Source: Ustulina deusta (lineage: Eukaryota > Ascomycota > Sordariomycetes > Xylariales > Xylariaceae). Taken from it: DNA of 64,000 nt. Shown in pieces: positions 1 to 64,000 of the stretch. Below the pieces are notes generated by a model that was not told the origin of the DNA, searched no databases, and saw nothing but the letters and a program-made list of their open reading frames with translations. How positions within the stretch are numbered: position 1 is the first letter of the stretch; every line of letters starts with the position of its first letter. A program made the translations under genes and the position numbers. The stretch covers positions 186,001 to 250,000 of the forward strand of contig JAJNNX010000068.1 in NCBI GenBank assembly GCA_023159155.1. The letters run 5' to 3'.

Positions 1-3000
1 TCTTAATGGCATAGAGAGAGTCGATCGTGTTGGCTACGCCGAGACAGAGCGGTGCAACTATGAAATGTGTTAGCCTTTGCTTAGATGGTGTGTTGAACAC
101 GATAAGATCATGGATTAGAGATGCAGCGTTTGCATAAGCTCCTAAAGTTTAACAAGAAACGAAGAGAAGAAAAAAAAAACCAAGAAAGAAGAAAAAACGG
201 AGAGAGAGGGAAAGGGGAGAATGGGAGGTTACATACTCATGTGGAATTTCGCTCCACCAGCGGTCAGATCACGTCCGGAATCAAGACAGCCGTCGAGGAC
301 GGCGGAGAGCAGCGGCGAGGGACATATGCCCTCGAGGTTACCATAGGCGACCAGCAAACTATTGTAACTCCGGTTGATGAGCCAATAGAGCTGCTTGAGG
401 AAGATGTCCTGGAGCTGGGCGAAGGATTTGATCTTGGGCGCCGGAGGGGAGCGGAAGGTCTCCTTCAGGCCACGGAGATGCACCGATCCGGCGGCGCCGT
501 AGGTCGCGCCCTGATTGAGGGTCTGCTCCAGCGCCGCCATGGGCTCGACGTTGCCGAAGGTGAATTCCGAGGCCCCCGCCATCATGGGCTCGTAGCATCC
601 GTCGGCGGCGTAGTCGCGGGACCAGGCGCGGGTGATGCTCTTCCCCGATCGGAAGAGCCCCTCGCACAGCTTGTCGTCGTTGTAGAGGACCGGGTGGGCG
701 CCGCCCGCCAGAATCGACCTCGCGGCTTCGTCGGTGTACTCTCTGGGTATGCCCTTGTACACCCGCAGCGAGAGACTCGGGGCGTTGACGGGGATGCGAC
801 GTGCGGCCTTCAGGCACAGGAGAGTGACGGGATTCGCACCGCCCTCTGGGACTTCGTCGTCCGTCGCCTTGTATCCGCCTATGGTGACCTGCTGCACCCA
901 CTGGTTGATGCCGCCGCCCTGGTGGAAGTTGCCGCCGAGCCCGTTGACGGAGGTGGTGCCATAGCCTCTGTAGTCGTAGATGAAGGCGCGGTTGACGAAC
1001 GCGCGCTCCCCGATCTTGATCCAGAGACAGTCCATGATATCCTGGGCACGGCCAAGATCGATAAGGTCCTTGGCGAGATCTTGCTCCAGGAAGGGCCAGA
1101 GGATCTGGTCCAGTCGGCTGAAGGCGGTGAGCTCGCCGACAAGGTGAAGACAGCAGTGGAAGGAGAAGATGAGCTGGACCGCGTCGTGGAAGCTAGTAGG
1201 AGGCTGGTTGGTGAGGCGTTCCAGGCGCTCTTGGACGTCTTTCATATTGGCCTTGTCGTCCGGGTCAGTCGCGTGGTCGTGCGCGCGGCCCGCTATCCTT
1301 GCCCAGTTCTTGAAGTAGGCTTGGACACCTCTGAAAGAGTCGCTGGCGGAAATGAAGAAGGATGCCTTCTCGGAGCCGGGCTCTTCCTTTCCTGCCCGTC
1401 GGTCGAGATCTTCGATCATCCCGGCCACCCCGTGATCGATCAGGGTCTGGAAGTTGGGGACGATGTGTCCCATTGCAGCACCTTCGTCAAGTTGGCACTT
1501 CAGCCACGCCGCCATGATTTCTTCGTCATCCAGGTAATGGACGACCTCCTTTCCTCGACCCAACGTGAAGTCGGGGAGCGAGCCGACGACCAACTCCGTG
1601 GCCGCAATACCAACCAAACCTGTATGTTGCGCGATCTTGGAGTCTAGCGAAGAAAGAATATCGGCGAGGGTCGCAAAGTTCGCAAGGCCTTTGCGCTCGA
1701 GGATCGACTCTGGCACCGACTCCTTGTCGACGACGCTGAGAAGATCTTTCAGGTGCGGTAGGCGTGGGAAATTCTCGGTCTTCATCCAGCCGTCTCGCCA
1801 GTGATTGAAACTTCTCGACAGGAGGCTCAAGACGCGCACGCTGGGCTGGTCGCCCGCGATGTAGTGCCCCTCGGCCATCTGGTGCATGTAGTCTTGCGTG
1901 TTATAGTAGAGGTAGCCGTTGCGGCTGCGAACCTTCCAGTGCGGATCTTCGTACGTATCGTCGCCAGGCGTAACGCCGGAGACGCCCAGCTCTTTGGCCG
2001 ATGGGATATACCAGTAAGCGCCGCCCTGACCTTGGATGAAGTCAAACAAGCGGTCGACGGGCCTCTCCGGATGTTTGCCGAGCATGGACTGCAGGATCGA
2101 CTCGAACCGCTGCTGCTCGTTGCAGAAGGCCACGAACATGATGCCCTCCTCGCGACTGGCGTGTTTGTTGGACTCGTCGTATGGTAGAGCTTGACGAAGG
2201 AGTTTCCTCTGGTCGAGGTTGTCATCCAGGGTATGCGCGCGGTGAACGTGGGCGTTCTCCGCTTTGGAACGCTGCTGGGAGATGATTTCACCGTCAGGTC
2301 GCCGCCCGATCACGGCGTTTAGAGCTTCGCCCGGCTGAGAGGTCAGGTCGGGCCAGTCGAAGACGAATTTCTGCGTGAAGCCGAAACAGGAGCCATTGTC
2401 TAGGCCATCGCTGTCGACCAGGATGTCTTCGGCCAAGCTGATAGGGTCATTGGGGTTGGTGACTACAACACTCGGGGTCAGTAATTGCCATGATGAGCGT
2501 GATCCGGAGGGTTCCAAAATCATTGGGGGCTTCCAACACACGAATCTAGCTTGAAAAGGGGCAGGTGGCTGTAAGAGGGAGAAGATGACTCGAAGAGTTA
2601 CGCACTGTGATCAACGTATCGCCCGCCCATCACTCTCCCGTCCGGACGTTTGCCTAATTCGAGATGTTGAATGTCGTTGGCGAGGTTGTCCAGCTCTGAG
2701 ATGACAGTTGATACGATTTGGTTTGCGGTCTTCTTGTCGGGAGACTTGATATAGAGCAGGAAATCGCCACCGGTATCCTTGAAATGGAGGCCGTGCTGAA
2801 GCACCTCACTTGAGATCGGAATGTCCCGTCCGGTCCATCGACCCCAGAGCGCCGGAGAAAAGCCGGCGATGAAGGTGCTGTGAGGGTAGTTCTTGATGGT
2901 CTCCTCGTCTAGCTTTTTGATGAGCTTAATCAGTGATTCCTTCGTTTCTTCGTCATGCTTGTGGAGGAAGATAGTCAAGATGGAACCGAAGATGGGTCTC

Positions 3001-3068
3001 ATGGGAAGGCCGCGCTGAGCAGCACCAAGGGCTGAGCGAAGCGCTCTATCCATTTTGCTCTTCGCCAT
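1..3068 (-). CDS. DyP-type heme peroxidase fused to a glycyl radical enzyme (partial, runs off left edge)
   Basis: Exons 3068-2606, 2462-237 and 57-1 (continuing outside); introns 2605-2463 (GTGCGT, TACTGAC branch, TAG) and 236-58 (GTATGT, CTAAC branch, TAG). All phases agree and give at least 915 residues. Residues 1 to about 315 form a DyP-type (YfeX-like) peroxidase: GGDFLLYIK strand, GRYVDH in place of GxxDG, ITNPNDP, a proximal-His candidate in AHVHRAHT (about H228), a distal-Arg candidate in RKLLRQALPY (about R244), and the closing GGAYWYIPS. From about 370 the chain is a glycyl radical enzyme: GHIVPNFQTLI, TSFHDAVQLIF, thiyl/base site DGCYEP (C777, E779) and GRDLTAGGAKFHM. After the last intron it reads LGVANTIDSLYAIK, which normally shortly precedes the RVxGY glycyl radical loop; that loop lies outside the window. 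GC-x-EP resembles choline lyase/diol dehydratase-type members rather than the CC of true pyruvate formate-lyase. No activase gene is seen nearby. The fold assignments are secure; substrate and activity are unknown. Confidence 0.85.
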
Positions 3069-5446
3069 TGTGTCTCTGGGATTTAAATTGATTACTTTGG
3101 GATGGTCAAGTAGGGCGAGATTGGTTCATCTGGGCATCCATCTGGGCATCTATCCGGGCATCCATCCCATTGATATAGGGGTACCCATTATCCAAATCGC
3201 CACTCCTTCCCATATCTAAGTCTAGGAAGCTTAGTGTTCAGCTCGCCACGATGAACGCTAATACCATTTTCAGACGCTTTGGCGCACAGCGGCTTTGTTA
3301 TCCATTCAAGTTAAGTTGTGGTTCAACGTGCGTCTCAACTAAGGCAGTTTTCGGCGATTGCGATGCGGGGTGAGTTGTCGAACTGACACCATAGTTACCA
3401 CTGCTTAGCTGTGCAAAGGGCATGATCGCATCATGTTTTACATCACTGAAGGTTATGTGCAGCATTCAGTGTTGCATTCAGCGGCAACCGCCAGACACCT
3501 GAGTCACCCCAACGCCCGAGTCCGGAGCACGACATACAACCGTGGATTTGCTCTCCTCGGACACGCCCATCATGTATCATCTCGCCTCGGATGCGTTAGT
3601 CATAGATATTTCCTCCATAGATATGTTGTCCTCAGAGATACCGATCATATTTCTGATGTGATATCGAATCAATATATCTGGCCTCGTACACTAGTTACTA
3701 TCCCTAGTCGCACTTGAGTTGGCTGTCATAGAGCTGTTGTGGCGGCAGCACCCTAATGGCGATATCTCACATCGGTGTTTCCATTCTAAGATTATTTTGG
3801 TTCGCATGTGTATGTGTCTGAGATGAAAAGTGATCAAGTTCCCCCTTCCCCGCGATAACTTTCGAAGTATCGTCGCCGATTATACACTGTTGATAATTAC
3901 TTAGTGGATGTCGGCATTCAAGCCATCTGCCAGAACTCTTAGGGCGCTTTTTTGATCACCTGTTCAGTTCCCAAGGAAACTTGAGAAGATGCACCTCTCG
4001 CATTAGGTTATGGAGTTGTGAAGCCACCATGCGGGCCTTTTTCTTGAGGTTCCCGTGCCGTCAAAACAACCCGACTAGCGCTACACAACATATCGCAAGC
4101 TCTATTTGTGCAACCACTTTTATTGGAGATATAGGTTATACATTGAAGGACATACTCAGTAAATGCGATGCCATAATCGAATGTGCGTACAAGACGACCC
4201 GGCTTGAATTTTTTTCGAGAAAGATTTGTCCGATTTGACTGATCTGTTCTGCCAATTTGAGTGCTCCCGAACCGAAGTTCTGAGCACGTACAAGCTTCGG
4301 TCAAGGAGGCTGGCTGGCATCTGCATGCAATATCTAGTATAGTAGTCTAGACCGCAAACCCCTCAACCGCAGATCTACCATGTTATTACCTTGAATGGCA
4401 TTTCAGTAGCGTCTCGGGCACATCTTCCAGCTTGGGGCGCTAGACACATGCAACAACAGCGAGGGTGCTCATAAATTGGAGGGATGTTGTCGGTACACTT
4501 AAGCACGCACGAAAACTGAGCTTCAGCTTGTGCCAATAAAAGCGTTGAGTTTCCAATGCTAATATATAACGGTAATTTAATTGGTTACAACTTCAGCCTT
4601 AGCCGTGCTGGCAGCCAAATATGCTCTGGTTCTCCGGTAGGTATGTAGAAGCTTGAGACATCTCTGCCATTACATATCATTATTGGCGTTAAAACCAACC
4701 TGCTCTTTGTGCCTATTGCCCTGGTGCACTCTCCATAGTCATATGTATGTGCCCAACATAAGTGCAGTGGGCTGTATTGGGCATACTCAGTCTTCACCGC
4801 TTATTCTTATTACTAGATACAATTCCCACTACATCCACTTGCAGCACCGCTTCGCACAGCATTTCCAGTTCCTAATATGTCTTTCATGTTTGATCGTAGT
4901 TCGTGGCCTACCCGCCCGCCACCTTCACAGAAGTGGTAGGTATTCTTGGCGAGAAAGTAGACCGGTTTCTTGCATGATGTTGGGGTCTTGATACTACGCA
5001 ATGAGCTTGCATGATGATATGACATCTAGATATATCGTCTAAGTGGAGAGAGTTTATGTCCCATTCTTACAAGCCCAACTCCTCTCGGCCAATAGGTGCT
5101 TTTCCGTGTCATTCACTTCCTCATCTCCCTGCCTCATCGCCTTCAAGCCACTTCAGACTATACTAATAGTTGAGCAGCTATATGATATCTAAGAGTCCAC
5201 GTCAGCTGCTGCGTGCGCAAAACCAATCAACTGTATTTGACCTACATAAGGCGACAAGTATAGTCTTTAATGCCCAGCGCATTGAAAAAGAAAAGTTACG
5301 CAGAAAATTGACAGCTGTTTGTGTTGCTTCAGTGAATCTGAGTGCGGGGGTGATGGCGCTCTACCGATGCAGCAGTGCTGAGATGTGCCAGATGCAGTCT
5401 TTGTCCCGGAGATGATGATTGGTTCCTTGATTGTGGCTTCAGGATA
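3069..5446. other. Intergenic, no supported gene
   Basis: This stretch holds the shared upstream side of the DyP-GRE gene and the 3' side of the kinase-vWA gene. Only short ORFs without domain character or convincing splice structure occur. A 12-bp tandem repeat lies close to the DyP-GRE start (listed separately). I see nothing else. Confidence 0.6.
3127..3168. repeat. 12-bp tandem repeat, about 3.5 copies
   Basis: The unit catctgggcatc is repeated head to tail with one or two changes per later copy. It begins 59 bp upstream of the chosen ATG of the DyP-GRE gene, so it lies in its promoter or 5' leader. Confidence 0.85.
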
Positions 5447-8370
5447 CTAACCGTCATCCACGCAACCACTGATGGCTCCAATGATCATCTTCTTGACACT
5501 CTCGGTGTGGTGCGTCGTGTCAACGATGTCCCAGCCGCCCGTCATGGTTTTGATGCCATCGTCAAGCCACTGCATCCTTCTCCTGCCCTCGGGGTCATCA
5601 CCGAAACGGATGAATTGAATTGAAAGGAATGTTCTCATCTGGTTTGCCTCTTGAAGGCGTTTAACGGCGGTCTTGATCGCGTTCTCGACGCCGCCTGCTT
5701 CTCCAGATGATTCATCACGACTACGTCGACCCTCCCACACTCCGTTAGTGAAGACGTAAACGCTGACACCCCGAACCTGGCGAGATTTAAAACGGCCGTA
5801 CAAGGGGCTTGGGGCCAAGGCCTTCTTCACGACGGCCCCGAGGATGTTGGATAGGACAGTCTCCATTGCGCAGGTTCCTAGGTCTGGCCCAGGTCGGTGC
5901 TGGTGGAAGTACCCAAATCCTTCGAACAGACCATTTCGATTCTTGCGCTTAAGAGACTCGCCGGAGTTAGTCATGTGAATCTCAAAGCCGTCCGGATCAA
6001 TATTTTTTAAAATATAGGTTAAGGCATCACCGGTACGTTTTACGTTGCTCCAATGTTCAGCCATGGACGCCGAGTTGTCGAAAATGAAGCACTAATGAGG
6101 AGTGAGTTTCCAAGTCTTCCGTACGATGTATTACAATGGAGCTTTGCTTACCTGATCGCGGCCACGCAGCTGCCCTAGGGGTTGGTCCAGCCACCTTGGC
6201 ATATGTTCTTGGTGAGCCTTGTGCTTAGGAATCCATTCGAGGATCCTGTTGATAGTATAGTCCGAATCCTCGTGTCGATTAGGGGCTGGAGCAGTTCCTA
6301 AAGTTTTGGCTCCGTTGCTATACAAGTCCACAGGGGGCTGCTGCCTTAATTCAGGGCGTATGGACTGAGTTGAAGACGTAGCTGAAGGGGGCGGTGTTTC
6401 TTCGTAAGGCACTGGTAATCTTCCAACGATTGTTGTCGGCTGGGGAGATACATGGCCAGTATCTCTGCGATCGGAGACCCGATGCTTCCACGATGCTTCC
6501 TCTTTCCCCTTGCTCCTGACACCAGGAACGACGGCCTCACACGCTAGATCAGTCGAGGTTCTAGGTAATGGAGTTGAGTATTGACTGATCTGTGATGACA
6601 TCCTATGCACACCCGGGGACGATGGGCTCATCGGACCGTTGATGGCGTCTTGGAAGCGCGACTGCAATTGCTGCGCATTGAGGCGCTCCACGTCTGCCAC
6701 GAGCATTTCTTTTTGGATGAACGCCATCATGCGGCCCACTAATCGTGCCACTGGGCTGTCAAGTTGCCAGACCTCCTCGATTTTGTTTGTGACGGTAGAC
6801 AAAACATGTTCGCCATCGTGAAAGGCCCCGTCGTATCCTGCCTTGCTCAAAGTGTTCTGCTTGAGACTGCGAGTTTCTTTGACTCTCTCCTCCCGGAATT
6901 CTATTCGTCCCCGCTCGTGCATCGTCATCCACACGCCACAGTCCAATAGCACACATCCAAAAGACCACATGTCCACTTGCCAGCTGATCCGCTCTGACAT
7001 ATGAATTTCTGGATCAATCCCGCAAAGTTCTGGAGCTGAGTACATCTTCGTCCCTCCATTATCGTAGCCGGTGGTATCCCCATTTCCGGCAATTGGGGTA
7101 ACACTAGATGTTCCAAAGTCCCCAAATTTAAAGGAAAGGTGCCTACTGCTCGACTCCGTTGCCGAAACGAATATGTTTGCCGGCTTTATGTCTTGGTGAA
7201 TGCTGGAGCTGTATTTGCCTCCGTTGTGTAATAGAGCAAGCCCCTTGAAGAGATGACCCAGCTCGCGCCAGAGATCTTGTGCTTCCTCCGCAGTACGTGG
7301 CAAATACCAGTTCTTGCGAAAAAAATCTAATAGACTTCCTTGATTCGCATATTCAATCAGAAGAACGCATTCATTCTCTTGGATGTAACACCCGTGGTAG
7401 TGGAGGAAGTATTTAGATACGTCGATCGCATCCGCGCGCCTCAGGTTTCGGATAGTAGTATAGGTATGTCGCTCTTTCATAAATTCGTCACCGAAACGGT
7501 CTCTATCGTATATTTTGAGAGTGATAGATCCCTAGCGCAAGCACAGCATGAGGTCAGTAAACGATACATGAATCATAGACGCTAGGGGAGGTAACACACC
7601 GGGGGTAGTCCACTGGCTTCGTGTGGCTGGACCTTTATGACTCGTGCGCCTCTACCAGATCGCTGCGATAGTTCGCCTTCAATAGTAATGGGAATGATAT
7701 GACGCCGGTCGAGGGTTCTCGGAGGATATACTCGGTCTATTATTCCCTCTTTAGATATGAAGCGAAGTGGTAAGAACTTCCATTGATACTCCGAGAAATG
7801 CGACCACGCTTGGGGGCCATCTGGGTCATCGAACGGGGCTGGCAAACGACGTAACCTCGCATCGGGGGTAGGTAAGGGTAAAGAATTATCGTCAGTGTTG
7901 GCTCTATAAAAGCATACAAGATATTCAGTCCATCGGTGACTGTCATCTGAGATATACGTAAGGATTGAGATGACTTGTATGAACCGAAATTGAATCACGT
8001 CAATATATACGTCTTTGTCATTGGGACCAAGGACTGTCCCAATACGGTCATGTGTCCAATATCCTCGAAGCTTGGGATTGGAGATATAGTCTGTTTCTGT
8101 ACCATCTCCATCTATGCCTTGTTCGACGTTTTGCTGCACCCAAGCCTTGAAATGTCGGTAGAGCTGCCGGATTTGTTCGTGTGTAGGTGCAGCCATCTCG
8201 TCTTCATTTGCAGGGTCCAGGATTCTGTGGAAGGTAGCAGCAGGGTGAGTAAGGATGAATGGATGAAATGATTGGAAGTCCCGTAGAGTAGCACTTGGTG
8301 GTCTCTGAAAAAGCCTCAGGGGATCCCCTCTACCGGCGGGCGTAACGATGGGAACGAGCCGGGTGGGCAA
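5447..8370 (-). CDS. Protein kinase-vWA domain fusion protein
   Basis: Exons 8370-7600, 7531-6152 and 6091-5447; introns 7599-7532 (GTGTGT...CTAG) and 6151-6092 (GTAAGC...TTAG), all phase 0, give 931 residues. Residues 1 to about 220 are an uncharacterised N-terminal region seen in fungal signalling proteins. The kinase starts around 225 (HIIPITIEGEL): Lys in ITLKIYDRD (K263), catalytic loop IHQDIKPANIF (H369, D371, K373; HQD replaces HRD), DFG at 395-397 and SAPEL. A Ser/Pro-rich linker follows to about 700, then a vWA domain with MIDAS motif FDNSASM (D722) whose first residues come from the last intron junction. The Lys and both Asp are present, so activity is possible, although the glycine loop is poor. 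An alternative start is the Met at MAAPTHEQ, about 58 residues in. The partner of the vWA domain is unknown; the role is inferred to be intracellular signalling. Confidence 0.85.
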
Positions 8371-8794
8371 TACGTCATGTTTAAGTAGAGAAGAACTTCT
8401 CGATAGTTTGCACGAAATATCGACGCTCGAAGCCAGCCAAGGCTTGGAGCGGCGCGTTTTGTTAGGACACCAGAGTTATGTAACAATCCCGAAGGGCATG
8501 CAACCAGGCAAAAAGGGACGGGAGAAGACTACACGCAGCTCCTTTAGGGATATATTTCTTTTAATTATTCAGCCAGTGGCAGCGCGACGTTATCCGCGGC
8601 CCATTCTTATAGGTTGCTTGACAGCAACAGCAGTATGCATGTCATACCAATACAGCTAGCCTATGTAGATGTTCTCGGTAAGGCAGACAATCAGCAGACT
8701 TCTTAGGCAACGAGTCTGACTATGGAGTTGAGGGGCATTTCGGTAGTATTGGTTTGCCCCGCATGCAGACCAGAACTGCGCGGATTACAATTAA
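8371..8794. other. Intergenic, promoter side of the kinase-vWA gene
   Basis: This is 424 bp between two genes on the same strand. No additional feature is recognised. Confidence 0.5.
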
Positions 8795-11104
8795 CTACCT
8801 CAGCCACGTAGGCAGAAAACCAACACTGCCACGAGCCTCATTGGAGGGTATCTGCGCCTCCTCGTCTCTGACCCCATGCCTTTGAACACCGCATATCCAT
8901 TTCCGTTGAATTAAACCACAAAGCCCTCGCCGTGATATCCATCGCCATAGGTACGGCCATGCCCAGAACAAAAGAGTCAGTACCATGAGTGGAAAACTAA
9001 TCTTTGCAAATAAGAAAAAAAAATCGGACCTCCAAATAGGATAGTTGGGGATCTGGTTAGCATCGTTGCTATCCGGCCACTGATAAAAACCGGCACCGAG
9101 AAATGTCTGATTGTTAGTAGTTAGATGCCTGTTAACTTCCTTGTGTATTTTCGGCAAGGCGTATCTTACTGCAACGAATGTCCCTGGGAGAAATAATAGC
9201 GTCACTAACGTGATGATGTGCATCGATGAAGTTTCTTTCTCGGTCCTGCCTGCTATACTCTCCATCTGTAGCGTAGATTGATGCATGTCCTTTGTCATCA
9301 ATTCCATCCTCGCCGACGACAGCTGATTTAGCTCGATGTTGCGGAACTGTGTGATTGCGTCGAACTGCGCAGTGTCAGATTGATAGATAGAAAACGAGGT
9401 GGTTTTTGTTTTTGTTCCTGGTGATTAAGAGTGCTTACTAGAGCTTTCCCATCGTCGAGTAGAGTAATCAACGTTGATATTCGTGTTCTTTCGGCCTCGA
9501 GCTCTCGCACAATACCATTCGTACGCTGTACGAACTTGGTCAAGGCTGTTTGACACTCATCTCTCACGGTTTTCGGTGTTTGTGAATCATTCACAAAACT
9601 TTTGAAGTAGTCCATTACTTCGAGGAGCACGCCGGCGTCAAGCTTTAGTATCCTATCCGCTTCGTGAAGTTTAGACCCAATATAATGAAGTCGCTGAAGA
9701 TCTTTAAACTTGAATGCGTCAAATATCTGGAATGGGTCTTTTCCTGGGTCGGCTTGATCACCCTGGACTACAGGTGGCTGTATTGGACCGAGGCTTTGTT
9801 CGTTCGAGTTTGATGCTGCTGGTTGTGAGAACCCACTCAAACCACGTTTAACATGTTTTTCGACGAAACTTGAATGCAGCAAGGTTGATGAATTGCTTAT
9901 GAAAGTGGCATTTCCTGGATATGTCCAACCAGTCAGTTGACTACTTAGTGTGCCCACCCGAGCGGTCGGGGAAGTTGGTAGCTGTTGTGCAGGAGGGCCC
10001 AAGATGTCAGCTATGTTGGATTTCACGTCGACCAGTACCTTTTCAACCTTGTGTATGGGAGCATTCCTAATCGTCGTCAAAATGTCTTCGAGTTCGCACT
10101 CCCAATGGTTTAAATATTGACGCCAGTTCTCACCGCACCATTCGAAAATGATGAGATGAGTCAGGAGCGTCGCAGACAATGACCCTTGCGCAGTCTGTAG
10201 ATTGCCGGCCTGAAGAAATTCGACAGAATTGTAAGCTTCCATGATCCGGTTTTCCAAGAGTTTGTTTGCCTTAACATGGACCCAAGTAGCTTTGCCGTTG
10301 AGAATATCGAGTGAATGATACAAGCCAGCCTGTCGGATCTCCCATGGCGGTCTATTTCCATGCGTCGAGTCGGATTTTTCGACAGCCCAAAGATTATAGC
10401 AATGTTTAATTTCCATTCCGGAACGACCCAATTGCGGGATACCGAAGCGAGAAGCGTCGCCCGGCTCGACAAAGCGTTCATGGCGAAAGACACAATGGTG
10501 AAATGCAGTCGGCACATTGAGCCCCGGAAATGTCCCAAAGAAAAGAACTACATCCAGGAACTGGGCCATGACCTGATGAAACGTGAACACAAGCGAGAGC
10601 ATGTCTCGCGAACAGTCCAGAGGAGCCCGGGAATGATCTGCCCGGATAAATCTAATACCGTACCAGTGTCAAATAGGGCTCTCCGTATTTTCTAGTTTGG
10701 GTGGTTGACTGCGGGCCGACCCGCGCGGACTAGACTAGACTCACATATGACGGCATTTGGGATCCTTGCGGTTGGCCTCTAGCAAGTATTCATGGAGCTG
10801 TCCGATTGAACAGGAGAAATGAGGTGTCGATGGAAAACCTTTGAGGGATTAGCACAGAGTCCCAAAGCCAAGGTTCCCAGAAGAGCGGGTGCAAACCTTG
10901 TTGGCCATCAAAACAATCCCAAAACCGGATTTTCCAGTACTCGGATTCCGAATCTCGGCTGAACACTCGAGATGCTCGTTCGCCAATGAGTTCATTGTAT
11001 GCCCGAAGAGCATATGGGAACAGCTCGGAGCGCAATAGCGTCGTGGGGTATGAGTCGGGGTCTGCACACGCGTCAAGCAGACGATCAAAGGTATTGACAT
11101 TCAT
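8795..11104 (-). CDS. CorA-like transporter-domain membrane protein
   Basis: Proposed exons are 11104-10856, 10797-10745, 10651-9439, 9364-9170 and 9106-8795, about 673 residues. Introns 10744-10652 (GTGAGT...TTAG), 9438-9365 (GTAAGC...CAG) and 9169-9107 (GTAAGA, TACTAAC branch, CAG) have good sites. The first intron (10855-10798) has a weak GTGCTA donor, but its phase fits. The protein resembles the large fungal family annotated as CorA-like transporter domain: YWKIRFWDCFD and HIFIRADHSRAPL near the N-terminus, FTFHQVMAQFLDVVLFFG, then coiled-coil-like segments. Two C-terminal membrane helices follow: MHIITLVTLLFLPGTFVA and LMVLTLLFWAWPYLW. No canonical GMN magnesium-selectivity motif is seen, so ion transport is not shown. 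It may be a signalling rather than a transport protein. It lies between the kinase-vWA gene and the second vWA gene. Confidence 0.8.
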
Positions 11105-13021
11105 TCTGGTGGCGTTGTCTGTGTTGAGAGGACGATGGAAGAGTAGACGCAGTTATTTGAGTAGTTATCTGATGTGAGAGGGAAACTTGCCGGCCATCGA
11201 CCAGCCTTTTAATTGTCGATGCCAACTGACATTGGACAAAACAACAGCCCTCTCGAGGCGGAGTTTTAAAGCGCCTTATAGTGGCGCTGTTTATCATCAA
11301 CCTAGTTGACACCGAACCGTGTGGGGGTCATTGGCGGTTACAACATGCAACTAAGCGCAACAGAGCGGAAGGAAACATAGTACAAGGGGCTGTATCTTCA
11401 TGAGAGCAAATCACTGCTATCAGGTTACTAAGTCGTGCGTGCCATTGGAGAGGAAGTATCTGTATAGTATGCGAGTGATTGGAGTGCTGTATACCTATCG
11501 GGAGTTATGAAATTGCATTTTCAGCGCGCTTCATTAGTGTCTCACACGTAGTAGTGCACCCAAGCCCCGGTGGACGTCCCGCTGGAAATAAAGCCGGCAC
11601 TGCCCCCCCCCCCCCCCCCCCAACCACTACATTCAACCCCTTTGCGCACATTGTCGGGCGTCCAGTCCAGTATGCTGTCCCTTGCTTAATCTGCACTTCG
11701 CCTCTTATCCCTCAACTCGTTGATTTTGTCGTGTTGACTCTGTTAGAAAACATTAAGACGGGCTGAGACACAGTTGGTAGACGGTTCAATTTACTTGGTC
11801 AAGTCCGTGGGGCAGTTCAACGTCATACGTGCCATCTCCAGGCTTAGCGGAGTTAGGCGTTATTGTTTGCTAAGGCAGGGAGAGGAAGACGCACAGTAAT
11901 GTCAACCTTAGTGGTTGGGAAAATCTCTTTCAAGTACTCCTCGAGCTTATCCTGGCGCAGTCGATACGATGAGATGTGGACAGTAGGCATTATTATAAAA
12001 CACGAGGGCTTGCTGATGTGCTTTTCAAGGGTGATTTTCTCGGTGTCTGTAGAATACGCCTTCTTTTGGTGTGGCAATGGCTCTTTTCACTTTATGCACA
12101 CACACTTGTATAAATACTCCCCTTGGAGGCTTACTTGCCACTATTTAGCGATGGGGATTTGGGGGAGGGAATCACAGGGGCCAGCAGAGCCGCGCGGGGG
12201 CAATTGAGGCTCAACAGACGATCACAGCTCCAATGTCGGCATTGGCACAGCAAATGACCACGCAAGCTACGTGTTGCCGTTAAGGGCCAGAGCTGTAATG
12301 GTGTGGCATTGCTTGTTATCAGTTGCATGCCCAGGAGCCAATGGTATAGCCTGGCTGTGAGAGAGTGAAACGGTATGTATGTAAGATGCAGATGCTACGA
12401 GCATTCCTCACCGCCCCCGTATCTTAGCTGAACTGAGCAGAGCCTGCTGGTAGACTTTGCTTTTCCGGATTTTTGACCGGTCTGCTCGACTCTTGTTAAT
12501 TCTTGGCTCGCGAAGGACCCGACGAATAGGATGTGTGCATGGAGGGTTAGCCGACTTCCAAAACAGCAATAGGTTGCGTCAAGTTGCATAGATAGAGGCA
12601 GGCTCCCTCGGACTCCCTACAAGATATGCGGCCTAGGAGAATGCCTGCAACCATAATGAATGTACCCATGTCTACTTGCACCTTGATCCTGACCAAAACT
12701 TGACTTCCGGATCGGGAGTGGTACCCGTTGACGGAGGACAAGATTCGGGAGCATCTTTCAGCTACCGTAGTTTGCACCTAGTCTATCTCATGGATTATCA
12801 AGCATTGCCGACCAAAATCATACAGGTTTGATTCATATACTCTCAGAGATGCGTGAAATCAGATATGGTAAACAAAGAGAAACTAGCAAACATGGTTTCA
12901 AGACGAACAAAGAAGTTGGGAGCACACGGTATTACACCACATTAATAATGACCTTCAAGCCCAGAGCATATCGTAGATAGTTGTCAATTGGGATAATGCA
13001 TCCTTTTGGCAGAACCAAAAA
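11105..13021. other. Intergenic with poly-C tract and an orphan short ORF
   Basis: No gene is firmly supported. A C19 tract occupies 11603-11621. On the minus strand at 11853-12077 a short ORF has a coding look from the Met of MPTVHISSYRLRQDK through KVDIT and then a GTGCGT donor-like site. I could not find the next exon, so it may be a fragment of a fungal regulatory protein. Confidence 0.5.
11603..11621. repeat. Poly-C homopolymer (19 nt)
   Basis: Nineteen consecutive C on the plus strand, in an intergenic region. Confidence 0.9.
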
Positions 13022-13937
13022 ATGAAACCGGCCAATCACGATAACCATGGTACGTATTTCCGGTAGGATTAATCAATGTGCGCAATGGAAAGCTTATGGG
13101 AATACAGGACTCCCGTATCCTCTAGAACCAACAATACCGTCTGGTCCACCGGAGCAAACACAAGGACGATCTCGGCGAGGACCTAGGGGAGAAGTATTAT
13201 TCCTAGATCACATCGGCAACGTTGACAACCCGTATGCTGCCCTCAAGCACATCGATACGCTCCTACTTATCGATGATTCCGACTCAATGCAGCAGTGTTG
13301 GGACGAGGTTGGGGATATCATTCGAATAATCGCGCCGATTTGCATCGAACATGATAGCAACGGGATCGACATCGAGTTCGTGAACCACCGAGCGAAAGGC
13401 CACTACGTAACTGGCCGCAGCGGATATAAACATATCGGACTGCTAAAAGGGAGGCTTGATATGCATGACAATGTGGCGGGCATATATCACAACGTGAAGC
13501 CGAAGGGCAAGTGCCGCATGGACAAGCGGTTAGAATCGATCTTGAACCCTTACATGAATGTGTACGAGACTCATGTCAGGCAAAGCGGGGGCAAGAAACT
13601 GATTGTTCCACTTAACATCATCGTCATCTCGGACTTGCAATGGGATACTGATGAGGACTATTTCGGTACCCTCACCCGGACCGCGAGACGGCTTGATATC
13701 CTCGGGGCGCCACCGTACCAAGTAGGTGTGCAGCTATTCCGAGTTGGGGATGCCGGTCGTGAGGTGACGAAGGACACTGTCCAGTTCGTGGACGACCAGA
13801 TTTGGAAAGACAGAGGAGTGCGAGACATGGTAGACATGACAACCTGGACGGGAATTCCTGGAGAGCTTTCGTCTAAGGGTATTTTGAAGGTTTTACTTGG
13901 GGCAGTGAGGCGATCAATTGACTATATGGAGGTCTAG
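13022..13937 (+). CDS. Stand-alone vWA-domain protein
   Basis: The preferred model is exon 13022-13049, intron 13050-13107 (GTACGT...ACAG, 58 nt), exon 13108-13937, giving 285 residues. An unspliced alternative starts at 13047 (296 residues); both share everything from GLPYPLEP onward. After a Pro/Gly-rich leader, IDTLLLIDDSDSM is a clear vWA beta-strand with MIDAS DxSxS. It is followed by DIEFVNHRAKGHYV, the Thr-bearing region, and PLNIIVISDLQWD, which fits the later MIDAS Asp strand. The C-terminus GVRDMVDMTTW...LSSKGILKVLLGAVRRSIDY follows the plan of the vWA domain in the kinase fusion at 5.4-8.4 kb, so the two are probably related. The gene is convergent with the next one (106 bp gap). 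The metal-binding fold is secure; the partner is unknown. Confidence 0.8.
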
Positions 13938-14043
13938 TTGGTTGATCTATGTGCTCAAAGCTAGGTACTAAAAACACGATACCCCCTTGATGTTATCATA
14001 GACTTGGTATGAAGATAATTTCCCGTTAAGATAACTAAACCCG

Positions 14044-14748
14044 CTACGTTGATGCTTTGGTTCGCTTCGCCATAGTGAAAAGCAGCTGCCCATTGTTCCG
14101 CGCCAGTATTCTTCCAAGGACCGCGGTCAATTTTTTCGCGTCGTCAGCCGTGCTTTCTGCCTCAGCCAGATTCAACGCGTCCACGACGCAGAGCATTCTT
14201 TCGCCGCGGAGCTCGAGTGGCGGGAGAGCCTCGAGGATTCTGAGCCCTGCACCAATGCCCTGGGGTCCGCCTTGTGCTAGTAATTCGAAATTCCGTTTAC
14301 CTAGGTCAGGGACCTTGTCGAATTTGCCCGGAACAAGAGTGGCGAGATTGTATATAAGGGAACTCAAAAGCTGACACAGGATGTGATCTGCCTTGGCTGT
14401 GCGATCCTTGGGATACACGCGCAGTACAACAGCGTCGGGATTCCGAACACGCACGAAGGCAGCCCACTCGCAACCAGCTAGTCCTGCACTGAAGTTGTAG
14501 CCATCGGCGCTGAGTGTATAGATGTTAGGCCCATTAGACAGCCAATGATCTAGTAATAGTTGCTGAATACCGCGCTTGTACAGATCGGCCGGAAACTCCT
14601 TGCCGATATCGTAGCCTCGTTTCTCCTCGAGTGCCTCAAAGTGAACAACGCAGTTGAATGCTACGTCGAGCCTCTTAGCTAACTTTAACAGATCCTCTTT
14701 GGTCATCATGTTTCTGCCAAAGGCTTGCTTGATCGCAGATGGTATCAT
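14044..14748 (-). CDS. Uncharacterised protein with STAND-ATPase-like features
   Basis: A single exon of 234 residues. I do not recognise a named family. The middle and C-terminus resemble the second half of fungal STAND/NACHT-like modules: hydrophobic SSLIYNLATLVP, a Walker-B-like strand MLCVVDALNL, and LLFTMAKRT at the place of a sensor strand. No P-loop (GxxxxGKS/T) is visible, so ATP binding is doubtful. The protein could be a truncated or rewired member of that group, or something unrelated. It is convergent with the vWA gene at 13.0 kb. Coding status rests on length, composition and lack of in-frame stops. Confidence 0.55.
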   Translation of the reverse strand: MIPSAIKQAFGRNMMTKEDLLKLAKRLDVAFNCVVHFEALEEKRGYDIGKEFPADLYKRGIQQLLLDHWLSNGPNIYTLSADGYNFSAGLAGCEWAAFVRVRNPDAVVLRVYPKDRTAKADHILCQLLSSLIYNLATLVPGKFDKVPDLGKRNFELLAQGGPQGIGAGLRILEALPPLELRGERMLCVVDALNLAEAESTADDAKKLTAVLGRILARNNGQLLFTMAKRTKAST

Positions 14749-16217
14749 GGTGGCTAGTCTTCGCGCTAACCTTGTACTTGCGCAACGTTGGGCGATTCCG
14801 ACCGAACGACGAGAACTGAATTGGGCGCGGCGAACCTAGAAACTATGCACACGATGAGCGCATAGCTAAAACCGATGACAGGATCAACGTCATATTTCCT
14901 CGCTTTTGTTTACGCCTTTGTTTACAAGAGACAGAGGGCGAGCAGGTGACGGCCTCCGAGGAATCGACACACAAAGAAGCATTCCAGCTGACCTTCAGCT
15001 CATACTTTTGAACAGCCGAGCTGAGATTGATGCAGCACAAGCGATATGCCTAAAATGGCTGTGCACTCTATTTTACATATCAATTCGTCTCGAACCTTAC
15101 AATGAAGGACGCTTCTTCCCCCACGTACCTGAGCGATGGCCTAAATAGACGAGACAAATAGTGAACTAGGGCTGAACGCCGACCCCTCCGCACCAATAAC
15201 ATGTTGGAAATAGGCCGCTGGCTGCTTTTAGACCTGTATTCACGGTCCATAATGCCTAACATGAAAAAGCCTCACCAACTAGGTTTCTGTGTGGCACGTG
15301 GCACGAGTCCATCCTCAGCATCGCCTTTACCATCATCATCCACGCATCTTGCATTTGGCGCCGCCCTGAAAACCCTCGAGTTGACGACTACCTAGCTGAT
15401 GTGCGCGCGCAGAACGCGCTAGGTTAGGTAGTTTTGAGGCGTTTCGCGCAATATTTGGAGACGGGATTAGACTCGACTTGAAACCAATCGACTGTTCCGT
15501 CAATCGCTTCACCATGAACAAATTGCGCAAGATTGACATATCACTTGCTGAGCGCTGATAGTCTCATGAAACCTCCGGATGCGTCTGCCTCCTCTATTGT
15601 ATTGGTCACTCCATCCGACCACGGCGCATTCTCTTCTCCCTGACATTGCCAGGGCAGAAGATAGGCCGCGCGATCGCGCGAGAAGACCAGTCTAACCCCG
15701 CTGCATCAGCGATCGCGTGGCACCGCGACAAACCGCACAGACTGTGTCCTTGCCGGCCGTTTCAAAACGCGGTCGAACGCGGGAGGCGGCGTGTCGGCGC
15801 ATGCGATTTACTAGCAGCGTCTCTCCGACGCGTTCCGGTTCAATGACGCGAAGTCTGCTTCGTAGTCCCTCCACGCTTCGCGATCGAGAACGTGGGCTTG
15901 AGCGCAATTGCTATCTAGAAATCCCCCGTCCAGTACTTGATGGCTTCAAGATGTCGGGCATATATTAATGCTTATTCTCTGATCACTAGGTTCATTATCG
16001 CGCATATAAAGGATCTGTCTTTCGATACCGAGGTAGAGAGCTAGCCAAGTGGAGCGTCTCCGAGGGTGTAGCGAGGGCTCAAAGAACGTTCACTCTAAGT
16101 CGGCGAGCACTTAGAAAACTCGAGTTTCACGCAGTCACATGATATTTATTTGTTGTATTTACACTACCCAACATCTAATATTGGTATTAACGAGGTGCTC
16201 TATCTCCAACGGCACCT
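14749..16217. other. Intergenic, including a CpG-rich patch
   Basis: No gene is supported. Positions about 15640-15910 are unusually CpG-dense, with the palindrome gcgatcgc appearing more than once. Short ORFs there have low-complexity Arg-rich translations on both strands and are not convincing. Confidence 0.5.
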
Positions 16218-18694
16218 TCAGTACCTAATCATCGCCTTTTTCGTCCACTGGTGGGTGAGAGTCTCATTGGCCCGGTGTTTCTCTCGGAACAGCAGCTGCG
16301 TCATCTCCTTGTACAAGTACGTCCGGGCGCCATTGTAGCTGATCGAATGATCAGAATCGGTGTATGTGCGCCACTGCATCTTCGCAGGCGGCACTCCTGC
16401 GCCGACGAGCAAGTCGACAAGTGCGGCTGTGTTCTGGTAGTGGACGTTGTCGTCGCCGAGCCCGTGCATGATGGTGAAGCCGCCGGCGATGTTCTTGAAG
16501 CCCGCGGCGTTGCGCACCGCCGTCTTCGCATAGCCGTCGGGGTTGATCTGCGACGTCTTCATGTACCTTTCCGTGTACATGCTGTCGTAGAAGCGCCAGT
16601 CGCTCACGGGCGCCACGATGAGCGCCATTGAGAAAACGCCCGAGTCGGCCTCTACGACTTTCGACGAGAGATACCCGCCGTATGACCAGCCGAAGATGGC
16701 GATGTGCTTCGCGTCGATGAAACTATGGCGCGACGCGAGTTCTTTCGCGGCCCAGATCTGATCTTGGGCTTCGAATTCGCCGAGGTGAGATGCTACCAGT
16801 GATCGATAGGCTCGTCCATTGTACCCTGAGCCTCGGTTATCCACTGTGTACGTGATATACTCCAGTTCGGGGTCGGCGGAAATAAATGCATTCCAGCCGG
16901 GGGCGGCGAATTGCTTGTCGACCTCTTGGGCACCTGGACCACCGTAGGGCGTGAAGAGGACGGGATACTTCTTGGTAGGATCGAAGTTGGGTGGGAGGAC
17001 TTCCTTGACATCCATGGTATAGCCATCGGGGTGCTCTAGTTTGAAATATGTGCTATTCGGCAAGTTGTACTCCTGGATCTTGTTCCAGAGCACCTCATTT
17101 GACGTGACAGTGCGTAGTGGCGTCGTGGTATCGTTGACAGCATACAACTCCTGATAGGGCACATCAGGGCCGAGATAGCTGAGAATATAATAGCCGCCAC
17201 CCGAGGAGAAAGAAGCACTCCAGGACGCTGCCTCCGTATCGTCGACCAGGGCGCTCTTCTCGCCATTGGAGTAGGAGACGCTGTAAATGTGTCTTTCAGT
17301 ACTGTCATGCTCGGTCGATGTATAGTATATCAATTCACGTGACGTATCAACCTTCAGAATGCTGACGACTTCCCAGTCTCCGCTTGTAAGCGCCTTCGAG
17401 CTTGACCCATCGGCAGCATATAGGTAAATGTGTAGCCAGCCGGACTCATCAGAAAGATCAACGTAGTAGGCGGTGCTAGATCCATTGATAGGCCCAACAT
17501 ATTGTATTGCGATGTTGTTGTCAAGCCAACCATCTGTGCCGTCGCGCTCTCGCACCACTTCCGTTACGATATCATCGCCAACGTCAACACGTACGTGTTT
17601 CGATAAATCTTGCACGCGGTTAAAGGCTGTATAAATGAAGCTATCGTGGTTATCTGTGACCCATGCGATCTCTCCAATAATCAAATCGTCTTCGTCAAAC
17701 GCGTCCAAAGGAACGATCTCCTTGTCATTACTCCCGATTGTGAGTATAGTTAAACTGACAGTTGGGTTCTTGGTTCCCACTTTAGGGTAGCGGAGATCGA
17801 GATTATTTGGGTAAACGGGGGCTATCTTCATGTTGTCCATGAAATATGGAACGGTAAAGGTTTCCACACCAGTCTCGTTGAATCCAAGGTATGCGAGCTT
17901 TTCGCCATCGGGCGACCACCAGAGAGCCGAGCGACTCCCGAAGATTTCCTCCTCGTAGACCCAGTCAGGTACCCCATTAAACATATCCGGAGAGCCGTTA
18001 TCCGTGATCTGGGAAATAGTGCCGTTGAGGCTCAAGAAAAGGTTATTGTCGCGGACGAACGCGATTGCCTCACCGACAGGAGAAAATTCGGCGTATTGGA
18101 TGTCGCCGACTTGGTCGTCAACTAGAGGGGTTACCTCACCCGAAGCGAGGTCTAGAACTGAATAATCTGCAAAATAGGAGTGGCGGTACTGCTTGGTATA
18201 GTTGGTAGCAAAGAGCACCTTCGACAGATCTGGGTGAATCCAATATTCCCACACTCCGCTGGGGATCACATCAGCAGAGACAAATGTGGAAGATTCCCCT
18301 GTGATGAAATTCTCGAGCATCAGAGCACCATCGTCGGCTTGGTAGATCTTTGGGAGACAAGAATTAGCCATTAGTACTCATGGTCAAGACCTCAGTGACT
18401 TGGGAGTGTGCCAACAGCGCACAAAACTTGAAGCCTCATGAAAGGGCCATTCGAGTTATTCAATCGATTGACAAGTGTATTATAATCTCGTGGAACACTC
18501 ACATATTGTCCATCCTCGCCGCCAGAGAGCCAGCTAACAGAAATACGGCTAGCGCCAAACTGGCTATTCACGAATGTTTCGTTCCATGTCAAAATCTTGT
18601 CGCCGTTACCGGTAGGCTGGTAGGGCTGTCGTGGAGGCTCAATGGCTAGAGCCGTGGATTGAAGCAGACAAGATACAAGAGTTGAGAGCCACAT
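16218..18694 (-). CDS. Secreted dipeptidyl peptidase IV (peptidase S9B)
   Basis: Exons 18694-18503 and 18347-16218; intron 18502-18348 (GTGAGT, TACTAAT branch, AAAG acceptor), phase 0, 773 residues, matching the usual length of secreted fungal DPP IV. The enzyme removes X-Pro or X-Ala dipeptides from peptide N-termini outside the cell. A signal peptide is evident (MWLSTLVSCLLQSTALA). The beta-propeller follows, with WVYEEEIFG and SALWWSPDGEKLAY, of the class that binds the substrate amino terminus through a Glu pair. The alpha/beta-hydrolase domain has the nucleophile in FGWSYGGYLSS (S619), Asp in HGLGDDNVHYQ (D696) and His in DSDHSISY (H731). Several N-x-S/T sites fit secretion. The C-terminus lacks an ER-retention or membrane segment. 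There is no sign of damage. Confidence 0.95.
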
Positions 18695-20172
18695 GGTGAG
18701 CTACCTTGACCGAGTGCAGTGAGCTAGTTGCGGAAGTCAAGCTCAACCCCAACCACAGGAACAACAGAATAAGCACCGAGGGAGGACACACTAGATCGCT
18801 AGATGGAGAAAACAAGAGGGAACTGGGCTTGGAGCGGCTATTTATATTGCATCTATAAACATTAATCTCAGCATCGCTTATCCTACGCTCACAATCACAT
18901 ATTACCTCCAACCATCCTTGACTCGCATATCAGATGGCTAGCAGGGAAGATTTGGAGAGTCACCAAAGGATGCTTGGGGATAGCCATCGCCTGCCTGTAC
19001 AGGAAATGCAAGTCCTTTCCGGCTGACTTGGCAGATGTCGAGATTGGCTGTCGATGTTGCCTCATAACGAATTGTGATCTTGGCAGGGAATACCAAGATC
19101 GGTGACCACGTACCCGGAGCAGGTTGGGTCGATACTTGCTGGAAAATGAAGTGGGTACATCTATATAGATATATGTCTTGACAGAAATGTAGGTAGGGAC
19201 GCCATTTGAAGGAAGCGTAGTGATGTAGGTGTGAATTGTACTGACCAGTAAGAGGAAGGTTTTGAGAAGGTATGATACCTATAAGTATTTGGGCATGCAT
19301 GTACCGTTTTAAATGAACTGCCGAATAGAGCTGTTCCGCTTTTCTTGGTATCTACTTCTATAGCGGCTTATCTCATTAGCGTCTTTTCTACTCAAATAAC
19401 AAGAGGTAGTCATCTTGCTAGAGAGAATACCAGCTAGTAGGTAATGTAGGGTTGGAGGTTTCATAGGATAATATTGTGAAGTTCAATTACACAGACGGTC
19501 ACCTCGTATAAACATACATCAGTAATTAAACCAATTGGTTTCTCACTACTAGGCACATATAGGTACTGGCTGACTTAGTCCCGCCTAGGGATATAGTAGC
19601 TCCGCAATTCAGATGGTATAGCTACAGCAGTAGAGGTGAGTACTATTTAGGTATACCTTAGTATAAGCGTCGAAGTTACTCGAGGAATTGATAATACGTT
19701 GTCTTCTTAGCGAATGAAAATATAAACAAATCATTTACTTGCACAATGTATTACATAGAACCTCACGCATCCTCCGAGTCCTTATCCAACATGATGATGT
19801 ACACTGAATAAAGACATGCCATATACTGTACAGTATTTTCACAGTATAAACACTGAAATTCGCGGATATGGCTGGCTAGCGTCGGACCGACCCCGCCATA
19901 ATCCCCCAACTTCTCCAAGACCTCTATAGTGCCGCAGACGTGACGGAATTTGGGGTCTCTTCTGGTCCTTCATGCTCTCCCTAGGTAAACCTGCTGTAGC
20001 CGTCACTTGCCCGTGTTATTACATATTAATTACCCCCTGACTCCCGTTGTCAGAAAGCTGTTCTCCAAAGATGCCATTGACTGCTTTTCCTCAATTCGGT
20101 CCAAAATTCCTTCAATTTGTCCCAGATTAGTCGCTCTCCTCAACACCAAGGAATAAGGAATCTTAAATCGTG
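18695..20172. other. Intergenic between two divergent genes
   Basis: Divergent promoter region of DPP IV and homogentisate dioxygenase. No ORF with domain character is present. A short perfect palindrome, tactgtacagta, lies at 19824-19835, followed by acagtata at 19841. Confidence 0.5.
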
Positions 20173-21620
20173 ATGCCTGTCACCGCTTTCGAGCTTCCTG
20201 AGCGGCATAAGTATCAGAACGGCTTCGGTTCTTATTTCGAGTACGTAATTCATCATCTATAAAGCGCGGTACCTATGCCTCGCATGCTCATCTTGCCAGA
20301 ACCGAAGCCGTGGCGGGTGCTCTCCCGGTCGGTCAAAACTCTCCCCAGAAACCCCCGCATGGGCTGTATGCCGAGAAGCTCTCTGGTACCGCCTTCACGG
20401 CTCCCCGACACGAAAATCAGCAATCCTGGCTGTACCGGATCTTGCCCTCCTGTGCCCACCCTCCCTTTGCTTCGGTGGCCGACAGACCCCTTAAATCCGA
20501 CAAGTCTGCTGACCCTGCGCGGCTCGAGTACATCCCAAACCAGCTGCGGTGGGACCCCTTCGACCATGATAGCCAGTCTGATTTCGTGTCTGGGATGCAC
20601 CTTGTCGCGGGCGCTGGCGATCCCACTCTGAAACAGGGCATCGGCGTGTACATATACGCTGCTGGCAACTCTATGGACAACTACTCCGCTTTCTATTCAG
20701 CTGATGGGGATCTGTTGATTGTGGCGCAAGAGGGCGCTCTCGACATCAGGACCGAGTTGGGATGGCTCCTTGTCCGGCCCATGGAGATATGCGTCATCCC
20801 ACGGGGTGTCAAATATCAAGTCCATCTGCCGTCGGGGCCAGCGCGAGGCTACGCTCTGGAATTATACCAAGGACACTTCACCCTTCCAGAATTAGGCCCC
20901 ATCGGTTCCAATTGTCTCGCCAATGCTCGCGATTTCCAAGCCCCTGTTGCTTGCTTCAGCGAAGACTACGGGGCGACCGCTTCAGAGGGACCGAACTCTT
21001 ATACAATCACTGTCAAGTTCAACAATTCACTGTTCCAAACCAAGCAGCCCCATACACCCTTCGACGTCGTGGCATGGCACGGCAATTACTATCCTTACAA
21101 GTACGACCTCGGCCGGTTCAACACCATCGGCTCCATCTCATACGACCACCCGGATCCGTCCATCTTCACCGTGCTGTCGGCTCTATCGGACCACCCCGGG
21201 ACTGCAATTGCCGATTTCGTCATCTTTCCTCCACGCTGGCTAGTTGCCGAAGGCACCTTCCGTCCACCATGGTACCACCGAAACACCATGTCAGAATTCA
21301 TGGGCCTCATCGCGGGTGATTACGATGCAAAGAAGGGAGGGCAGGGGGGTTTCATGCCCGGAGGAGCCAGCTTACACAACGTGATGAGCGGCCATGGGCC
21401 CGATGCGAATAGCTTCGAGGGTGCGCGCAATGCGGAGCTCAAGCCGGCGTTGGTGGGCAAGGGCAGCTGTGCCTTCATGTTTGAGAGCTGCTTGATGGTT
21501 GGCGTAACGGAATGGGGTCGGAAAACGTGTAGAAAGGTCCAGGAGGGCTACAGCGACGAGAGCTGGGGTGGCGTCAAGGTCCATTGGAAACGGCCGGACG
21601 TTACCAACTCTGGTGGATAG
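20173..21620 (+). CDS. hmgA: Homogentisate 1,2-dioxygenase
   Basis: Exons 20173-20240 and 20300-21620; intron 20241-20299 (GTACGT...CCAG), 462 residues, the normal length. The enzyme opens the ring of homogentisate to maleylacetoacetate in phenylalanine/tyrosine catabolism and uses non-heme Fe(II). The first exon supplies the conserved [10 protein letters not shown]. Then come [17 protein letters not shown] and NQLRWDPF. The metal-binding region is [19 protein letters not shown] with [10 protein letters not shown], and the later HGPD supplies the second His. The start was chosen because the upstream exon restores the family N-terminus. Fumarylacetoacetase, two steps on, lies 16 kb away in the same window. 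The gene may be a pathway-specific paralogue rather than the housekeeping copy; sequence alone does not decide. Confidence 0.95.
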
Positions 21621-22538
21621 ACGATAATAATACTCTAGCTTGATGAAATAAATTGAAATGTAATTACTGACTCTAACCTCGTAAAATTCAATATTTTCCT
21701 ATAATAAACTTGAATCCCACAGCTGTCAGTCGAAGACGGACATCACCTCGTCCCCCATTCCCTTCATACAGTATGTCGATAGATAAATAAATGAGCTACC
21801 TAAGCCGTACTTTATCCGTCTCTTTTGTTTCATTTTAGAAAGTCTGAGTCCGACTCCGACTCCGATACCCCGATTCAAGAGGCTGCTTTTAGGCCGGTTA
21901 GACCCGATCCCCCAGAGATGCCGTTCTAATTCCGCTCTTCGGCATGACTTAGTGGAATCTGAACATCGATCTACTCTACCTACATCTGCTTTTAGCTGAA
22001 GATGCCAGAAATGACTGATCGCCGCTAAGATCGAGGCTATCGCAAGCCACATCAATTTAGCTTAACATCACTTGACATCGCTTAACATCGCTTGCCCAAT
22101 TTGTGGACAGGGACCGACCTATCTGGTGCAGTGGCTGGTTACTTGCAGAAAAAAATGGAGGAGGAAAGAGGGTGTATGTTTAAAATATCGAAGAAATCCT
22201 ACCTATCTACCGGGGGGACACAAGATTGATATCCGTGCGAACCACGCCACCAAAAGTAGTCGTCAGCTCATTACACAAAGGCAGGTATCCCGGGAAGGGA
22301 AGGGACGGGGGGGTCATAAGTTTTGACATCACCATCTACACATATGACTCTGTGTTTTTTCCGCAAGGTATTTATTTCGAAATCCCTTTTTTTCCTCATA
22401 ATCATCGCGTTCGTCGAGGAATATTATCTGATAATCACGGGGGCAAAATTCCCGATACGATAAAACAAAGGGGGGTCGGAAAAGAAAAGGAAGAAGAAGA
22501 ATAATAATAATAAACCCAAGCACGGTCCGCGGGAAAAA
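21621..22538. other. Intergenic, promoter side of the FAD monooxygenase
   Basis: AT-richer spacer with a purine-rich microsatellite (gaagaagaagaataataata) at about 22490-22510, just before the FAD monooxygenase start. No gene is seen. Confidence 0.5.
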
Positions 22539-24053
22539 ATGCCTCTGAAAGTCCTCATCATCGGCGCAGGCGTGTGCGGCCCCGCGTTCGCGACGCTGCT
22601 GCGACGAGCGGACCCCTCGGCATCGACGTACGAGATCACCGTTGTTGAGCGCGCGGCCAAACTGCGCGACACGGGACTGCAGATCGATCTACGGGCGCAC
22701 GGGATCCCCATCGTGCGGAAAATGGGCTGTGAGTTCTCCATCCCCGTTTTCTACACCTTTTTTTTTTCTTGTTTTTTTGGGGGGGGGAGGGGGGGGGGGG
22801 GACACTTGCGGGAGGACCGCTCCCCCTTCGATTCGATATCTACATGAGGATTAAAGCTTAACACACGGAAATGCTGACCGGGGGGGGGCGGGATAGTGAT
22901 GGAGGCGATACGCAGACGCGCGGTGCCGGAGCAGGGCGTGTCCTTCGTGGACGCGGCGGGCCGTTCGTTCGCCACGTTCGGGCGGAATGACTCGGGACGC
23001 GGGGCCCAGGCGTTCACGAGCGAGTACGAGATCATGCGCGGGGATCTCGTGGACGTGTTCTACCGGGCCAGTCTGGGTCTGAGCACGGACGGGGACGACG
23101 ATGATGATGGGAAGACCCTGGCCGACGTGAGCGGCAGCGGCAACGTGCGCTACGAGTTCGGGGTCGCGGTCACGGACCTCGCGCAGCACGACGACGCCGC
23201 CGTGGAGGTGACGTTCTCGGACGGCCGGGCGGCGCGGTACGACCTCGTGGTGGGCGCCGACGGGCAGGGCTCGCGCACGCGCCGCATGATGCTCGGCAGC
23301 AAGGCGGCCAGCGACGCGTGCTTCCGGTCGCTCGACCTGTTCACGGCGCTGTACCTGGTGCCGCGCGGGCCGCGCGACGACGGCTGGATGACGTGCCACG
23401 CGATGCCCGGGCGCCGCGGCATCTTCACGCGCTCGGCGGACGAGACGGCCCCCACGCAGGTGTACATGACGGTGCGGACCGGCCGGGCCGAGAACGCGTA
23501 CGGCGTGTGCACGGCCATGGGGCGGCCCCCGGCCGAGCAGAAGGAGGCGTTTGCCCTGGCCTTCGCGGACCAGCACGGGTGGCGCGTCGACGAGCTCGTC
23601 GACGCGCTGCGGAACGAGACGCGCGAGGACGACTTCTACGCCGCCGAGATCGGACAGGTGCACTGCGAGAGACTCGTCGTCGGACGCGTGGTGCTGCTCG
23701 GGGACGCGGGATATTGTCCCAGCCCGATCACGGGCATGGGGTCCACCCTCAGCCTGACCGGCGCGTACGTGCTCGCGGGCGAGCTCGCGAGGCACGGGCG
23801 GGACGGCGTGCCCGAGGCGTTGGCGTCGTACGCGCGCGTCGTGAGGCCGTTCGTGGACGAGGCGCAGACGCTCATGCCGGGGCTCCCGGGCCTCTTGTAT
23901 GCGCGGTCGCGCTGGGGGGTTTGGGTCTTGACGACGGCGCTCTCGCTCCTCGCGAAATTGCGCATCGTGGATTTTCTGGTGAGGCTTTTCCCCGAGAGTT
24001 CTGGCGGGCTGAAGATCCCGGAGTACCCGGAGTTGAATCTGCGTAGTAGCTGA
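22539..24053 (+). CDS. FAD-dependent aromatic-type monooxygenase
   Basis: Exons 22539-22728 and 22897-24053; intron 22729-22896 (GTGAGT, CTGAC branch, ATAG), 448 residues. It is a flavoprotein hydroxylase of the p-hydroxybenzoate hydroxylase fold. Residues 5-15 contain the dinucleotide-binding GxGxxG (IIGAGVCGPAF). VVGADGQGSRTR is the DG motif that contacts NAD(P)H and FAD, and LLGDAGYCPSPITGMG is the GD motif that binds the FAD ribityl chain. A hydrophobic stretch near the C-terminus (WVLTTALSLLAKL) may be a membrane-associated helix. The second exon is strongly GC- and CpG-rich compared with its neighbours, while the intron contains long T and G homopolymers. The methyltransferase at 24.6 kb is convergent with it. 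The substrate is unknown; oxidation of an aromatic or enolic metabolite is likely from the family. Confidence 0.9.
22750..22800. repeat. Homopolymer block in the FAD monooxygenase intron
   Basis: A run of T is followed by a second T run and then two long G runs separated by a single A, inside the 168-nt intron. A shorter G run lies next to the acceptor (about 22880-22888). Such G tracts can form quadruplexes in the transcript. Confidence 0.85.
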
Positions 24054-24566
24054 ATACCTCGGGACATGTGAGTGCGGTCGGGATGATTCTTCGGCTTCTT
24101 CGCGCACGGGGACGCAATTATGCACAGCATAGAGGAACAGCGATCGAGATATAAGACGCACTCTTGATTTGGTTTTGGGCATTAGGATGATGGCATGATG
24201 CTGTGTATACTTCCTAGTCGGTCATCCAAGCAGGGACGAGAACTCGTCAAGCGAGCCTTCCTTGAGTGATTATCTCAGGATCAAGTTAGCCGACGCAACA
24301 CCAAACATAGGTAGTGAATTGGTGATTATGAAATATTATTTGCTTTGCTAACGTAAAGACAATAATGAACGACAGGCAGTGTTCCCTCCCATATAACTCC
24401 GGTGACGGTCAAAAACAAAATCAATCAACCCAATGTCCGATATCGAGGCAGGAGGTGCTCCCAAAACCCATCCAAGATGCTATGCGTAGTAACGAACCCC
24501 TTTGCAATGCTATCCAAAAACAATGTAGAAAGCCGCTCAGTAACCAATTCAATTCCCATCCAAGGG
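24054..24566. other. Convergent 3' spacer
   Basis: 513 bp between the 3' ends of the FAD monooxygenase and the methyltransferase. No further feature is seen. Confidence 0.5.
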
Positions 24567-25705
24567 TTAACCCCTCGAGACACAAAAGGTCATCTTCCGC
24601 AATGAGCTTTCTACGCCGCCAGCGCCGGTTTCTACTGTCTGCGTCTGTTCCATGGTCGTCCTCCATTTCGTCCCGGTACGCTCCCCGACCTCGTCCCAAA
24701 GCCTCTGCCAACTATCCGCGTTATGTAGGTAGACCTTGTCGCTCCCAGCCTTGCCGTTCTCCCTGGGCAGCGTGGTGCCGACCTGACGGCCGAAGATCAT
24801 GGCATCTCGCCGTTCTGGCTTCAAGAACCGCACCATGCGGGTTGCGGCGCGCACCTGGTCGTTCCACGCGAAGAGGTGAAAGAAGCTAGTGGCGTGTATT
24901 AACGTCATCTTCTCATCGAGTACACTCAGTCTCTCGTCGTCTCCCTTCAGTAGATCGCCGACCACGAAGCTCCCTTTGAACTGGTTCCGGTCGCGGAACA
25001 AGTCGTACCCGATGTCCAGGAAACGGGGCTCGACGTCGGTCCCGTAGAGCCGCGAGGACTCGACGCCGTCGAAGGCGAGCCTGCGCAGCACCTGGCCCAC
25101 GCAACAGCCTACGTCTAGCAGGCGCGTCTCGTCATGGTCGGACTCAGACTCGGTCTGGGCCTGCAGTAGCCGGAAGAGCGCTACTTGGTAGTAGGCGTCC
25201 GTGGTGAATTCCATGGACACGAAACGGAAGTGCCCGACGCAGGCGTACGGATACACGTCCCAGAGCCGATCGCGCTACATGATTCGCAGGAGCGGTGAGC
25301 GCCATGTCTACAGTTTTTGACTTTATGTTTCCCCGACCCCGAAATATGTGACATGCCGGCCCTGTGAAATGTATGGTGATACATGAGAGGCATCCCCCCA
25401 AATAGATGGGTAATGTATGCATGGAGGAACCGCGGGTTACTACGTACCATTTGGTAAACATGTCTGTCCACATCATCAGCACGAATGCTGCTATACTCCT
25501 CTAAGAGGGTTCTAGCAGACTCTGCGGCCGCTGGAAGCGTGTGCATATACCTCCCGCCGGCCGAAATGGTGCCGGCTCCTGTGGGATTGATGGGTGAAGT
25601 GGGCGTTGTAGGACGACAGTCGAGGTCGTAGCCTGCAAAACGTAAGGCCGACAGTAAGAAGCCGGTTCCCCTACCGGGTCTGGCGGCAGGCCTGTCGACT
25701 GCCAT
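24567..25705 (-). CDS. SAM-dependent methyltransferase of fungal natural-product type
   Basis: Exons 25705-25448 and 25274-24567; intron 25447-25275 (GTACGT...GTAG), phase 0, about 321 residues. The second exon begins RDRLWDVYPYACVGHFRF, the typical junction region of this family, which confirms the splice. SAM motif I is LLDVGCCVGQ (about 138-147), followed by the acidic strand LYGTDVEPRFLDIGYDLF, then LIHATSFFHLFAWNDQV and IFGRQVGTTLPRE. The same pattern occurs in methyltransferases of fungal meroterpenoid and indole-terpenoid clusters; the exact subgroup is from memory and should be checked. The start is uncertain: an upstream Met at 25792 is in frame, and a short intron could exist near ALRFAGYDL. 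It would transfer a methyl group to an O or C atom of a small molecule. Confidence 0.85.
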
Positions 25706-27353
25706 CGTGATGAATTGGTCCGGTGGGCTTGTCTGGTCTTGGTTGCAGCAGGCTCGGCAGGACTGTGACGACACAGCACTGGCGCCCAGCAATCATAGCG
25801 GTCATACAAGTTGTGGGTTTGGGGGTCACCAAGATGGAAGCATCGGGTCATGATTCCAGATGGGGCGACAGTGTTGCGCGCCTTGTCAGTCGATCCCGAC
25901 AAAAGAAAGCGAATATGTCAGTGAGCGTAAGCGAGGCCCCGTTCAAACGTGGGATGCGAGGATTATTGTTTTATTACTTTGGGGTACTCGGTACCCAATT
26001 TCGGATACCGCGCAAGTCCACACAACAACATCAAACGCTTTGTTTGAGACCAGGCTTGCCTGCCGTGAAACCTAGAGACAGTCCTGGCGCTCGCCATGCA
26101 TCAAACATTTCTGCTACGCCTTCTCCGCATGTGAGCGGCCACTAAGGAAAGAGATAAAGGGAGCCGAGCCAACGCGCGGCTGCCTACTTAGTACCGTGCT
26201 GAATCAAAATAAGTATTTCACCTGAGCCATGCCGCTTTTAGCCTGAGCCTAGCCTGAGCAAGACCCGCTTTTGCATAAGCCAAAATGAACAATATACCTC
26301 GGCCCATGAAATGCCTTCCTGTTAGTGGTGTGAGTGCTACAACACCAGCTCGATTAAGCCGCACAATGTCTATCTAATATTAATAGCAAGCATACTAGGT
26401 AGCTAGGCAACATGTGTAGCTAAGGGAATTAGATATCAGGAAAAGCTTGGGGCGTAAGTTACTAGTAATTGCGCAGGTACACTAGAAGGCAAACTTGTGG
26501 ATCTGTGCCATAGTGAATTGTCTTTTTGCTATGGGTGCCGAAGGACATGGGTGCTTTACTTTAACGGGCCTATGAGTTCCATTCCCCAACCCCACAGATC
26601 CACTGACTTCCACTGAGTCAGTCCATTGATACCCGCATGAAAGGGCACCGTGCGCTAGCCCTAGGCACCAGGTACGGTACCGACCCACACAAATAATGGG
26701 ATAAATACCTCGCACCTTAGACCACTTGTCTCTGATTGGTCCTTTACTTATACCCGGATAACTGCATATCCCTATAAGCATTCCTTCGCTCCCCGCCGTT
26801 AGTCATAAGCCCTCGGGTTGCACTAGGCCTACCAACAGGCCTTCGCCTTGTTGGTCCGTAACATAATACACCTTCAGCCATCGCGATCTATTCTCATCGT
26901 CGCAACAAACGTCTTTGGAAGCTGACGCTATTTCCGGTCGTCGAACGGACGGGATTAAAAGTCTTAGCCCGGCTCAGAAAAAGAAGAGAGGGATCAGCTT
27001 CTTTGACCACAGAAATCAACATGAAATGGCATCGTCAAATGTAACAAAACTCCATAGTCTCCCCCACTGCCGGTCTTTAGTTGAAGCAATACTTGCTCTG
27101 TTTGGTGTTTCACCAAGGAGAACAATTCTTGGCTTTATACTTGGCCTGGACTTAGGATTTAGGATCGGCGGAGTTAAGAAATTTAGACAGCCCATTTCCG
27201 TAGTCTTTGAGTATGTAGTCGAATGTGGGCAACCACCTTTGAGTTCATTTAGGTTTCAGCTAATTGGCAGCACCTCTCTCCGAACGATAGCAATACATCA
27301 CATATTTCCCACATACCGCCATCAACATCTGTGTTCAACCGCTCTTTGTCAAA
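25706..27353. other. Intergenic between divergent methyltransferase and SDR genes
   Basis: Shared promoter region of about 1.6 kb. Short repeats of gcctgagc appear at about 26222-26262. ORFs here have no recognisable domain. Confidence 0.5.
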
Positions 27354-28319
27354 ATGGCGGAAGGCGGCATAACCACGGTCAACCTTGAGCTCTTGACCAA
27401 CAGCTATCACCATAAGCCGTATGCATTCATTTCTCCAAATCGGCCAGAACTATCAGCAGAAGGCAAGAATGTAGTTGTCACAGGGGGGGGAACAGGTATT
27501 GGAAAAGCTATCGCCATTGCATTCGCACAGGCAGGTGCTAAATCCGTCATCATAATTGGACGCCGGCATCATATCCTCCAATCAGCAGTTGAGGAAATTC
27601 AGTTAGCCGGCGCTAAACGTGACACTACGAAAGTAGCATTTGAAGTTGCCGATTTAACAGTGGAGAAACAGGTCGTTACTGCTCTTGACAACGTCCGTTC
27701 ACGGTTTGGGCCGCTACATATTTTGGTATCCAACGCAGGCTCCCTTCCTACCACTTCTCCAGTCACCGAATATCCATCACAGGCGCTTCTTCGAATCCTT
27801 GAGCTAAATGTCATTAGCACCTTGCATGTTCTCAAGGCTTTCAAGCCAGTCGCGAGTCTTGATTCAGCCGTGGTCATCAACATCAACTCCAGCATGGCAC
27901 ATGCTAAGCCTCTTCCGGCTCTTGGTATAAGCGCGTATTCAGTATCGAAAGCAGCAAATTTGAAGTTAGTGGACTACTTCGCCGCAGAGAATCCCGAGAT
28001 TCATGTGGTCAATGTACAACCAGGGATCGTAGCGACAGACATGGCGGACAAGAGTCAGCTAAATAGCGATCTCAATCAGGACGAGCGTTAGATTTCCTGG
28101 TCCTCTAATTATCGCTAGAGTGATACTGACAAAGACACAGCTGAATTAGCTGGTCACTTCGCCGTGTGGGCCGCCTCTCCAGAAGCGCTATTTCTCAGAG
28201 GAAAGTTTGTCTGGGCAAATTGGGATGCTGAAGAGCTGCTGAAGCGTTCTGAAGAGATTCAGAGTTGCACGATCCTTGAATGTGGCTTGAACACGAGTGC
28301 AATTGAAATGGCGAAGTAG
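27354..28319 (+). CDS. Short-chain dehydrogenase/reductase
   Basis: Exons 27354-28086 and 28141-28319; intron 28087-28140 (GTTAGA donor, TACTGAC branch, ACAG), 303 residues. A classical SDR: NAD(P)-binding TGGGTGIG at 43-50, NAG at 127-129, catalytic Ser in ININSSMAH (S179/S180) and YSVSK (Y195, K199). PGIVATDM follows. The second exon gives ELAGHFAVWAASPEA and FLRGKFVWANWDAEEL, the standard C-terminus of a large fungal SDR group, so the splice is well supported although the donor is slightly unusual. It reduces a ketone or oxidises an alcohol; the substrate is unknown. It lies between the methyltransferase and the mpaB-like oxygenase, consistent with a tailoring role. Confidence 0.9.
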
Positions 28320-29168
28320 ATTGCAATCATGAATAGTGAAAAGTCAGACGGAGGCAGATAACGGAATTCCCAACTTCGACTGCTTTGAGATTTTTGTGCC
28401 TGCGTAATTAGGAGTTGAGGTTATAGTTCTGCTATGTACGATTATTGTATACAGATACATACGCCTCCGCTGAACTCGTAGAGTAATTGACCGCGAAATT
28501 AGGCCAACCGGCAATGAATATTCCATCTCAACAGTGACCTCGCACCCTATTTTTAGAGCTTTTGCCATACTCCCCGAGCATGTCGGCGACTGGCTTTGAA
28601 GAATAAGACTCCTCATAATTTACCACGAGGGAATGATATCCAAGTTCCATCGCACGTCTTGACAAAGCTCCGTGGTAGATTTGACGAAAAGAAAGTCAAT
28701 AGATAAAAGATCTCAACAATTTTTGTCGACGAAGAAGGGATTATCGGATAAGATGGAGTTGGTCCCGCGATCAAGCCGAGGTACATAATGGTTGATTTTA
28801 TCAAGCATGCTACATACAACCGACTTCCTACCTTTGATCATCCATAATCCCTTTGCAGGGAGAAGGAGGTCGTATGTCATGTTGTATTCCCTGGACCCTA
28901 AACCTTGAATTCTCAACAAATCTCCGCTCAACAAGAAGAGGGGCCGCATCGTTGACGGGAATTGCCGAGGTTGTATGCTATTAAACTGCATCACATGAAA
29001 AAGATCCATGATCAGCTTCTCGGCGCAGTCTTTGAGTCCTTGCTAATAACAGCATATATAAGGGCGATTTTCAATTTCCAACGGGATCAGCACCCTCTAT
29101 ACCATTCCGATCCAACAATGCGAATATCGTCAATATCCCCACTAGGCTTGCACTCGACACCATTCAGT
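28320..29168. other. Intergenic, promoter side of the mpaB-like gene
   Basis: 849 bp with no supported gene. An in-frame Met at 29119 offers an alternative upstream start for the next gene. Confidence 0.4.
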
Positions 29169-30516
29169 ATGAATTCTGTAGACAGCCAGAATCTCTGGCC
29201 AACATTGGCCATTCCCATTCTTCTGGGTTATTTTCTTCTCGTACGACTGTTTCGTTATCGACGTGCGGACTTCATCTCGTCCGTGTTCGGCCCGGGCAAG
29301 CGGCCTTTATCAAGCATGACGACGCAAGAAGCGTTCTCTATTATGCAGCAGCTTCAGCAGCTGGAATTTCCGCATGCGATGAACAAGGCCAGGACTATTG
29401 CTTTGCTCAAGGTATGTCACGAATGTATAGAATCCCGTATCCCGAGAGCTAAGCTGTTCTCCAGGCCGGCGGCATCCCTACAATGTCCAAGCTATTTGCT
29501 GTCACTGGGCAGAACACAAGGAAGAACGCAGGAAAACGTGCCGTGGACACAGAAATACTGATTCGGGAGGTCCAATCCAATCCGAGTGATTCACAGCGCT
29601 ATATGGAATCTATAGCGCGTATGAATTATCTTCATACACGCTACCGAAAGGCAGGAAAGATCCTAGACGATGACCTGTTACACACTTTAGGCACCAACGT
29701 TGTGGAAATATTCAATATTGTGGACAGATATGAGTGGCGCAAGCTAAGCGCTGTTGAGAAGTGTGCTGTTGGAATATTCCACAAAATATTGGGCGAGGAC
29801 ATGCTGATTCCGTACTCGTCCCTTCCGTCCAGTGCGCAGGGTTGGACCGATGGCCTCCACTTCGCCAATGAGCTATACGATTGGACGATTCAGTATGAGG
29901 AGCTGGTAGCTAAACCTGTGCCGACAGGGGACCAATATGTGCGGGTGTATGTGGACGGTGCAACAGCCGCCCTACCGGCACCGTTCACCTCCTTCCTCAG
30001 GAAAGTCATTGCCTTCGACTTGGACGAAACGATGAGGATCAGCCTAAAGTAGGTTACGCACCGATGGCATCAACGCAGCGTGGCTAACGGGATGTTAGTA
30101 TGGAACGCCCTGGCGCGATACTCTCGCTTCTCCTTAGATGTGTTGGTGGACTACGTAGGGCAGTCGTGCGGTACACATGTTTACCCCGGCCGAAATTTCT
30201 CGCAGCTCACAACGTGGCACGGCAGGCGAATCCGGAAACGGAGCTGTACAACTTTGATCAGTTAACGCTGCAGCCTTGGTATGTAAAGCCAAGTGCATGG
30301 AATGCGTGGAGTCCGAAGGCGCTGCTATTCAAGGCCTTCGGCGGGAGAACCCCCGGGTCTCTTGGCGATAAATATCATCCAGGAGGATACGATCTAAAAA
30401 CGGTCGGCCCACAACCCCAGGAAGGAAAGGGCATGGAGGATATGGCTGCAACTGTTGAATTCCTCAAGACACGGAACACAAAAGGATGCCCATTCTCAAG
30501 TATGAGTGCCCACTAG
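29169..30516 (+). CDS. mpaB-like/rubber oxygenase-type membrane-bound oxygenase (DUF2236)
   Basis: Exons 29169-29411, 29465-30048 and 30099-30516; introns 29412-29464 (GTATGT...CCAG) and 30049-30098 (GTAGGT, CTAAC branch, TTAG), 414 residues. An N-terminal hydrophobic segment (LWPTLAIPILLGYFLLV) anchors it, probably to the ER. The core AGGIPTMSKLF, RYMESIARMNYLHTRYRKAGKI, DDDLLHTLGTNVVEIF, DRYEWRKLSAVEKCAVG and PYSSLPSSAQGW matches the DUF2236 family, which includes the MpaB oxygenase that cleaves a prenyl chain in mycophenolic acid synthesis and bacterial latex-clearing proteins. By homology it would be a heme-type oxygenase acting on an alkene or prenyl side chain. The function here is not established. 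An alternative start (29119) adds 17 residues. Confidence 0.85.
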
Positions 30517-32029
30517 CGTCGAGGGTGATGTCCACAACGATGGCAGGTGCGGCAGCATCAGGTTGGTAATGTCGCGCGTAGGTAACTCCTGGTGTTTTAT
30601 GAATAGCCCAATGATAGCGTCTAACAAGGAATAATATAACCTAAACAACGAGAAGAAAACTAAAAAGCCTGACACTTTTTAAACTCCTATAATAATTTAT
30701 TTCTATACGTATTAATCTACTACAAGTACGAGTACTCCTTAACTATTTCACCGATGTGTGCAGTTTAGAGGAGATAATGGATGAACAAGTAATGAATATG
30801 AATGTCGAAGCGTAGAATCTTGAACCCTTCTACATCCCCGTCAAGGCCACAACAATGCAACCCATCATTTGTCATAGTTTCAACACAGCTGGGTAGAAGT
30901 ACAGGGCTATAGTAGCATCTGATAGGACAAGACACAGCACAATAGATTCCCGTTTATTCTCGCGATCAACTATTTCTTTCTCCTTTCAATCTACCCAATG
31001 TTTCGCTATATAGATTCGAACCATCCAACCAACGTGGCTTTTCCAAATCATCTTCAAGCAGTCATTATTTACTTAGCACTCGCTATTAAAATCATAAGCA
31101 CAACGATCAGCTACTTTCAAGTTTGTTCGCTACAATCTGATCTGGACCATCCGCCACTTCCGCTCGGTCTACTATACAGACGTACGTTTATAACTTGGAT
31201 CCTAGCTAAATCTGTTCTTAAAGCCAGAATTGCCTCCGCATTTTCCATTTTATTCCAGAAAAAAAGGCAAACTTTAGCTACCTTACTTATGCGTAACTAT
31301 CGTTCTATAGAGCACAATCCGCAAAATAGATAGGAACAGCACTATATTGTCCTCATGTTACTAATCAAACACAGTACTTGTTATCAATCAGGACATAAAG
31401 TCATAGTCAGCGGTCATTTGCCCCTATTCTGCTTGCCTATCTATCGGCCGGCGTATACTTATCCTTTTCGGCTGGAATTGTTATAAAACAACAGCATCTG
31501 TTATAGTTACAAACTTCGATACAAGTTTAACATATACAATGTTCCTCTTACGTAAAGCAGTCATCACTATCGAAATAAAATGCTCTATCAAAGGTCTGCC
31601 TCTGATCAAGCATCAAATAACGCCAGTTGCAATCATAGCTAAGGGCTGACAGGGACCCTTTTTAACAATGGTTCAAAGACTTAAGCGAAGAAGAAGACGT
31701 GAAGAACATATACAATTGATTTGTAAATTTCATCTAAAAGTCAGGAAACAGCAGAGTCAAAGATACGCCAAATTTACAATACGACATATAATTAAAGATC
31801 ATACGTTGGTCTCGTTCAGGATATCCAACACTCGTAATGGCCAGGGGTAGAGCAACAAGGCGAGAGAGGAGGGAATTGAAGGAAAAGCCATTGGCGTGAA
31901 AGGGTTAGCCGCCGACATTTCACTTTTGAAAAATAGGTCGTGTCTTGGTTTGTTGGTTTGCTATACCAAGTACATTAGCTGGTACATAGCCAACAGGAAG
32001 ACATTCCTAGCTAATGCCGTTAAACACAG

Positions 32030-32051
32030 CCCCCCCCCCCCCCCCCCCCCC
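32030..32051. repeat. Poly-C homopolymer (22 nt)
   Basis: Twenty-two consecutive C on the plus strand; the second such tract in the window. Confidence 0.9.
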
Positions 32052-32470
32052 TGTTGTACGCTCGCACGGAACAGTATCAACGCGATACACGTAAGGGAGG
32101 GGGGAGTGTAGTTCTAAAAAAACGGACTATAGCTTGGAGAAGGAAAGGAGGATCAGGTAAGTATCCAGACTATTATTGGTGGGCAACTCACCAAACCATC
32201 ACCAACAATAAAAAGGCAACGGGTATGCGCTAGCTAAAGCAGCCAGTGTAGTATGGAGTCAATGATAACTCCAAAGTCCCATTACACTATCGTAGTCTCT
32301 CCACTTTGTAACCTCTAGTAGGTAGTATAAGTACCTCGGTACATATGTACCCAATAGAGAGTGTAAGTCCTAGTGTACCAACCTAAACCTAGTCAAGCAT
32401 TCGCTATTTTGTCCTTACCTATTGAACCCCTGTCACGAATTACCGACTTATAACTCATCCATGCTGAACA

Positions 32471-32500
32471 TGTCTCAGCGTGTCTCAGCGTGTCTCGGTG
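32471..32500. repeat. 10-bp tandem repeat, 3 copies
   Basis: Unit tgtctcagcg, the third copy with one change (tgtctcggtg). Intergenic. Confidence 0.85.
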
Positions 32501-33204
32501 CTAATTGATGTTATTAGCCCGAAGGGCGACTCGAGAAGCGTGTCTACAGGCAGTCGAGCAGAGTGCGAATATAAAATTGTCCATTGATTTCCCAAATCCC
32601 TAGACTACCTAGTACCTTTCCTATATTACCTAACAAGATGCAGTGTGCTGTTCTAGGTTTAATAGGGAGCTACCGCTATCTATCTACTTACTTAGTCCAG
32701 ATGGCCTGGTCGGCAATAAAAGATGTTGCAAAGGGGCTTGCCCCTTTGTAGCCGCTACTAAACCCCACACGACACTAACGACTAGGTAATAGCTAAGCAT
32801 GTGGATAAAGATCTTGCCAGTCAGGATCCAAACATTTGAAGTCTTCAGCTTGCTTTTACGTAGTACAAGTAGAGTCTGTCTAGGTGCGCCATAATAAGCG
32901 TATCACCCCTACGAATGACTGAGCTCTTCGTAATATAATACAGAACCCCTAAACTGTCTTTGGGGATATTTTTTGGCTCCATCCATCCAAGGCCATCAGA
33001 TAAACTCAACGGCGCCTTCAAGATTACCAACTTGAACGACAGTTCAGGGGAACCACCAGCACCAGCACCGTGATGTCCGGTAGACATGTGCATATATACA
33101 TGACAAGTATATTGACTTGTGATAAAAACGTAGATACACGTATGACTCGTTATGCATACCCCCATTCCCCGCTCCTTGCGACTTGGACATATCCATACGC
33201 AACC

Positions 33205-35972
33205 CTAAAATGTATCTCTAAAAGGCGGATAAACACTACCACGCGGTACAAAGGGCATAGATGGCGCACCCGGGGCGACTGTTGCGCCCACAGCACTGGG
33301 ATCAGTGTGTCCCAAGCCATCATGTAACTGGGTGTGTTTAACCGAGACGCCTTCGAATATCCTCGACATCTCGCTAGACATCTGCACTCCGGTCTGCATG
33401 CCGTCGTACCCTGGGGATGGCGGCACCAAAAGTGCGTGGGCGAAAGGAGAACTCGTCAAAGGGCTTGGTCCTGTCTGGCCATGACCGGTGGCCAAGCCGG
33501 CCATCGTTAGCGCAGCACTCGAGTGGGGATCCTCAGCGAGCCCAAGCCGAGGAGCCACGTCCCGTAACGATTTAACCGTGCCCCAGAGACGCTTCGATAC
33601 CCACGACTTCGCCGACATGTCCTTGAGGAGTTCTAGGGCCATGTAGAACTCATCCCGGCACGATGAGCTAAAATTCACCGGCGCGTGACAAGACGCCACG
33701 AATAGTATGGTAATGGCCGATGATAGGAACTGGTGATAGAATATCTGCATCCTCCGGTAGACATTTGTGGTGTTGTTTAGATGCGCTAGATACCGAATCG
33801 TGTTTTTGGCCAGCTTAACAGCAACCTCGGCATCACGCAAATTGTCCATGATGCTACTGTGCGTGTGAAGGATAGGAGTGTGAAGCCACATTCGGATTTG
33901 GTTGTATCGCAGCCATGTCCAGATTTGTAGACGCTGGATATCGTACTCCTTCTGTGAATTTACTGGTGGACTAAGATACTGGGGTAAATCCTCCCAATCA
34001 GAAAGGTCCAGCTGTACTTCCTTTGGTAGGTCATTATACCACTTCTTGATCAGCTGATCCAAGTCTTCGATATCGTCTACTGGCCCATCCATGGTTACCT
34101 CCGCGTCAAAATGTCGAACGAAGCGCCACACTTTTCCGCTGAGTTTTGAATATCTTATCATCATCACCAGGAAAGGGTGCTGTTCCTAACATGATAAGTA
34201 TTAGAGAATTATGCAGGTGGAGCGGGCGGAAGTAAAAATCAAGAAAGACTCCAAATCATTTCGTGCATCTTCGGGTTTGCAATCCCACTTACCGGAGATG
34301 GCAGATCAGGATCTATCTCCTCATCTGGCACTACATATGGAAGGCCAGCAGAGAATGCCCATCGACGATCCAGGACGTACGCGCTCCAAAATGTGTTGAT
34401 AGCCAGGCTGCGTTCCTCTTCATCTTTGATCTGCTCAACGATATCCCGTCGGTGAAGACCCAATTCGAGGCATAGTCGCACAACCTGACCCATGACGCGC
34501 CAACATAAGACCTCGTCCGCCGAAAGAAAATGGTATCCAGCCTAAAACTGTCAGTCGTTGTTGAATGCAGGATCACGCGATATTGCGATAACGGAGACCA
34601 TCTCCGAAGGGAAGAGCGGACATACAACCAGAGCCAAAAAAGGCAGATTCTGGACATTCGGCGGATCACTCATCAGCATCCTATTCGCAATGGGCTTGAT
34701 ACCAGCAAAAATCCTTTGAGCCTGCGCACTATTTCCATGACCTTCGACAAGCAACCCACTACACAGGACAATCTTCAGTAGCAAAGTATTCGGATCATTG
34801 ATACCGCCCTCCTGACCGTCCGCAAAACCACTTTTTTTAGCAGCCGTCATCCATGTAGCTAGCGTTTTGGCGTGAGAGATGATCGAGTCGATGCGAAGAA
34901 CAGGGTACATGATGCCCACTTCTTCTTCATAGATGCGGCACAGACGAATCATCTCATCTTTGTCAAGTTCCCACAGTGCATCCGCCGTAGAATTCTCGGT
35001 AGGTGGAACAACCTGAGGCGCCAGCTTAGGAGACGTGCCAGGCGTCTCGTGGGGGTGGCCGTTTGCATCGGCGTTGTCACTTGGGTAAGAGTATCCCATC
35101 TTATGCAAGGTGTTCTTCGCAACATCCAGGCTAAAGCGATTACTTGTAGGACCCCGGAAGGCAAAAGGAGGCTGACGTGGTTGCGGGAGCATCGTCATGG
35201 TGGTCGAAGTCGGCGTGCTGGAGGTCGAGGGCCCAGTCAGGGTGCGGTCAGGTTGGTATAGAGGGCCACCGGCTCGCAAGGTTTCGGCTCGCAGTGCATT
35301 TAAGTTGTTGAACAGGGTGTCGACCTGCTCTTGGAGATGGTTCACCTGCGCTGCCATCTGCTTGAACTCGTCCGAGTCTTTGAGGCTGCTGGCGCAGCAG
35401 TTTGGGGCGTATAGGCATTGCAGGTTGAGGTGGCCACACCGCCCACAGGGGGTCTCTCCGTTGCATTTGATCTTGCGGCGCTTGCATTCATTGCAAGCGA
35501 TGGAAATGTATCGATTCCGCTTACTTCTCTGCTGGGGCCCAGACCTAGGGGCGTTCGGCGAGTCGTCATCGTCGTCGTCGACGTCGCCGCCGGGGGTTTT
35601 CCGCTTTGCACCAATAACCGAAGCCGGTGTGGGCGCCCCCGGCGTTGAAGCGGATACGGATGGCGTTGCGGACGATGTTACTGTGTCGTGTCGCGCGGCG
35701 GAGGGGGGTTGTTTCTTCTTCGTTGTCTTCTTGTCGGGTTTATTAATGCCCTGGCGCGGTTGTGTCCGCTGCGCAGTGGAAGGAGAGGCGTTGTGATTCG
35801 AGGGCGCATCGACGGCGAGAGACCCTCCGTGGCCCACGTTTGCTATCGTCGCGGTCGCTGTTGGAGACGGGGTGCGCAGTGTAATGGGGGGCACAACTGT
35901 GGCGGCTGCAGGAGGATCAGGGAGTGTGGTTAGGAATCGCACCTCGCCGACTTGATTCTCGAAGAACTCCAT
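33205..35972 (-). CDS. Zn2Cys6 transcription factor with fungal-specific TF domain
   Basis: Exons 35972-34626, 34541-34293 and 34185-33205; introns 34625-34542 (GTATGT...TTAG) and 34292-34186 (GTAAGT...TTAG), all phase 0, 858 residues. A low-complexity Ser/Thr/Pro N-terminus with an acidic run (DDDDDD) precedes the binuclear zinc cluster at about 160-187, CNECKRRKIKC...CGRC...C, with the standard 2-6-5-2-6 spacing. A short coiled coil follows (QMAAQVNHLQEQVDTLFNNL). The middle homology region begins at RLCRIYEEEVGIMYPVL. It runs through LPFLALVAGYHFLSADEVLC (restored by intron removal) and RVMGQVVRLCLELGLHRR to the heme-regulator-like helical region. It is a nuclear DNA-binding regulator, plausibly of the neighbouring aromatic or tailoring genes, though nothing in the sequence ties it to a target. 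Confidence 0.93.
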
Positions 35973-37486
35973 GCCCTTGTATCTTCGGCTGCTATTTCAT
36001 TCCTCTCTCGCATTCGCAGCGCAAGCATCGCAAGCGTCATGGCCGCGGGATTTGTCCGTATGAGCGGTAGGGGAGAGGGGAGTAGTAGGAGGTTTGGAGA
36101 CGGTGAGAAAGCCTGTAATGTGCATTCCAAGAAACATCCTACGCTATACCGATACGTCCTTGCCCGGGTTGCGAGAATCTCCTTCCAGCTTCCTGTTGGT
36201 CGCTGTAGGTTACCCTGATTGTCAATACTAGCATATTACTGGGCAGGTTACCGCACAGTATACGTGTTGTGTCCTGTATCCATACCTCCACTACATGCAC
36301 TAGAACTAAGTGATAGGTGTCTTAGTGTAGGAAGTAACAAATTACCTAAGGTATTTGCCTGTAGGCTAGTAGATGGCACTGCCTAGCGTAATGTACGCAT
36401 AGGTCATAGGTAACTGCATGGACCATTCTCCAGGCAGGGCTTACCTCTGGGCTGACAGGCTACATTACAGATGTTCTAAACTTCCGTGACGATCCCCAGC
36501 TTCCAAATCACCGATCTAAGCCGCTTCAAGCAATTTAAAGCGGGAAAGCATTCGATAACCTGCTTTAGCTGAAAATCGAATCCTTGGCTCTGCAAGCCTT
36601 CAACTCTAAAAGCAGAACAGTAACAAGATCTTGTTTTTTCCCCTGCCTGCCCAGACAAATTAATCCTCTCCATCCTATTTTGCGCCTATTTTGTAGCTTA
36701 GATTACCGATAAGGCATTGACACGAGAACACCCTAAAATACCACGTGGGCATATCATGTGGGTAGGTACTTACTAGTATCCTTCCTGATCATTAGTGGCA
36801 TCGTGAAATTCATTCAGGCGTGTAACATGCTAGGTCGGCAATATCCGGGAGACATCCCTTAATTAGGTACAGAAACTATGTAGATGGTAGCTATTACCAT
36901 CAAGTTACGACAAGTACACCGCGATAATGGGTAATCTATGTATCTAATTATGTATCCTTTCACAATCATGGCTTAGGTCACAGGTACCGGTAGACCAACT
37001 TGCTTTTTGCACTTTTATAGGAGAGGAGTTGCAATAGATTCTTACACTCAACGTAATCTATACTATAGTAAGCTTAGTCCAACACTACACCTAGCGAAAA
37101 CAGGTAGGTGCCGAAAGCACTGATGGCGCTAATAAATCATTAGGTAAGATGTCTTTTACAGTATATACTTAGTGGTTTATACTGTACGACGTACACTAGA
37201 ACTTCGAGGCGCGTAACCTGAAAAGAGATTACCAGTTATTCCAGAAAAGATATTTTTATCTATCCATCACGATACAGCGCTCGTTCGGGTAAGGTAGTAA
37301 GAAAGTCTAATTATCTGAAAGATTACAGAGTCGAGCTTCATTGATGGATATCGCTCACGCTAGAGTCGATCTACGATAGTAGATATGTTGAGATTTGTCG
37401 GCCGAGATTTGTTTCTTAGTTGCGCATGAGGCGTTTCAGAAATACACTATCCATCATGAGACGAAGTCTCCATTCTTATCGCCGTG
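35973..37486. other. Intergenic between TF start and FAH 3' end
   Basis: About 1.5 kb without a supported gene. It is rich in short taggta/cctagg words, as in several other spacers of this window. It carries an 8-bp inverted repeat (acagtata/tatactgt, 12-bp loop) at 37158-37185. Confidence 0.5.
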
Positions 37487-38837
37487 TCACAGAGGCAGGG
37501 CTGTTTCAATTCGCCCAATACACTCGCCAAAGCCGACCCTCTGCCCCGGCTTCCCACAGCTTCCGCGGATTGTAATGGTATCGCCGTCCTTCAAGAACCG
37601 ACGAACATCCATGCCATAAAGCATAATGTCTTCTTTGCCTCCTTTGCTGAGCTCTAGGAGACTGCCGCTTTCTCCGGGGTTCGGCCCGCTGATAGTGCCT
37701 GAGCCGAGTAAGTCGCCGGTATTCATCGGACAGCCGCCCAGAGAGTGGTGGGCTATCATCTGCGGGAATGACCACATCAAGTTCTTCGAACTTGTCTGGG
37801 AAATCGTCGTCGTATCTCCTTCGGGTGCTGTGAAATGTCAACGACGAAATTTCATTATCCGATTGACATGTTCGCCACCTACTTCGGATGTCGACCTCTA
37901 GCTCGATATCGAACACTGTCTCTTCTCTGCCGTCTTTTAGGTAGTCTTGTATCGCCGTTTGATTCTCAATTGCCTTTGTCCGGAATGGTTCCAGGGCGTC
38001 GGCTAAGACTACCCAGGGGCTAATGGTCGAGGCGAAATTCTTGCCGTTAAATGGGCCCAGTGGAACATATTCCCATGTTTGTATGTCGCGCGCGCTCCAA
38101 TCATTCAGAAGAACGTACCCGAAAATGTGATCCTCAGCATCGGCGACCTTGATGGGCGACCCCATCCGGTTCGGTGTTGCGATGATGCAGCCTAATTCAA
38201 GCTCCATGTCTAACCGTCTGCTGGGCCCTGTGATAGGCTGCTTGGGCTCTGCAGTCGGATCAAGCAGAATCTGCCCGTTTGGACGACGAATAGGTGTGCC
38301 TGAGACCACAATACTAGAAGCCCGTCCATGGTACCCCACAGGCAGGTGCGTGTAGTTTGGCTGCAGAGCGTTCTGCGGCCCGCGAAACATGACGCCGACT
38401 GCATAAGCATGATGGTATCCCGCATAAAAATCAGTGTAATCCCTAATGTCCATGGGAAGATGACTCTTGACACTTCTTTGGGGGAGAAGAGCATTTTGTC
38501 GTAATTCATCGTTGTCTCTCAGCACCTCCGGGTATGTCGTCTCAGCCGATAGCAGGCGTTGTATAACACTCCGCACATCTCGATGTAGCCCCCGTCCCAA
38601 GGCTGCAAATGCATTGAGTGTTGGTTCAGAGAAGACATTCTCCTTTCCTACTAGGCCTGGGAAGAGTTCCGTGAACCGGTTATGAGTAGACAGGACTTTG
38701 AGATCAAGAACATGAGCGCCAATCGCCACAGCGACATGCGGCGCGGGGTCGCTTGATGTGCTTATTATTCCAAAGGGGATGTTGGCGAGGGAGAAAGGAG
38801 TCTCGGGGGAGACATCAGGCACCCAAGTGGAACTCAT
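37487..38837 (-). CDS. fahA: Fumarylacetoacetase
   Basis: Exons 38837-37883 and 37827-37487; intron 37882-37828 (GTAGGT...ACAG), 431 residues, the family length. It hydrolyses fumarylacetoacetate to fumarate and acetoacetate, the last step of homogentisate catabolism. The N-terminal domain is followed by MDIRDYTDFYAGYHHA (metal-ligand Asp, catalytic His), LPVGYHGRASSIVVSG, MELELGCII (Glu ligands) and VLLNDWSARDIQTWEY (Asp ligand). After splicing come MWSFPQMIAHHSLGGC and TGDLLGSGTISGP, the conserved C-terminal core. The intron is needed because the unspliced frame loses this core. Together with homogentisate dioxygenase at 20.2 kb, two of the three homogentisate-pathway enzymes are present; the GST-like isomerase is not seen. 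Confidence 0.95.
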
Positions 38838-39566
38838 AGTATCGATTAATTCAGCGAGAAATCAATCGTCTTGAGGGGAAATAAAGATCCTCCAAATGCT
38901 CTTAGAGATACTTGGACTGACAATCCTGACGTCGAGAGGCCAAGATGTCCGACGCAAGCCGCGCACATATTCCGCTGTGGGGTTCTTCTTCCAGCATCCC
39001 CGCCAAGTTCTTTCAACTACCGATGTCACTCTGATTCTTGGCTCGGGATCTATAATAATACCTACCACTATAAATGTTTATTTAGAGGAGAACTCAAAAA
39101 AGGCCCTGGGGGATGTAAAGGCTTGTATCTTTCTTTGACAGCATGAAAATAAACGCCTATTTAAAATGTTGCGACTTGCGGCTTAGGACTAGTAATACAG
39201 TACACATAGCAATAGACGGACAGTCAACGATATCGGTTAAGAGAACGTACGAGAGTATGTTGAAACCCATTTATATTTTTTTACTCATCTTTGACCCCAG
39301 CAGTTTAGTACGGAGATGTAGCTCAGCGATGGAAAATGAGTCCAATAGAAGTGTCACCTATAATATAACAGGATATTGATACACCTGAATACCCCCTTTG
39401 TATGACAACCCAAACCCCTAAAACCAGTCGTTAGGTATGCATCATCTACTACCAGCCCAAGGTGCACGGACAACAATGCATATGATAGAACCTGCACACG
39501 AGATAAACTCCTGACATCGAGTACATAGAAAAAAAAATAAAAAAAAAATAAAAAAGACTCTAATTA
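38838..39566. other. Intergenic, FAH promoter side
   Basis: About 730 bp. An A-rich tract lies at about 39529-39556, beyond the peroxidase stop codon, and may include its polyadenylation region. No gene is seen. Confidence 0.4.
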
Positions 39567-40720
39567 TCACCGCGAAGGGATGACCTTCGTGATTTCCGTA
39601 AGCTCGTTCAAGTTGTTGACGCCGAGAATACTCATGCGGAAGTAAGCTTGAGCGTAAGCCTTGTAGAACCCAAGTCAGCGATTTTGCACGGGGGCAAACG
39701 TATCCAGTTTTCCCATAACACCACACGGGAAAGGGAAAGGGAAACACTTACGGGACTCCACAACGCCTGGCCGGAGGCGCCGGCGAAAGCCTTCCATTGC
39801 CCCCGGGTCGTCGCGTGGGTGGCGAGCGCCTTGTCGCTGTGCAGGATGAAGAAGGTCTTGTTATCGCCCGTCAGGGTCTCGCCGTAGAAGGAGGCGTCCC
39901 AGATCTGCGGGTCCGTGTCCAGCGGGGCGCCGGCGCGGCTCGGGTCGACGAAGCGTTGCTTCGCGGCCGTGTGGGCGCCGACGAGCGCGACGAGATCGCT
40001 CGCGGTGAACGTCTTGTTGCGGAAGAGGTCGATGAGGATCGGCGCGTCCATGGCGGGCGAAGGTAGCTTGCCCGTGGGGGCCGCGCGAGAGTCGTCCTTC
40101 CTGCCCGCGAAGGCGCGGATGCGCGGGCCCCCTGGACACGCCACGGTCCCGACGATGGCGCCGAGCTGGATGATGTCTGCCATGCCCGCGCCGTAGGGGT
40201 GATACGCGGCGTAGTAGGTCTGCGTCACGGCGCCGATCTCCGCCAGGCCGAGGTTCTCTCTGCGGCTGAGCTCGTCTGATAGAAGGAGGGAGCCGTCTGC
40301 TCCGCCGTACGTGGAGTAGATGTCCCAGGCGGCGGCATCGTGGAAGCCTTGGCGGATGGCGCCGCGACCGAGGTTGGTGCAGCCGTTGGCATCGGCGAAG
40401 TCACCCCACATCCTGTTGGCGACGTAATACCACACACAGAGAGGATCTTTTGTGCAGGCACTGGAGCCGAGTGCTCCGGGTGGCTTATAGGCAGCGCTCG
40501 TACCGGGGTCGGTAGCGCCCGTTCCTAGCTGGAGGATGTTTTTGATAGTCTGTCCCACTGTCGTGAGTATGCCCGAGACTAGGTCGCCGAGGAGGGTACC
40601 AGAACGGGCACCGAGGACGAAATCATCGCGACTTTGGATCTCAGCCATGACTCTGTCCATGCCCGGGTGGGCAAAGACTGGAGCAGCAGCTGAGACGAGA
40701 AAGACGGTAGATATCTTCAT
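39567..40720 (-). CDS. Secreted class II-like fungal heme peroxidase
   Basis: Exons 40720-39752 and 39659-39567; intron 39751-39660 (GTAAGT, CTGAC branch, CAAG), phase 0, 353 residues. A signal peptide is present (MKISTVFLVSAAAPVFA). The distal side is AIRQGFHDAAAW (R123, H127), the calcium-binding GGADGSLLL follows, and the proximal His lies in DLVALVGAHTAAKQ (H250). This is the plant/fungal peroxidase superfamily of the ligninase-like ascomycete group. It oxidises phenolic or other substrates with H2O2 outside the cell. Whether it has manganese or surface-Trp sites of true ligninases cannot be judged by eye. The short last exon ends SILGVNNLNELTEITKVIPSR. It is unrelated in fold to the DyP peroxidase at the left edge. 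Confidence 0.9.
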
Positions 40721-42516
40721 GTTGAATCGCTGAATCTAGGAGTGAGTGAGGGTGTATAATGATATGTCTACACAACAGTAGGGGTGTATGTAGACCAAGC
40801 TCAAAAGGCGTGATATGTTCACGAAAGGATGGCAATATATGAAAGAGAATGTCGGTTCGGCACGCTGTGGATAGGAAGTCTAGTCAACAGATCGTGTTGG
40901 GAGAGGAAATAGTCTTCATCTTATATCATATCTCCATTTCTTAGCCTCGTTGTTTTTTATACCAACACTGCAAAGCCCCATGCCTCTCCCGCTTGTACCA
41001 ATCCCGCGGTTGCCGAGAGGGCGAGCTGCAGCCTCCGGGCAGCCTGCGGTGGTCGGGTACATACGTTGATTACTTTTTGGGTAGAAGTTGCGAGAGACTT
41101 GCGTTGACGACCGACCCTCTGTCTGCAGGTGTTTCTACGGTGGGTCAACATGTCAGGTACAGGGCTTGCAAGGTTGAGTTTGGTACCAAGATCCAACATG
41201 CAGTCATTCTAGACGACTCTTTTTTCTTGGTTGGGGAGAGGTACGGAGAGCGGTGCGGCTAACGCGAGGCACGTAAGGATAGGTCTGTAGCTAGACTTCG
41301 GGATGCGTCCCAGACGTTGACCATATTGGAACATGGCGGCGGCTTGGGCTTGAACTAGGCGTTGGTCACGAGCCATCAGCTTCGCTATATCGCCACGCGC
41401 TATAGGGAGGCTGTCTAAAGTACGTATGATTTTTAAGGCAACAAGTGATATGTTGCCATCACTTTGGCGCCTTTGCCCAGCCTGATCGTTAATGTGATGA
41501 CAATAGGCAAGACCTTGGTTGGCCGGGAAAATCGAAGCCTCAGTGCCCCCCTTGGCACTAGGTTGGCGTCGTGTGTCGACTTTGCTTGGAATATCCAATA
41601 ATGCCTATACTGTGTCATTACCATGCATTCGAACTGTTGGAAGCTTGCGTAAAGGAACAGCTGATAAAAAGATTGAACGCCGAATTCCGGGTTGTGAACC
41701 GGTGCACAGCCCGGCCGACATATCCTTCGGTCCCGGTTATGCAACCCAAACGCACGAAAACCGACAGTGTGGTGTTGAGCTGAGGCCCTTTTTATCTGTG
41801 GTGGTCAGATTCACCGACAGGTGTGTGTCGTCGGTTCTGCCTGGGCCGACGTTGGGGACACTTCATTTAATCTTCGTTCATACGAGAATTTCGTTCCCGG
41901 TCACGATGATGCACACCGGCGGACCAGAAAAGAAAGGCCAAGAAAGATTCAGCTCAGGTCAGCGGACTAAATAAGCAGACACCTGAGAGGACAGCCGCTC
42001 CTATATTTAGTCACACTTGGCAGCTCAGTCTAGATGGTACTAGATCCACTGTGCATCTGCCTACCGTTCACCACACCCTGCATGATGCAAGCCACACCTG
42101 GGTATAGTGTAGGCATGAGAGTGTTTCTTGCCGATCAACACCGGGGTCAGGACTGCTAGGTACCGTATAGGACTATTATAATCAAACCATGCCTCGAGTG
42201 GCTGCATGAATGCCGAGGTCGAGAGTAAGAAAAACGGTGATACCTAGACGCGCAGCTTAACAACGCGGGCTGCGGTGAGCGATAATTGTAAGATTAAGAG
42301 GGATGGAGCATAATGCTGTGCGACTTGAGTGCAATTTTTAATCCGGACATTAGAAGGGAGTCTTTTATCAGTGGTTACTCGTAGAGAACATGGTGCCGAG
42401 GCCAACTGAGGCACCCAAGTCCTCCTCATCAAATCTCGCTCTGCTTCAGTGCGACGACACACAGATTTTCGAACCGCGCGGCTCAATATATTCGCAACAA
42501 CCCACCAATGACGTTG
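40721..42516. other. Intergenic, no supported gene
   Basis: About 1.8 kb between the peroxidase start and the dienelactone hydrolase stop. Several medium ORFs overlap on both strands without domain character, so I leave them out. Confidence 0.45.
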
Positions 42517-43725
42517 TTAGTACTTGACACCCTCAAAGTGCTTTTCAAACCATGCTATCGCCTGATCCTCAGCTTCAGCAGCTCCTTTGGGATCATCATT
42601 TAGCACGTCTACGCGGCAGGCAAAACCATGGCCATAACCAGGATACACGCGGCATTCACCTTTCTGGCCGTCGGGCTTTTCTATGACGATCTTCTCCAGT
42701 TGCTTTGCCTAAGTTATAACACTGAAGTCAGCGATGTCCGCATATGGTAAGAATTTTTTAGAGTTTCGGGAGCTTGCAGGAGAAGCAAGGGGCGGAATAT
42801 GCCCACTTATGCGATCCGTGGCTCTGGGACGTGCTAAAAGGGGGAATGAAGGGCTCCAGCAACTAACCTGCTCAGGGGAGACCATATTATCCTTATCACC
42901 TACGGCAAAGCTAACAGGGATGGTCATCTTCTCTATGTCGTCAAACAGAGTGAGGAAGCTGGGATGTGCTGTAAATCCTGCGTCTATCAGTGGCTTGCCT
43001 TCGACTGTGAAGCCCTCGGCTAACGAGACGACATGCTTGCCACCCCAGCAGTAGCCAGTAATGCCGGTGGGAAGATGGGCGGCTTCGTTGCGGCGAAGTG
43101 ATTCCATGAAAGACTTGACGATAGGGATTGTCTTCCCAGGCCGGGTGAGGATGATTGCGGGCAGACCATAACGAATAATTGACAGAAAGTGATATCTTCA
43201 TCGGGATTCAGGTCACTAAAAACGGAATTTTCTAAACAGACGGGCACCCAACTTACGGTTTGGAGAAGGTATCTTGCCACGTTTTCGCAGCAAGAACCTT
43301 TTGCATTGAATTAATCATTGAGACTGGCGCAGCGTTGCCTGTTTCACTGTAAGCCGAAGACGCCCTTGATACCGGCTGCTCTGCCTATATGTAAGGCCAG
43401 TCCTACCGTTCATGAAATCCGGTAAGTAGACACGATAGTCCTTCCTTCTCGCGAAACTATCAGCCATGAGTCGGATGTTCACGAAGTCCCAGCCGAATAT
43501 GTCAGGTGCGAGAACTGCACCAACTCAAGTCAGCGACTCCCTCCTGGACTGCGTGCCGTAGTTTTGCGGTGAGAATTATTTCGAATCTCACGTACCGATG
43601 ATGCCCTCGGGAGGGTTTCCACTGGCCGGCTCGGCGACATAGACATCAAGACCGTGAAGCTTCGTGACAGTACCCGTGGGCGTCCCCTCGTGAACGGCGC
43701 CACTGAAGCAAGCGGGACATGACAT
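42517..43725 (-). CDS. Dienelactone hydrolase family protein
   Basis: Five exons: 43725-43596, 43514-43407, 43338-43257, 43195-42868 and 42708-42517; all phases agree and give 279 residues. Introns have GTACGT, GTAGGA, GTAAGT and GTTAGT donors. The N-terminus MSCPACFSGAVHEGTPTG and then GWDFVNIRLMADSFARR and VYLPDFMNG are typical. The catalytic triad is Cys in GYCWGGKH (C156), Asp in AVGDKDNM (about D207) and His in YPGYGHGFA (H243), the signature of alpha/beta-hydrolase dienelactone hydrolases. Members open lactones formed in aromatic degradation, but many fungal paralogues have no known substrate. The least certain junction is the exon 3/4 acceptor, an AAG at 43197-43196 chosen because it restores the reading frame. 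Confidence 0.9.
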
Positions 43726-44780
43726 GGCGAATAACGAACGACCTGATTGACAGATGACAGATTAATGATGAAACAACAGAAAAATAAGGATATTATCAGG
43801 TTGATCTATATGGGCACTACACGCTTGCTTATACGCTTGCTTATCTGCTACCTACCTACCTACTATCAGGGTTGTTGTAAGGTGTGCCTACAGTGCCTGG
43901 GCAGTACGCATCCACTGCTAGATGCCCGACTAGACGGTGTATAGGGAGGTAGTGAGTCCTTATCTCCGGTGGCTGGATTCCAATCTCTTCGTGGTGCGGC
44001 GGCGATAAGGCCAGGATCCAAGGATGTATTTAGGCCGGGACTATTTCTCTCCCGCCGGTCCAATAGATGTCCCTCAGTTACTCAGCATGAGCTAAGGAAA
44101 CGAGCCGCCCAGGTATAACATGATCGTAACGCTGCTGGTGTAGTTGAAGCTGACGTAGGTAGGATTTAGATAGGATGTCCTTTGTTATCTCGGCGCAATA
44201 GGTATCCTGCACTAGCCACTAGCGTATGCACGCAGCAAGGACCCCTCAATTCCAGGTTAGAATACGAAATACGGAGGCGTGTCAATTCCATTTGAGAGTC
44301 CGTGGTCGATTTTATCCCAGCTTCAATAATATGGGACACAATTCGGGCACTCTAAGAAAATTCTCCGGGGAACATCGCCTCCGAGCCGCCACAACGAATC
44401 TCAAAGTAGCCTCGGGAAGCACAAATGAGAGATCATGGCCGTGTGGGAGGCTGGAGTAGCAATCAAGCACCCCGCTATGCCACGCTGAACCCGCTCTCGG
44501 AGCCGAGGTTTGGAGATATGATGGGTCATGGCGCGTCGGGGAGGAGGTTATAGCGCGGTACACTAGGTACTCCAGCTCATGTTCCCGGCACCACCCACGG
44601 TTCTTGTCGGCGTTTCCTCCTGCTGTAGCTGGCTGTGGAGTACGTTGTGCGCCAGATCGCATGGTTTGTAGGAAATCCTGCCCCAGACGGCTTTCCCATG
44701 CATTCCTTCAAGCTTGAGAGCTAACGCGGGCGCATCTTACTGGACTGGGTAACACGTCCAAACCGGCAAAACTACACGCC
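43726..44780. other. Intergenic between divergent genes
   Basis: Promoter region of the dienelactone hydrolase and the DUF885 gene. Only short ORFs without domain character are found. Confidence 0.45.
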
Positions 44781-46598
44781 ATGATTTCGCCTCCAGCCCA
44801 GCCAAAGACGCCGGGGTCACACGGCCAGTCCCTGGACATACCATCTCGCTTTGGCGTAGAAGAGAATGATGGTTGGACCGAGATATCCATGAGGCCATGC
44901 CCTAGCGCAGTTTCGTCCCCACGCGGAGACGTGAACGGGCCGCCATCGTCAGAAGCCCCGGAGTTAATGCAGGACCGAATCGTCCGCATATCCGAAGACT
45001 TGGGCCAGATCGAAAAGTTCTACAACATCGAGGGCTCGCCAACGCGCTACGCGCGACTGTCCGAGTTCTTCGAGTCTGAACTCGCGGCATTGTCCGACGC
45101 GCCCTTCGCCTCGTATTCTCAAGATGAGAAAGTCGACTATCTACTGCTGAAGAACTTCCTGCACCGCTCACAGCGCAATCTGGAACTCGACCGCGCCCGC
45201 GAGACAGAATTCGCGCGGTTCGTAGAGCCCTTCGCGCAACCGATCCGGAGATGGTGCGAGCTAAGGCAGCGCCAGCGGGCCGACGAAGTCTTCGATCCCC
45301 AGACGCTCGCCGACAGCCTCTCGGAGGCCGGTGATGCTGTATTGCATTCCATTGCCCATGTGGCGAAGCACGGCGACGGATACTCGCAAGCGACAGGCAG
45401 CCGAGCCGCGCGGCGGATCCGCGAGCTGCGGAAGCACATCGGCGAGACGTGCGACTTCTACTCGGGCTACCACCCGTCCTTTGACTTCTGGGTTGCCTGG
45501 CCGCGGACGGTGCTCGACGGCGCGCTGCAGAAGCTCGAAGAGCAGGTCCGCGACGCAATCATCGGCGGCGGCGGCGAAGACACGATCGTCGGCGAGCCGA
45601 TCGGGCGCGACGGGCTTCTCGTGGAGCTCGAGGCGGAGATGATCCCGTATTCCCCCGAGGAGCTGCTGCGGATCGCAGAGCGCGAATACGTCTGGTGCGA
45701 ACGGGAGATGAGAGCGGCGGCGTCGCGCCTCGGCTACGCGGACTGGCGCGACGGCCTCGAGCACGTGAAGAATCTGTACGAGCCGCCGGCCACGCACACC
45801 TCGTTCGTGCGCGGCCTGGTGACGGAGGGGGCGTCGTACGTGAAGCAGCACGACCTCGTGACGGTCCCGCGGCTCGCGGAAGAGGCCATCGCCATCACGC
45901 GGATCCCGCCGGCGAAACAGCGCGTCTCGCCCTTCTTCCTCGGCGGGTCGCGGCTGCAGATCTCGTACCCGCGCGCCGACATGGAGCACGCGGCCAAGCT
46001 GATGACGCTGCGCGGCAACAACCGGCACTTCTGCCGCGCCACGGCGTTCCACGAGATGATCCCGGGCCACCGACTGCAGCTGTACGTGGGGCATCGGTCG
46101 CGGCCGTACCGCGCGCGGCTGTTCAGCACGCCCTTTTTCGTCGAGGGCTGGGCCCTATACTGGGAGATGGTGCTCTGGGAGCGCGGGGATTTCTTCACGA
46201 CGCCCGAGGACAAGATCGGGTCGCTGTTCTGGCGCATGCATCGGTGCATGCGCATCGTCTTCTCCGTCGGCTTCCACCTCGGCCGCGTCAGCGCCGAGGA
46301 ATGTGTCGAGTTGCTCGTCCAGCGCGTCGGGCACGAGAGGTCCACGGCCGAGGGCGAGGTGAGGCGGAGCTTAAACGGGAGTTATCCCCCGTTGTACCAG
46401 GCCGGGTACATGCTCGGCGCGCTGCAGCTCGCGCAGTTGCGACGCGAGGCCGTCGGGGCGAGGTTTACGGAGAAGGAGTTTCATGATCGCGTCCTGAAGG
46501 CCAATGTCATGCCGATTGAGATGCTGAGAGCACTGCTGCTGGAGAAGGAGCTGCATGAGGATTTCAAGGCTACGTGGAGGTTTTATGGGGACGTTTAA
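44781..46598 (+). CDS. DUF885-family putative zinc metallopeptidase
   Basis: Single exon, 605 residues, usual length for the family. The zinc-site-like motif AFHEMIPGHRLQ (HE...PGH) is followed by FVEGWALYWEM with a Glu that could be a further ligand, then DKIGSLFWRMHRCMRIV. The N-terminus has LSEFFESELAALSD and DEKVDYLLLKNFL. DUF885 proteins are mostly uncharacterised but are considered gluzincin-type peptidases. No signal peptide is seen at the chosen start, so the protein is probably cytosolic. A later Met around LMQDRIVRI could be the true start because the first 60 residues are low in complexity. The gene is GC- and CpG-rich, like the FAD monooxygenase, which shows that this copy has escaped RIP. 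Confidence 0.9.
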   Translation: MISPPAQPKTPGSHGQSLDIPSRFGVEENDGWTEISMRPCPSAVSSPRGDVNGPPSSEAPELMQDRIVRISEDLGQIEKFYNIEGSPTRYARLSEFFESELAALSDAPFASYSQDEKVDYLLLKNFLHRSQRNLELDRARETEFARFVEPFAQPIRRWCELRQRQRADEVFDPQTLADSLSEAGDAVLHSIAHVAKHGDGYSQATGSRAARRIRELRKHIGETCDFYSGYHPSFDFWVAWPRTVLDGALQKLEEQVRDAIIGGGGEDTIVGEPIGRDGLLVELEAEMIPYSPEELLRIAEREYVWCEREMRAAASRLGYADWRDGLEHVKNLYEPPATHTSFVRGLVTEGASYVKQHDLVTVPRLAEEAIAITRIPPAKQRVSPFFLGGSRLQISYPRADMEHAAKLMTLRGNNRHFCRATAFHEMIPGHRLQLYVGHRSRPYRARLFSTPFFVEGWALYWEMVLWERGDFFTTPEDKIGSLFWRMHRCMRIVFSVGFHLGRVSAEECVELLVQRVGHERSTAEGEVRRSLNGSYPPLYQAGYMLGALQLAQLRREAVGARFTEKEFHDRVLKANVMPIEMLRALLLEKELHEDFKATWRFYGDV

Positions 46599-48807
46599 TC
46601 ATGCGGACGTGGATTCAAAGCAATGCCTTCCGTGGCGCTTTTTTCTATTGTTTTGTCTGTGGAAACTGTCTACGTCTCGGTGTCAAGTTCGGAGACTGCT
46701 TTCACATAGTTAGAGCATGCTGCTCCTTCAACGCCACAGCGACTGTTGAAGCATGGCAACGGAAAGTGCTGGAGATGGTGACAATTTGAAGAGTACCTTG
46801 AAGAGCAGTACATCTATGCGAGTGGCTGACTAGACTACTACCTACGTGAACAACAAGCTGTTTATCATCTTAGTGACTCGGATGTAGAACAGATTCTACA
46901 CTTAGTGCAAGCGGAAGTCTAAGAGAGTTGTTGGCCAAGTCATTTGCATTTCTCAAGTGTAACCTGAAGCCTTTATTGTGTTTTTTTTTTTTTCGCTGAT
47001 AACAACCGCTAATCTCGTACCTTAGGAAGGCCCACTGACAGAGTCGATACACCCCCTTTGGCGGTGGACAGATTCCGGCAATAAACCTGCAGCCAACCGC
47101 TCTGCCCTTGCCCATGCAACTACCTCTGAGGATCATTATCGAGGCTCCCGTCATAACATCCCCGATATATCATCACCAACTCGACATAATCTCGAAAAAC
47201 TTTGCGGGGAAGCTCGTTAGGCCCAGGACCTCGTCCACGGCTCTGACGAGTACAACAAAGAGCAGCAGGGCCACTAGACATGCGAATCGCTCCATCGCAT
47301 CTAGCTGACGCGTTAGTAAACTGTTGTTAACAGCCCTGGTCGAAAAAACCCTCATGAGATCGATCGCGCGCATCTCGTGCGTAGATGGAAGGGCAAAGGG
47401 AGATAGAGATAGATATATGGCGGGGGAGGTTGGAGAGACCTACCGATGACAACCTCGGCAGCGTCCTCGGAACTCGCTCTCGCGAACAGCGGCGCGGCAA
47501 CGAAAAGCATGAGAGTGAAGAGCTGTTCGATCACCTCCATCGGCAGACGATAAGCCACGATGGCGAAGAGCAGAAAACAGTAAGTCGTACGGGACATGAT
47601 GGGATGGTCGATGGCGAGCCGTGGTGTATGATGGGCGAGTGTTGGCTTAAAAATGTAAAAAATATAAAAAAAACCCTCGGTATCGCGCGACGCGCTCTGT
47701 CTGGGGTCGAGGTCGGGGATAGTTGGTCGTGGCTATTATGTGGTATCCGAGGACGCGTCGAAAATGCTGCAGATATGCTTCGGTACGGACTAGGTTGGTG
47801 GTAATAGATGGTGATCAGCAAAGCAATGTTGTGGTTTGATGAGGCGAAATGCACGTACCTGATGCGCCTTGGTGAAAATGTGCTTTTGGTGATTGTGTTG
47901 CCTGGGGAGCTATTGTGCATCCGGCAAATGAAGTGGTATCTTCCAGACAATGTTTTAAGGATGCAGTATTGTCCTGACCCTCCCCTTCCTAATGCGCTTG
48001 TGTTGTGTGTTTTCTCTTTCCTTTCATGCACCCAACGCGCGTTGATTCTAGCTTCCTCCCAGGTTTCCTCAAACCGCGAACCCTCGGGAAACCCTGTCAC
48101 GATTGTCCTGAAGGGCGTCTGCGCGCCATTGGAACAAGTATGCCGTAGAATCTCGCTCCCCAGGCCCGTATGCTTGGAGCTGGTGTGTCAAAAATGAGTT
48201 AGACCTTGATGAGCTTGCTTGTTCTAGACTTAATAACGCTCAGTTCTCGGGTTGCTCACCTCCACATACGCCGGTAGACCTATTGAGTAAGAGGTATAGC
48301 ACTGGGCCGAGCATAAATAGGAATGGTATGCCCCGGCGGGATACGCTCATGATGATAGTGATGATAGATGAGGGCGGTTGGAATTGGAGTTATTGTTAGC
48401 GATGAGATCCTAGGCAAGTTTGAACACTCTTATTTGAGCCTGTTGGATAGTTGTTATTAGTCGATGTGTGAACACGAAATAGCTATTGAGGAAGTGGATT
48501 GCTTGCTGTATGCATCTAGATATAGTAAATAAATACATAAGGTCAAGGTTGACCGAGGGAACCTGGGTGCCAACTACCGCGAGAGATTTATATAGTTGGC
48601 TCACCACGAAGCTTCCCTTAACGCTTTTATAATTGCACCGAACAAATCCTAAAATTCCTATTGTGGCAGCGACTACCTCAAGAATCCTCTTGAGACTAAG
48701 TGTGAGTGAGAGTCAAGCTTCGGGTGACAGGCCTGTTCAACCTCACCAGCCAATGTCCGGGGCCGCGTGTATCTCCTCGGACTAGGTATTTCTTGGAATG
48801 TCCTCGA
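46599..48807. other. Intergenic; possible small two-exon membrane protein on minus strand
   Basis: No gene is firmly supported. On the minus strand 47597-47442 encodes a hydrophobic segment (FCFLLF-like start, IEQLFTLMLFVAAPLF) ending at a GTAGGT donor. At about 47322-47305 there is a textbook TACTAAC branch and CAG acceptor, followed by another hydrophobic stretch (FACLVALLLFVVLV). The phases do not join the two hydrophobic segments in one frame, so I do not call a gene. Confidence 0.3.
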
Positions 48808-49842
48808 CTATTCTCCTTGAGAGGATCCGCCTATCTGATACTTGATAACAAGATCGCCTTGGCCTTTGTCTAACCGATTTCCATGGGCATCCCATAATGC
48901 CCGTTCCTTGTAAGTAACATTTCCTTCCCAGTCAATGAAAATTAGCGTCTGCCTTTGCGTCCCATATGCGCCCTTCATAAAATTGACATGGGGATCGGCT
49001 GGTAGTTGTGTGTCAGAATCGCTCTCATCCTCGATGGCATCGAACGCCGGCTTTGTTCTACCCTCCTCTGCTGCGTCGGCCATATCCTTCCACCCCTCAG
49101 TATCGCCAAAAGCGGGAACAAAAACCGAGTGCCGGAGGGCGTCCATGTGGTCCTGCATCGACATATCCGGCCGTAGAGGCATGGTGTCATCTTCGAGCAC
49201 GGTGAAGAGTCGGTCCGTCAGCTCTTCCTCATCTAGGTCCTTCTCAATGGCCTCTTGTATGGCTACTTCTAGTAACTGCCTGCCCTTCTTGATTTTAGGC
49301 CACACTGGAGGTTCAACGTAGACAGTATTACTCAACCCATATGTTACCCCTCTGTCGCCGGCGATTCGCGGCACCTCGGCCAGTTCGTCACACCGGTTTG
49401 TGATGATAGCCAACGGCTCAATGCCGTTATCCGCCTTGTCTTTGAGGTCGCCGCAAATGAGCGAAAAGCCCCCTGCCGCCTTGGTGGCGGGGTCATCTAC
49501 CATCCTCTTGACAAATTGGTCAAGTTTCTCCTCAGCTGGCGCAGTGAGCCATGCTGTGGGCAAGGCGCCACGGCTGCGCACACCGCAAATGGCGTGGTCC
49601 GGGTCATCTTGGCTGGACTCTCGGTAATTGGTGAGAATGGCAAGGCGACCAGTGCTGGTCACGCCCATCCAGGTACCGCGTTCACGGCGATGCAGATCCC
49701 GAGGTGACAGGATCCGGGTCCCCGAAGCCTTATGGATCCACCAGTGCGGCCGACTAGTGGGTCTGAGGATGTACTCGTCTCGGTTGTCGAGGGCAATGAG
49801 GGCGTATCTGGGGTGCGCCGTAGACAGGAGGGCAATGCACAT
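48808..49842 (-). CDS. TANGO2/NRDE family protein
   Basis: Single exon, 344 residues. It has the family's invariant N-terminal Cys (MCIALL) and the NRDE motif (residues 20-23 in ALDNRDEYILRP). WMGVTSTGRLAILTNYRE, GGFSLICGDL, YGLSNT and YGTQRQTLIFIDWEGNVTYKER at the C-terminus also match. Homologues (human TANGO2) have been linked to Golgi organisation and to mitochondrial lipid or heme handling; the biochemical activity is debated. The N-terminal Cys suggests an Ntn-hydrolase-like fold. The start is firm because MC is the conserved beginning. A long pyrimidine/purine tract lies just upstream. Confidence 0.92.
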   Translation of the reverse strand: MCIALLSTAHPRYALIALDNRDEYILRPTSRPHWWIHKASGTRILSPRDLHRRERGTWMGVTSTGRLAILTNYRESSQDDPDHAICGVRSRGALPTAWLTAPAEEKLDQFVKRMVDDPATKAAGGFSLICGDLKDKADNGIEPLAIITNRCDELAEVPRIAGDRGVTYGLSNTVYVEPPVWPKIKKGRQLLEVAIQEAIEKDLDEEELTDRLFTVLEDDTMPLRPDMSMQDHMDALRHSVFVPAFGDTEGWKDMADAAEEGRTKPAFDAIEDESDSDTQLPADPHVNFMKGAYGTQRQTLIFIDWEGNVTYKERALWDAHGNRLDKGQGDLVIKYQIGGSSQGE

Positions 49843-51076
49843 TATTCCGACGGCTCTTGGTTGGGCGCTGCAAGAAGTTCCAGATGTCCCCTCTGTCTCT
49901 CTCTCTCACTCGCTTGGCTCTTTTCCCTTTCCTTTCCCTTTTTTTTCTTTTCTGTTCTTCTTCTTCTTCTTCTTCTCCTTCTTTTCTTTTCTAAGAGAGA
50001 TGGGAAGAATGAGAAGAACGGGCAATTCACGGCTTTTTTAAAATGGGACGGTAAACAGCCAGCCAAGCCACGGTGGCACCGCTGATACACGACGTTGCGT
50101 TGGACCTCCGAGAGCCAGTAGCTTCACGAACTTAGGCAGTCGATTTGTGTTTGCCAGGTCAGGCCATGCATGAGCTGACAACAACGTGACAAGCTCAGGA
50201 CAACAGGAAGGGGAAAATACTTCGGTGAGTCCAGTAATTGGCCGACACGTTTCTTGATCGAATCGACGGGGAATTTGGGGACTGTTCCAGATCCTGTGTG
50301 CCAGCCCTCCAGTGAGCGACTTCGGCTTAAACGAGGGAGGTGTAATAAGGCGGTCATGGCTTGCGAGCTGTTTGGCTGATGCAGGTGGCGGAGTTTTGTG
50401 GGGATCGGCATCGAGATAGTGTATCGTTAGTGTATCGTAGCACTGCCTACTGCCCGTGCTGAGGCACCTAAGTACCTAGGTACCTATGTAGACCACACCC
50501 ACATAATTGCTTACATAACTTACCGGGTACAATGGTACAATGCAGCCTATGTACATGATACTTATAGGTATCTAACCTAGGTATCTAGATGAATTATAGG
50601 TTACCTCCGACATCCCTGATGTCTGTCTAGCTGAGACATCTTCGCCGGCCTATGGTAGTTTGACTTCCGCATGATTCGCCAGGAAAACTAGGTCCATGCA
50701 TACAGTATCGTGATCACGACCAATTCGATTTCTACATTCGCCGGCAGCTTTCTCATCTCCAACCCGTGTTTCCACGCGGAGCCCCATGGCGCGTGTAGGG
50801 GGTGAGTGTCAGTGAAAATCATCGGTACTATCCCTTTCTTTAACTGCTGCTTCGGCTCGGTGGCTTGAAAAGTGGAAAAAACGCAAGTGTAAGACGCCGT
50901 CGCAACACAGATGGCTTCATTTTATCTCAAATGACTTCAGAATTTGACTCTTCAGTCCCTATAGGACAGTACTTTAACATTCGGAGAATCTTTCTCGAAG
51001 CGCCTTAATATTCGCTCGCTGGCATTGGGCAATCTTCCATGCGCATGCCCACTCTCTGCTTTGGTATACAAGGTAT
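49843..51076. other. Intergenic, TANGO2 promoter side
   Basis: No gene is supported. It contains a polypyrimidine tract (49906-49992) and, at about 50466-50600, clustered cctaggtacct-type words. Confidence 0.5.
49906..49992. repeat. Polypyrimidine/polypurine tract
   Basis: On the plus strand almost all bases are T or C, including a (ttc) microsatellite; a few purines interrupt it. It lies within 65-150 bp upstream of the TANGO2-like ATG, so the non-template strand of that promoter or leader is purine-rich. Confidence 0.8.
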
Positions 51077-52092
51077 CTATCCTATATATGAACAAGTAAC
51101 AGAGCTAAGGCTCGAGGTTGAGCAGCTGGTATAGACCTTGTTACCTTGTTTGATGTCGTAAATCACAGCTTTGTCAAGCCCAGTACCGCCATTGACACTT
51201 GCGTTTGTGAAGACGACAGTGCCAAAGTCGGCGAAGGGGACCAGACTGTTTCCCTGCGAGAAATCCTCGACGATCCATTCAGCATTGGTCTGGCAGAGAT
51301 TCCCAACCTGGTTAGTAAACGTATGCGAGACCGATTGCCCTGTGGTTTTATTTTCAAGGGTTACGCTGCCACTGTTCTTGCTCGTCACTGTTGCCGTCAT
51401 CGTGACGGTATCGCCACCCGAGATCTTGAAATTGGTAAACTGGTATGACTGTCGAGATTAGGTTAGTCCGAGCATTCTATTCGGGGGCAACAGACACGCA
51501 AGCGTGTTCCACGACGCTTGTACGCTATACGTATACACAGTCGGTGTATATAGACGTGGGAAAAAGTGCCGGATAAGTCCGCCGCGGAATTGAAGGCCTG
51601 TTACTTACATAATCAGGATACCACTCGTACCAGCCCTCATACGTAATCGTATTTCCCCTCGCACTAAAGTCGACACCCGTCTGCAAAATGGCCGTCTGGC
51701 AAGTACTTCCATCAATGCCGACCCATGCAGACGCGGAGTACGTCCTCGTGCTACTCCCCCCCACCGGCGTGGAAGGGTTTGGGACCACGATCGTGCCGGA
51801 CACGGTGGTATATCCGGTACCTGTCGGAAGACATCAGTCCAATCTTTCCAGCCTTGATTGGACACTATTCGGGTCTCGAACCAATCATAACAGCGCCAGC
51901 CCAATTTGAGGTATATTCAGAATGAGTGCTGTTATCAACTAGCAGCGAGTCAAGTTTGCTGTTGTCAAGTAACTGGGGAAGACCAGTGCGACGGAGACTT
52001 GATTTGGGCGCTCGCCGGCGTACGGCAAAGTCGGGGGTCGTGACTGCAGCACTCGCCCACACGAGCGCGCCGACGATCAGAATGGCCTTCAT
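51077..52092 (-). CDS. Secreted glutamic protease (eqolisin, peptidase G1)
   Basis: Exons 52092-51882, 51820-51609 and 51448-51077; introns 51881-51821 (unusual GTTCGA donor, ACAG) and 51608-51449 (GTAAGT...ACAG); phases agree, 264 residues. A signal peptide (MKAILIVGALVWASAA) and a propeptide rich in Arg precede the mature enzyme. SNWAGAVMIGTGYTTVSGT starts the beta-sandwich. SAWVGIDGSTCQTAILQTG carries the catalytic Gln (Q117), YEGWYEWYPDY is the substrate cleft, and AEWIVEDF carries the catalytic Glu. This is an acid protease of the aspergillopepsin II/scytalidopepsin type that digests protein at low pH outside the cell. The odd donor of intron 1 is accepted because removal restores the conserved sequence exactly. 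Confidence 0.92.
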
Positions 52093-53242
52093 GATAATAT
52101 TACAAGCAAGATGGCCAGCTGGTAGTAGAGGCTTAGGGCGGAACAAAGGGAGCGTCAAAGATATCCAGAGAGCGGATCAGGCATCATTAAATTTGCCATT
52201 TTGTAAGGCAAAGAAAAAACTATCCTTTTGCTCCTTTCGGCATCACACTGTCTTATCGCTAGGTATATTAACTGCATGTCAGGGGCTAAGGCCCGGACCG
52301 CTGCCTTTATCGCCAAGGGACAACCAATATAGCCGCTTAATTCATCATTGGTTCATACCTCCCCAGAATAGCTCTGGGTGTCTAAGAATGGCACTTTCTA
52401 TTTGTGGTCGAGGCTCGGCTCAGGGTATGCTAGGGTATGCTAGGGTTGTCCTGGGTGTATGGGACGTCGCGTTACGAGAGTTCGTTATGAAGACCATATA
52501 ATGTGAAATCTGGTTAGCTTTCATGTTATAGCCAATGGCGGGATCTGAAGCAATCGCGGCCGGAGTATAGACTACAGGCTAATCTCGGTACCATGCCAAG
52601 AAGGCAGACAAGAGTAGAAAATAGCAGGTGTCATGGGATTGATATTACGGCTTAATTGTGTCCAAGCGAGGCATTTGCCGCTTGAAGTAGTTGGTGTCTC
52701 TTATCTAAATTAGGTGCTAGAGGACTAAGGTAAGCGAGACCTACTTTCTCGTCAAATGAAAGTCTTCAATTACAAAACCGAGCAATAATACTTATCGAAC
52801 ATATTTCGAGGCTATGCCACGACGGTCAAGTGCACGGGGTACATATCGTATTAAGAGTTGAGTATTTTATATATTTGGCTAGTTCTTAATTGATAATCCT
52901 TTCCCTTTCTTTCATTGTATCTCAATAGCGTTGGGTGGCTCGGGGCCCTTAGTTCCAGTTCCAGTTCCTTCCACAACCACTTTACTAAAGGATATATGGC
53001 ATCCAGCATCGTTATCTAACGTCGTTAGTGTAGTCATATAATGAGATTGGTTATATTGCCATGGGAAACGCGTAGCACTCGTAATCATGCCAAAACCAAA
53101 TGAATACTGTTGTACGGACAGTGTCAAGATCTGACCTAAACGAGTCCAACACGCAAGCAACCTCAATTTGGAAAATTTTCACGCAACGCGGAGAAATTCT
53201 CTTTAAAATAATAGTAACAAACGCAAGCTAGTTTATCGTATG
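52093..53242. other. Intergenic, no supported gene
   Basis: Promoter side of the G1 protease and a spacer towards the decayed helicase. ORFs here lack domain character. Confidence 0.4.
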
Positions 53243-55543
53243 CTAGTGCGGTGGTAATATTCTATGCTCAGGTGGAGGGAATGAGCTGGTCAAGGTCTTG
53301 ATCCCCTTCGTCGTCATCCTCGTTGCGGCCTTGTGCAGTGAGTTTCCTTCGATTCCCATTTGAAGCATTCTTACTCTTTCGGATGCTTTTTCATTATCGA
53401 CAAGGTGAAAAAGCATAGGCCGCATGGTCTGACCCGTCCGATCTACTCGCCCGACGGCCTGTTTTTGTTTTTCATAACTACCCGGCACCTCTGTAATAAT
53501 GCAAATTTTGACTTGTTGGAGCTTGTGGCCCTCACCGAAGACGAGGACTTGTTGTGAACTGGTAGGACGACTCCTAGTGTTCAATAACTTGTCAATATAT
53601 ATCCTCACCAGCGTCATCTTAGGAGACTGATTATCAAGGTTGTCTCGGCGGCCGCTGAACGGAGATTGGTTGAGCAACTCATTGACAGCGTTAATCTGGA
53701 GGTTGGCCTACCATTGTTCTTCCACCGTGTCACTTCCTCACCATCAACCGTTTCAAAATACGACCTGACCTTTAAACCGAATTCTCGGACGGTTGTGCGA
53801 GTGTTTCCATTTAACATGTCTCTCTGTATATTTCTAATCCTGCCGTTTCACACACGAATCAGCTATCTCGAAAGACTGTTGTCCGCTTTCGTGCGACTAA
53901 CATTTGGGGAATGAACCGTTGAAAGAAGGAAGTAGTTCATTCCGACGCCTCTCGAGGTCTTCTTGTTTTCGAACACGCATTTATATACTGCCTGAATCAT
54001 GAACGACAAATAGCCTAAAGTATTCGGGGCTTTGCTTTAGACTAGCTGAGAGGCCGATTTCCATCACAGGCTTTCTAAGTCGCCTTCTGAACTCGTTAAG
54101 CATTCGGAAAGGCTGGGTTGAACTACGCCCTGTTCCCATGTACCCATGATATTCGTCGAAAAACCATCAAGCTACTTCCTAGCGCGTTCAGAGTTTTCTG
54201 TTGATTTCTCTGCCATGTTCGTTGTTGCTCATCCGGGACTGACACGTCTAATTGTCAACGAAGCTGTGATGCACCACTGGAGCTGACAATTACAATGTTT
54301 GATGAAGATCCGGGTTTCGGGTCTAGTGTGTAATTTCCGTCGTATGACCGACGCATCCTCAGCCGCAGATGATAATTCTAACGTAGTCTATACAGATGGT
54401 GATTTGGAACTATTATTGTTCCTTCCTGAAATTGGGTAAGAAATTGGAAAAATAGTTCTTCATTAGTGATATTTTCAGGCCCGCCAATGGGGTATATTGG
54501 AGCAGCTTGATTGGTTTCGAGATCGTCAAACAATTTTTGACGAATTCTTTAGGAATCAAAATCATGAGCAATGAGTCCTCGAGACGGACAACCCTGATTG
54601 CTAATGAATTCGTTCAGTGCGTAGTCGCTTGTTTCGTCTTGAGTTACTAGCTTGCGAACTGAGATTATCAACCAGTTCAGGTTAGTCTCGACATTATAAG
54701 TGTCCTCATCCGAATTAATGTAGTACATAGCCATTTTATTATTGTTTGTGTTGCTGAATATTTCTTTCAATTTGTGTTTTCTTTAGAGTGATCAGGGGTA
54801 GTTTAGCATATCTAGGAAGTTGTTTAATTGCTGAAGTTGAAACTTGGTAAGAAGGCTACAGAAACTATTATGTGTAATACTTGATAGACAGTCACGCCGT
54901 GAGAGTTCCTTTCTTTCATGCCATGCACAAGCCAGTGGAGCCTATTTTTAGACTCAGATAATACTTTCATTGAAATTAGCAGGAGCTAATCACAGCAAAA
55001 GAAACTCGTCTAGTGAAACAATGTCCGGCTCTGCTTCTTTGTAAGGTACCACTGATATTTGCAACTCGAGACACACTGTTATTATACGCGCAGTCTTATG
55101 CTGCACGGTTCTTTAGTAGTAGATATGTATGATTAATAGCAGTAATAGCTAATAAGAGATAATTGAAAACTGGATGTGTCTTGGTTTGACCTTGTAAATA
55201 TTTGATATAGCGAATCACCCAAAAGGGAACAAAAAATGAACGAGAATTAATGAAAGAAAGAGGTCAAAACAAGTGCTAGTACAGCCATGGTGAAACACGA
55301 ATAAAGTAAGGGTTCGGTTAACTGGAAAATTGAGATAGATTACTTCCGAACAACAGCTTCAACAGTGTCTATTTTGAGATATCTGAGTATTTGTACCACT
55401 ACAGCGACTGGGTGGTCTGTCAAAACCACGAGCCTTTGATCCCGAATCGACGCGAGAGTATGAGCATCGAACAAGAAATAACTACTGCAATACTGAACAC
55501 TCGGTTCAAAAGGGTCTGCTGACTCATTGTGGCGGTGCGGCAC
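53243..55543 (-). pseudogene. Decayed SNF2-type helicase fragments
   Basis: Two pieces on the minus strand look like helicase C-terminal (RecA2) parts. The 55543-55340 piece has RLVVLTDHPVAVVVQILRYL, like the start of Helicase_C. The 53677-53243 piece has ITEVPGSYEKQKQAVGRVDR followed by TGQ and FHLVDNEKASERVRMLQ, i.e. SNF2 motif VI (QxxGRxxRxGQ) and the stretch after it. The segment that normally separates them is missing or replaced. Around 54540-54410 another open stretch (QKLFDDLETNQAAPIYPIGG) seems formerly coding but is not placed. Frames are broken by shifts and stops, so this is a relic near the AT-rich block. Confidence 0.6.
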
Positions 55544-56090
55544 ATCCCACTGGTTCTGCCCTTCTCGACCACCCTTGATATAATACCTACCCAGGGCTAA
55601 ATATTATTAATTGTAGACATATTTCTGAAACCTTCGCGTAAACCCTCGGAAGACGGAACATTCTATTCCTTTAGCCAATGCGATTAGTATTGAGACAAAC
55701 ACGATCGACAGAAGTGATCCGTTTGGCGCAGTCACAGGAGGAGTACATAGCTACCTGCTACAAGGGTTGTCTCCGATTCGGCAAAGGGACCCGGCCATGT
55801 CCGATATTCTATTGCCTGGCACGACAGAACTAACAGATGCGCACCCAAATCATCTCAGTGTTGCGAGCGCGTCTGATCTGTCTACTCCCGATGGCAGATG
55901 CCATTAGTCCCTCGGATGATACGAGAGGGGAGATGCTTGGTCTGTCAAAACCAGGAGGCTGGGATACTTACGATCTACATGCTGTATATAAGACTCCTAC
56001 ATCTGCCACCTACTTATATTATAACTTAGACTTCTAAATAATTAATGGGATTACTATGTACCTTTTCTAACAGGTTATGAGCCCGGACGC
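55544..56090. other. Transition zone
   Basis: Ordinary base composition drops sharply near 56090 into the AT-rich block. No gene is seen. Confidence 0.5.
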
Positions 56091-58166
56091 TCACTTTAAC
56101 GCATCCTATCTATTAAAAATTAAATTTTTTAAAACTAATAATTTATTAATTTTTAACTTTATATATAATACGTATTAGAATTCTAATTTTTTATTAAATA
56201 ACAAAATGTTTTTTTTAAAATCTAAAGGCTAGAAATAAAAATTGTTCTATTAAATTAAAAGATTAAACCTATAAATTTTCTAATTAAAACAAAAGCTAGA
56301 AAACTTTTTATAACTAACTACTAAAAATTCTCTAATACTAATTTTTTTTTAAACATTACTAAATCTAAAACTAAAAAACTAATTAGTATTAAGAATTAAA
56401 ATGTTTATAAATACTTAATACAACTTTTATAAAAAGAGCTAAATTATTTTTTTTTATATATATTATTTTTTTAGTACTAGAATTTTCTTATGTTTTGCTG
56501 CCGAACTATTAAGCCTGCCTAATTATATTTTATTTTAAAAAAATTTAAATAACTCTAACAATAATTTAAGCAGTAACTATATTAACGATTTGCTACTACC
56601 TAGCTTTAAATTTTTTACGCTGTCCGAAATATTTATTTGCCCGTTAATACTAAATAACTAAGAACTATTTAGCTTTAAAATAAACATACTGCCTTTATAG
56701 CTAAACATATTTTTATTTATTTTATACCTATGTTTTAATAATATTTAGTTAAATAGTAATAATTTATTAAACTTAATTTTTTTATTATAAACTTAGATAA
56801 CTTGGTTTATTATTATTTTATTCTAACTACTATTTCTGGTTTTAAAATACTTTTTATTGTTTTAATAACCTATTATTATATTATTTATTAATTTAAAAAA
56901 TATTTTAATATTCCTACTAGCAATAATAATAGAAATATAAACGCTTCTAGAACAGAATTAATATTTTTTAATTTTTCTAAAACAGAATTAACTTTTTTTA
57001 GCTTTTTAGACTTATTACCGAACTTTCCAAAAAATATCGTTTAATAATATTTTAAAAAAACTTAAAAAAGTACTTTTTTTAAACATTTTAAAATAATAAC
57101 TAAAATAAAATCAAAATATAAAAAAAAAATTGCAATAAGCAAATTTAAATAATTTTTACTTAATAGCTTTTAAATAATAATACTAGTACAATAGGACAAA
57201 AAAATAAAAAAAGCTTTATAATTCGAAAAAATAAGTAGCTTAATAAATATAATATAGCATATATTGCAATTTATAGCAGATTTTTAATAAACGCTTACTA
57301 TTAAGTATAATCTACTACTAAAAATCTTTTTAATATATTAGCACTTATTTAAGCAAAACTTCTTATTATTTATAAACTTAAAAATAAAGCTTAATTTGCT
57401 TAATACTTTTAATAATAAAAAAACTATTTTAAAAACTATAAAAAAAGTTATATAATTTGTAACAATACTTTAATAAACTTAAATAAATATAATAAAACTT
57501 GATTCTGATTTAATATAGCTATACTTATATATTATTTAAAAATTTATTAATAAATTTAGCTTTAAATTTAACTTTTTTTTTATTACTTAAAAACTAAATA
57601 TAACTAAAATATTAGTTTATAATATTACTACTTTTTTTTAAATAATATAAATAGCTATTACTTAAAAAAAATAACTAATATTACTATATAATTTAAATAA
57701 AGCTAAAAAAAATAAATATTATAAACTATATTTTTAGTTACTAAAGCTAACTTATTTTTTTTTTAAATAATAAACAAAAACTTTGCAAGTTTTACTACAA
57801 ACTATACTTTAAAATCTGCTATAAAAAGCACTTAGAACTAAAGCTTGCTAGTTAGAATAAAAAAATATATTGCAAACATGCCAAATAATATAAAAAAAAA
57901 CTAAAAAAACTAAAATTAAAAAACAACTTAGCTATAAAAAAAAATAATAAACTTTATAACACTTTTAGCAGCTATACTACAATCTAACTTTTTTTAGCTC
58001 TTTTTTAAACATATTATTTTTATAACTTATATATTTGCAACTTTTAAGCAATTTTTTACTGCTTTAATTTAACCCGGACTACTATTTTTTATATTTTAAA
58101 GATTTAATTAAACTATACTTTAAAAAAACAAAATATAAAATAATTAGATCTAAAAAAATAATAACT
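56091..58166. other. AT-rich relic DNA, unidentified
   Basis: Composition is overwhelmingly A and T with long homopolymers and dense stop codons in all frames. It is probably RIP-mutated repeat DNA. I could not recognise a protein domain or terminal repeat in it. It ends where the candidate LTR begins. Confidence 0.6.
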
Positions 58167-58700
58167 TGTTATGAATGGGAAGTTTATGAGGTTAGGTATA
58201 ATATATAGAGGGATAAGTTGTATATTTGGTAAGGTTGGCTTATAAGATTAAAGCTTATAAAAGGAAGATTTTTTATTAAAGTGGGTGCAGATATAGTATG
58301 TATATATAGTAAGTGTATACCGGTTCTAGTATGCTAGGCATGACAATTATTTTTTTTTTTTTAGTTAGGTTGTTTTTAACCTAATATATATAAGTATGTA
58401 AGATATAAAGTGTATAGTATAGGTGGGTGGTATATATATATATGGATAAGGGGTGATTTAAGTACGGGGTTTGTACGGAATTGGAATAATATATGTGCGA
58501 TTAGTGCAGTGCAATTAATTAGGTGTTTATAGGTATAAGTATATAAATACTTCTGTTATATTAGTAATATATAATATTATTATTGTTATTAATATAAGTA
58601 CTTTAGTACTTATATAGTATTGTTAATTGGGAGTTTTAGTATGTGTATAGTGTGGTATATATATATATATTATATATTTAAGTATATAGTGAATTTTAAT
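58167..58700 (-). repeat. Candidate 3' LTR of the Gypsy element (end uncertain)
   Basis: On the plus strand the segment starts with tgttatgaatggg and is strongly G-over-C, unlike the DNA on either side. It includes a palindrome (taagtactttagtactta, about 58597-58614). Its position downstream of the element's integrase in minus-strand orientation fits a 3' LTR. The second LTR lies outside the window, so identity cannot be confirmed. Confidence 0.4.
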
Positions 58701-61700
58701 GTTAGTAATTTAAGCGTGGGCTATGTATAAATTGTTTATAAGGCTGATTTGGTTTTGTATAAATATTTTAGCTTGGTTTTTTTTTTTTTTAGCTGCTGCT
58801 ATTATTTTAGTTAGTTTTAGCTATTCTTTTACTTTGCTACTATTGTTTCTTACCTTTTCCGCACTTTTTTTATTTTATTTTATATTTTTTTATACTAGCA
58901 TTACTATATCTAACGCTAACTTTATTGCTTTTTTTTTTAGATAATAAGCCCTTTATTATTTGCTATAATTATTATTTTTAGTATAAGGTTTGTTAAAAAG
59001 TAATTAATAGCTGCAACTGCTATAACTATAAGCGTTATATATAAGTAGAGTATATGCGCTAAGAATAAGGTATATAGGCGTAGGGCTACTAAAAATCTAG
59101 TTTATAGAATGTATATATATTAATGCTGTTTTAGTAGTATTTATAATAGGGCTTAGCCTAATTTTGGCTGGCTTATTTAGGTTGTTTGTATAATAGAAAA
59201 AACGGGGGCTTTTTTTTATAATAAATGCCAAAAAGGTAAAAAAATATGCAAGCTAGTAAATATAATTATATTTGTTTTATATTAGTATTTTTGCTAACTT
59301 AGATATATTATATAATTAGGTCTTAGGTTTAATATTTTTTAATATAATTTATATAAACAAATTGCTAAACTAGTTTTGCTAGTTTTTTAATTTTAAATTG
59401 GACAAGGATAGCTACAAAATTATAGATAAAACAGGTTTAAGTGCCTAATAAGTACTTTTAGAGTTTTATTAATAATTTGTTAGTATTTAATTTTGTTTGC
59501 TAAAAATATTTTGCTGCTTTATAATAATTTATTATTTTTAGTTTAGAATTATTAGTATTTTGGGCGATTTGAAAGTAAGTAGTTCTGTTTTTATTTTGTA
59601 GTATGTTTATTGGTTGTTTATATAGGTTTAGGATGCTTGTGTTATATATATCTAAATAATAGTATAGTAAAAAAATATGTAGTTCTAAGTAGTAGCGCGT
59701 ATTTCTTTTAATGCTGTAAATATTTTTATTTATTTTTGGTTTATAAGGTTATTTAATATAATTAAATGCTGGTTTAATACTAGGTATATTTTTATAAGAA
59801 TATTTTATATTTTTAATTTAAGGATTATAGTTATATATTATAAATATTGGCTATTTGTTATTTTATATTAAAAATATAAAAAGCAGTAGTAAGTATTACT
59901 AATTAAATTATTTGGATTATTAGATTAGCTAATATAGCTAATATAAATATTACTTATTTTAATAAGATTTGATTTTAGGGGTAGTTTATATATAGTTTAA
60001 TAGTAGAGCATAGATTAAGTATTTAAAGTAGTTAGTTTAATTTTAATTATATAGGTGTTTATGGGTTTATTTTTGTTAATTTATTAGAGTTTTGGGCTAA
60101 TATAATTGTAAGAGTAGTAAGTCTTTAAGTAATAGGGCAAAATACCCTTAGGTAAGGATAGAATTAATTGATTTTTTTTTATAACTGGTTTAGGCGTAAA
60201 TTGTTAGGTTAGAAGTTTTTTTTTTTTTGGTGACTTTGTTATTGTTTAAAAGTTTATATTGTTTTAAGTGCTGTAATATTAGTAGTTAATATTTATTGGT
60301 TATATTTAGTTGGCCAGCTTTTTTATTTAATTTTATAGTATAATTTATGGTTATATATTTGTTTTACTATTATATTTTTAATTTTTTACTTATTTGAATT
60401 ATTTGTAAGGTCTAGTATAGGTAAATTATGTATAGTATTAGCTTTTTAAAATTTAAGTAGTTAGATAGAGAAAATATTATAAAAGCAGGCATATTGTGCT
60501 AGAAGTGTAAAGTAATATATTTATGATTTAATATAGCTAAAGATCTGGAATGGGCTAATAAACTTAGGTATAAGTTTAAGATATTTAAAACTTAAGTTTT
60601 TTGTAAATAATACTACTATATTTCCGATTTTATAGGTTATAGGTTTGTGTTTAATGTTATAGTATTTTTAATGTTTTTTGACTACGATTTGTTATTAATT
60701 TTTTAAATTGTTTTTAATAGTTTATAATTTTTATAATTGTTCTTATATTGCTAGTACCTCTTTTAAGGTAAAATTATTTTTAATAAATAGTTTAAACTTT
60801 AGTATATAGTTATATAGGGCTTTAAAGGGTGACTTGCTAGTTATACTATTAATAGTTAAGTTAATTATAAAATATGCTTAGGGGAATAGTTATAGCTAAT
60901 TAGTTTGTTTATTATTAATAAAATATTTAAGGTAGTTTTTGATTGTTTAATTTATATGTTTTATTTGTTTGTTAGTTCTAGGGTAAAACATAACCAAATA
61001 TTTTTTTTTAATTTTAGAGTAATAGTATAGGTCTAATTAGAAATAACTAGTAAAAAGGGAGCTATAGTTTAATATAATACTTATAAAACTTTTATAAATA
61101 TATTTGATTTTTTAATAAAATAGGGTAGTAAGCTATATTAAAGTTATTTTAGTATTAATAAAAAATAAGTATATTAATTTAGTAAATCTATTAATAATTA
61201 CTAAAATATAATTAATTTAGTAGTTTTTATAAAAAGTTAAAGGCAGTCTAACTATAAAATTTATAAATAGTTTTTGTATAAAAACTAAAAGTATAAATAA
61301 AGCATTAAGTTTGCTATATTTTTAGTAGTGTTTTATTTTTAATCTAAAGTATATTATATAACTATTTATATAATTATTAATATTTATTTTTATTTTTGGC
61401 TAAAAGAATTTATGTTATAATAGTTTAAGTATATATTTTTGTTTAAAATGCCCTACTAATAAGTTATTATAATATAATTTAATAAGCTAGAAATAAATAG
61501 ATTTTTTAGAAAAAATATAAACTTTATTTTTATAGTATAAAAAAGATTTTTTAATTATTTATTAAAGGTCTATAAGCTTTTTAATATTAATATATTTTTT
61601 AATTAATTTATATTTGAGGTTTTTTTATTAAATGTTTTAGATTATATTTTATAAATTTTATAATATATTTAGATTTTAGAAGTTCTTATTATTTATAGCT

Positions 61701-64000
61701 ATTTATGCTTATATATATATAACTGCTTGTATAAAAATAGTCTTTTTTTTAAAAGGTTGGGCAGCATATACTTTGCTTATTAATACTTTTGGGTACTTAT
61801 TAGAAATCTTAGTCTATATTACTATAATTTTTCTTTTTAGTGTTAGAAGAAAATTGATATTTTAGGGCGAATTACTTATGTAATTAAGTTGGCGCATAGA
61901 AGATTAGCCCTGTTTTGCTTGCTTTGTTTATATTTAATAATAAAATTAAAAAAAACTAAATATATATATTAATAAGTTTACTTTTTATTTAGTTTCGGAG
62001 TTTTTATAAACGTTTAAAAATTGTTATAGTTGGTTAATATTTTAATTAGTAATTTGTTTTTTTAAAAATAATACTACTAATATTTAAAATATTTTATAAT
62101 TGCAAATATTTTTTAATTTAGAGTTCTATAGTTTGATTTTATATTAGTAAACTTATAAAAATAAAATATAACAAAATATTATTTATTTTAATTATTTTTT
62201 TAGAAAAAGTTTCTTGTTAGCACTGCTTTAAAAGAATTGGTTTTTACTAATATTTGTTTTTTAAAGTTAAAATATATAAAAAAAATAGCTTTTCTAAATT
62301 AGTTCTAAAGCTTTTTAAAAGCTTTTATTATAGAACGGTCTAGGGAAATTCAACCCTTTTTTGTTTTAGTTGCGCTTTTTTTTAAATATTAGGTTAAAAA
62401 AGCAGCAACCTAGAAATATTTTTTAATAAAGCGTTAATAAAAGTTATAAAACTTTAAAAATTATTATAGCTTATAATAAAAACTAGGAAATAGCTATTGT
62501 TTAATTGTATTAATATAACTAAGGTTTATTTTAATGCTTTAACTAAATATAATATATTTAAAGAATTTAAGTTTTTTTTAGTAAAATTAATATTTTAAAA
62601 GCTTAGTATATAGTTTAGTATTTTAGAGTTTTTTAATAATTTTTTAGATATGTTTTATATAGGATTCTTTGTTTATAAAAAATATAAAAATATTATTTAG
62701 ATATATAATATAAAATATATTTAAAATATTATTAAATATTTTATATATATAGTTCTAAAAAGTAGTAGGGATATTATATAAACCTATAAGTATAACTAGA
62801 AATTTGTAATAGCTATAATATATATAAAAGGCTATTTTCTATTTATTTTTTTTTTAATTTAAATATAATAATAAGCGTTTTTAAGATCGATTTTAGTAAA
62901 TATTTTAACATATATAAGTTTATTTATTAATTCTAAAATAAAGAAGAAAGTATAGCGATTTTTTTGCGTAATACAGTTAAGTTTTTTATAGTTTATATAT
63001 AGTTTTAAACTTCTATTTTTTTTAGAAACAAATAAAATAGGAGCTCTAGCTAAGCTTTTAGATTTTTGTATTTTTTTATTAGTTATTATTTTTATAAGCT
63101 ATTTTTAAAGTTTTTTAAGTTTATTTTAAATTAATAAATAAATAAAATAATAGAGTACTATAGCGTTGTTTTATAGATTAATTACTAAGTTTTTTTGTTT
63201 AAAGTATGGGAAAATACTAGTTTTGTTAGTATTAAAAAAATTAGTTAAATTATAAAATTCTGGCGGAACACCTTTAAAACTAGTATAATTTTCTTTAGTT
63301 TTTAATTCTTTTAACTAAAAAGGTTTAAAGAAATATATAATAGTTTAATAATATTTTTTATTTTTGTAAGCTTTAATAAATTAATAAGCTATAATTAATT
63401 TAAAGTGTTTAAGTTTTAAGCTATAAAACTAGCGATTCGAACTTAAATTAAATATAATTTTTTGGTTTTTTAGTATAGTTTGGGAAAGAAGCACTAGATT
63501 TTTTTTTAACTAATTATTTTAGTTAATAGTAATATAGGTATGCCAAAATTTTTAGGTTACCCCACAGTTATTAGTAAGTTTATAAATAACCTAATAAGCA
63601 CTATAACTAAAAAATCTACTTCTAGTAGTATATTGTAAAGTATAAGTATAAAATAAAGCTTTTTCTAGTTTATTATATAAAATAAAAATATAACTAATAT
63701 AATTATATTTAGTATAAAAATTTAAATTAATAAATATTTTTAATAAAGATTTTTTTGGGCTAATAAAATAAATGTTGTATAAAATATAAAATCAATACAA
63801 AATAAATATAAAAAGCTATAGTTTTAGCTTAAGTTTTGTAGCTAAAACTAAGATTATTTTTTGTTTTTTTAATTATTATTTAAATATTTATTAAAATATG
63901 CTAAAAAATTATATAAACAATTTTAGTCCAAATAATAGTTGTTTTTCTATAAATAGTAAGATATATTAGAGTTTTTTTGTTTTTAATCTAATTAAGTTTT
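58167..64000 (-). mobile_element. Ty3/Gypsy LTR retrotransposon, RIP-degraded, truncated by window edge
   Basis: Read on the minus strand, the pol gene runs from high to low coordinates. Reverse transcriptase lies at about 62910-62640: FTKIDLKNAYYYI, then YYKFLVILIGLYNIPTTF and the active-site box YLNN instead of YxDD. An RNase H-like remnant is at about 62330-62200. The integrase zinc-binding region is at about 61380-61320 (NNYINSYIIYFRLKIKHY, Cys positions now Tyr). The integrase core is at about 61255-61160 (INFIVRLPL and VIINRFTKLIYLF, with Asp now Asn at both expected sites). Many stops interrupt every frame. The changes Asp to Asn and Cys to Tyr are what G-to-A/C-to-T mutation gives, the mark of RIP. 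The element is non-autonomous and dead. Domain order RT-RH-IN identifies Ty3/Gypsy rather than Copia. Confidence 0.85.

Follow-up and report, generated by a model that had tools for sequence, protein, structure and literature searches.

What does a heme peroxidase of the DyP family do when it is joined, in one protein of a filamentous ascomycete, to a glycyl radical enzyme (GRE)? To our knowledge, all GREs that have been characterised depend on anoxia and on a radical-SAM activase that is sensitive to oxygen. An earlier note on this locus of Ustulina deusta had named three roles for the pairing: the peroxidase might protect the glycyl radical, it might generate the radical in place of a radical-SAM activase, or the GRE fold might have a role that does not involve a radical. 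We consider these to be the right candidates, and we weigh them here against the gene itself, its relatives in bacteria and fungi, and a search for activases in the genomes that carry it.

A single gene encodes the peroxidase and the GRE

The window, by which we mean the whole stretch of 64,000 nucleotides that was analysed, is C89:186001-250000 in a 56-Mb assembly. The DyP-GRE gene starts in the window with an ATG at position 3068 (minus strand) and ends outside it, with a stop at C89:185180. After removal of two introns (window 2605-2463 and 236-58), its three exons give a continuous frame of 1188 amino acids (Table 1). The annotated protein from U. deusta (P0001, 1183 amino acids) corresponds to residue 6 to the end of this product, with a single difference (G1043A). 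Because P0001 is identical over both junctions, the splice sites of both introns are confirmed, and the earlier note had placed these introns correctly. Intron 2 has an alternative AG, 84 nt further upstream, that is also in frame, but the 28 residues that it would add are absent from P0001. Profile searches match both of the families that had been proposed, DyP (TIGR01413 and PF20628) and PFL-like (PF02901). Together with the 1188-residue frame and P0001, these domain matches show that the fusion is real. In the genome of U. deusta, PF02901 has two matches, both within this gene, so no other gene is matched; for DyP there is a second match, on C34.

Table 1. Features of the DyP-GRE gene in the window
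Feature	Window position	Strand	Remarks
Exon 1	2606..3068	-	ATG at 3068; the NCBI model (P0001) begins five codons later
Intron 1	2463..2605	-	GT..AG, 143 nt; splits codon 155; same junction in P0001
Exon 2	237..2462	-	
Intron 2	58..236	-	GT..AG, 179 nt; splits codon 897; same junction in P0001
Exon 3 (start)	1..57	-	Runs on to its stop outside the window, at C89:185180 (L003 4180)
DyP heme peroxidase domain, residues 30-312	1990..2981	-	Contains intron 1
Asp153, distal acid-base residue of the DyP by alignment	2610..2612	-	
His226, proximal heme ligand of the DyP by alignment	2248..2250	-	
Arg244, distal arginine of the DyP by alignment	2194..2196	-	
GRE module, from about residue 337	1..1917	-	PFL-like match at residues 473-1003; runs on outside the window
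Cys777-Tyr778-Glu779 (DGCYE)	589..597	-	Aligned with known GREs: Cys of the thiyl radical and Glu as the base

The earlier note did not know whether this architecture had been catalogued; it is in print. Two papers describe it in other ascomycetes: Zamocky et al. 2016 (PMC5041501) in Chaetomium cochliodes, as a DyP-PFL fusion, and Kimani et al. 2021 (PMC8469222) in Xylaria grammica, as g1956. The 2016 paper had already proposed a transfer between proteobacteria and ascomycetes, and a radical-SAM protein as putative activase of the fusion (PMC5041501); a G-X-X-D-H motif was noted in 2021 (PMC8469222). In C. cochliodes, H2O2 induced the homologue 3-fold, and with peroxyacetic acid the induction was 18.5-fold (PMC5041501). 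The excerpts of PMC5041501 and PMC8469222 do not mention a split GRE and DyP, the GGW signature, or the absence of activases in bacterial carriers (all described below), and our searches of the open-licence PMC literature gave no report of the split form, the activase absence, or a second DyP type. The fusion itself is thus already known, and what we add is a GGW clade over seven phyla, the split form, and the absence of activases in carriers.

By alignment, the catalytic residues of both modules are present

Alignments show that the residues expected of both catalytic modules are present: His226 and Arg244/Asp153 in the peroxidase, and Cys777, Glu779, and G1164 in the GRE. In the peroxidase, TIGR01413 (Dyp family) matches residues 30-312 with 133.8 bits (the cut-off is 100.5), and PF20628 (Dyp_perox_C) matches residues 151-311 (1.8e-23); the N-terminal model, PF04261, is absent from the Pfam matches listed. 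The proximal histidine and the distal arginine are kept in 46/46 fused rows of our alignment and in 12/12 rows from the split form. The distal position is aspartate in 33/46 fused rows and in 12/12 split rows, and glutamate in the remaining 13/46 fused rows. In the fungal fusion, the GXXDG motif is modified (it reads GRYVDH), with Asp153 present. The solved sequences that are nearest to the fungal fused DyP are 9bkx (57.7 bits), DypB (49.4 bits), and YfeX (39.3 bits), which are of class B. As judged from these matches, the fused DyP of U. deusta is class-B-like, with a modified GXXDG. Both of the fused DyPs that were compared with solved structures, this one and the one from L036, came out as class B.

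We placed the start of the GRE module from the split relatives, whose matches start at query residues 324-345. The PFL-like match (PF02901) has an E-value of 1.4e-99. An alignment to choline lyase pairs DGCYE (775-779) with the thiyl/base motif GCVE, and RVRMGGW (1159-1165) with RVAGY. This glycyl loop lies to the left of position 1, outside the window, which is where the earlier note had suggested extending the sequence. The glycine that aligns with the radical glycine, G1164, is constant, and it is directly followed by Trp1165, versus the expectation of RVxG[YF]. PF01228 (Gly_radical) has no match in the fungal genome, nor in the fusion protein at E 0.1; it is present in the precomputed annotation of three split relatives (P0180, P0191, and P0196).

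These motifs vary little. DGCxE is in 240/240 proteins among the matches listed for the fusion and split GRE searches. Among the 120 of 344 matches that were listed for the fusion search, DGC[YF]E is in all 120 and R[VI]RMGGW is in 114; the other six are without the loop region. For the split GRE search (120 of 329 matches listed), DGCxE is again in 120 and R[VN]RMGGW is in 119, with CGMGGW in the last one. Our inspection of the bacterial loci, which leaves out L033, L034, L041, and L059, found R-T-GGW instead in five loci (L035, L037, L038, L040, and L055) and in the fragment L044. Four tryptophans (Trp376, 676, 939, and 1165) are kept in 46/46 fused and 12/12 split rows, and they are absent from YbiW and PflD of E. 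coli.

Fused genes are found in ascomycetes and in bacteria

Of 8000 candidates that were scored in a protein search, 344 matched. All of the 120 that were listed, P0001 among them, are PFL-like; 114 also have Dyp_perox_C and six are PFL-like only. The named ascomycetes among the matches listed are Xylariales, Fusarium and its relatives, Chaetomium and its relatives, Cryphonectria, Lindgomyces, and lichen MAGs; the named bacteria are Andreprevotia, Chromobacterium, Collimonas, Janthinobacterium, Massilia, and a Chloroflexia MAG. A tblastn scan of a collection of bacterial and archaeal genomes gave 47 loci. At 32 of these (L013-L042, L055, and L058), the match extends across the DyP and the GRE, although stops break the frame in L024 and L058. 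At 13 others (L043, L045-L054, L056, and L057), the match is confined to the GRE part, and L044 and L059 are fragments. L059, from Brevibacillus dissolubilis, has only a fragment of a GRE of this type (an ORF of 252 amino acids), and it is likely a relic. The carriers that are named come from seven phyla (Pseudomonadota, Myxococcota, Cyanobacteriota, Actinomycetota, Bacteroidota, Chloroflexota, and Verrucomicrobiota), and many of their genera are known to be aerobic. A search of 72,556 plasmid records gave a single one, from Asticcacaulis, with a place that covers at least 80% of the fusion.

For a quick tree under LG+G4, we took 63 GRE domains and placed the root on five canonical GREs; the position of the root is unsure, as the tree program flagged the long canonical branches. 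The 17 fungal rows, sampled from among the named fungal proteins, group in a single clade (SH-aLRT 100) inside the bacterial fusions. Their nearest neighbor is P0029, a metagenome protein, followed by a group that consists mostly of betaproteobacteria. The 12 split rows, a sister group in which the GRE is unfused, also form one clade (100). Since the 17 sampled fungal proteins are nested as one clade among bacterial fusions, the fusion is not a fungal invention, and the tree fits one transfer of the fusion from bacteria to these ascomycetes.

Artefacts do not account for the fused gene. P0001 and the many full-length fusions rule out an assembly error or two separate genes: with both domains in 114 of 120 proteins among the matches listed (of 344), an assembly join is very unlikely. 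Bacterial contamination of the U. deusta assembly is ruled out by the two GT-AG introns and by the placement of the protein in the fungal clade.

In the split form, a separate DyP gene follows the GRE

In 12/12 split loci that could be assessed, a DyP gene lies directly downstream of the GRE gene on the same strand. (The thirteenth locus, L054, ends at a contig edge.) This adjacent gene is the sole DyP match in 8/8 split genomes that were searched. Nine of the split DyPs were typed by Pfam models, and those of L046, L050, and L051 by BLAST clustering with those nine. Our crude ORF calling missed the DyP of L056, which was recovered by profile searches, and the GRE cluster from these calls is without L033, L034, and L041.

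We compared one split DyP, from L043, with solved structures. It had 103 bits to EfeB-type chains and about 29 bits to class B, so by this comparison of a single protein the split DyP is EfeB-like. A tree of the DyPs places the 12 split ones together in a single group. However, with the few references in this tree, fused and split DyPs were not separated, and the DyP types rest on the three proteins that were compared with solved structures. (We disregarded the row for the second fungal DyP, from C34, which was in the wrong reading frame.) Two DyP types would thus be joined to one clade of GREs, most simply via separate recruitment. It is also possible that a fused gene underwent fission and that the two parts then diverged.

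No GRE activase is recognised in most bacterial carriers

We searched all 47 carrier genomes with the activase model TIGR02494. Four of them (G003, G004, G016, and G020) have a match at 127-152 bits. The other 43 have nothing above 42.5 bits with this model, and the best of these matches is a MoaA-like protein. Exactly the four genomes with an activase have a canonical PFL as well (690-725 bits with PF02901), and each canonical PFL adjoins the activase. In the other 43 carriers, the PF02901 matches all have the size of a DyP-type GRE (there are two in G021), apart from a short untyped fragment in G045 and the relic in G047. So among carriers without a canonical PFL, 0/43 have a GRE activase that TIGR02494 can recognise. 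The weak matches to TIGR02494 that we inspected by eye were MoaA-like (L066, L072, and L073) or AmmeMemoRadiSam-like (L067-L069). Activases that are too divergent for this model would escape, and the carriers include several draft genomes or MAGs.

As a control, we used 120 genomes from the order of G020, nine of which have a match to PF02901. We take the eight besides G020 to be ordinary GREs because their matches start at model position 3-27 (DyP-type matches start near 145), with just 310-334 bits in G062 and G162. In 7/8 of these genomes, an activase match of at least 130 bits lies about 1.2 kb or less from the GRE. The exception, G077, has a short PFL frame (569 amino acids, model positions 4-558), and its TIGR02494 match is 46.9 bits. 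We also searched 20 of the 111 controls without a GRE, and 20/20 were at or below 48.2 bits with TIGR02494. Pooled, an activase is present in 11/12 genomes versus 0/43 (Fisher p 1e-10), where the genomes are related to each other and several are drafts or MAGs. The absence of a recognisable activase from 43/47 bacterial carriers gives indirect genomic support to the idea that the peroxidase replaces the activase, and suggests that it might.

U. deusta has seven radical-SAM genes, which we typed by eye: MoaA, lipoyl synthase, TYW1, ELP3, viperin-like, biotin synthase, and a distant PflA-like protein. (The exons of the viperin-like and PflA-like genes were also scanned with profiles. The viperin-like gene, in L009 on C31, matches NF038283 with 216.8 bits, versus a cut-off of 180.) The earlier note had advised a search of the genome for an activase. 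The exon of the PflA-like protein that was scanned stays below every NCBIfam cut-off (PFLA gives 29.1 of 231.75 bits). Many fungi share this family, to whose members databases often give the name "pyruvate formate lyase activating enzyme." It also occurs in fungi such as Colletotrichum, which is absent among the matches listed (120 of 344 fusions). When 30 of the 47 bacterial carriers were searched with the fungal protein, there was no real relative, only two weak matches: the canonical PFL activase of G016 and an AmmeMemoRadiSam-like protein in G021. The PflA-like protein of U. deusta is probably of the same kind as the putative activase named in the 2016 paper (CHGG_03160; PMC5041501).

Gene neighborhoods

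With crude ORF calls, no neighboring family is common to more than four fused loci. Among the 13 split loci, a PLD-like gene is common to eight, a cytidine deaminase to four, and a gene without a clear Pfam name to six; one member of this last family ends in a glyoxalase domain. HAD-like genes come next in some split loci, and the order in a plasmid copy from Hymenobacter is GRE (annotated as two pieces), DyP, PLD, HAD. A fused locus from Chloroflexi, L030, also has a PLD-like gene and the gene without a clear Pfam name. Conflict-type genes near the split cassettes include Septu PtuA/PtuB (L053), CHAT proteins (L050), an LmuA-like protein (L045), and a subtilase (L046), and the PLD-like protein of L048 is fused to a trypsin-like protease. 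A link of the split cassette to defence or conflict is possible, going by hand-picked neighbors of L043, L045-L053, L056, L057, and L077 that were taken without a control.

Of 725 ORFs called at the 47 carrier loci, three have CX3CX2C. One, in Hellea (L051 6665-8029), looks radical-SAM-like by eye; another is the canonical PFL activase of Chromobacterium alticapitis (L039 21212-21991); and the third, in L032, is just 103 amino acids and looks spurious. Around the U. deusta gene, an ORF of 1151 amino acids that is made of repeated short modules lies to the left (L004 1060-4515, +), and ARAGORN finds no tRNA in L003, despite a tRNA-like stretch seen by eye. Elsewhere in the window are a homogentisate dioxygenase (20211-21617, +) and a fumarylacetoacetase-type gene (37506-38858, -), about 16 kb apart, which we take to act in tyrosine breakdown. 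A Zn-cluster regulator (34551-35993, -) lies between these two, and the window has another heme peroxidase gene, from the PF00141 superfamily (39632-40732, -).

How might the radical be made?

We propose, with more doubt than trust, that this is a peroxidase-partnered GRE that does not depend on an activase, and that the DyP uses H2O2 to make the radical. The protein is a two-module enzyme in which the heme peroxidase would be the dedicated redox partner of the GRE and would stand in for the radical-SAM activase. H2O2 would turn the DyP heme into compound I, and compound I would oxidise tryptophans or tyrosines that are specific to this family. This could lead to the glycyl radical or to the thiyl radical directly. 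Trp1165, beside the glycine, and the other family-specific tryptophans would be the likely relay. The GRE would then be fired under air and peroxide stress, and might run a GCxE-type reaction (dehydratase- or lyase-like) on a substrate. We rest this proposal on the constancy of GGW and DGCxE, the two DyP types on one clade of GREs, the absence of activases in 43/47 carriers, and the conserved set of tryptophans. We count against it the miss by PF01228, the PflA-like protein in fungi, and the glutamate in place of aspartate in 13/46 fused DyPs. Two other points also count against it: oxygen cuts glycyl radicals, and in C. alticapitis the fusion is 4-5 kb from a canonical pair of pfl and activase.

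Some radical-SAM protein might activate the GRE instead (in fungi, perhaps the PflA-like one), so that the DyP only clears peroxide near an oxygen-sensitive radical. U. deusta does have the PflA-like protein, and the authors of PMC5041501 assumed such an activase. The peroxide induction of the Chaetomium gene (PMC5041501) agrees with this explanation, but it fits both activation by the peroxidase and protection. We nevertheless think it unlikely, as the PflA-like exon is below the NCBIfam cut-offs, the family occurs in Colletotrichum, which is outside the fusions among the matches listed, its only matches in the 30 bacterial carriers searched are the two weak ones, and 43/47 bacterial carriers have no recognisable GRE activase at all.

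It seems rather improbable that the DyP and the GRE perform consecutive steps of a pathway, with a GRE fold that has no stable glycyl radical. Such a role would explain the aerobic carriers and the missing activases without any new radical chemistry, and it would suit the failure of PF01228 to match the fungal fusion protein. However, the glycine loop, the thiyl cysteine, and the glutamate are constant in both fused and split forms, and a non-radical role should have relaxed at least the glycine. Two DyP types on one GRE also suit a partner better than a relay of substrates. Finally, an ordinary GRE might lie dormant in air and be activated under anoxia by an activase that we did not recognise, with an incidental DyP. 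Anoxic pockets do exist in soil, wood, and biofilm habitats, and four carriers have an activase, which in one case lies 4-5 kb from the fusion. But the association with DyP occurs in two architectures and with two DyP types, and no activase was recognised in 43/47 genomes, so we consider a coincidence of this kind very unlikely.

Activation by the peroxidase therefore remains our preferred explanation. A broader version, which is still more tentative, is that aerobes run a glycyl or thiyl GRE whose radical comes from a heme peroxidase and H2O2, and that this system evolved with two DyP types and passed from bacteria to ascomycetes. With a peroxidase partner at every locus that could be assessed, and no recognisable activase in 43/47 carriers, a glycyl or thiyl radical made by peroxide is directly testable. 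If the proposal is true, it would be a second activation chemistry for GREs. It would also open a way to radical biocatalysts that are compatible with oxygen, and it would change the view of which organisms use GRE chemistry.

Comparison with known systems

The gene from U. deusta has an N-terminal DyP and a C-terminal PFL-like domain in one frame, as in the fusions of Chaetomium cochliodes and Xylaria grammica, and belongs to that family. Its peroxidase keeps the His/Arg/Asp of Rhodococcus DypB, encapsulin-associated DyPs, and YfeX, which we take to be class B, but it reads RYVDH for GXXDG and is tethered to a GRE. The nearest solved sequences of the split DyP from L043 are DyPs of the EfeB/deferrochelatase type, but the split DyP gene sits directly downstream of a GRE. 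With the canonical GREs of the PFL2, glycerol dehydratase, and choline lyase kinds (YbiW and PflD; CutC), the fusion GRE has the PFL-like model, the GCxE motif, and a C-terminal glycyl loop in common. In contrast to YbiW and PflD (RVAGYSAFF), the DyP-type GRE has GGW instead of G-Y and forms a separate clade, and it has a DyP partner where canonical GREs have an adjacent radical-SAM activase.
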